Positions 1 through 36,076 of a stretch of DNA of 36,076 nucleotides are shown piece after piece; position 1 is the first letter of the stretch, and each line of letters opens with the position of its first letter. This stretch comes from Deltaproteobacteria bacterium (GTDB lineage: Bacteria > Myxococcota > Myxococcia > Myxococcales > SZAS-1): the NCBI GenBank assembly GCA_018266075.1, contig JAFEBB010000076.1, positions 1-36,076 on the forward strand. The letters are read 5' to 3'. Position numbers and translations under genes: made by a program. The notes under the pieces are model-generated. The model was not told where the DNA came from. It was given only the letters and a program-made list of their open reading frames with translations, and did not search any database.

Positions 1-139
1 AAGAAAGCAGCCTGAGTGCTATCAACTACGTGTCTCAGAAATCGGAAGCGGTACATGAGCCGCAAATCGCGATTCGCGCGGCCTTCTCTCGCACAAGCCT
101 CGAATCCGCCGCTCAGGCCAGTCCCGAATCACGGCTCCA

Positions 140-184
140 TCGTGCACCTGCACGACGGCACGAGGTCATCGTGCACTTGCACGA
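140..184. promoter_or_regulatory. Two tandem palindromic operator-like sites
   Basis: Two copies of the perfect dyad TCGTGCA-N2-TGCACGA lie at 140-155 and 169-184, with 29 bp between centres. Only the two central bases differ (CC versus CT), and the flanking bases are also similar. Paired dyads like this are typical binding sites for a dimeric regulator. They lie about 160-200 bp upstream of a possible sigma-54 promoter, the usual distance for enhancer-binding activator sites. The binding protein is unknown. Confidence 0.6.
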
Positions 185-342
185 TGACCGAGACCGATGC
201 GGTCGGCGACGCGCAACCGGCCGGAATCACTCGAGCGGAGCGCAAACTCAGGCCTCGCCGTGCAGCTCGAGCCGGGCCAACAGCCCGCCCCCGTCTTCGG
301 CCCCAAAGATCATTCGTCGAGCAAATACAGCCGGTTATGGCC

Positions 343-358
343 TGGCACGAAGTCCGCA
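343..358 (+). promoter_or_regulatory. Candidate sigma-54 (-24/-12) promoter
   Basis: The sequence TGGCACGAAGTCCGCA matches the sigma-54 pattern TGGCACG-N4-TTGCA except for CC in place of TT. The invariant GG (344-345) and GC (356-357) are separated by exactly 10 bases. A start about 12 bases after the GC would give a leader of roughly 80 nt for the gene at 448. A chance match is possible in GC-rich DNA. Confidence 0.4.
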
Positions 359-447
359 ATACCGGTCTTCGTCGGCGCGCTGCAACGGAGCATCGGGCTC
401 CCGAGGAACGCGACGGCATAACCGCAGCAAACACAAGGAGTTGTGCC

Positions 448-1380
448 ATGGCTGGGAACACTGTGAAGCAGGCTCACGACACGCTGATCGGGAAGGCGGA
501 GCGGTACCTCGTGGTGCTCAGGGGGATGAACACCCCGGAGGCCACCGAGCTCGGGGCGAAGATCCAGCCCGAGGTCGACACCTGCATCGCCTCGGTGCAG
601 GAGACCCTCGACTACCGGGTGCGGATCAAGAGGCTGAAGGCGAACGCGAAGTCCACGACGGCGGACCTGAAGATGGTGGTGGGCGGCACGTACGCGCTCA
701 TCGAGTCCACCGACCCCAAGCTCTACGCGAAGCTCCCGCCTCGCGAGAACTGGTCGGACGCCGCGGGCCCGGTGCAGGCGCAGCACATCATCAACGCGCT
801 GCACGACACCGGCTCGAGCTCGGCCAAGACGTACGCCAAGCAGATCGAGACGGTGCTTGCGGCGGCGGACAAGGCGAGCCAGGCGCTGGCGGCGGCGGGC
901 TCGGGCACCACCAGCGTTGGCGACGCGGCGACGGCGATGGCCCAGCTCCGGATGCTGATCGGCCAGGCCGACCTGTACCTCCGCAAGCTGGCCCCGAAGG
1001 GCTCGGTGCTCGCCGGCCAGCTCAAGACGGCGCGCGGCGCGAAGGGCGGGAAGAAGAAGAAGCCCACCGCGGCCACGGGCACCGGCTCCACCGCGAGCAC
1101 GGGCTCCACCACCAGCAGCAAGTCGGGCTCCGCCCCGACCGCCAGCTCGACCTCGACGCCGGCTCCCTCCCCGGCTCCCGTGGTCCAGCCCGCTCCGGTC
1201 CTGGCCAACCCCGCTCCGGTCCAGCCCAGTCCGGCGCCCGCTCCGGCTCCGGTGACGCAGCCCGCGCCCGCTCCGGTGCTCCAGAGCGTGCCCTCCCCGA
1301 CCGGCGGTGACGTCACCGCCATCGCGCCCATGGTCAACGGCGCGACCGGTCCTCAGCAGCTCAACGGCGCCGCGCACTGA
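448..1380 (+). CDS. Hypothetical helical protein with Lys patch and Pro/Ala-rich tail
   Basis: The 310-aa product is not one I recognise. I chose ATG 448 because AAGGAG lies at 435-440; the frame is open further upstream, but that extension looks like non-coding Arg-rich sequence. Residues 1 to about 200 look mostly helical and soluble, with no signal peptide or membrane segment. A basic patch (GGKKKKP, near residue 210) follows, then a Thr/Ser/Gly-rich stretch and Pro-Ala-Pro repeats (about 240-285), and a short tail. The layout, a folded helical domain plus a basic disordered tail, would suit a nucleic-acid-binding or scaffold protein, but this is only inference. It appears to be monocistronic: a possible sigma-54 promoter lies before it and a strong terminator directly after it. 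Confidence 0.8.
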   Translation: MAGNTVKQAHDTLIGKAERYLVVLRGMNTPEATELGAKIQPEVDTCIASVQETLDYRVRIKRLKANAKSTTADLKMVVGGTYALIESTDPKLYAKLPPRENWSDAAGPVQAQHIINALHDTGSSSAKTYAKQIETVLAAADKASQALAAAGSGTTSVGDAATAMAQLRMLIGQADLYLRKLAPKGSVLAGQLKTARGAKGGKKKKPTAATGTGSTASTGSTTSSKSGSAPTASSTSTPAPSPAPVVQPAPVLANPAPVQPSPAPAPAPVTQPAPAPVLQSVPSPTGGDVTAIAPMVNGATGPQQLNGAAH

Positions 1381-1393
1381 TGCCGGCCCGAAC

Positions 1394-1443
1394 GAGGCCG
1401 GCGACACGGAGAAGACATTCCGTGTCGCCGGCCTCTTCTTTTT
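1394..1443 (+). terminator. Rho-independent terminator after the 448 gene
   Basis: A perfect 17-bp inverted repeat (1394-1410 with 1419-1435, loop of 8) is followed by a T-rich run at 1436-1443. The stem begins GAGGCCGGCG, the same bases as the hairpin at 2194-2219. Confidence 0.9.
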
Positions 1444-1455
1444 GGGGAACTCGTC

Positions 1456-2169
1456 ATGAAAACGATCCAGAAGGAGCTGCGCCATGGGCGGATCACGGAG
1501 TCGTCGACGAAGGGTGCCATGGGTGCACGTGCCGCACTTCACGCTGGTCATTCTTCGCAGGCCGGGGCCGCTCACCCGGTTCTCGGGAAGAACGGTGGCA
1601 GCGATGTGCCGGAGGATGGGTTGGTCGTTTCAAATCAAGCCGGACGGATCCACTGCGTCGAGCGAGAGCTGGTGGAGGCCGTCTTCTACCCGCCCCACTC
1701 GCCCCGGACGGAGAGCACGGCCTACGGCGCCATCCACCACCACCTGGTGCACGCGGAAGATCGGCCCTGCCTAGTGTGCGGCGTGCGGTACTCCACGCTG
1801 AAGAGCCGGGTGCACAACCGGTTCGGCGCGGTGCAGCTCGAGACCCACCACGCGCTTATCGAGTGGAGCCTCGCCAAGGCGGTGGACCTCCGGAAGTTCA
1901 ACGCCGAGATCGTCGTGAGGATGGGAATGGAGCACCCCGAGGAGCAGCTCTACCGGCGGGTGTTCACGCGCAGCGAGATGGAGGCGTGGATTGACCACCA
2001 CCCAGACAACCTCTGGGTGCTCTGCGACGTGCATCACCGGCACCGCGGCGTGGGGATTCACGCCATCTCGGGGCCGATCTGGGGCGCGCAGGCGCTGCTG
2101 ATGGATCGATTTGAGCTCGGTTCGCAGGACGCGCTGAAGGCGATGCGCGAGATGGTCGGGACGAAGTAG
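1456..2169 (+). CDS. HNH-like endonuclease domain protein
   Basis: The 237-aa product has a zinc-dependent HNH nuclease pattern in its C-terminal two thirds. CLVCG (C105, C108) is the first metal pair, ETHH (H131/H132) the candidate catalytic His, DNLW (N185) the Asn position, and CDVHH (C190, H193, H194) the second metal pair plus final His. The conserved-looking block continues through GIHAISGPIWGAQ (about 200-212). The first 60 residues look poorly structured and the start is uncertain: ATG 1456 has GGGGA upstream, and ATG 1519 is an alternative. Only 12 bp separate the preceding terminator from ATG 1456, so transcription must depend on read-through or on a promoter inside the frame. No phage, intein or methylase gene is adjacent. 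The family assignment rests on the motif pattern alone; substrate and role are unknown. Confidence 0.65.
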   Translation: MKTIQKELRHGRITESSTKGAMGARAALHAGHSSQAGAAHPVLGKNGGSDVPEDGLVVSNQAGRIHCVERELVEAVFYPPHSPRTESTAYGAIHHHLVHAEDRPCLVCGVRYSTLKSRVHNRFGAVQLETHHALIEWSLAKAVDLRKFNAEIVVRMGMEHPEEQLYRRVFTRSEMEAWIDHHPDNLWVLCDVHHRHRGVGIHAISGPIWGAQALLMDRFELGSQDALKAMREMVGTK

Positions 2170-2193
2170 GCCAAGTCAGAGTTGTGGAACCCG

Positions 2194-2219
2194 GAGGCCG
2201 GCGCGAAAGCGCCGGCCTC
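2194..2219 (+). terminator. Hairpin terminator after the HNH-like gene
   Basis: An 11-bp perfect stem GAGGCCGGCGC with a GAAA loop lies 24 bp after the stop codon. The downstream T run is poor (TCATT), so it may be a weak or Rho-assisted terminator. Its stem shares the GAGGCCGGCG core with the hairpin at 1394-1435. Confidence 0.65.
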
Positions 2220-2344
2220 TCATTCGGTCAACGGCGCTCTTCCCGGATAGGAACTGCTCTCACCGTGTATTCCGACTGAACGCAGGCAGCCTCACCGCCC
2301 CGCTCCCGAAAGACAGATGAATACCGGGCGACTGCACGACGCCA

Positions 2345-4432
2345 CTAAGGCGCCATTGAGCATGTGCCGCCGTCATAGTTGGTCCACATTCGTTGGAGGA
2401 AAAAGTGTTCTAAGTTTAGGGACACATTCCACTGATTCACATTCGGCGTCCCACCCCCGGTTCCCGGCGCAGGGTCCCAATCGAATTGGCATGAGTCTGC
2501 GTTCTCATGACCTGGGGGGGCTCCATTTGGTGCGTTCTCCGGAATTCCTCCATCGGTCATGTAGTGAATCGTCCATGCCGAGTCCGTCCAACTACTCTGC
2601 CGAGGCGGCGCACCCGGGTCAGTAATCATTTCAATGAGTTCATGGTCGATCCAATTGACCATCCCGTCGCCAGCAGCACCCCCGCCATCCGGGTATCCGT
2701 TCGGACCCTGGCTTTGATACATCTGGCAGAGTCCGGTACTCGGATTCGGGCACGACTCGGTGTCTCCAACCCAAAGCCAGTGCAGCTGAATGGGATACGG
2801 GATGCCCGTAGGATAAAAGGAAACGTCGTCGTGCCAGCCGCATTGATAGTTACCAAGGACGACAGCCCCGCATTCCCAACCGTAGTAGACATTGTCCCCC
2901 GTGATCACGACATACACGCCATTGGGATCGACTGGCAGCGCGCCCGCATCCAAGGTTTGAAGGAGCGCATTTGGTAACACTGGCTCCAGATCGGTGATCG
3001 TCGAAGACACCGTGCCCGAATAGATCGCGACTCCGCCATACTCGACATCGCTACCAACTACGTCTCCGCGAAGGTCGTTGTACTCGTTCAAGATCGCACC
3101 ATAGTTCGAACCGCGCAACGCATTCAGGTAGAGGTCAATGACGTCAAAATCAGCTGCAGACACGTGGCCATACTCAAGAACGTAGACCTTGATCGTGCCA
3201 GCCATCACGTAGGAGCCGTCATACCCAATGCCGTTGGGCAACCCGTTGGTGAGATCGTTCCAGACGCGGTGGGGCACTGCCAAGATCTGCCAGTTTGGGG
3301 CGGACTCCGTTGACGTGGTACTCGACACTTCATTCCAGTGGTAACCGCTACCATTATTGAAGTCGAGCTCCACGCCCGTGAGCTGGCCGGTAGGCACGTC
3401 GTGAAAAGCGTACTGCATGACACCGCACACTGTTCCGGGTCCGAACGCGGTGCAGGTGTGAGGATGTTCCCAACTACCGGTGAGCAGTTCTACCTCGGAC
3501 CCGTAGTCGGCAGGGCCGACCGTCGCCATCGTGTTGAAGGCTCCATTGTGTAAATTGGTGTGTATGAACACTCCGGCGTCCGGAGTGTCGCCATACATGA
3601 ATGGTCGTACGTCGGCGTAATCTGCATACCCGTCATGGTCGAAGTCGCCCACGGCCATGAGCCACCGAGGTCCGGCGGCGCTGGTGCCGGATGCAATGAC
3701 ACCTGTCCCGCTTATTGGCGAGCCGAACCCACCATCATGATAGTTCTTGTAAACCCAGAACTGCCCCGTCGGGCGATAGTGCTCGACGATGTCTGCGAAT
3801 CCGTCCCCGTCAAAGTCTCCCGCCATGAATTCCCAACCTGGGTCGCCGTTGGGGCTTTGGGTGGCATGGGTGTATCCGTGGCCCCAGTTGGTACCCGATG
3901 GTGCGAATCCGCCATCGCCGTAGTTCTGATGAACCCAAAACTCTCCGCTCGGAAGCCAGTGGTCGATGAAGTCCGCGCGGCCGTTTGCGCTGCTAAAAGA
4001 CCCAACCAGTTGCTCCCATCCGCCAGTGGTGTTGGAGGACGCCGTCCCATTCTGTGAAGGTCGCCCGCCCCAATTCGCGGAGCTCCAGGTCGGTGGAGAG
4101 GTGTTCGCATTGAGATGGACCCAGAACTTGCCTGTGTCCCAAGACTCGTCGCTGTAGTCGATAAGCCCGTCGCCATCGTAGTCTGCTGCAGTGCCGACTC
4201 CGAACACCATGAATGGCGCGGCTCCGCCGTCGGGATAGGTGATGCGAGAAGTCGGGGTCGAAAGACTCGGAACCAACACGACGCTGCCAGCATCAGTCAT
4301 CGACTCGACCGCGATCGCGCTTGGTGGGGGCCCGCCGTCCGAGAATTGTGTCGAGGCGACGACAGGAGCAGGAAGAACGACGGACATGGCGCCAACAATC
4401 AGCGCGCCAAATCGACCGTAGCTGCTGGCCAT
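2345..4432 (-). CDS. Secreted FG-GAP repeat protein with EXORDIUM-like C-terminal domain
   Basis: The 695-aa product starts with a signal peptide (about residues 1-26). Residues 30-330 hold FG-GAP/VCBS-type repeats with Ca-binding-style motifs DYDGDGLIDY (about 81), DFDGDGFADI (about 206) and DFDHDGYADY (about 261), suggesting a beta-propeller. From about residue 400 the sequence resembles the phosphate-induced protein 1/EXORDIUM family: YDGSYVMAGTIKVYVLEYG, then GVYVVITGDNV, CGWH, WLWVGDTESCP and GDGMVNW. It then has HELIEMITDP (H597, E598, E601), where plant EXORDIUM proteins read roughly SLLAGTVTNP, followed by NADSC and WTNYDGGTCS near the end. The HExxE pattern suggests a metal site and possibly peptidase ancestry (inference). 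Base composition is clearly less GC-rich than neighbouring genes, hinting at transfer. It is divergent from the lipoprotein gene at 4558. Confidence 0.85.
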   Translation of the reverse strand: MASSYGRFGALIVGAMSVVLPAPVVASTQFSDGGPPPSAIAVESMTDAGSVVLVPSLSTPTSRITYPDGGAAPFMVFGVGTAADYDGDGLIDYSDESWDTGKFWVHLNANTSPPTWSSANWGGRPSQNGTASSNTTGGWEQLVGSFSSANGRADFIDHWLPSGEFWVHQNYGDGGFAPSGTNWGHGYTHATQSPNGDPGWEFMAGDFDGDGFADIVEHYRPTGQFWVYKNYHDGGFGSPISGTGVIASGTSAAGPRWLMAVGDFDHDGYADYADVRPFMYGDTPDAGVFIHTNLHNGAFNTMATVGPADYGSEVELLTGSWEHPHTCTAFGPGTVCGVMQYAFHDVPTGQLTGVELDFNNGSGYHWNEVSSTTSTESAPNWQILAVPHRVWNDLTNGLPNGIGYDGSYVMAGTIKVYVLEYGHVSAADFDVIDLYLNALRGSNYGAILNEYNDLRGDVVGSDVEYGGVAIYSGTVSSTITDLEPVLPNALLQTLDAGALPVDPNGVYVVITGDNVYYGWECGAVVLGNYQCGWHDDVSFYPTGIPYPIQLHWLWVGDTESCPNPSTGLCQMYQSQGPNGYPDGGGAAGDGMVNWIDHELIEMITDPGAPPRQSSWTDSAWTIHYMTDGGIPENAPNGAPPGHENADSCQFDWDPAPGTGGGTPNVNQWNVSLNLEHFFLQRMWTNYDGGTCSMAP

Positions 4433-4557
4433 GTTAGGCTCCCGGGAATAGCAGGTAAGACGTCGATTCTGAGGATCGATGCGATGCTAGGTGATCTATG
4501 GTTTTGGCGTCGAGTAAACATTCCGGCACCCGTGAAGTGCGTGTAGGACACAGGGCC
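4433..4557. promoter_or_regulatory. Divergent intergenic region
   Basis: This short AT-richer region separates the EXORDIUM-like gene (minus) from the small lipoprotein gene (plus) and must hold both starts of transcription. I cannot place convincing -35/-10 pairs. Codons upstream of 4558 in the lipoprotein frame may be translated if ATG 4498 is used. Confidence 0.35.
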
Positions 4558-5016
4558 ATGTCCGCCCTCTGTCTGCTGGGGCTCATCGTTGGAGTTGCTG
4601 CATGTAGCGGGAGCCAACCCGGTTCAAGCGGAACTGGAGCAACAACTTCGGCCGGGACGGCAGGAGGCACCGCGGGCTCGTCCTCGAGCGGGACGGCGGG
4701 AGGCACCGCGGGCTCGTCCTCGAGCGGGACGAGCACAATGGGGGGAAGTGGTGCAGCGTCCGGATCTTCCACAGGAGGTTCAAGCGCAAGTACAAGCGGT
4801 TCCGGCTCCACCACGTGCAGCCCCAATCCTGACTTCCACGTGATTGGCGCACCTGCCGATGCCGGGTGGGCAGACGGCGGAGATCTTCCGATCGATGCCT
4901 GCGTCGAAGGTTGCCAAGCACTCAACCCAAATCAGGTCATTTGGTGCCACGCCGTTCCTGCGGATGGGGGACTTGAGTGGGACTACGACTGCCAATTCAT
5001 AGCCGAGTGCGGTTAG
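4558..5016 (+). CDS. Small Cys-rich lipoprotein with Gly/Ser/Thr linker
   Basis: The 152-aa product has a short hydrophobic signal and a lipobox (VGVAAC), so it should be lipid-anchored. I prefer ATG 4558, which puts a normal signal peptide at the N-terminus; ATG 4498 would add 20 residues before it. After the Cys comes about 80 residues of Gly/Ser/Thr/Ala linker containing two exact protein repeats encoded by a 36-bp tandem duplication. The C-terminal 60 residues form a small domain with six Cys (CSPNPDF, ACVEGC, WCHAV, DCQF, ECG), probably disulphide-bonded in the periplasm or at the cell surface. I do not recognise this domain. Its composition resembles the adjacent low-GC gene at 2345-4432, so the two may have arrived together. 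Confidence 0.75.
   Translation: MSALCLLGLIVGVAACSGSQPGSSGTGATTSAGTAGGTAGSSSSGTAGGTAGSSSSGTSTMGGSGAASGSSTGGSSASTSGSGSTTCSPNPDFHVIGAPADAGWADGGDLPIDACVEGCQALNPNQVIWCHAVPADGGLEWDYDCQFIAECG
4654..4725 (+). repeat. 36-bp tandem duplication inside the lipoprotein linker
   Basis: Two 36-bp units (4654-4689 and 4690-4725) differ at a single base. They keep the reading frame and encode two copies of GTAGGTAGSSSS-type linker. This looks like a recent slippage or recombination event and a likely site of length variation. Confidence 0.9.
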
Positions 5017-5242
5017 TCCGCCCGTCCCGGTGGATCGCCTTCAAGACGAGCATGGGGCTGACCCGAGGCTTAGCGCCTCTCTGATCTCGACCGCGGGCGT
5101 ACCTCGATGTGAACGGCGGCGATTCGAGTTCCCGGATGCGGGACCGCGGCCCATGCGTCGTCGTCGAGCAGTGGGGTCTCGGCCGACTTCTATGGCGTGG
5201 TCTGCAGCTTCCGCCGAGTACTTCTCCGTCCCCCAGAAGCCG
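5017..5242. other. Intergenic stretch without recognisable gene
   Basis: Between the lipoprotein stop and the tRNA terminator I see no gene. Open frames that run into 5279-5365 are only translations of the antisense tRNA sequence. A weak 5-bp hairpin (GAGGC at 5065-5069 with GCCTC at 5075-5079) is the only structure noticed. Confidence 0.5.
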
Positions 5243-5270
5243 AAAGGCCCCAGGTCAACGACCTGGAGCC
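5243..5270 (-). terminator. Terminator of the tRNA-Leu gene
   Basis: On the minus strand an 11-bp stem (GGCTCCAGGTC/GACCTGGGGCC, one G-T pair) with a GTT loop is followed by TTTC. It lies 8 bases beyond the CCA end of the tRNA. Confidence 0.75.
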
Positions 5271-5278
5271 TTCCGTCA

Positions 5279-5365
5279 TGGTGCCCGGGAAAGGACTCGA
5301 ACCTTCATGGCCTTGCAGCCGCTAGACCCTGAATCTAGTGTGTCTACCAATTCCACCACCCGGGC
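5279..5365 (-). tRNA. tRNA-Leu (anticodon CAG)
   Basis: The minus strand folds as an 87-nt class II tRNA. The acceptor stem is GCCCGGG/CCCGGGC with discriminator A and an encoded CCA (5279-5281). The anticodon stem CTAGA/TCTAG encloses loop TTCAGGG, giving anticodon CAG (reads CUG, Leu). There is a long variable arm and a T-arm with GGTTCGAGTCC. The D-loop has GGTAGAC as in leucine tRNAs. Confidence 0.97.
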
Positions 5366-5376
5366 AGACGGCGGGA

Positions 5377-5405
5377 CTTATAGAGATCGACCCAAGCCGC
5401 GTCAA
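5377..5405 (-). promoter_or_regulatory. Housekeeping promoter of tRNA-Leu
   Basis: On the minus strand TTGACG (5400-5405) and TATAAG (5377-5382) are separated by exactly 17 bp. Transcription would begin near 5370, leaving only about 5 nt before the mature tRNA 5' end. This is the best sigma-70-type promoter in the window. Confidence 0.85.
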
Positions 5406-5499
5406 GGCGTCTTCGGCGGGTGAAAGCCGTCGCCCGCCGCCCTGCTCGCCCCTGCCACCTGACGCGGATCCGAAGTCGCGCTTCGCGTAGAGTCGTGCC

Positions 5500-6102
5500 G
5501 TGAAGAAGCCTCCTTCCAAGGTGCGACTGGCCGTCCGCGAGCTGCAGCTCGTGCTCAGCGTGGGCTGCGGGCTGCTCATCCTCTACTCGGTGGTGTTCGG
5601 CTCGCTGGTGCTGCGCTTCGAGCGTCCGCACACCGACAACGAGGTCGTGCTGGTGGCGCTGAGCCTGCTCCTCTCCCGCGGGCCGCTGCTGGTGCTGGCG
5701 CCGCTGCTCTGCTTCGCGGCGCGCTGGGTGGTGGACGTGAACCCCTGGCGGCTGGGCCTGGGCACGGCGCTGTTCGTGGAGCTCATGTTCCAGCTCTTGC
5801 GCTGGGTGACGGGCGGCTTCGACGAGGCGGGCGTCTTCAATGCCACGCTGGTGCTCCAGATCCTCTGCACGATGGGCGCGGGCGTGCTCGCGGGCTACGC
5901 GGCGCGCAAGGCCGCGACGCTGGTCACGGCGCACATGGCGCGCCAGGAAGCGGCGGCCGCCCAGTCGCCCGCGGCCGTGGCGCCGAAGGTCGATCTCGCC
6001 GAGCAGATGCGCCAGATCCAGGCTCAAGCGAACGCTCCGGCGACGCCGCCCGCCGAGGACGCCAAGCCGGCGCCGACGGGCACCGAGCCGCCGAAGTCCT
6101 AA
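5500..6102 (+). CDS. Small integral membrane protein, unknown
   Basis: This 200-aa product begins at GTG 5500. I count four likely membrane segments: about residues 16-38 (LVLSVGCGLLILYSVVFGSL), 48-75, 82-100 and 115-135. A cytoplasmic-looking tail follows, starting basic (YAARKAATLV) and then rich in Ala, Gln and Pro up to the C-terminus (about 145-200). I do not recognise the family. It stands alone, with the tRNA gene pointing away on one side and the HtrA-type gene 119 bp downstream on the same strand; co-transcription with that gene is possible but not shown. Confidence 0.75.
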   Translation: MKKPPSKVRLAVRELQLVLSVGCGLLILYSVVFGSLVLRFERPHTDNEVVLVALSLLLSRGPLLVLAPLLCFAARWVVDVNPWRLGLGTALFVELMFQLLRWVTGGFDEAGVFNATLVLQILCTMGAGVLAGYAARKAATLVTAHMARQEAAAAQSPAAVAPKVDLAEQMRQIQAQANAPATPPAEDAKPAPTGTEPPKS

Positions 6103-6221
6103 TCCACTTCCACCGCTCGCCGTTTCTCCAGACCTTCTCGGTCCTGCGTCCGAGCAGTGGCCGGCCGCGCGGGTGATCCGTAGCTTTCAATCCGGGCGTC
6201 GGGCGGCGGAGGCGGTGGGAC

Positions 6222-7637
6222 ATGGGGCGGGCGATGGGGCTCGCCGCGGCGTTGTGCCTGGCAGTGGGCACGGCCGCGGCGCGAACGCCCCCGAGCAAGC
6301 AAGCGAGCGATGACCGGCCCTGGACCGAGCGGGCCCTGCTCCCGCCCTCGCGCGCGACGGGACCCGACGTCGCAGGGCTCGTCCGCGCCACCAGCCGCTG
6401 CGTGGTGAGCATCACCACCCACGAGCCGAGCCGCCCCGATGCCGACGACGGCGGCGAAGCGGCGCCCGCGGTGGCCGGCGCGCTGCGTCCACCGCAGCTC
6501 GAGAAGGGCGTGGGCTCGGGCTTCATCGTCCGCGAGGACGGCCTGGTGCTCACCAACGCGCACGTGGTGCAGGGCGCGCGCGCCATCCACGTGACCGTCG
6601 CCGACCAGGGCGTGCCCCAGAAGCTCCCCGCAGAGCTGGTGGGCATGGACGCCGCCGCCGACGTGGCCCTCCTCCGCGTGCGCGCGGGCCGCAAGCTGCC
6701 CGTGCTCCCTCTCGGAGAGAGCGACGCCATCCAGGTCGGCCAGTGGGTGGTCGCGCAGGGCAGCCCGTTCGGGCTGGCGCACACGGTGAGCGTGGGCGTG
6801 GTGTCGTACGTGGGCCGCAGCGACGTCACCCCCGAAGGCTTCTCCGGCTTCCGCGACTACCTGCAGACCGACGCCGCCATCAACCCCGGCAGCTCCGGCG
6901 GGCCGCTCTGCGATCTGCGCGGCCGGGTGGTGGGCATCGTGGACGCCGTGAATCCCACGGGACAAGGCATCGCCTTCGCCATGCCCATCGACATGGCCAA
7001 GCGGGTGCTGCCCTCGCTGCTGGCGTCGGGCGGCGTGCGGCCGAGCTGGTTGGGCCTCAAGGTCGAGGACCTGAGCGCCGACCTCGCCCGCGCCTTCCAC
7101 GTGCGCGGCGCAGACGGCGTGGTGGTCTCCGAGCTCGAGGCGGAGGGGCCCGCTGCCAAGGCGGGGCTGCGTCCGGGAGACGTGGTCGTCCGCTTCGACG
7201 GGCACCCGGTGCGCCACGCCCAGCACCTGCGCTGGCTGGTGGAGGCCGCGCCGGTGGACCGGCCGGTGAAGATCTGGCTGCTGCGAAAAGGAAGGCTGGT
7301 TTCACTGCCCGTGAAACCCACGCCTGCGCCGGCCCCGCTCGTCGAGGCGCAGGAGCTGGCGGCGCTGGGGGCGCAGGTGGCGCAGCTCGATGTGCCCACC
7401 GCGCGCTCCGTCGGACTCGCATTGCCCAACGGCGCGCGGGTGATGACGGTGCGCGACGACGGTCCGGCGCGCGCGGCGGGCATCCGCGAAGGCGACGTGG
7501 TGACCCGCGCGGGTGGGCTCGAGGTGGCCGAGCCGGACGATCTCGCGCGGGCGCTGATGGCCGCGGGCGAGCAGCCGATGCCGCTCACGATCCGCCGAGG
7601 CTCGCACGTGCTGCACCTGCAGCTCCACGCGCGCTGA
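6222..7637 (+). CDS. HtrA/DegP-type periplasmic serine protease with two PDZ domains
   Basis: The 471-aa product has an N-terminal signal (about 1-20) and a trypsin-like protease domain (about 50-265) with the complete catalytic triad: H114 in TNAHVV, D147 in AADVAL and S225 in NPGSSGGPL. The motif GIAFAMPIDMAKRV closes the domain. Two PDZ domains follow, about 275-370 (GLRPGDVVVRFDG) and 385-470 (GIREGDVVTRAGG), the DegP/DegQ arrangement and length. Such enzymes degrade or refold damaged envelope proteins, and the PDZ domains bind C-termini of clients. ATG 6222 is used; an in-frame ATG at 6234 is an alternative. I withhold a gene symbol because degP, degQ and degS-like paralogues cannot be told apart here. 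It sits upstream of two other envelope genes. Confidence 0.93.
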   Translation: MGRAMGLAAALCLAVGTAAARTPPSKQASDDRPWTERALLPPSRATGPDVAGLVRATSRCVVSITTHEPSRPDADDGGEAAPAVAGALRPPQLEKGVGSGFIVREDGLVLTNAHVVQGARAIHVTVADQGVPQKLPAELVGMDAAADVALLRVRAGRKLPVLPLGESDAIQVGQWVVAQGSPFGLAHTVSVGVVSYVGRSDVTPEGFSGFRDYLQTDAAINPGSSGGPLCDLRGRVVGIVDAVNPTGQGIAFAMPIDMAKRVLPSLLASGGVRPSWLGLKVEDLSADLARAFHVRGADGVVVSELEAEGPAAKAGLRPGDVVVRFDGHPVRHAQHLRWLVEAAPVDRPVKIWLLRKGRLVSLPVKPTPAPAPLVEAQELAALGAQVAQLDVPTARSVGLALPNGARVMTVRDDGPARAAGIREGDVVTRAGGLEVAEPDDLARALMAAGEQPMPLTIRRGSHVLHLQLHAR

Positions 7638-7647
7638 CCGCCGCAAA

Positions 7648-7736
7648 TGCCCAATTGGGCACCTCCGAACGAGCCACGAACCACGAGCGTGCGCCCGCTT
7701 GGGATTGGCGCACGTTCACGCGTCTTCTGCTATACG
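7648..7736 (+). promoter_or_regulatory. Palindromes and extended -10 promoter before the PEGA gene
   Basis: A perfect 14-bp palindrome TGCCCAATTGGGCA lies at 7648-7661. An inverted repeat GTGCGCC-N11-GGCGCAC follows at 7689-7713. An extended -10 element (TG at 7728-7729, then TATACG at 7731-7736) would start a transcript near 7743 with a leader of about 34 nt. The second inverted repeat would cover the -35 region, so it may be an operator. No good -35 hexamer is present. Confidence 0.4.
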
Positions 7737-7776
7737 CTGCGCCCGACCGACTCCCGACGGAACGGAGCGCAGAAAA

Positions 7777-9357
7777 ATGGTCCACGTCCTCGTCGTCTCG
7801 ATGCTGCTCGCGCAGGCCGGTACGCCCGCGCCCGCGCCCGCATCGACGACCTCCACCGGCGCCGACAACCTCTGGCTGGTGGCCCCGCTGTACCCCGGCC
7901 AGGAGATCCTCGTCGGCCGCACCGAGAAGGCCATCCACGACCTGTTGCCGCAAGGCTCGGTCGACCTGGTGGGCCTCGCCGCGCTGCAGACGCTGGCCCA
8001 GCAGCACAAGGGCGACCTCGGCTGCGCCCTCGGCGAGACGGTCTGCGCCAGCCCGGTGGACCAGTACCTGCGCGGCCTCGGCCTCGCCAAGCTGGTGCTC
8101 ATCAAGGGCGGCCAGGAAGAGCCCAACTACCGCTTCGACGTCACCAGCATCGACCTCACCACCGGCGACCAGCGCAACGCCTCCGGCCAGGGCCCGGTGC
8201 TGGAGAAGGCGCTCCTCGCCGCGCTGGTGAAGGTCGCGCCGCTCGCGTCGGTGCTGAAGGTCACGTCGACGCCGCCGGGCCTCGACCTGTACGTGGACAA
8301 CGAGAAGATCGGCAAGACGCCCTACGAGGGCCAGATCCTCCCCGGCGAGCGCAACATCAAGATCACCGGCCAAGGCTATCAGGACCTGGTGAAGACCATC
8401 ACCGTGCCCGCGCGCGGCAACGTGAGCCTCGACGAGAAGGTCTCGCTCCTGCCCAGCACGCTCATCATCAAGCCCCTGCAGAAAGCCGCCGCCATCTACA
8501 TCGACGGCAAGGCGGTGGGCGCGGGCGATGTCACCACGCCCGTCGAGCCGGGCACGCACACCATCACCGCCAAGCTCGAGGGCTACCAGGACTACGAGAA
8601 GCAGGTCACCGTACCGCCCAACGGCCAGACCACCGACGTGCCCGATCTCTCGCCCACCACCGAGAGCGGGATCATGAAGCGCACCATGTACATCGAGGTC
8701 GGCTTCGCGCAGGAGATGCTCCGCAAGCGCTCGGGCACGTACAAGGTGAACGCCAAGCCGATGAACACCGTGGACACCTCGCTCGGTCCCGACGGCGCCA
8801 TCACCAACCCGCCGGTGGGCGCGATGAACGGCGCCAACACCGGCCGCGGCTTCACCATCGACTGGGGCCAGCAGCGCGAGCACTTCGGCCTCTTGTTGCT
8901 GGGCGTCAGCTACCTGGCCAGCTCCAGCGACGCCACCCGCGCCTACCCGAACTCCAAGAACGGCGCCTTCAACGACCCCAACCTCTATGCCGTACCCGCG
9001 ACCTACGGCGACTCGTTCGACCTGCACTTCGTGCAGCCGCAGGTGAACTTCGTGGTGTGGCACATCATGGGCTACGTGCAGGCCGGCCTGGGGGTGCGCT
9101 CGCTGAAGATCAACACCCCGAGCTACCAGGACGACGTGCCCGAGCTGGGCGTCCACGGCGTCAAGCACACCGACGGCTATCTCGACGTGGCCCCGTACGG
9201 CGAAGTGAAGGTGGGCCTCCGCGGCTACCTCATCGAGGGCGCGTACATCTCGGCCGACTACCACTTGAAGTACGTGGAGGCGGTGAACGGCCCCAACGGC
9301 TTCGAGAGCCTCTCTCCGACTGACGGCTTCACGGCCGGCTTCGGCTACGCGTTCTAG
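7777..9357 (+). CDS. PEGA-domain outer-membrane protein with C-terminal barrel-like region
   Basis: I start the gene at ATG 7777, giving a 526-aa protein with a short signal peptide (MVHVLVVSMLLAQAG); the frame is open further upstream but lacks a ribosome site there. Residues 25-155 form an unrecognised alpha/beta domain. Two PEGA domains follow at about 160-225 (STPPGLDLYVDNEKIGKTPY) and 228-290 (AIYIDGKAVGAG, EGYQDYEKQV). These are beta-sandwich modules common in surface proteins. Residues from about 305 have alternating strands and the protein ends in GFGYAF, with a terminal Phe as in proteins handled by the BAM complex, so this part may be an outer-membrane barrel (inference). The TPR gene follows after 9 bp, making a two-gene operon. 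Confidence 0.85.
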   Translation: MVHVLVVSMLLAQAGTPAPAPASTTSTGADNLWLVAPLYPGQEILVGRTEKAIHDLLPQGSVDLVGLAALQTLAQQHKGDLGCALGETVCASPVDQYLRGLGLAKLVLIKGGQEEPNYRFDVTSIDLTTGDQRNASGQGPVLEKALLAALVKVAPLASVLKVTSTPPGLDLYVDNEKIGKTPYEGQILPGERNIKITGQGYQDLVKTITVPARGNVSLDEKVSLLPSTLIIKPLQKAAAIYIDGKAVGAGDVTTPVEPGTHTITAKLEGYQDYEKQVTVPPNGQTTDVPDLSPTTESGIMKRTMYIEVGFAQEMLRKRSGTYKVNAKPMNTVDTSLGPDGAITNPPVGAMNGANTGRGFTIDWGQQREHFGLLLLGVSYLASSSDATRAYPNSKNGAFNDPNLYAVPATYGDSFDLHFVQPQVNFVVWHIMGYVQAGLGVRSLKINTPSYQDDVPELGVHGVKHTDGYLDVAPYGEVKVGLRGYLIEGAYISADYHLKYVEAVNGPNGFESLSPTDGFTAGFGYAF

Positions 9358-9366
9358 GAGACGACC

Positions 9367-10341
9367 ATGCGCAACGTGATCGCCACCTTTGCCGTCCTCT
9401 TCGTCGCCGCCACCGCGCACGCCGCCGCCTCGCCGACCGCCATGGTCGGGCCGGGCGTGGGCAACGTGGACCTGCTCGTGACCCAGGGCCTCAAGGACTA
9501 CAACGCGGGCCACTACGAGCAGGCCCGCGACGAGTTCCTGAAGTCGCTCCGGGCCAAGCCGGACAACGTGCCCGCGTACCTCTCGCTGGCGCGCAGCTAT
9601 CTGCAGACCAAGCAGATCGCGCTCAGCTGCTGGACGTACCGCGTGTTCCTCAAGGCCGCGCCGCAGTCGCCCGACCGCGACAAGGCACAGGCCGAGAGCG
9701 AGAACTGCCAGAAGCAGATGGCGGGGCTGAAGCCGGTGCCGGCCGACCCGGGAATTGCGTTTGTGGACCAAAAGGCGGCGTTCCAGGAGGCGGCCGAGGG
9801 CGGCAAGCTGCTGGGCGCGGGCTCGGCGAGCGCGGTCCTGGAGCAGATGCTCAAGGACGGCTACGCGGCCCCCGACCTCGCGGACATGGCCGCCAAGCTG
9901 CGCACCGCGGCCGAGACCGCGGCCAACACCGGCTACCAGAAGGCCGTGAACCACGAGGACCTGGACCCGGTCTCGCTGCGCAACACCGCGGCGCTCTTCC
10001 AGCTCGCGCAGGACGTGGGCGCGACGGATGCGACCTACGCGCCGCGCGCGCGCTTCACCGAGGCGCTCGCCAATCTGCAGGAGCACAAGTACCCCGAGGC
10101 CGAGAAGGGGTTCGCGAGCGCGATGGGCGCGGGCAACGACAAGGACGCCAAGTTCTACGCCGCGGTGTCCGTGTACCGCTCGGGCGACCACAAGCGCGCG
10201 CTGCAGCAGCTGGAGAAGGAGCTGCCGGATGATCCGCGCACCAAGCTGCTCAAGGTGGACGCGGCCATCGCGCAGGATCCGCAGAAGGGCGCCCAGGAGC
10301 TGGAGAAGCTGCTCTTCGACGTGCGCTTCAAGTCGAGCTGA
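9367..10341 (+). CDS. Periplasmic TPR-repeat protein
   Basis: The 324-aa product has a signal peptide (about 1-21, ending AAATAHAAA-like) and TPR-type helical repeats. One clear unit is GLKDYNAGHYEQARDEFLKS (about 41-60), followed by DNVPAYLSLARSYLQTK, and another set appears near the C-terminus (KFYAAVSVYRSGDHKRALQQ). The middle (about 125-210) is Ala-rich helix. TPR proteins act as protein-docking scaffolds. The Shine-Dalgarno AGGAG overlaps the stop of the PEGA gene (TAGGAG), so translation is probably coupled and the two products may work together in the outer membrane. Its 3' end overlaps the convergent gene at 10328 by 14 bp. Confidence 0.85.
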   Translation: MRNVIATFAVLFVAATAHAAASPTAMVGPGVGNVDLLVTQGLKDYNAGHYEQARDEFLKSLRAKPDNVPAYLSLARSYLQTKQIALSCWTYRVFLKAAPQSPDRDKAQAESENCQKQMAGLKPVPADPGIAFVDQKAAFQEAAEGGKLLGAGSASAVLEQMLKDGYAAPDLADMAAKLRTAAETAANTGYQKAVNHEDLDPVSLRNTAALFQLAQDVGATDATYAPRARFTEALANLQEHKYPEAEKGFASAMGAGNDKDAKFYAAVSVYRSGDHKRALQQLEKELPDDPRTKLLKVDAAIAQDPQKGAQELEKLLFDVRFKSS

Positions 10342-10750
10342 CGCGGTAGTAGCGCTCGTAGAACGTCATCTGCTTCGCGGGCGAGTACCCGTCGAAGTTT
10401 CCCGCGCGCTCGCACTCCGCGATCCGCGCGAGCGCGCGCTGCGCCTCGCTCGAGCCATGACCTGCCAGGAAGCGCTTGGTCGCGTCGAGGCCGGCGCCTA
10501 AGAGGTACTCCATGTCGAACCCGCCGAAGGTGTCGAAGCTGGCCGTCTTGGCCTCCCAGATGCGGAGCACGTCGTCGAGCTGCCCCAGCCCGAAGAGCTG
10601 CACGCAGCAGAGCCGCATCAGCTCCGTGTCGCCGTCGCCTTGAGAGGCCCGCTCGGCCTGAACTTGCTGGTGGAGGATGGCCCGGATGTCGTCGGCATCC
10701 TCCGGAGTGATCTGGAGGCCGAACCGCGCGAGGTGCGCTTCGAGGCTCAC
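10328..10750 (-). CDS. Small soluble protein at end of signalling operon, unknown
   Basis: The 140-aa product is acidic, mostly helical and has no signal peptide or membrane segment. I do not recognise its family. It begins MSLEAHLARFGLQITPEDAD and contains several large hydrophobic/charged helices that could form a small adaptor. Its GTG start overlaps the stop of the kinase-like gene by four bases (GTGA, 10747-10750), indicating translational coupling and a functional link with that protein. Its 3' end overlaps the convergent TPR gene by 14 bp. A role as a regulator or partner of the upstream signalling proteins is inference from position only. Confidence 0.75.
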   Translation of the reverse strand: MSLEAHLARFGLQITPEDADDIRAILHQQVQAERASQGDGDTELMRLCCVQLFGLGQLDDVLRIWEAKTASFDTFGGFDMEYLLGAGLDATKRFLAGHGSSEAQRALARIAECERAGNFDGYSPAKQMTFYERYYRVSST

Positions 10751-11913
10751 CCGGGCTCCGCCTCAGACGCATCCGCGCAGGGCAGCCACACGTGCACCGT
10801 GGTGCCCTGCCCCACCGCACTCTCGAGCTGAAAGCTCCCACCCGCGCGGATGGCGCGCTCGCGCACCGGCGCCAGCCCGGGCCGCGGGCTCGGGTTCGTC
10901 GACGTGATCTTGGTCCGCTCCACGCGCCGCAGGTCCTCGGCGGAGAGCCCCGCGCCCGTGTCGCCGACGGTGATGCGTACGCCGTCGCGCTCGGCCCGCA
11001 GCGCGAGCGAGACCCGCCGCCGCGCGAGCTCGGGCGTCAGCGCCGCCGCCGCGTCGGCCAGGAGCTGCGCGAGCAGGCCGGAGAGCTCCGCGCTCGAGAC
11101 CGCGATCCGCGGCGAGGCCGCGCGCTCCACGTGCAGCTCGGCGCCGCGCTCGCCCAGCACCGCGCGTATCAAGGGCACCACGTAGTCCAGCGCTTCGGCC
11201 GGGTCCGCCGAGCCGCCCGCGGGCGGACGCGCCCGCGCCCGAAGCCCCTCGACCAAGGTCGTGAGCGCGGCCACGCTCTCCTGCGATTCGCGGGTGATGT
11301 CGGCGAGCTCCTGGGTGGCGTCACGCTGGGCGGCGTCGAGGGTCACCCCCGCGCGGCCCGCCTGGCCGGCGAGGTTGTGCACCGCGGGCACGTGCTGCTC
11401 CAGGCGTTCCAGATTCGTGGCCAGCGCCGAGAGCGGGCTGCACATGTCGTGCGCGTAGGACGCCGCGGCCTCGCCGAGCCCGTTCTCACGCCGCGCGTCG
11501 AGGAAGCCGAGCTGCAGCACCCGGCCGTGCCGCGCGCGCGCCGAGAGCGCCAGGCCCTCTTCGAGCGCCGCAGCCAGCTCGTCGGGGCGCCAGGGGGAAA
11601 CGATATATCTCGACACCGCGGCCCGGTTCAGCGCGTCGAGCACCAGCGGCGCATCGGCGGGACCGACCATGAGCCGCGCCGTCTCGGGCGCGCGCTCGCG
11701 CACGAGCGCCAGGAGCTCCGCGCCATCCTGGTCGGGAAGTCGCCCGGCGCTGATCACCACCGCCGGCGCGCGCGCAGAAACCGAGGCCAGCGCGCTGGCA
11801 CCGCGCTCGGCGGTCTGGACGGAGAACCGCGAGCCGAACGCGTCCGCAAAGGCGGCGCGCGCCTCGGGCGCACCGTCCACGTAGAGCACCTGGCGTGTGT
11901 CGTTGCCGCTCAA
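10747..11913 (-). CDS. Histidine-kinase-like protein with degenerate receiver domain
   Basis: The 388-aa product has an N-terminal receiver-like domain (about 8-120) and a C-terminal kinase region. The receiver is degenerate. The phospho-acceptor Asp is replaced by Ala (VVISAGRLP, A56), the acidic pair is reduced (LYVDGAP) and the conserved Lys is Ser (IVSPW, S106). The kinase part keeps a His in the H-box (YAHDMCSPLSAL, H155) and the Asp-containing G1 box (VGDTGAG, D318). However, the N-box has Asp for Asn (LLADAAAAL, D287) and the G2 box lacks GxGL (PRPGLAP). It may be a weak kinase, a pseudokinase or a scaffold (inference). The start is TTG 11913 with a GGCAGGG-like ribosome site. The gene lies 45 bp after the HTH-receiver gene and overlaps the next gene by 4 bp. 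Confidence 0.85.
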   Translation of the reverse strand: MSGNDTRQVLYVDGAPEARAAFADAFGSRFSVQTAERGASALASVSARAPAVVISAGRLPDQDGAELLALVRERAPETARLMVGPADAPLVLDALNRAAVSRYIVSPWRPDELAAALEEGLALSARARHGRVLQLGFLDARRENGLGEAAASYAHDMCSPLSALATNLERLEQHVPAVHNLAGQAGRAGVTLDAAQRDATQELADITRESQESVAALTTLVEGLRARARPPAGGSADPAEALDYVVPLIRAVLGERGAELHVERAASPRIAVSSAELSGLLAQLLADAAAALTPELARRRVSLALRAERDGVRITVGDTGAGLSAEDLRRVERTKITSTNPSPRPGLAPVRERAIRAGGSFQLESAVGQGTTVHVWLPCADASEAEPG

Positions 11914-11958
11914 GCCCTGCCGCCCCCCTGGCGTCGTCGGCCGACGCAGCGGCTCAGC

Positions 11959-12555
11959 CTAGCGCGCCCGCGCCGCGGACGCGTCCTGTCCGGAGATCGC
12001 TTCCACCAAGCGCGCCGCCGTCAGCGGCTTGGGGAGCAGCGCCTTGGCGCCAATCTCCAGCGCCTTCTTCTCCAGCTCCGGGCCCGGCTTTCCGGTGAAG
12101 AGGATGATGGAGATGTTGCGCGTGTCGGCGTTGGCCTTGAGGCGGCGCACCACCTCGAGCCCATCGAGCTCCGGCATGTGCACGTCGATGACCAGCACGT
12201 CGGGCTTCTCGGCGCCCACCTTCACCAGCGCCTCGATGCCACTGGCCACGGTGGTGAGCTCCACCTTGTCCTTGTGGCTCTTCATCGAGCGCGACATCGC
12301 CTGCAGGAAGCTGGTGTCGTCGTCGACGAGCAGAGCCTTCACCGCCCCGCCGCGCAGCGCGTCGGGGATGTACATGGAGTGCTCGCGCAAGAAGTTGAGC
12401 AGGTCGCTGGAGCGAATCCGGCGGTGCCCACCCGGCGTGCGGTAGGCAGGAAGGATTCCGTCATTCACCCACTTCACGACCGAGCTCGGATCCATCTGGA
12501 GGAGCGCGCCGACCTCGTGGGAGGTGAGGAGTTGATCCGGTTTAATGGGCGTCAC
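11959..12555 (-). CDS. DNA-binding response regulator: excisionase-type HTH plus receiver
   Basis: The 198-aa product joins an N-terminal MerR/excisionase-like helix-turn-helix (about 8-60: LLTSHEVGALLQMDPSSVV, WVNDGILPAYRTPGGHRR) to a C-terminal receiver domain (about 72-190). The order is the reverse of common response regulators. The receiver is intact: acidic pocket DDD (78-80), phospho-acceptor D124 in VIDVHMP, T154 and K176 in LLPKP. It should therefore be phosphorylated by a kinase and bind DNA. The start is GTG 12555 with GCGGGGAA upstream. It is the first gene of a three-gene operon with the degenerate kinase-like gene. The partner that phosphorylates it cannot be told from the sequence. 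Confidence 0.92.
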   Translation of the reverse strand: MTPIKPDQLLTSHEVGALLQMDPSSVVKWVNDGILPAYRTPGGHRRIRSSDLLNFLREHSMYIPDALRGGAVKALLVDDDTSFLQAMSRSMKSHKDKVELTTVASGIEALVKVGAEKPDVLVIDVHMPELDGLEVVRRLKANADTRNISIILFTGKPGPELEKKALEIGAKALLPKPLTAARLVEAISGQDASAARAR

Positions 12556-12694
12556 GTGGTTCCCCGCTTCATGTGTTTTTCTATTCGTTCACCGCTTGAG
12601 AACAGCTGCGCCACGCAAGGCGAGAGTCTACGTACATCTCGCCCCGAGTCCCACCCATGCGCGGCCTGCCACCCGTGAAGGGCATGGGGTCCGC

Positions 12695-13834
12695 CTAGCG
12701 GGGCTGCGTCTCGTCGAAGATCTCGTAACGAGCAGTCTGAGCCTTGGCGAGGCCCATTCGGAGGTCGCGCTCCCGCTCGGCGGGCAGGCCGCCAGCCGCC
12801 AGCAATTCGGAGAAGATCCTCACATAGGCGGCGTCGGGCTCAACCGAGACCGTGGCGTGGAGCCGGGCCACCGAGGGCGGCAGCGCGAGCCGATAGCGCA
12901 GGCGCACCGTCCCGCCTGGGGGCACGCGGGTGTCGCTGTCTTCCTGCCAACGTTCGCCGGCCCAGCGCACCGCGCGGCCGAGGACCTGCTGGCTCGGGGC
13001 GCCGACGGGGTGACCCTGGGCATCCTCGGGCTGAACCGAGAGCACCACGCGCGGGGTGACATAGCTGGGGAAGTCGTGCCCGACGGCGGCGTTGGTGAGG
13101 GCGATCTCACCTTCGCCGGGGGCGTCGCGGCGCCAGCGCACCTCCACGCTCGCCGCCACGAGGTCCGGGGCGTGGATGCCTTGGAAGAGGTGCCGACCGT
13201 CGGGCAGGTGACAGCTCACACACGTGGCTCCGGCTTGGGCCCAGGCGCTCGTGCGGAACTCGGCGACCAGGTTTTCCAGCGGCTTCCCGTTTACAGACGA
13301 GGCGGAGCCGAACTGGTGACATCCGGCGCAGCGCGCCACGTCATCCAGCTCGGCGACCTTCACGGGGTGCGGCGCGCGCGGCGCCTCGCGCGGACCGAGG
13401 ATCTGCCCGGCCTCGACGTGGCAGGCCGCACAAGACACGCCCAGCTCCTTGGCATGCGGGTCGAATCCGGGGTTCGCTTCCACGGCGGCGCCGGCGAGCG
13501 CGAGGCTCTTGGCCTCGATGTCGGTCTGGCCAGGCCCGGCATCGACGGCGAGCGGTGCGACCGTTCGCCACGGCTGCTGGTCCGGTGCGGGCGCGTGGCA
13601 GCTTAGGCACGCCAGGGAGCTGCCGAGGTGCGGTCCCGCCGTGGGCAGCTGGCCCCAGAGCCCGGGGCCCGAGGCGAGCCCGTGGCGGCTCTTGGCGAGC
13701 GGCGCGGCCTCGGCGGGGTGGCAACTGGCGCAGCGGACGCTGGCCGTGGGCGGCTCGGCGCGCGCCGGGAGCGACGCGAGGCCGAGGAGCAGGGCCGCCA
13801 GGGCAGGTGCGGATTTTGAACGGTGCGGGCGCAA
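12695..13834 (-). CDS. Five-haem c-type cytochrome
   Basis: The 379-aa product has a signal peptide (about 1-26) and five CxxCH haem-attachment motifs: CASCH (35-39), CLSCH (76-80), CAACH (135-139), CAGCH (169-173) and CVSCH (205-209). Additional His residues (for example H51, H127, H214) could be distal ligands. The last 150 residues carry no haem motif and look like a beta-sandwich domain. The fold style resembles cytochrome c554-type multihaem electron carriers of the periplasm. The start is TTG 13834, preceded by AGGA with proper spacing. It is divergent from a porin-like gene only 46 bp away, so the two may be co-regulated and could form an electron route across the envelope (inference). 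Confidence 0.92.
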   Translation of the reverse strand: MRPHRSKSAPALAALLLGLASLPARAEPPTASVRCASCHPAEAAPLAKSRHGLASGPGLWGQLPTAGPHLGSSLACLSCHAPAPDQQPWRTVAPLAVDAGPGQTDIEAKSLALAGAAVEANPGFDPHAKELGVSCAACHVEAGQILGPREAPRAPHPVKVAELDDVARCAGCHQFGSASSVNGKPLENLVAEFRTSAWAQAGATCVSCHLPDGRHLFQGIHAPDLVAASVEVRWRRDAPGEGEIALTNAAVGHDFPSYVTPRVVLSVQPEDAQGHPVGAPSQQVLGRAVRWAGERWQEDSDTRVPPGGTVRLRYRLALPPSVARLHATVSVEPDAAYVRIFSELLAAGGLPAERERDLRMGLAKAQTARYEIFDETQPR

Positions 13835-13880
13835 CGTTTCCTATATTCGCCCAGTTCACCGCCAATCCAACGGGGCCTCC
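13835..13880. promoter_or_regulatory. 46-bp divergent control region
   Basis: This short gap separates the cytochrome start from the porin-like start. It contains TATATT at 13842-13847, which could serve as a -10 for the plus-strand gene, but a -35 with good spacing is missing (TTGAAC at 13816-13821 is 20 bp away). Overlapping divergent promoters are likely given the size. Confidence 0.3.
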
Positions 13881-14930
13881 ATGCGTGGACTGGGACTTCT
13901 CGCCGCGCTGCTGCTCTTCGCCAGCCCGCTCTCCGCGCGCGCCGCGCCGGAGCACACCGAGCACGGCGAGCTCTACGACGCCGAGGCCCGCGTGGACTTC
14001 ACGGCCGCCTACGACCGCGTGCGCCCCGAGGATCCGTATGGTCCGCCGGTCTTCCAGAGCGCGCTCGCGCCGGCCATCACCGGCACCTACTACCTCTCGC
14101 CGCTGGTGGATGAGGAGATGGGCGCGCTGGCGCTGCTGAACTTCTACCAGCACCCCGGCGAGCTGCACGCCACCCTGGGCGACGTGACCCGCTTCGATCG
14201 CGTGAGCGGCGAGTGGCGCACCGACCAGCGCGAGCTCGACCTGGCCGCGGGCGGCGAGGTCTACCCCTGGCACGAGTCGGGCATCCTGGCGGAGATGGCG
14301 ACCACGTACTCGGGCGTCTCCGCCGACAGCCACAGCGCGCTGGGGCTCACCTACAGCGCCGGGCTGGTGCACTACTTCCGGCCCAACCTGCGCGCGGAAG
14401 TTTCGTACGTGGGCTCGGTGAGCCAGACCACGCGCGTCATCAACAACCACGCGCAGCCGGCCATCCAGGACCTCGACGGCGCCACCAACGCGGGCCAGCT
14501 CGCGGGGCAGACGGTGCTGCTCCAGGATCGGCTGGGGGTGCGCGCGCAGCTGCTCATCGGCCAGTTCAGCGAGGACCGCACCAACACCCAGGTCGGTGGC
14601 CAGGGCCTGCCGGGCGACTACACCAGCGGCCTGCTCTTCGACGCCCGCGGCACGGTGACCGGCTACTTCGGCCGCGAGTTCTCGGCGGCGCTCACCGGCG
14701 GCGTGCGCGGGCAGACGGGCGACACCAGGCCGGACGCGAACTCCGTCGGCCCTTCCACGCGCACCGTGCTCACGCCCTTCATCGCGCCTGAGGCGACGTA
14801 CTTCTTCCTCGACGCGCTGTACCTGAACGCGCGCTACGAGATCGACTTCGTGGACGTGAGCGCCTCGGGAACGCCGTCGTCGAGCGCGGTGGCGCAGCAG
14901 CTCACGCTCAGCCTGGCGTACCGCTTCTAG
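13881..14930 (+). CDS. Porin-like outer-membrane protein
   Basis: The 349-aa product has a signal peptide (MRGLGLLAALLLFASPLSARA) and then many alternating amphipathic strands with aromatic girdles (for example YFRPNLRAEVSYVGSV, GYFGREFSAALTGGV, DALYLNARYEIDFVDV). It ends LSLAYRF, a C-terminal Phe signature of outer-membrane barrels. I cannot assign a precise family. I start at ATG 13881; the frame is open far upstream, but that part lies antisense to the cytochrome gene. Its stop codon shares bases with the stop of the convergent permease gene (CTAG at 14927-14930). The neighbour across the 46-bp gap is a five-haem cytochrome. Confidence 0.8.
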   Translation: MRGLGLLAALLLFASPLSARAAPEHTEHGELYDAEARVDFTAAYDRVRPEDPYGPPVFQSALAPAITGTYYLSPLVDEEMGALALLNFYQHPGELHATLGDVTRFDRVSGEWRTDQRELDLAAGGEVYPWHESGILAEMATTYSGVSADSHSALGLTYSAGLVHYFRPNLRAEVSYVGSVSQTTRVINNHAQPAIQDLDGATNAGQLAGQTVLLQDRLGVRAQLLIGQFSEDRTNTQVGGQGLPGDYTSGLLFDARGTVTGYFGREFSAALTGGVRGQTGDTRPDANSVGPSTRTVLTPFIAPEATYFFLDALYLNARYEIDFVDVSASGTPSSSAVAQQLTLSLAYRF

Positions 14931-15721
14931 CCCCAGCGGGTGAGGATGCGCTCGCGGTCGAAGAGCCGCGCGGCCACCGCGAGCACGATCACATCGATCA
15001 CCGCGACCACGATCGCGACGATGGCGTACTGGTTCAAGCCGAGATCGCGCAGGCTCACCAGCTGCATCACCGCCAGGCCGACGGCGGGCATCACGCAGAG
15101 CCCGGCGATCTGCTGGGTGAGCCGCGGATCGCCGAGCCGCGCCGAGATGGCCACCGAGAGCGCGTTGCCCATCAGCGCCAGCAGCGGCGCGACGACCAGC
15201 ATGGCAAACGCCCAGGTGGCGTTGGGCACGATGGTGCGGTGCAGGAGCGGCCAGGCGATGGCGTTCATGCCTGCGGCGAACAGCAGGAAGAAGATCCAGG
15301 TGATCAGGGTGGCCGGCAGCACCGCGGCCAGGCTCTTGCCGAGCAGGATCTCCGCGGCCGTCGCGGGCGACGCGAGCAGCGGCTCGATGGTGCGCTTCTC
15401 CTTCTCGCCCGCCACCGCCTGACTGGCGATGAGCACCGGCAGGAACATGGGCGTCACCAGGTAGAGGCTCAGCCACTGCTTCGCCGTCGCTTCGATCAAG
15501 CTCGCGCCCGGGAGCACCCCGCGCTGGAACACCTGGTAGTAGCGCGCGACGGCCTCGACGTTCACATCGTTGGGGTTCAAGCGGTACGAGAGCGCCAGCG
15601 CGCAGGGCACCACGGTCATCACCGCGGGCAGCGCGCAGAGCGAGCCCAGCAGGCCGCGGTTGCTGGCCAGCTCGAGCAGCTCCTTGCGCAAGATCGCGCG
15701 TACGCGTGAAGAAGACGCCAC
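14927..15721 (-). CDS. ABC-2 type transporter permease
   Basis: The 264-aa product has six likely membrane segments and the ABC-2 permease signature EKEKRTIEPLLASPATAAEI (about 110-129) followed by LLGKSLAAVLPA. An N-terminal motif (ILRKELLELASNRG) precedes the first membrane helix, and a large external loop lies between the first two helices (about 47-85). It resembles NatB-like export permeases. Its GTG start overlaps the TAG of the ATPase gene by one base (TAGTG at 15719-15723), so translation is coupled and the two proteins form one exporter. The substrate is unknown. Confidence 0.9.
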   Translation of the reverse strand: MASSSRVRAILRKELLELASNRGLLGSLCALPAVMTVVPCALALSYRLNPNDVNVEAVARYYQVFQRGVLPGASLIEATAKQWLSLYLVTPMFLPVLIASQAVAGEKEKRTIEPLLASPATAAEILLGKSLAAVLPATLITWIFFLLFAAGMNAIAWPLLHRTIVPNATWAFAMLVVAPLLALMGNALSVAISARLGDPRLTQQIAGLCVMPAVGLAVMQLVSLRDLGLNQYAIVAIVVAVIDVIVLAVAARLFDRERILTRWG

Positions 15722-16650
15722 TAGCTCGCCTTCTCGCCGGGCGTGCCCAGCAGCTCGAGGTAGACCTCTTCCAGCGCGCGCGCCTGCGGCACCACCGCGC
15801 CGATGCGTGCCCCGCCCTGCACCAGCGCCTGCACCAGCGCGGGGATGGCCGATTCCTCCTGCAGCTGCACGGTGAGCGTCTTGCCGGTGGGCACCGCGCC
15901 GGCCACGCCCGCGACGCGCGACGCGAGCTCCGCGAATGGCGCCGCCTCGCCTTCCACGGTCACGTCGACCTGCGCTCGCCCACGCCGCAGCTCGGACACC
16001 GGCGCCAGCGCCAGCACCTTCTGCTTGAGCACCGCCACGCGACCGCAGAGCCGCTCCACCTCGTCGAGGTTGTGCGAGCAGAGCACGATGGTGCGGCCCT
16101 CGCGGGCAAGCTCTGCCACCGCGTCACGCACCGCTCGCGCCGCTTGCGGATCCAGACCGCTCGTCGGCTCGTCGAGGAAGATCACCTGTGGCGCGTGCAG
16201 CAGCGCGCGCGCGATGGCGAGCTTCTGGCGCATGCCTTTCGAATAGGTGCCCGCGCGCTCGCCTCGCTTCTCCCAGAGCCCGAAGGATTTCAGATATCGC
16301 TCGAGTCGCGCTTCGGCCTCGCCGCGCGGCACGCCGTAGAGGCCGGCGAAGTACATCAAGTTCTCCCAGCCGCTCAGCCGGTCGTAGAGCCCGGGCTGCT
16401 CGGTGAGCAGGCCCACCGCGCTGCGCAGACCGTCGTCGGTGCCGTTCGCCGGGTGGCCGAGCACGCTCGCCTTTCCCTCGGTGGGCGTGAGCAGGCCGCA
16501 GAGGATGCGGGTGAGCGTGGTCTTGCCGGCGCCGTTCGGGCCGAGCATGCCGAAGACCTCGCCCTCGGCGATCTGGAGGGTCACGCCCGTGAGCGCGGTG
16601 AAGTCGCCGAAGCGCTTGCCCAGCCCGTCGATCTCGATCGCAAACGCCAC
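15721..16650 (-). CDS. ABC transporter ATP-binding protein
   Basis: I choose GTG 16650, giving 309 aa; a longer frame upstream overlaps the preceding gene and is Arg-rich. Motifs are Walker A GPNGAGKT (37-44), Q-loop TEQPGLYD (Q85), signature YSKGMRQKLAIARAL (about 136-150, with YSKGM in place of LSGGQ as in this exporter group), Walker B VIFLDEP (156-162) and switch His in SHNLDE. After about residue 215 comes a C-terminal regulatory domain (VDVTVEGEA, LEEVYLELLG) typical of exporters of the CcmA/NatA type. It energises the ABC-2 permease encoded directly after it. It lies 40 bp after the coiled-coil gene. Confidence 0.92.
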   Translation of the reverse strand: MAFAIEIDGLGKRFGDFTALTGVTLQIAEGEVFGMLGPNGAGKTTLTRILCGLLTPTEGKASVLGHPANGTDDGLRSAVGLLTEQPGLYDRLSGWENLMYFAGLYGVPRGEAEARLERYLKSFGLWEKRGERAGTYSKGMRQKLAIARALLHAPQVIFLDEPTSGLDPQAARAVRDAVAELAREGRTIVLCSHNLDEVERLCGRVAVLKQKVLALAPVSELRRGRAQVDVTVEGEAAPFAELASRVAGVAGAVPTGKTLTVQLQEESAIPALVQALVQGGARIGAVVPQARALEEVYLELLGTPGEKAS

Positions 16651-16690
16651 GCGCGGCAAGCATCGCAGCCCGCCGACGCGACGTCCATGC

Positions 16691-17218
16691 TCAGCGCTCG
16701 CGCGCGACGGAGCCCCTGGCCAGCGCCTCGTCGGCGAGATCCTCCAGCGCCTCGCGCACGTCCGCCTGGCGCGCGCGGACCTTGATCTGCAACGCCTGCT
16801 GCCGCGACGAGTCTTCCTGGAGCTCGCGCAACACCGCCTCCCGCTCACCAGCTGCGTCGGCGCGGGCCCCGGGCGTCTTCGCCTCGTCGCGCAGGCGATC
16901 GAGCTCCAGCACGCGATCCGCGAGCGCGCTCAGCTCCTGGCTCAACCGCGAGAGCTCCTCCTGCATGTGCGCGATGGGCGCGAGCGTGGTGAACGCCTTC
17001 TCCACCAGCGCGGCGTCGAGCACGCGATAGCGAACGCCCTGTCGCTGGAACGCGAAGCGGCGCGCGTGCTTGTCCTTCCGCGCGGCCGGAGCGTCCACGT
17101 GCGGCGCCGAGAAGGTGACGCGCGCCTGGCCGTCGTCGAGCTCGAGGAAGTCCGACGCGCCCGCGCGCGCCACCGCCGGAATCAGCATCACGCCCATCGC
17201 CAACCAGAGCCCGCGCAT
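16691..17218 (-). CDS. Secreted coiled-coil protein, unknown
   Basis: The 175-aa product has a signal peptide (about 1-20, ending AVARAG), a short beta-rich segment (about 22-65, ARVTFSAPHVD, RRFAFQRQGVRYRV) and a long helical coiled-coil region (about 75-165) with repeating Leu/Glu/Arg heptads. I do not recognise it. I chose ATG 17218 because GGAGGGG lies just upstream; an in-frame GTG at 17221 is also possible. It sits 9 bp after the stop of the AI-2E-family permease and 40 bp before the ABC ATPase, so it is part of the same operon and may be a periplasmic partner of one of the transporters (inference). Confidence 0.75.
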   Translation of the reverse strand: MRGLWLAMGVMLIPAVARAGASDFLELDDGQARVTFSAPHVDAPAARKDKHARRFAFQRQGVRYRVLDAALVEKAFTTLAPIAHMQEELSRLSQELSALADRVLELDRLRDEAKTPGARADAAGEREAVLRELQEDSSRQQALQIKVRARQADVREALEDLADEALARGSVARER

Positions 17219-17227
17219 CACCCCTCC

Positions 17228-18280
17228 TCAGCTCGCCGCCGACAGATCCCGCGCGTAGATGCGCAGCACGGTGATCAAGAACGCCGCCACCAGCGGCCCC
17301 AGCAAGAGCCCCGCGCCGCCGAAGAGCAGCACGCCGCCGCAGATGGCCACGAAGATCACCAGCGGGTGCATCGTCAGCCGCCCACGCACCAGCTGCGGCC
17401 GAACCACGTAGTCCATCAACATGCCGATCACCACGAGCGAGTAGCCGAGCAAGAGCAGCGCGGAGGCGTGCCGTCCCAGAAGGAAGAGGGTCACCACCAT
17501 CGGCACGTACACCAGCGCGACACCCACCGCGGGCACGAACGACGCGAACGCCAGCGCCATGGCCCACACCAGCGCGTTCGGTATTCCGAGCACGGCGAAG
17601 ATGAGCCACGCCGCCAGCGCCTGCAGCGTGGCCACCGCCGCGCTGCCCGTGAGCATGGCGTCGGCCACGCGGCGAAACTCGTGGATGAGCTCGCGCGTGT
17701 CGCTCGGCCGCAGCGGCGAGATCCGGATCAGCCAGGTGACCAGCTTCTCTCCGTCGAGGAACAGGTAGTAGAGCGCGAGCACCAGCACGAAGAGCTTGAG
17801 CAACAGATCCAAGCTCAGCGTGACCACGCCTGGCGCCGCGGCCGAGAGCCACGCCGCGATCCGCCCCACCGTCGCCGCGAGCTCCTCCTGCCCGAGCGGC
17901 ACGTAGCGCGCGAGGTGCTGCTGCGCCGAGAGCGGGAGCTGGCCGAGCAGAACCTGACTCACGTCGCTGGGCCCGAGCCACGCACGTACCTGAGCGGTCC
18001 AGGACACGAGCTGCTCCACGAGCATCGTCAAGAACAGCGCGGCCGGAAGCACCAGCGCCAGAGCCACCGCGATCGCAGAGATCCCCGCGGCGAGCTGCGG
18101 CCGCCCGAGCCGTGCGCGGAGCCGGGCGTGCGGCCGGTGACAGACGGCGACCAGGAAGCTCGCGAGCAACAGCGGCCCGAGAAACGGCCGCGCCAGCAAG
18201 AAGGCCACGGCCAGACACACGGCGAAGATCGCGAGCAAGCTGCGGTCCATCCAGAGCTGCGTCTTCGCTGCGGCTTGCAT
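17228..18280 (-). CDS. AI-2E family (PerM/YdiK-type) membrane permease
   Basis: This 350-aa product has about seven to eight membrane segments with the family layout: two N-terminal helices (LLAIFAVCLAVAFLLARPFL), a third helix, a large soluble loop (about 100-160), then a helix bundle with LALYYLFLDGEKLV, ALVWAMALAFASFVPAVGVA and DYVVRPQLVRGR, ending in AGLLLGPLVAAF. These motifs are typical of the AI-2E transporter-like family, whose members export varied substrates; a role in AI-2 export here is not shown. I chose ATG 18280: the longer frame would start in the T-run of the clpX terminator. It is the first gene of the operon running to 14927. Confidence 0.88.
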   Translation of the reverse strand: MQAAAKTQLWMDRSLLAIFAVCLAVAFLLARPFLGPLLLASFLVAVCHRPHARLRARLGRPQLAAGISAIAVALALVLPAALFLTMLVEQLVSWTAQVRAWLGPSDVSQVLLGQLPLSAQQHLARYVPLGQEELAATVGRIAAWLSAAAPGVVTLSLDLLLKLFVLVLALYYLFLDGEKLVTWLIRISPLRPSDTRELIHEFRRVADAMLTGSAAVATLQALAAWLIFAVLGIPNALVWAMALAFASFVPAVGVALVYVPMVVTLFLLGRHASALLLLGYSLVVIGMLMDYVVRPQLVRGRLTMHPLVIFVAICGGVLLFGGAGLLLGPLVAAFLITVLRIYARDLSAAS

Positions 18281-18320
18281 CGCTTCAAGGTAGGCCCCGG
18301 GCCCGCTCCCTGCAGACAGC

Positions 18321-18350
18321 AAGAAAAAGGGCCCGCCGCAGCGAGCCCTT
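18321..18350 (-). terminator. Rho-independent terminator of clpX
   Basis: On the minus strand a 10-bp stem AAGGGCTCGC/GCGGGCCCTT (one G-T pair) with loop TGCG is followed by TTTCTT. It lies 30 bp after the clpX stop and separates clpX from the downstream transporter operon. Confidence 0.85.
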
Positions 18351-18380
18351 CATCTCAAACGAAATTTGGATCCGGATCCG

Positions 18381-19616
<1,236 letters not shown>

Positions 19617-19636
19617 GGTTTGTCCCAGAAAGCTCG

Positions 19637-19691
19637 GGGCCGCAGGCGCGGCCCTCGCTCAAGAATAAGCAGCGGGTACGCGCCGCGTCCA
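19637..19691 (-). promoter_or_regulatory. Possible clpX promoter and leader hairpin
   Basis: On the minus strand TGGACG (19686-19691) and TATTCT (19662-19667) are 18 bp apart, predicting a start near 19655. A hairpin with a 7-bp stem GGGCCGC/GCGGCCC (19637-19654) would form right at the 5' end of that transcript. The -35 is only a partial match, so the call is tentative. Confidence 0.3.
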
Positions 19692-19813
19692 CGGAACTGC
19701 CACATCGGTGCCGGATCAGCTACCGGACACAAATGATTTCCAAGGGCTGGCACGCCTGCTCGCCCAGCACCAGATTGGCCAGCCGCCGGGAAGTCGGGGC
19801 CTTCGCCGAGTGC

Positions 19814-19822
19814 TGCTATGCT
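19814..19822 (+). promoter_or_regulatory. Extended -10 element before the HD-GYP gene
   Basis: TGCTATGCT combines the TG motif with a TATGCT -10, predicting a start near 19829 and a leader of about 19 nt before ATG 19848. No -35 match is evident. A similar TATGCTG occurs at 32144-32150 before the large adhesin-like gene. Confidence 0.35.
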
Positions 19823-19847
19823 GGGTGGGCAGTTTCCAAGGAGCCGT

Positions 19848-21371
19848 ATGACCGCCCGCCCCGACGCCGTCGCGCTTGAAAGTCCGCGCAATGAGTCGGG
19901 GCTCACCGACGAGCGGATGCACAAGCTGCAGAGCTTGCTCGAGGTGGCCAAGGCGATGACCGCCGAGAAGGACCTCGAGGCGCTCCTGCGTCTGGTCGTC
20001 GACGAGGCGGTGAAGATGGTGGAGGCCGACCGGGCCTCGCTCTTCCTGGTCGACCGCGAACGCGGCGAGATCTGGAGCAAGATCGCCCAGGGCGTGGGTC
20101 AGGAGATCCGCCTGCCCATCGGCCAGGGCATCTCCGGCTTCGTGGCGCTCTCGGGCGAGATCGTCAACATCCCCGACGCCTACCAGGATCCGCGCTTCAA
20201 CCGCGAGACCGACGACAAGACCGGCTACCGCACGCGCAGCATGCTCTGCGTGCCCATGCGCCGCACCGACGGCGATGTGGTGGGCCTGCTCCTGGCGCTG
20301 AACAAGAAGACCGGCCCGTTCGACGCGCAGGACGAGTCGATGCTCATGGCGCTCGGCAGCCAGGCCGCGGCCGCCATCGACAACGCCATCCTGCACGAGG
20401 AGATCGAGCGGCTCTTCGAGGGCTTCATCCGCGCGAGCGTGGTGGCCATCGAGTCGCGCGATCCGTCGACGAGCGGCCACTCGGAGCGCGTGTCCACGCT
20501 GACGCTCGGGCTCGCGGAGAGCCTGGAGCGCCAAGAAAACGGGCCGTACGCGCGCGTGCGCTTCACGCGCGAAGAGTTGAAGGAGCTGCGCTACGCCGCG
20601 CTCCTGCACGACTTCGGCAAGGTGGGCGTCCGCGAGCACGTGCTGGTGAAGGCCGAGAAGCTCTATCCCTCGGAGCTCGAGGTGGTGCGCACGCGCTTCG
20701 CGCTCATTCGCCGGACGCTCGAGCTCGAGGCAGAGCGCGAGAAGACCAAGCTCCTGCGCGAGAACTACGAGCAGGCGATGGCGCGCATCGGCCAGATCGA
20801 GGCGCAGACGGCGCTGCGGCTGGCGGAGCTCTACGACTTCGAGTCGTTCGTGCTGGCGTGCAATCGGCCGCAGATCGTCCCCGGCGGCACGTACACGCGG
20901 CTGCAGGAGATCGCCCAGCGCACGTTCAAGGACGGCAACAACATCGAGCGGCCGTACCTCGATGGCGAAGAGATCGCGGCGCTTTCGATCGAGCGAGGCT
21001 CGCTGTCGACCGAAGAGCGGCGCGAGATCGAGAGCCACGTCTCGCACACGTATCGGTTCCTCGCGCAGATTCCGTGGACGCGCGAGCTGCGCAAGGTCCC
21101 GGAGATCGCCTATGCGCACCACGAGAAGCTCGACGGCACCGGCTATCCGCGCGGCCTCCGCGGCCACGCGATCCCCCTGCAGGCGCGCATCATGACCGTG
21201 GCCGACATCTATGACGCGCTGACTGCGAAAGACCGCGCGTACAAGAAGGCCGTGCCGCACACCGTGGCGCTCGACATCCTCGCCAACGAGACCAAGCGCG
21301 GGCAGCTGGATACCGAGCTGTTCCGGGTGTTCGTCGAGGCGGATGTGGCGTCGCGGTTGAAGCTCGCTTAG
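19848..21371 (+). CDS. GAF and HD-GYP domain cyclic-di-GMP phosphodiesterase
   Basis: I start at ATG 19848 (AAGGAG upstream), giving 507 aa. A GAF sensor domain spans about 28-183 (ADRASLFLVDRERGEIWSK, PIGQGISGFVA, LCVPMRRTDGDVVGLL). The HD-GYP domain follows with all its key residues: HSERV (H211), LLHDFGKVG (H254, D255), ESHVSH (about H397), HHEKLDGTGYP (424-434) and DIYDALTA. Enzymes of this family hydrolyse c-di-GMP, so activity is expected. A feature that stands out is an insertion of roughly 100 helical residues (about 285-385) between the HD motif and the next metal-binding His. No membrane segment is present, so the sensor is cytoplasmic. It is divergent from clpX. Confidence 0.93.
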   Translation: MTARPDAVALESPRNESGLTDERMHKLQSLLEVAKAMTAEKDLEALLRLVVDEAVKMVEADRASLFLVDRERGEIWSKIAQGVGQEIRLPIGQGISGFVALSGEIVNIPDAYQDPRFNRETDDKTGYRTRSMLCVPMRRTDGDVVGLLLALNKKTGPFDAQDESMLMALGSQAAAAIDNAILHEEIERLFEGFIRASVVAIESRDPSTSGHSERVSTLTLGLAESLERQENGPYARVRFTREELKELRYAALLHDFGKVGVREHVLVKAEKLYPSELEVVRTRFALIRRTLELEAEREKTKLLRENYEQAMARIGQIEAQTALRLAELYDFESFVLACNRPQIVPGGTYTRLQEIAQRTFKDGNNIERPYLDGEEIAALSIERGSLSTEERREIESHVSHTYRFLAQIPWTRELRKVPEIAYAHHEKLDGTGYPRGLRGHAIPLQARIMTVADIYDALTAKDRAYKKAVPHTVALDILANETKRGQLDTELFRVFVEADVASRLKLA

Positions 21372-21389
21372 CGACGTTTAACCAATCGG

Positions 21390-22694
21390 TTAATCGCCGA
21401 CGGTCCCGACGATCTTGCCGGAGCTCGCGTCGAGCACCTGCAGCTGCCCATCCGTCGCCACGAAGACGCGCTCGTTGCCAGCCGCGAGCCTCGGCGGTGG
21501 CACGTGCTCCTCGCGCGGCAGCTCGACGTCCCACACGCGCCTTCCGCTGGCCACGTCGAACGCGAGCAGGTGCGGATGAAACGGCGCCTCGCGCGTCTCG
21601 ACCTTCACGATCACCTTCCCATCGACCACGTCCGCGAGCGCCGGCAAGGCTCCGGGCAAGCGCGCGCGCCACGCCGGCTTCTGCGCGCCGCGCACGAACG
21701 CGGCCATCCCCGTCTCCCCCTTCGCGTCGTGCCCGAGCGCCAGCAGCAGCTCTCCCTGCGCCAGCACGCGCTGCACCACGAACCCATCGATCGCGGGCGC
21801 ACGCGCGCTGGGCTGACACCGCGCCTGCGGCTGCACGTGGGTCCACAGGGCGGCGCACTCGGGCCCTTCGTCGCTGGGCGCGGGGCACCAATCCGGCCGG
21901 GGCGCCGGAACCGAATGGCCCCCCTTTCCGTCGAGCATCCGCCCCGGCCCGTGCGCGAGCTCGATCCACACCTCGTCGGCCGGCCCCACACAGAGCCGCG
22001 TCGCGCGCTCGGGAATCGGAAAGTCGTCGATGACCGCGCCGGTATCGGCCGCGTACAGCCGCACCGACGGCTTGGCATCGGTCGCGACCACGAGCGAGCC
22101 CGCGACCGCCACGTGAATGAACAGCGTCGCCTCTGCGGTGAGCCCCAGCGGGCCCGTGGTCCACACCGGCTTTGCATCCGCCGCGTCGAAGCCGCCCAAC
22201 CAGAGCCGCCCCACGCGGCCCTCCTCGCGCGCGAAGAGCCCCACGAAGCCCGGGCGGCGATCCGTGCCGACCGCCGCGACCGCCGCAGGCTCCGGCTCGT
22301 ACCACACGGTCGGCCGCGACGGCGCGACGGGCGGAGGAATCGCGGGCGCCACGTGCGTCTGCCGGTGCGCGAAGCGATCGCGCACGCGCCGCGCGTTGGC
22401 CCGGTTCACGATGCCCACGATCACCGAGGCCACGATGGCCATGCAGGTCATGCCCACGATGGCCATCACGAAGGGGAAGTGAAATTCCCAGGTGGCGTCG
22501 GCGAGGTCGTGGGCGCGCTTCTCGGGGTTCGGGTTGCTGGCGGCGATGGCCAGCACGTCGAACTCGCGCTGACAGAGCGGACAGCGCCCGCGACGCGCTC
22601 CGCGCTCCAGCTCCACCGACCCGCCGCAATGCGGACAGCTGCGCGTCACCTGCTCCACCACTCCACAGTGCTCCCCGCGAATGGCGCTGTCCAT
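21390..22694 (-). CDS. Zinc-ribbon membrane protein with PQQ-like beta-propeller
   Basis: I start at ATG 22694, giving 434 aa; the frame is open far upstream but crosses the divergent gene. A zinc ribbon comes first (CPHCGG, C20/C23; CPLC, C38/C41), then one membrane helix (about 73-97), a Pro-rich linker, and a C-terminal domain of repeated beta-sheets (about 125-434). The repeats include RLYAADTGAVIDDF, LLAFDVASGRRVWDVELP and LQVLDASSGKIVGTV, the pattern of PQQ/YVTN-type propellers. The ribbon would be cytoplasmic and the propeller outside the inner membrane. The function is unknown. The divergent neighbour at 22749 encodes a small secreted protein. Confidence 0.82.
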   Translation of the reverse strand: MDSAIRGEHCGVVEQVTRSCPHCGGSVELERGARRGRCPLCQREFDVLAIAASNPNPEKRAHDLADATWEFHFPFVMAIVGMTCMAIVASVIVGIVNRANARRVRDRFAHRQTHVAPAIPPPVAPSRPTVWYEPEPAAVAAVGTDRRPGFVGLFAREEGRVGRLWLGGFDAADAKPVWTTGPLGLTAEATLFIHVAVAGSLVVATDAKPSVRLYAADTGAVIDDFPIPERATRLCVGPADEVWIELAHGPGRMLDGKGGHSVPAPRPDWCPAPSDEGPECAALWTHVQPQARCQPSARAPAIDGFVVQRVLAQGELLLALGHDAKGETGMAAFVRGAQKPAWRARLPGALPALADVVDGKVIVKVETREAPFHPHLLAFDVASGRRVWDVELPREEHVPPPRLAAGNERVFVATDGQLQVLDASSGKIVGTVGD

Positions 22695-22748
22695 GGCCCC
22701 CGGCGCGCGGAGTGGAGTAACTTGCGCGCCTCGACCTGGAGGGGTGGG

Positions 22749-23381
22749 ATGCACCGCGCGGCGATGGGCATCGCCTGGTTGGCCCTGGCGACCAACGCCC
22801 ACGCCGAGAGTCCGTGCGGCCGCGCCATCCGCGACGCCTTCGACCAGGCCGGCCGCGCCGCCGCCGGCCCGCTCAACGAGGCGAGCATCGACAAGCTCGA
22901 GGAGCAGCTCCGGGCCCGGCCCGACCGCTGTGCCCCCGGCGACTATGCGCTCTTCATCTCCCGCTACGCGGATCTGCTCACGGTGATCAGCGCGGGTGGC
23001 GTCACCGATCCAGAGCGGCGGCTGGCGGCCGAGGTGCGCGTGCTCGCGCCGCGGCGCGTGGCCCAGACCGGCTATGAGTCGGCGTTCCGGGCGTTTCTCG
23101 ATGCGCGCGCGCGGCTGGCCTCGCACCTGCCCACGCAGGACGCGCCCGAGCTCCTCGCGCTCTTCGACGAGGTGCGGCCGCAGGAGATCCTGCCCAGCGT
23201 GTCGCTCGGCAAGGATCGCGACGGCGTGATTCAAGGGCTGTCGGAGATCCGCGAGCGGCTGGCGCTGGGTCAGGTTGCCGCCGCGGATGCGCAGGCCGAA
23301 GCGCTGCTGCACGCGCTCCAGAACGAGCCGACGCCGGACGCCGGAGCGCCAGATGCGGGGCCCGCCGACGCGGGGCGTTGA
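22749..23381 (+). CDS. Small secreted helical protein with DAG tail
   Basis: The 210-aa product has a signal peptide (MHRAAMGIAWLALATNAHAE) and then mostly helical sequence with charged heptads (IDKLEEQLRARPDRC, LSEIRERLALGQVAAADAQ). Two Cys (CGRAIRD and RCAPGD) may form a disulphide bond. The tail PDAGAPDAGPADAG is a low-complexity Asp-Ala-Gly linker common in Myxococcota proteins. I do not recognise the family. GGAGGGGTGGG precedes the ATG. The gene is 54 bp from the divergent propeller gene; that gap contains an inverted repeat GGCGCGC-N15-GCGCGCC (22702-22730), which may be an operator. Confidence 0.75.
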   Translation: MHRAAMGIAWLALATNAHAESPCGRAIRDAFDQAGRAAAGPLNEASIDKLEEQLRARPDRCAPGDYALFISRYADLLTVISAGGVTDPERRLAAEVRVLAPRRVAQTGYESAFRAFLDARARLASHLPTQDAPELLALFDEVRPQEILPSVSLGKDRDGVIQGLSEIRERLALGQVAAADAQAEALLHALQNEPTPDAGAPDAGPADAGR

Positions 23382-23507
23382 CCACCGTCGCTTCGAATTC
23401 GTGACGTTGACGCGTCGGCAAGCCAACAAGCGGGCTGTCGCCCACACCCCCTCTTGACCACCCGGCTGGCGACCCGGAAGATGCACTTCCTTTCACAAGA
23501 GGATTGC

Positions 23508-26500
23508 ATGCGCAGGCTGCTCGTTGCTGTTCTCCCCGCATTGGGCCTCGCGCTCTCCGCCTGCAGCTCCTCCCCCCCGGCCACCACCGGCACCCCGGCC
23601 ACCACCGGCCACACTGCCTCGGGCTCCACCAGCACCCACGGCAGCAGCGGCACCAGCGGCACGGCGAGCACCGGCAGCGGCAGCACCTCGACCAGCACCA
23701 CCGAGGGTTCGACCGGATCGACCGGCAACGCCTCCAGCTCCGGCTCCACCGCCGCCAGCACCGGCGCCACCAGCGCCAGCAGCAGCTCCTCCACCGGCGC
23801 CAGCACCGGCTCCACCTCGAACACGAGCTCGAGCGGCACCAACGGCAGCAGCACCGGCACCACCGCGTCGACGGGCAGCACCACGGGCACCACCGGCAGC
23901 AACGGCAGCACGGGCTCGACGATCGTGGAGTGCGGCGTGGTCCCGGCGAACCCCGACGGCGGCACCTGCAGCTACACCGCCGGCGGCGCGGGCCTCTTGC
24001 TCACGGGCAACGTGCTCGGGGCGGGCGTCGTGTACCACGGTGGTCAGGTGGCGGTGGACGCCACCGGCGTCATCGCCTGCGTGGGCTGCGACTGCAGCGC
24101 GGCCGTCTCCGGCGCCACCGCCATCACCTGCGCGCAGGGCGTGATCTCGCCGGCGCTCATCAACACCCACGATCACATCGGCTACATCCAGAACCCGCCC
24201 TACGACCCGCCCACGATCTCCGACGGCGGCCTGGAGCGCTACGAGCACCGCAACGACTGGCGCCGCGGCCTCAACGGCCACACCCAGATCAACACCCCCA
24301 GCGGCGCCAGCCAGGACGCGGTGCGCTGGGGCGAGCTGCGCTTCCTCATGGGTGGCGCCACCGCCACCGTGGGCGCCTCCAGCGACGGCCAGGCCGGCTT
24401 CCTGCGCGACCTGAACAGCACGACCTTGATGGAGGGCCTCACCGGCCAGAAGGCCGTCGACTTCGACACCTTCCCGCTCGGCGACTCCAACGGCACCCAG
24501 CTCGCCACGGGCTGCGGCTACCCGGGCGTGGTGGCCCAGACCGCCATCGCCAGCGACGACTCGTACGAGCCGCACATCGCCGAGGGCATCCGCGACTACG
24601 CCACCAACGAGTTCAACTGCCTCGACACCCAGAACACAGGCCACGACATCATCCAGTCCAAGACCGCCGTCATCCACGCGGTGGGCCTCACCGCCGCGCA
24701 GTACGCGGAGATGGCCGGCAACGGCACCAAGCTCATCTGGAGCCCGCGCTCCAACATCACCCTCTACGGCGACACCGCGCGCGTCACCACGGCCGCCACG
24801 CTCGGCGTGACCATTGCGCTGGGCACGGACTGGAGCGCCACCGGCTCCATGAACACCCTGCGCGAGCTGGCCTGCATCGACGGCCTCAACCAGAACTACT
24901 TCGGCCACTTCTTCAGCGACGAGCAGCTCTGGATGATGGCCACCTACAACGCGGCGCGCGCCACGGCCACGGACGACGTGATCGGCTCCCTGCAGGTGGG
25001 CAAGGTGGCCGACATCTCCATCTTCAACGGCGCCACGCACACCGATCACCGCGCGGTCATCGCCGCCCAGCCCGCCGACGTGGTGCTGGTGATGCGCGGC
25101 GGCAAGATCCTCTACGGCGACGACACCCTGGTGGCCGACGCCACCTGCGACGCGGTGAACGTGTGCGGGGTGAACAAGAAGGTCTGCGTGCAGTCGGAGA
25201 TCGGCAAGACCTACGCCGCCCTGAAGAGCTCCGGCGGCACCGCGTACGACACCTTCTACTGCGGAACGCCGCCCAAGGAGCCGAGCTGCACGCCGCAGCG
25301 CTGGACCTCGCTCAACAACTCCACCCTCTACACCGCAGGCCCCACGGCCGGTGACGCCGACGGCGATGGCATCCCCGACGCGACCGACAACTGCCCCAAC
25401 GTCTTCAACCCGGCGCGCCCCATGGACAACGGCGTGCAGCCCGACACCGACGGCGACGGGCTCGGCGACGCCTGCGACCCGTGCCCGCTGGATCCCACCA
25501 ACTCCTGCGGCCCGGTGGATCCCAACGACATCGACGGCGACGGCGTGCCCAACGCCCAGGACAACTGCCCCACCCTCGCCAACCCCGGCCAGGCCGACGC
25601 CGACAATGACGGCCACGGCGACGCCTGCGACGCCTGCCCGAACGCGCCCAACCCGGGCAGCCAGGCCTGCCCCGCGAGCATCTACGACATCAAGAACGGC
25701 ACCATCGCGGTGGGCACCAACGTCTCGCTTCCCAACGCGCTGGTGACCGCGCGCTACGGGAGCGGCTACTTCGTGCAGGTCGCGCCGAGCGACCCGGACT
25801 ACCGCGGCACGAGCGACTATTCGGGCATCTTCGTCTTCCAGTCGGGCAACAACGCGGTCGTCGGCCAGCGCATGTTCATCAGCTCCGCGACGATCACCAG
25901 CTACCCCACGGGCGCGGCGCTGCCGGAGATCGAGCTCTCCAGCGTGACCGCGGTCCCCAGCACCACCGTCACCGAGGCGCTGCCGGCGAACACCGTGGTC
26001 GCCAACCCCGCGGACATCGCCACCGGCGGGAGCCGCATGGCCGCGCTGGAGGGCGTGCTGGTGGAGGTGGACAACGTCTCCGTGACCGACGTGAACCCCA
26101 CGCCCGGCCCGGGCGAGGCCACGCCCACCAACGAGTACGCCGTCACCGGCGCGCTGCGCATCGACGATCTCTTCTACTTGACCACGCCGTTCCCCACGGT
26201 GGGCACGCACTTCGACGCGCTCATGGGCCCGCTGATGATTCGCTACGGCAACGCGAAGATCGAGCCGCGCAACGCCAATGACATCGAGGCCACGCTCGGC
26301 CTGGGCTCGTTCGCGCCGTCGACGACGTTCGCGAAGATCAACCAGACCGGCGTGCAGACCTACCCCACGCCGCTCACCGTCTCGCTCAACCACACCACCA
26401 ACGTGGACACCGTCATCGCGCTCACCACGAGCGACCCGACCCTGGTGGACGTGGGCGACGGCGGCGTGCTCATCCCCGCGGGCACGCTCTCGGCGCCGGT

Positions 26501-27401
26501 GCTGGTCAATACCTTCGCCAACGCAACGCCAGGCGTGACCCTGAGCGCGCAGTTCGGCGCCCAGCCGCCGCAGACGGCCACGGTGCGCGTGCTCGACGGC
26601 ACGGAGACGCCCACGCTGGCCTCGCTCACCTCGAGCGCGCCGGCCATCTCGCCCGGCGGCAGCGCCACGCTCACCGTGACCCTCGACCTGCCGCCCGCCG
26701 CGGACACGCCGGTGCCGCTCACCATCGCCACGCCGGACGCCGGCACGCTCTCCGTGAACCCGGCGGTGGTGCTCGCGAACACGCTCTCCGCGACGTCGGT
26801 CTACACGGACACCAGCGGCCAGCCGGTGACCATCAGCGCCACGCTCGGCGCGACGGCGCAGGTGTCGATCAACGTGAACCGCTACCAGGACCTGGTGTTC
26901 ACCGAGTACGTGGAGACCAGCGGCAACAACAAGGCGCTGGAGATCACCAACCTCACCGGCGCGCCCGTCGACCTCACGAACTACAAGATCCTCGAGTACG
27001 CCAACGGCAGCACCACCGCCAATGGCGCGGGCGTGACGCTCTCCGGCACGCTGGGGAACGGCTTGAGCTTCGTGGTCTGCAACAGCACCGCGAACAACAC
27101 CACGCTCGCTGCGGCGTGCAATCTCAAGACCGCATCCACGGCCATGGGCTTCAACGGCAACGACGCCATCACCCTGGTGCGCATCAGCGACGGCGCCGTG
27201 GTCGACAGCATCGGCCAGCTCGGCAACAACCCCGGCACCTCTTGGGTGGCCAACGGCGTGAACACCGCGGGCCAGGATCTGCAGCGCAAGTGCAACTCGC
27301 TCGCAGACACGAACCCGTCGGACGCGTACGACCCGTCCGTCGACTTCGCCAACGTGAGCCCGCTCGGCTACGCGAACTTCGGCACGTACTCCTGTCCGTA
27401 A
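23508..27401 (+). CDS. Giant lipoprotein with amidohydrolase, TSP3 repeats and lamin-tail domain
   Basis: I start at ATG 23508 (AGAGGA upstream), giving 1297 aa. A lipoprotein signal ends in LSAC (C19). Residues 20-140 are a Ser/Thr/Gly linker. An amidohydrolase-superfamily domain spans about 150-565 with a complete set of likely ligands: NTHDH (H221, H223), EPHIAEG (H356), VIHAVGL (H390) and GTDW (D441). It resembles deaminase-type members, for example HIAEG and PRSNITLYG. From 615 to about 720 are thrombospondin type 3 Ca-binding repeats ([27 protein letters not shown], each with DNCP-type Cys). Then come beta-rich domains, and a lamin-tail domain from about 1125 ([21 protein letters not shown]) to the end. 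It is probably displayed at the cell surface. The substrate is unknown; the domain mix is unusual. An inverted repeat follows the stop. Confidence 0.9.
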
Positions 27402-27415
27402 CCAGGAGCCAGGAA

Positions 27416-27443
27416 CTGGTTGTAACCATCCCGTTACAACCAG
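27416..27443 (+). terminator. Hairpin after the giant lipoprotein gene
   Basis: A perfect 11-bp inverted repeat CTGGTTGTAAC/GTTACAACCAG with a 6-base loop is followed by CTTCTTC. It lies 14 bp after the stop codon. The stem is AT-rich for this genome and the T run is broken, so it may be a terminator or an operator before the Lhr gene at 27486. Confidence 0.6.
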
Positions 27444-27485
27444 CTTCTTCGTGCGCGAACTGCCGGCCGCGGGCATCCTTGGCTC

Positions 27486-30400
27486 GTGGCCAAGTCGAAA
27501 CAGCCCGACGCGCTCGCGCTCTTCCACCCGCCGGTGCGGCGGTGGTTCGAGCAGGCGTTCGCCGCGCCGACGCTCCCGCAGCACAAGGGCTGGCCCGCGA
27601 TCGCGCGCGGCGGACACACGCTCCTGCTCGCGCCCACCGGCACCGGCAAGACGCTCGCCGCGTTTCTGCACTGCCTCGACCGCTTGATGTTCGAGTCGCC
27701 GCGGCCGAGCGAGCGGCGGTTGCGGGTGGTGTACGTGTCGCCGCTCAAGGCGCTCGCGGTGGACGTGGAGCGGAACCTGCGCGCGCCACTGCAAGGCATC
27801 GCGCGCATGGCGGCGGAGCTGGGCGAGCCGTTTCGAACGCCGGAGGTCGCGATTCGCACCGGCGACACGCCGCAGAAGGAGCGCGCCCGCTTCTCGCGTG
27901 ATCCGGCGGAGATCCTGATCACCACGCCGGAGTCGCTGTTCTTGATGCTCACCTCCAACGTGCGCGAGACGCTGCGCTCGGTGGACACGGTGATCATCGA
28001 CGAGATCCACAGCCTGGTGCCTACCAAGCGCGGCGCGCACCTCGCGCTCTCCCTGGAGCGGCTCGACGCCATCGCCGAGCAGAAGATCCAGCGCATCGGG
28101 CTCTCGGCGACCCAGCGACCGCTGGATGAGGTCGCGCGATTTCTCGGCGGCGTGCAGACGCCCGGACGCGCTCGCAAGCGCGCCGCGGATCCGGATCCGG
28201 AGACCGAGATCCGCGATGAGTTCGCCACCCACGCGAGCGTCACGTACCGGCCGGTGGAGATCGTGGATGCGGGGATTCGCAAGCCGCTCGAGCTCACGAT
28301 CGAGGTTCCCGTCGAAGACATGGCGCGGCTCGGCGAGCACATCCCCGCCACCGCGCCCGAGCGCGACGAGCCCTCGCGGAGCATCTGGAGCGCGATTCAT
28401 CCGCGCTTGCTGGAGCTGATCCGCGCGCACACCTCGACGCTCATCTTCGTGAATGGCCGCCGCGGCGCCGAGCGGCTCGCGGGCGCGCTCAACGAGCTCG
28501 CGGGCGAAGTGCTGGTGCAGGCGCACCACGGCTCCATCGCGCGCGAGCAGCGCCAGCAGATCGAAGAGAACCTCAAGGCCGGCACGGTGCGCGGACTCGT
28601 CGCGACGAGCACCCTCGAGCTCGGCATCGACATGGGCGCGATCGATCTCGTGGTGCAGATCGAGGCGCCGCCCTCCGTCGCGAGCGGCATGCAGCGCATC
28701 GGGCGCGCGGGCCACAGCGTGGGCGCGCCCAGCCGCGGCGTGCTCTTCCCCAAGTTTCGCGGCGACCTCGTGGCTTGCGCCGCGCTCACCCGCGCCATGC
28801 AGGACGGCCAGGTGGAGGCCACGCGCTATCCCCGCAATCCGCTCGACGTCCTCGCCCAGCAGCTGGTGGCCATGTGCGCCGTGGAGTCGTGGCCCGTGGA
28901 GGACCTCTACACGGCCGTGCGACGCGCAGCGCCGTTCGCGGAGCTCTCGCGGCCGGCGTTCGAGGGCGTGCTGGACATGCTCTCGGGCCGCTATCCATCC
29001 GACGCGTTTGCCGAGCTGCGGCCGCGGCTCACCTGGGATCGCAACGCCGGCACGCTCACCGCGCGCGAGGGCGCCAAGCGCCTGGCCGTCGCGAACGCGG
29101 GGACGATTCCGGACCGCGGCTTGTACGGCGTGTTCCTCGCGGGCAGCGAGGGCAAGCCTGGCGCGCGCGTGGGCGAGCTCGACGAAGAGATGGTCTTCGA
29201 GTCGAAGGTGGGCGAGACCTTCGTGCTCGGCGCGTCGACGTGGCGGATCCAGGAGATCACCCACGATCGCGTGCTGGTGACGCCCGCGCCGGGCGAGCCC
29301 GGCCGCATGCCTTTCTGGCGCGGCGATGCGCCCACCCGACCGCTCGAGCTCGGGCTGCGCATCGGCGCGCTGGTGCGCGAGCTGGGCGAGAGCTCGCCGC
29401 GTGCAGCGACCGAGCGGCTGATCCGGCACCACGCGCTCTCCGAGCTCGCCGCCAAGAACTTGCTCGCGTACCTCGCGGATCAGCGCGCGGCCACCAGCGC
29501 CGTGCCCGACGATCGAACCATCCTCATCGAGCGCGGCCGCGACGAGGTGGGCGACTGGCGCGTGTGCGTGCTCTCGCCGCTCGGTGGCCAGGTGCACGCG
29601 CCGTGGTCGATGGCGGTGGCCGCGAAGATCCGCGCCCAGCTCGGCGCCGAGCCCGAGATCCTCTACACCAACGACGGCTTCGCGCTGCGGCTGCCCGAGA
29701 GCGACTCGCCGCCGGATCCGCAGCTCTTCGTGCCCGCGCCCGAGGAGCTGGAGAAGCTGGTGATGGACGAGCTCGGCGGCACCGCGCTCTTCGCCGCGCG
29801 CTTTCGCGAGGCGGCCGGGCGCGCGCTGCTCTTGCCCAAGCGTCGGCCCGGGGGACGCACGGCGCTCTGGCAGCAGCGAAAGCGCGCCGCGGATCTGCTC
29901 GCCGTCGCGAGTCACCACGCGAGCTTTCCCATGCTGCTCGAGGCGTACCGCGAGTGTCTGCGCGACGTCTTCGACATGCATGCGCTCGAGCGCACGCTCT
30001 CGGCGATCCGCGCCGGGCGCACGCGCGTGGAGGTCGCGGATCCACCGAGCCCATCGCCGTTCGCGAGCACGCTGCTCTTCGGCTTCGTGGCCAACTACAT
30101 CTACGAGGGCGACGCGCCGCTGGCCGAGCGGCGCGCCCAGGCCCTGGCCATCGATCACGCGCAGCTCCGCGAGCTGATGGGCGAGGCCGAGCTCCGCGAG
30201 CTCCTGGATCCGCGCGATCTCCACCAGCTCGAGGCCGAGCTCCAGCACCTGGATCCGAAGCGTCACGCGCGCTCGCTGGACGCGGTGCACGACCTGCTGC
30301 TCCGACTGGGTGACCTCTCGCGCGCTGAGCTCGCCGCGCGAACGACGGGAGAGCTCGATGCCTGGCTCGCGGCGCTGGAGCGCGCGCAGCGCATCGTGAG

Positions 30401-32042
30401 GATCCAGCTCGCGGGCGAGGCGCGCTTCATCGCCGTCGAGGATGCCGCGCGCTTCCGAGATGGCGCTGACGTCGAGCTTCCCCAGGGCCTCCCCGCGGCG
30501 CTGCTCGAGCCCGTCGCCGACGCGCGCGGCGATCTGCTCGCCCGCTACGGACGCACCCACGGACCCTTCACGGCCAGTGAAGTCGCCAGTCGACTTGGGC
30601 TTCCGCTCGGCGAGGTCGAAGTCGGTCTGCGTGCGCGCGTCGATGCAGGGCGGCTGCTCGAAGGCGCGTTCCGGCCCACGGGGACCGGCGCCGAGCTCTG
30701 CGACCCGGACGTCCTGCGCACGCTTCGCGCCCGCGCCCGCGCCCGGCTGCGCGCCGAGGTGGAGCCCGTCGAGCCCGCGGTGCTCGGGCGCTTCCTGTCG
30801 AGCTGGCAAGGCGTGTCGAAGCCCGGCCGCGGTCGCGAAGCGCTCCTTCGCGCGGTGGAGAAGCTGCAAGGCCTGCCGCTGCCGGCGTCGGTGCTCGAGT
30901 CGGAGATTCTTCCCGCGCGCGTGGACGGCTACCTGACCGGCGATCTGGATCCGCTGGCGGCGTCGGGCGAGGTCATCTGGCGCGGCGTGGAGAGGCTCGG
31001 CGAACGCGACGGACGCGTCTCGCTCTACCTCGCGGACTCGGCCGCCGAGCTCATCCCGCCCGTGGAGCTGCTGGATCCGCAGCCGGATCTGGATCCGCGC
31101 GAGGCCAAGCTGCTGCAACTGCTCGCCGCGCGCGGGGCGTCGTTCTTCAATGAGCTGCACGCGTCGATCGGCGGCTACGCGGGCGCGCTGGTGGAGGCCC
31201 TCTGGGGTCTCGTTTGGAAGGGCCTGGTCACCAACGACACCTTGAGCCCGCTGCGCGCGCACGTGGAGTCCGCCGCGCACCGCGAGAAGCGAGAGCGGGC
31301 CATGGCGCGCGGTCACCGGGTGGCTCGCAGCGCGCCGCCGGATGCGTCGGGGCGATGGTCGCTGTGGAGCGCGCGCGCCGGATCGCCGTCGACGGTCACC
31401 CACTGGTCGGCCCGCCAGGCCCGCGTGCTCCTCGAGCGCTACGGGCTGGTGGGCCGCGAGGTCGCTCGCAGCGAGGCGCTCCCCGGCGGCTTCGGCGCCG
31501 TGTATCCCGCACTCAAGGCGATGGAGGACGCGGGCAAGGTGCGCCGCGGCTTCTTCGTCTCCGGGCTCGGCGCCGCGCAGTTCGCGCTCCCGCCCGTGCT
31601 CGACCAGCTCCGCGGCCTGCGCGAGCCGCCCGCCCAGCCCGAGGCCCTGCTGCTCGCCGCGGTGGATCCGGCCAACCCCTACGGTGCGGTCTTGCCTTGG
31701 CCCGCCACCGACGCGGGACGCCCGCTTCAACGCGCCGCCGGGGCGCACGTGGTGCTCGTGAACGGCGCGCTCGCGGCCTTCGCCAGCAAGGGCGCGCGCC
31801 AGGTGCGGCTCTTCCTGCCCGAGAGCGAGCCCGAGCGAACCCAGGCCGTGGAGGCGGTGGTGTCGCGGCTGGCCCGACTCGCCAGCGGCCCGGGTCCGTT
31901 CCGAGCGGGCATGCTGGTGGAGGAGCTCGACGGCGGGCCGGCGACCGAGCATCCGACCGCCAGCGCGTTCGCCCGCGCAGGCTTCACCCCGACCGCCCAG
32001 GGGCTCCAGCTCCGCCGGGCCGCGACGTGGAGCCTCCCGTAG
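27486..32042 (+). CDS. lhr: Lhr-type large ATP-dependent helicase
   Basis: The 1518-aa product matches full-length Lhr (E. coli protein about 1538 aa). Superfamily 2 motifs are in place: Walker A in LLLAPTGTGKT (near 50-56), motif Ia VVYVSPLKALAVD, DEIH (172-175), SAT (207-209), TSTLELGIDMG and motif VI QRIGRAGH (403-410). A winged-helix and Lhr-specific domain follow to about residue 880, completing the Lhr core. The large C-terminal region (about 900-1518) corresponds to the Lhr-CTD of tandem winged helices found only in long Lhr proteins. Lhr translocates on DNA and unwinds RNA-DNA hybrids, with a role in DNA repair; a uracil-DNA glycosylase activity has been reported for the E. coli C-terminal part. 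GTG 27486 is the start, with a weak ribosome site. Confidence 0.93.
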   Translation: MAKSKQPDALALFHPPVRRWFEQAFAAPTLPQHKGWPAIARGGHTLLLAPTGTGKTLAAFLHCLDRLMFESPRPSERRLRVVYVSPLKALAVDVERNLRAPLQGIARMAAELGEPFRTPEVAIRTGDTPQKERARFSRDPAEILITTPESLFLMLTSNVRETLRSVDTVIIDEIHSLVPTKRGAHLALSLERLDAIAEQKIQRIGLSATQRPLDEVARFLGGVQTPGRARKRAADPDPETEIRDEFATHASVTYRPVEIVDAGIRKPLELTIEVPVEDMARLGEHIPATAPERDEPSRSIWSAIHPRLLELIRAHTSTLIFVNGRRGAERLAGALNELAGEVLVQAHHGSIAREQRQQIEENLKAGTVRGLVATSTLELGIDMGAIDLVVQIEAPPSVASGMQRIGRAGHSVGAPSRGVLFPKFRGDLVACAALTRAMQDGQVEATRYPRNPLDVLAQQLVAMCAVESWPVEDLYTAVRRAAPFAELSRPAFEGVLDMLSGRYPSDAFAELRPRLTWDRNAGTLTAREGAKRLAVANAGTIPDRGLYGVFLAGSEGKPGARVGELDEEMVFESKVGETFVLGASTWRIQEITHDRVLVTPAPGEPGRMPFWRGDAPTRPLELGLRIGALVRELGESSPRAATERLIRHHALSELAAKNLLAYLADQRAATSAVPDDRTILIERGRDEVGDWRVCVLSPLGGQVHAPWSMAVAAKIRAQLGAEPEILYTNDGFALRLPESDSPPDPQLFVPAPEELEKLVMDELGGTALFAARFREAAGRALLLPKRRPGGRTALWQQRKRAADLLAVASHHASFPMLLEAYRECLRDVFDMHALERTLSAIRAGRTRVEVADPPSPSPFASTLLFGFVANYIYEGDAPLAERRAQALAIDHAQLRELMGEAELRELLDPRDLHQLEAELQHLDPKRHARSLDAVHDLLLRLGDLSRAELAARTTGELDAWLAALERAQRIVRIQLAGEARFIAVEDAARFRDGADVELPQGLPAALLEPVADARGDLLARYGRTHGPFTASEVASRLGLPLGEVEVGLRARVDAGRLLEGAFRPTGTGAELCDPDVLRTLRARARARLRAEVEPVEPAVLGRFLSSWQGVSKPGRGREALLRAVEKLQGLPLPASVLESEILPARVDGYLTGDLDPLAASGEVIWRGVERLGERDGRVSLYLADSAAELIPPVELLDPQPDLDPREAKLLQLLAARGASFFNELHASIGGYAGALVEALWGLVWKGLVTNDTLSPLRAHVESAAHREKRERAMARGHRVARSAPPDASGRWSLWSARAGSPSTVTHWSARQARVLLERYGLVGREVARSEALPGGFGAVYPALKAMEDAGKVRRGFFVSGLGAAQFALPPVLDQLRGLREPPAQPEALLLAAVDPANPYGAVLPWPATDAGRPLQRAAGAHVVLVNGALAAFASKGARQVRLFLPESEPERTQAVEAVVSRLARLASGPGPFRAGMLVEELDGGPATEHPTASAFARAGFTPTAQGLQLRRAATWSLP

Positions 32043-32047
32043 TCTAC

Positions 32048-32065
32048 GATATATCTTGATATATC
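32048..32065. promoter_or_regulatory. GATATATC double palindrome, operator-like
   Basis: Two copies of the palindrome GATATATC lie 10 bp apart (32048-32055 and 32058-32065), making an 18-bp dyad with centre TT. Such AT-only symmetry stands out sharply in this GC-rich genome. It is just after lhr and about 130 bp before the adhesin-like gene, so a regulator of the latter is the more likely reader. The protein is unknown. Confidence 0.55.
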
Positions 32066-32143
32066 CTGAACCGGGTCGACGGGGCTTCGGCCGACCGGGC
32101 CTGAGAGCATTGTCGAAAAACGAGCCTCCGGCTCGGCCTGGGG

Positions 32144-32149
32144 TATGCT
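32144..32149 (+). promoter_or_regulatory. Possible -10 element before the adhesin-like gene
   Basis: TATGCT lies 46 bp before the start codon and would begin a transcript near 32156. No -35 hexamer at the right spacing is present. A small inverted repeat CGAGCC-TCC-GGCTCG occurs at 32121-32135 just upstream. Confidence 0.25.
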
Positions 32150-32195
32150 GATCCGACGTGGACGGCCGGTCCCGGCATCCCGGAGGAATTCCAAC

Positions 32196-35100
32196 ATGAG
32201 TGGGCGATACGCCACATGGGCCCTTGCGGCCGCGGCAATCCTGTCTTTCTCCGGTACAGCGCGAGCACAATCGATCAGCTGGACCCTCGTCGGCGGCAAC
32301 GCCACCTGCGCCGCCACCGGCGGCTGCGCCTGCCCCACGGCGCCACAGATGACCTGCGCCGGCGCGACGTGCACCCTCTCCGGCGACGTCACCTGTGACA
32401 CCGGCACCGCCGGCGACATCACCGTCGGCGCCGGCGTGACGCTCGCGGTGACGCCGTGGTCGAGCACGGCCACCAGCCAGGGCCAGCTCAACCTGCACGC
32501 GCTGCACGGCACCATCAGCGTTGCCGCGGGCGCGGTGATTGACGCCAACTCGGCGGGCTACGCCGGCACGCCGGGCAACGCCTGCACCGGCGGCGGGTGC
32601 GTGTGCAGCGCCACCACCACCTGCCAGAACGGCAACGGCTGCGGCCCCGGCTTCGGCGTGGGCGGCCAGTGCGTCCTCGACGGCGCCGGCGGCGGCGGCT
32701 ACGGCGGCTTCGGCGGCCCGGGCAGCCGCGACAACGTCTGCGGCACCATCGACGCGGCGGGTGGCTCTCCCTACGACCCCAGCCCGAGCACGGTGACCAT
32801 GGGCTCCGCGGGCGGCTCTGCGGGCTCGGCCGACAACGACAGCGGCGGCACCGGCCCGAGCGGCGGCGGCGCGGTGCAGCTCTTCGGCCAGAACATCGTG
32901 GTGGCCGGCACCATCCAGGCCCATGGCGGCAACGGCACCGTCGTGAACAACGACGCCCAGGGCGGCGGCGCCGGCGGCGGCGTGCTCCTCAACGCGCTCG
33001 CGGGGCTCACCTGCAGCAGCGGCAACGCGCTCGACGTCCGCGGCGGCAACGGCGGCAGCGTCGACGACAAGGGTGGCGCCGGCGGCGGCGGCCGCGTGAA
33101 GATCTTCGCCACCGTCATCACCGGCACCTGCAACTTCCTCACGGCAGCGGGCACGGCCGGCTGCGCGGGCGGCTCGGGCACCGCGGCGGTGGTCACCAAC
33201 GGGCTCCTGGCCTCGCCGGTGATCGTGAGCCCGCCCACGGGCTCGACCGTGCAGTCGACCCCGACGGTCAGCGGCACGGTCGACGCGTCCGTCTGCGCGC
33301 TGGGCACGCCCGTGGTGCGCCTGATGGTGGACGGCGTCTACGAGGCCACCACCGCCACCGTGGACTGCACCACCAACCCCGGCACCTGGACGTTCACGCT
33401 CCCCGTCGCCCTGGCCGCGGGAAACCACACCATCCAGGGCTACGCGGAAGTGTCTATCAACGGTTCGGTGATGCAATCCCCGGGCGGCAACACGGTCACC
33501 GTGACCGTGCCCGGCACCGCGGGCCTGAACGTCACCATCCAGGTGCCGGCCGCGGGCCTGTACACCAACGCCGCCCTGCCCACGATCTCCGGGGTGGAGA
33601 ATGGCTCGACCGGACGCGCGGTGAGCGTGAGCGTCACGGACAGCACGGGCAACGTCACCAACTTCAACACCACCGCCCAGAACCTGGGCCCGCCGCGGCC
33701 GTGGTCGATCGCCGCGGCGTACACGCCTGCCGCGCAGGGCCTGGTGACCATCGTGGCCACCGTGGTCAACGGCGGGAACACCGCCCACGACACCGTCGCG
33801 TACGTCTACGACACCGTCGCGCCCGTGCTCTCCGTGAACGCCACGCCGAGCGTGGGCAGCGGCAGCTTCACCTTCTCCGGCAACTACTCGGACACCACCA
33901 GCGGCATCAAGCCGGGCACGCTCACCGTGCAGGTGTGCAACGCGGACTGCTCCACCGGCTGCCAAGCGGTCACCGTCAGCGGCGGCGCGAGCAGCTACTC
34001 GGCGACGACCTCGGCGAGCCCGCCGATTCCAGCCACCGACGGCACCTACTGCGCCAAGGCCACCGTGCAGGACCTCGCGGGCAACACCGCCACCACCACC
34101 ACCACCTTCACCGTCGACAAGACCGCGCCCACGGTGACCATCAACGGCGGCCCGACCCTCGACCAGAGCAACGGCAACGTGAGCGGCACCGAGACCGACA
34201 CCAACCCGGGCCCGGTGACGGTGACGTACTGCACCGACTCGTGCGCGTCGCTCGCGGGCGGCCCCTGCCCCGCAGCGGACATCGACGCCCAGGTGACCAG
34301 CGCGCCCTCCGGCGTGACCTGGTCGGCCAACCCGCCGGCGCTCGCCGACGGCAGCTACTGCGTGATCGCCTCGGCCACCGACGGCGCGGGCAACACCGGC
34401 AGCACCACGGCCACGCTCACCGTCGACACCGGGGCGCCGAGCGTCTCCGTGGATCCGAACCTCGGGGCGAGCAAGACGCCCACCACCGTCTGCATCGCCG
34501 CGAGCGACGCGAACGGCATCTCCAGCGTCACCGCCACCTATACCGTGGACGGCGCCTCGCAGGGCTCGCTCACCGTCACCCAGCAGGCGTGCACCCAGAC
34601 CAACGGCCAGCCCGGCCAGTACACGGTCACGGTGCCCGCGCAGACCGGCGATCACACGGTCGCGGTCACCGCCACGGCCACCGACGGCGCGGGCAACAGC
34701 GCGCAGTCGACAGGCAGCTTCATGTCCGTCGACCAGGGCCCGGTGCTGGTGCTCACCACCCCCTCGGATCCGACCAACGCCGCCGCGCCCATCCTGCAAG
34801 GCAGCGCCACCTCGCCCATCGCCATCACCAACGCCACGCTCACCATCTTCTCCGGCTCGAGCTGCAGCGGCACACCGCTCGCGACGGATGACGTGACGTC
34901 GAGCGCAGGCGGCTTCTCCGCAGCGCCCTGGCCCACCACGCCGGTGCCCGCGGGCACGTACTGCGTGGCGCTCACCGCCACCGACGCGCTCGGCAACGTG
35001 AGCACCACCACGCTGGTCATCACCGTGGATCCGACCGTCCCGACGATCACCGTGACCGTCTCGCCGGATCCGTCGACGGATCCGCAGCCCACCGCCACCG

Positions 35101-36076
35101 GCATCGCCTCCAGCGGCGTGGCCTCCGTCGACGTGACCTTCGCGCCCGTGCAGGCCGACGGATCGTGTGGCACCGCCGTCTCCAACGGCACCGCCACCGT
35201 GAACGGCGGCACGTACAGCTTCCAGTCGCCGAGCGCGCTGGTGCACGCCGCGGCCTGCGCGCCCTACTGCGTGACCGCCACCGGCCAGGACGCCTCCGGC
35301 AACTCGGCGACCGCGTTCGACCGCTTCACCCACTGCAACGCGGCGACCTCCAGCAACTCGCCGATGTCGGTCACCGCGAGCGACGACGGCTCGGGCGGCG
35401 TGAACGCCAGCGGCCAGGCGCCGAGCAGCGCGAGCAACGTGGCCGTCACCATCACCAGCACCGACGCCAACGGCAACTGCACGCTCAACGTGGTCGCCAC
35501 CGGCAACGCGAGCGTGAGCGGCAACGCCTGGTCCACCGACGCCGGCACCGGCCTGGCGCCCGGCACGTACTGCGTGACCGCGACGGCGCAGTCGGGCTCG
35601 AGCACCCTCGCCAGCGCCGGCACGCGCGTGACCATCGTGGCCACCACCACCTCCACCAGCGGCAGCAGCGGCTCGACGTCGACCACCGCGTCGTCCAGCG
35701 GCTCGGGCTCAGGCTCGACCGGCACCACCGCGACCACCGCCACGGTGACCACGGCCAGCTCCGGCAGCGGCTCCGGATCCACGGGCGTCAACGCCTCCGG
35801 CAGCGGCTCCGGATCGACCGGCACCAGCGGATCCGGAAGCGGATCCGGATCCACGGGCGTCAACGCCTCGGGCAGCGGCTCGGGCTCCGGCAGCGGATCC
35901 GGATCGACTGGCGTCAGCAACTCCAGCAGCGGTTCGGGCTCCGGCAGCGGCTCGGGCTCGGGCTCCACCGGCGTCAGCAACTCCGGCAGCAGCTCCGGCT
36001 CCACGGGCGTCAGCAACTCCAGCAGCAGCTCCGGCTCCTCAGGCGCCAGCAACTCCGGCAGCAGCTCCGGCTCCTC
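32196..36076 (+). CDS. Very large secreted repeat protein, adhesin-like (3' end outside window)
   Basis: The frame is open from ATG 32196 (GGAGGAATT upstream) to the window end, at least 1293 aa. A signal peptide (MSGRYATWALAAAAILSFSG...ARA, about 1-25) is followed by a Cys-rich segment (about 35-75) and a Gly-rich beta-helix-like region (about 115-310). Then come Ig-like beta-sandwich repeats from about 338 to 1145. Five repeats share a motif of the form G(T/S)YC-x-A-T-x2-D-x2-GN, seen as DGTYCAKATVQD, DGSYCVIASATD, AGTYCVALTATD, APYCVTATGQD and PGTYCVTATAQS. From about 1148 the protein is almost only Ser, Gly and Thr with recurring GSTGV(N/S). This resembles bacterial Ig-like surface adhesins. 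The C-terminal anchor lies beyond the window. Confidence 0.85.
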   Translation, partial: MSGRYATWALAAAAILSFSGTARAQSISWTLVGGNATCAATGGCACPTAPQMTCAGATCTLSGDVTCDTGTAGDITVGAGVTLAVTPWSSTATSQGQLNLHALHGTISVAAGAVIDANSAGYAGTPGNACTGGGCVCSATTTCQNGNGCGPGFGVGGQCVLDGAGGGGYGGFGGPGSRDNVCGTIDAAGGSPYDPSPSTVTMGSAGGSAGSADNDSGGTGPSGGGAVQLFGQNIVVAGTIQAHGGNGTVVNNDAQGGGAGGGVLLNALAGLTCSSGNALDVRGGNGGSVDDKGGAGGGGRVKIFATVITGTCNFLTAAGTAGCAGGSGTAAVVTNGLLASPVIVSPPTGSTVQSTPTVSGTVDASVCALGTPVVRLMVDGVYEATTATVDCTTNPGTWTFTLPVALAAGNHTIQGYAEVSINGSVMQSPGGNTVTVTVPGTAGLNVTIQVPAAGLYTNAALPTISGVENGSTGRAVSVSVTDSTGNVTNFNTTAQNLGPPRPWSIAAAYTPAAQGLVTIVATVVNGGNTAHDTVAYVYDTVAPVLSVNATPSVGSGSFTFSGNYSDTTSGIKPGTLTVQVCNADCSTGCQAVTVSGGASSYSATTSASPPIPATDGTYCAKATVQDLAGNTATTTTTFTVDKTAPTVTINGGPTLDQSNGNVSGTETDTNPGPVTVTYCTDSCASLAGGPCPAADIDAQVTSAPSGVTWSANPPALADGSYCVIASATDGAGNTGSTTATLTVDTGAPSVSVDPNLGASKTPTTVCIAASDANGISSVTATYTVDGASQGSLTVTQQACTQTNGQPGQYTVTVPAQTGDHTVAVTATATDGAGNSAQSTGSFMSVDQGPVLVLTTPSDPTNAAAPILQGSATSPIAITNATLTIFSGSSCSGTPLATDDVTSSAGGFSAAPWPTTPVPAGTYCVALTATDALGNVSTTTLVITVDPTVPTITVTVSPDPSTDPQPTATGIASSGVASVDVTFAPVQADGSCGTAVSNGTATVNGGTYSFQSPSALVHAAACAPYCVTATGQDASGNSATAFDRFTHCNAATSSNSPMSVTASDDGSGGVNASGQAPSSASNVAVTITSTDANGNCTLNVVATGNASVSGNAWSTDAGTGLAPGTYCVTATAQSGSSTLASAGTRVTIVATTTSTSGSSGSTSTTASSSGSGSGSTGTTATTATVTTASSGSGSGSTGVNASGSGSGSTGTSGSGSGSGSTGVNASGSGSGSGSGSGSTGVSNSSSGSGSGSGSGSGSTGVSNSGSSSGSTGVSNSSSSSGSSGASNSGSSSGS
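35640..36076 (+). repeat. Ser/Gly/Thr low-complexity repeat tract
   Basis: Within the adhesin-like gene, short in-frame units built on GGCTCCGGCAGC/GGATCCGGATCC-like words repeat up to the end of the window. They encode Ser-Gly runs separated by STGV-(N/S)-(A/N)-S. The units are imperfect and vary in length, suggesting repeated slippage. The tract continues past 36076. Confidence 0.85.

Follow-up and report, generated by a model that had tools for sequence, protein, structure and literature searches.

A secreted protein encoded in the window (the whole stretch of DNA that was analysed, 36,076 nucleotides) ends in a domain of the EXORDIUM/Phi_1 family (PF04674) that is probably a metallo-hydrolase of the zincin fold, related to the metzincins and equipped with an HExxE site, and plant EXORDIUM would then be a branch of this bacterial family. 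Domain architecture, conservation and predicted fold are established here; metal binding, the set of ligands, catalysis and substrate are what we infer. Work on the EXO/EXL proteins of plants as growth effectors goes back to at least 2009, and their biochemical role was still called unknown or enigmatic in 2026 (PMC2661892, PMC13103426), the 2026 AGP/EXL paper describing EXO/EXL function as largely enigmatic (PMC13103426). According to the 2009 EXO paper, EXO is dissimilar to all proteins of known function and has a single bacterial homologue, in Solibacter usitatus, with no further homologues in bacteria, archaea, fungi, animals or protists (PMC2661892). A search of the open-licence literature for a link between EXORDIUM and a metallopeptidase fold (metalloprotease, zincin, pseudoprotease, AlphaFold) found none. 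A zincin-type fold with a catalytic-looking conserved site offers specific targets for mutagenesis and an activity that can be assayed, which would be the first testable idea of function for the family, and it suggests a split among the plant members between those that keep the site and those that lack it.

The gene and the parts of its product are laid out as follows.

2345..4432, minus strand: whole coding sequence, 695 amino acids, secreted FG-GAP plus EXORDIUM/Phi_1 protein (open reading frame, ATG start, Pfam)
4439..4443, minus strand: GGGAG, likely ribosome-binding site, 6 nt 5' of the ATG (sequence; inferred)
4352..4432, minus strand: predicted signal peptide, residues 1-27, cleavage APVVAS/TQF (judged from sequence by eye)
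3263..4207, minus strand: FG-GAP repeat region, residues ~76-390, best Pfam stretch 151-216 (Pfam; repeats counted by eye)
2348..3259, minus strand: EXORDIUM/Phi_1 domain, residues 392-695, predicted metzincin-like zincin fold (Pfam, AlphaFold2, structure comparison)
2831..2842, minus strand: CGWH, residues 531-534, with H534 on the strand equivalent to the sheet edge strand (alignment, model)
2615..2644, minus strand: HELIEMITDP, residues 597-606, with H597, E598, E601 and D605 on or just past the active-site-like helix (alignment, model)
2489..2509, minus strand: HENADSC, residues 642-648, with E643 and D646 forming the E..D.C motif, candidate third ligand (alignment)
2384..2395, minus strand: Q680-x-x-W683, conserved C-terminal Q..W motif (alignment)

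The FG-GAP match at about residues 151-216 (PF01839, E 5.9e-7, 29.7 bits against a Pfam cut-off of 22.1) is accompanied there by one to FG-GAP_3 (E 1.3e-6), and about five propeller repeats can be counted by eye, three of them with an intact DxDxDG loop. PF04674 matches residues 404-606 of the whole protein with 25.1 bits (E 1.3e-5), barely above its cut-off of 25 bits, and the C-terminal 301 residues alone with 28.3 bits (E 1.4e-6). The initial annotation had proposed, from the sequence alone, a secreted fusion of an FG-GAP propeller to an EXORDIUM-like domain; both Pfam matches lie over their cut-offs, and the signal peptide is typical as judged from sequence, so that the fusion, the family membership and secretion are all borne out. 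Neither NCBIfam nor PHROGs assigned the protein to a family. Its FG-GAP N-terminus and low PF04674 score distinguish it from typical EXORDIUM/Phi_1 proteins, in which the common order of elements is YHGGP - WYG - Y.V.T - CG.H - DGM - (HE..E) - TDP/TNP - C. The fusion itself is one among several modular arrangements and not the main point of interest: in the ten fusions scanned, the partner modules carried by relatives are FG-GAP, fn3, TIG, Ig-like and CarboxypepD_reg, an assortment that fits attachment to surfaces or polymers. FG-GAP recurs among these in one Acidobacteriaceae protein, the partners otherwise varying. That protein (L058) likewise has FG-GAP repeats followed by Phi_1, but it differs in having a CarboxypepD_reg-like domain between the two and a typical Phi_1 domain (98.5 bits).

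The sequence of the window domain is too divergent to retrieve its relatives directly, and a genome scan with this domain alone returned none; a sequence search of solved structures likewise gave no significant match for it. A starting alignment of five sequences, made up of the window domain and four Phi_1 matches from genomes of the same order, detected four relatives in viral contigs and 157 in bacterial genomes, of which 80 were retained. Two peptide patterns fetched the 80 genome relatives, and because one of them contained 'HE', H597 and E598 were slightly pre-selected, while E601, D605, H534, E643 and D646 were in neither pattern of that scan. In the resulting 88-sequence alignment (A2) the window domain is about 26-36% identical to the 87 relatives across the domain, and it matches the derived profile over positions 4-247 of 248 with 195.8 bits, being itself one row of that profile. 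Alignment with undoubted bacterial Phi_1 members spans the entire domain of the window protein.

The relatives are spread over Acidobacteriota, Pseudomonadota, Myxococcota, Actinomycetota and Verrucomicrobiota. With the 88-sequence profile, more divergent members come to light in 13 of 246 genomes of the phylum of an actinobacterial relative; within the order, 23 of 145 genomes have members, and several of these genomes carry 5-9 copies. The PF04674 model itself has matches in 11 of 247 genomes of the phylum of an acidobacterial relative. Nine places in the window's own genome match the profile, about eight of them (L147-L154) in addition to the window gene, which is the only one that the Pfam model detects. 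The divergent members that were scanned have no Pfam or NCBIfam assignment, which, taken with the presence of 8-9 copies in one genome, suggests a sizeable group of probable secreted enzymes that is now unannotated. Several of L147-L154 carry Ser/Thr/Gly-rich linkers typical of surface lipoproteins, and at L006, L007, L008, L065, L079 and L142 the family genes occur as tandem pairs within a few kb. One member (L087) comes from a contig of 473 kb that IMG/VR classes as viral, which could be a huge phage or else bacterial DNA placed there in error.

The motif HELIEMITDP is present at residues 597-606 exactly as the initial annotation had it, and its conservation lends substance to the metal site suggested there. 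H597, E598 and D605 are invariant in the 88-sequence alignment and E601 is found in 87 of the sequences. In a set of 129 sequences from which plants were left out, and which includes members at only about 25-35% identity, each of these four residues occurs in at least 128 (H597 128, E598 129, E601 128, D605 128), alongside C531 (127), H534 (128), W615 (127), E643 (127), D646 (128), C648 (129) and Q680 (127). Such near-invariance across both alignments, in which the family motif reads HExxExx[TS]DP, is far beyond chance, and the bacterial form of the EXORDIUM domain carries the site. The paralogues within the window's genome, the weakest matching at 21 bits, retain HExxExxTD, [GA]YH, E[IVL][GA]D and Q..WSN while varying at the cysteines (GGYH or EGYH in place of CGWH, GDEA in place of the GDxC form). 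Since the H/E/D set persists where the cysteines vanish, the comparison marks two histidines and five carboxylates (H534, H597, E598, E601, D605, E643, D646), rather than the cysteines, as the functional core.

Neither C531 nor C648 was retained as a candidate ligand, as paralogues without one or the other still keep the H/E/D set; no conserved set pointed to a cysteine-type, serine-type or glycosidase active site. Natural single losses occur at three of the positions: L078 has Gly for E601, L127 has Asn for D605, and the second reading frame of L102 has Arg for H597. L102 and L103 adjoin in an acidobacterial genome, one copy reading CRETREAVTDP, with Arg at the first putative metal-ligand position, and the other GHEIREAVTDC; judging by the motif, the former is likely inactive.

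Structure models were obtained with AlphaFold2 for the window domain (pLDDT 79.7, pTM 0.83) and for a canonical acidobacterial member, L031 (pLDDT 96.7, pTM 0.94). The L031 model runs through strand 18-25, helix 33-44, strand 68-76, helix 86-98 and strands 108-114, 130-137 (bearing H132) and 140-147 to a helix, 168-186, that carries H179-E180-x-x-E183 and ends at T186; D187, W193 and E200-x-x-D203 follow. The histidine and the second glutamate of HExxE, equivalent to H597 and E601, lie one turn apart on this single helix. This order of elements (strand-helix-strand-helix-three strands-active helix) is that of adamalysins. Foldseek searches of the PDB placed adamalysins, ADAM17 and ADAMTS first for both models, with weak best E-values of 8e-3 (window) and 5e-2 (L031), and the leading rows for the window model are nearly all adamalysin/ADAM-type peptidases. 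VIA-align, which re-aligns Foldseek's own candidates, gave metzincins in all 50 matches listed for each model, in support of the peptidase-like character suggested initially: the best Z is 8.2 for the window model (4.4 A over 158 residues; a further match has 3.5 A over 147 residues) and 9.4 for L031 (3.5 A over 155 residues), whose match at rank 50 still has 8.2. For models that lack a clear match, the best Z is typically 7-8 and drops to 4-5 at rank 50, so the metzincin match stands above this background, though short of proof. Against viral structures, ulilysin-like and other metalloproteases are among the weak leading matches. On these models, a zincin fold with an HExxE site that departs from the canonical form is the most likely reading of the EXORDIUM domain.

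The predicted domain resembles the metzincins (adamalysin/ADAM type M12B, archaemetzincin) in fold, in the order of elements and in having an HE-bearing helix at the equivalent place. It differs from them in the motif, HExxExxTDP in place of HExxHxxGxxH/D, with the GxxH/D extension missing; no conserved Met-turn methionine was found downstream of the motif (best column 39 of 88), and sequence similarity to metzincins was not detected. In the thermolysin-type gluzincins a downstream Glu motif, ExxD or ExxxD, lies about 20 residues past HExxH. The succession of HExx[H/E] and ExxD/ExxxD is shared with that group, whose second ligand is His where Glu is the putative one here, and the E643 equivalent of L031 comes 21 residues past the histidine, close to the gluzincin spacing; no gluzincin is among the structural matches listed for L031. 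The motif of the aspzincin/deuterolysin family (M35) has been written as HEXXE (PMC7215534). M35 also requires GTxDxxYG, and residues 392-695 contain neither this nor HExxH; M35 is likewise absent from the structural matches listed.

In the mechanism that we propose, the HExxE helix would correspond to the catalytic helix of zinc peptidases, the spacing of H597, E598 and E601 reproducing that of HExxH enzymes with Glu replacing the second His. One metal ion, most likely zinc, would be bound by H597 and E601, with E598 serving as general base. E643 would be the most likely third ligand, through a gluzincin-like HExxE and ExxD pair, the alternatives being D605, which follows the helix directly, and H534, whose strand is presumed to form the edge of the sheet. 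Glu is unusual as the second metal ligand of a zincin, and the metal may for this reason be other than zinc, or structural. As a best guess, the activity would be extracellular hydrolysis of an amide or peptide bond by a secreted peptidase or amidase, which may be tethered to a surface or to its substrate by the FG-GAP repeats or, in the relatives, by the fn3, TIG or Ig-like modules. Against this explanation stand the weak Foldseek E-values, a motif that is HExxE and not HExxH, and the missing metzincin extension and downstream Met.

The domain might instead have a zincin fold whose conserved cluster of acidic residues and histidines takes up calcium, or some other metal, to stabilise the protein or to bind a ligand; it would then be a non-catalytic binding module, the FG-GAP propeller and other partners serving as further adhesion modules. 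Carboxylates make up five of the seven conserved residues, HExxE is no classical zinc-peptidase motif, the partner domains are adhesion-like, and plant members of the EXO type have apparently lost the motif yet stay conserved proteins; we nevertheless hold this to be rather unlikely, because a strict H597-E598-x-x-E601 on a peptidase-fold helix, even in barely similar paralogues, is the pattern of a catalytic helix. Still less likely, in our estimate, is a hydrolase of zincin-like fold that depends on a metal but acts on substrates other than peptide bonds, such as cell-wall glycans or polysaccharide esters or amides. Phi_1 relatives are common in soil bacteria (e.g. Acidobacteriota, Collimonas) and the plant members work in the cell wall (PMC2661892, PMC13103426), but none of the ten fusions scanned has a carbohydrate-binding partner and the structural neighbours are peptidases. 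That the metzincin likeness is a mere common alpha/beta arrangement, the fold being unrelated and the HExxE helix structural, would accord with Foldseek E-values above 0.001, low TM-scores (at most 0.5 among metzincins) and mid-range Z, but is very improbable given that two models from different starting sequences led to one superfamily across all 50 VIA matches listed, with the motif on a helix, and that the better model (L031) keeps Z above 8 at rank 50.

On the plant side, no EXORDIUM entry turned up among viral contigs, plasmids or the texts of papers, and the EXO and EXL3-type sequences compared here are authenticated by their PF04674 score alone (421.5 and 349.5 bits, respectively). EXO presumably has S, L, G and N at the positions of H597, E598, E601 and D605 and Ser at that of D646, while keeping H534 and E643; the EXL3-type sequence presumably has HELAEVVSNP...EIGDLC...FLVQW. 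Single-change probes of PF04674 from S/L/G to H/E/E altered the score by +0.7, -0.1 and -0.2 bits (Trp controls, -1.9 at the first and -3.6 at the third position), an indifference which implies that the curated family already includes both kinds. At the fourth position N is preferred over D (-3.7), and H534 (-4.4) and E643 (-3.3) are strongly expected. The bacterial profile scores the EXL3-type sequence at 172 bits against 91 for EXO, and this better match, together with HELAE, points provisionally to one plant branch that keeps the site and one that has lost it. The view that plants are without the site altogether was set aside after the Pfam column probes and then the EXL3-type sequence. The contrast originally drawn, with plants having a non-metal sequence, therefore holds for the EXO type and seems to fail for the EXL3 type, PF04674 accepting both; the initial annotation is partly supported, correct in its main thrust of a metal-site-like, peptidase-like domain and too simple in its view of plants. 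We see about an even chance that the entire EXORDIUM family has the zincin fold, with the bacterial and EXL3-type members being metal-dependent enzymes with a new HExxE site and EXO a pseudo-enzyme comparable to the inactive ADAMs. EXO, the brassinosteroid growth effector, would in that case have kept the fold and lost the metal ligands.

The third-codon-position GC of the window gene, 0.66, lies below the 0.88-0.95 of five of its paralogues in this genome, and the rows nearest to its product in a quick tree are Acidobacteriota proteins, so that recent acquisition by transfer is likely. The tree is unrooted, with a very long branch for EXO and a long one for the window protein, and no claim on the direction of descent is built on it for that reason. 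In the surroundings of the gene, a perfect inverted repeat, AGGCCGGCGCTTTCGCGCCGGCCT, at 2195-2218 on its 3' side is terminator-like and absent from the scanner's hits. A divergent reading frame at 4498-5016 encodes a lipoprotein-like product with TAGGTAGSSSSG repeats, and 6222-7637 encodes an HtrA-type serine protease with two PDZ domains, which is followed by a PEGA-domain protein and a TPR protein.
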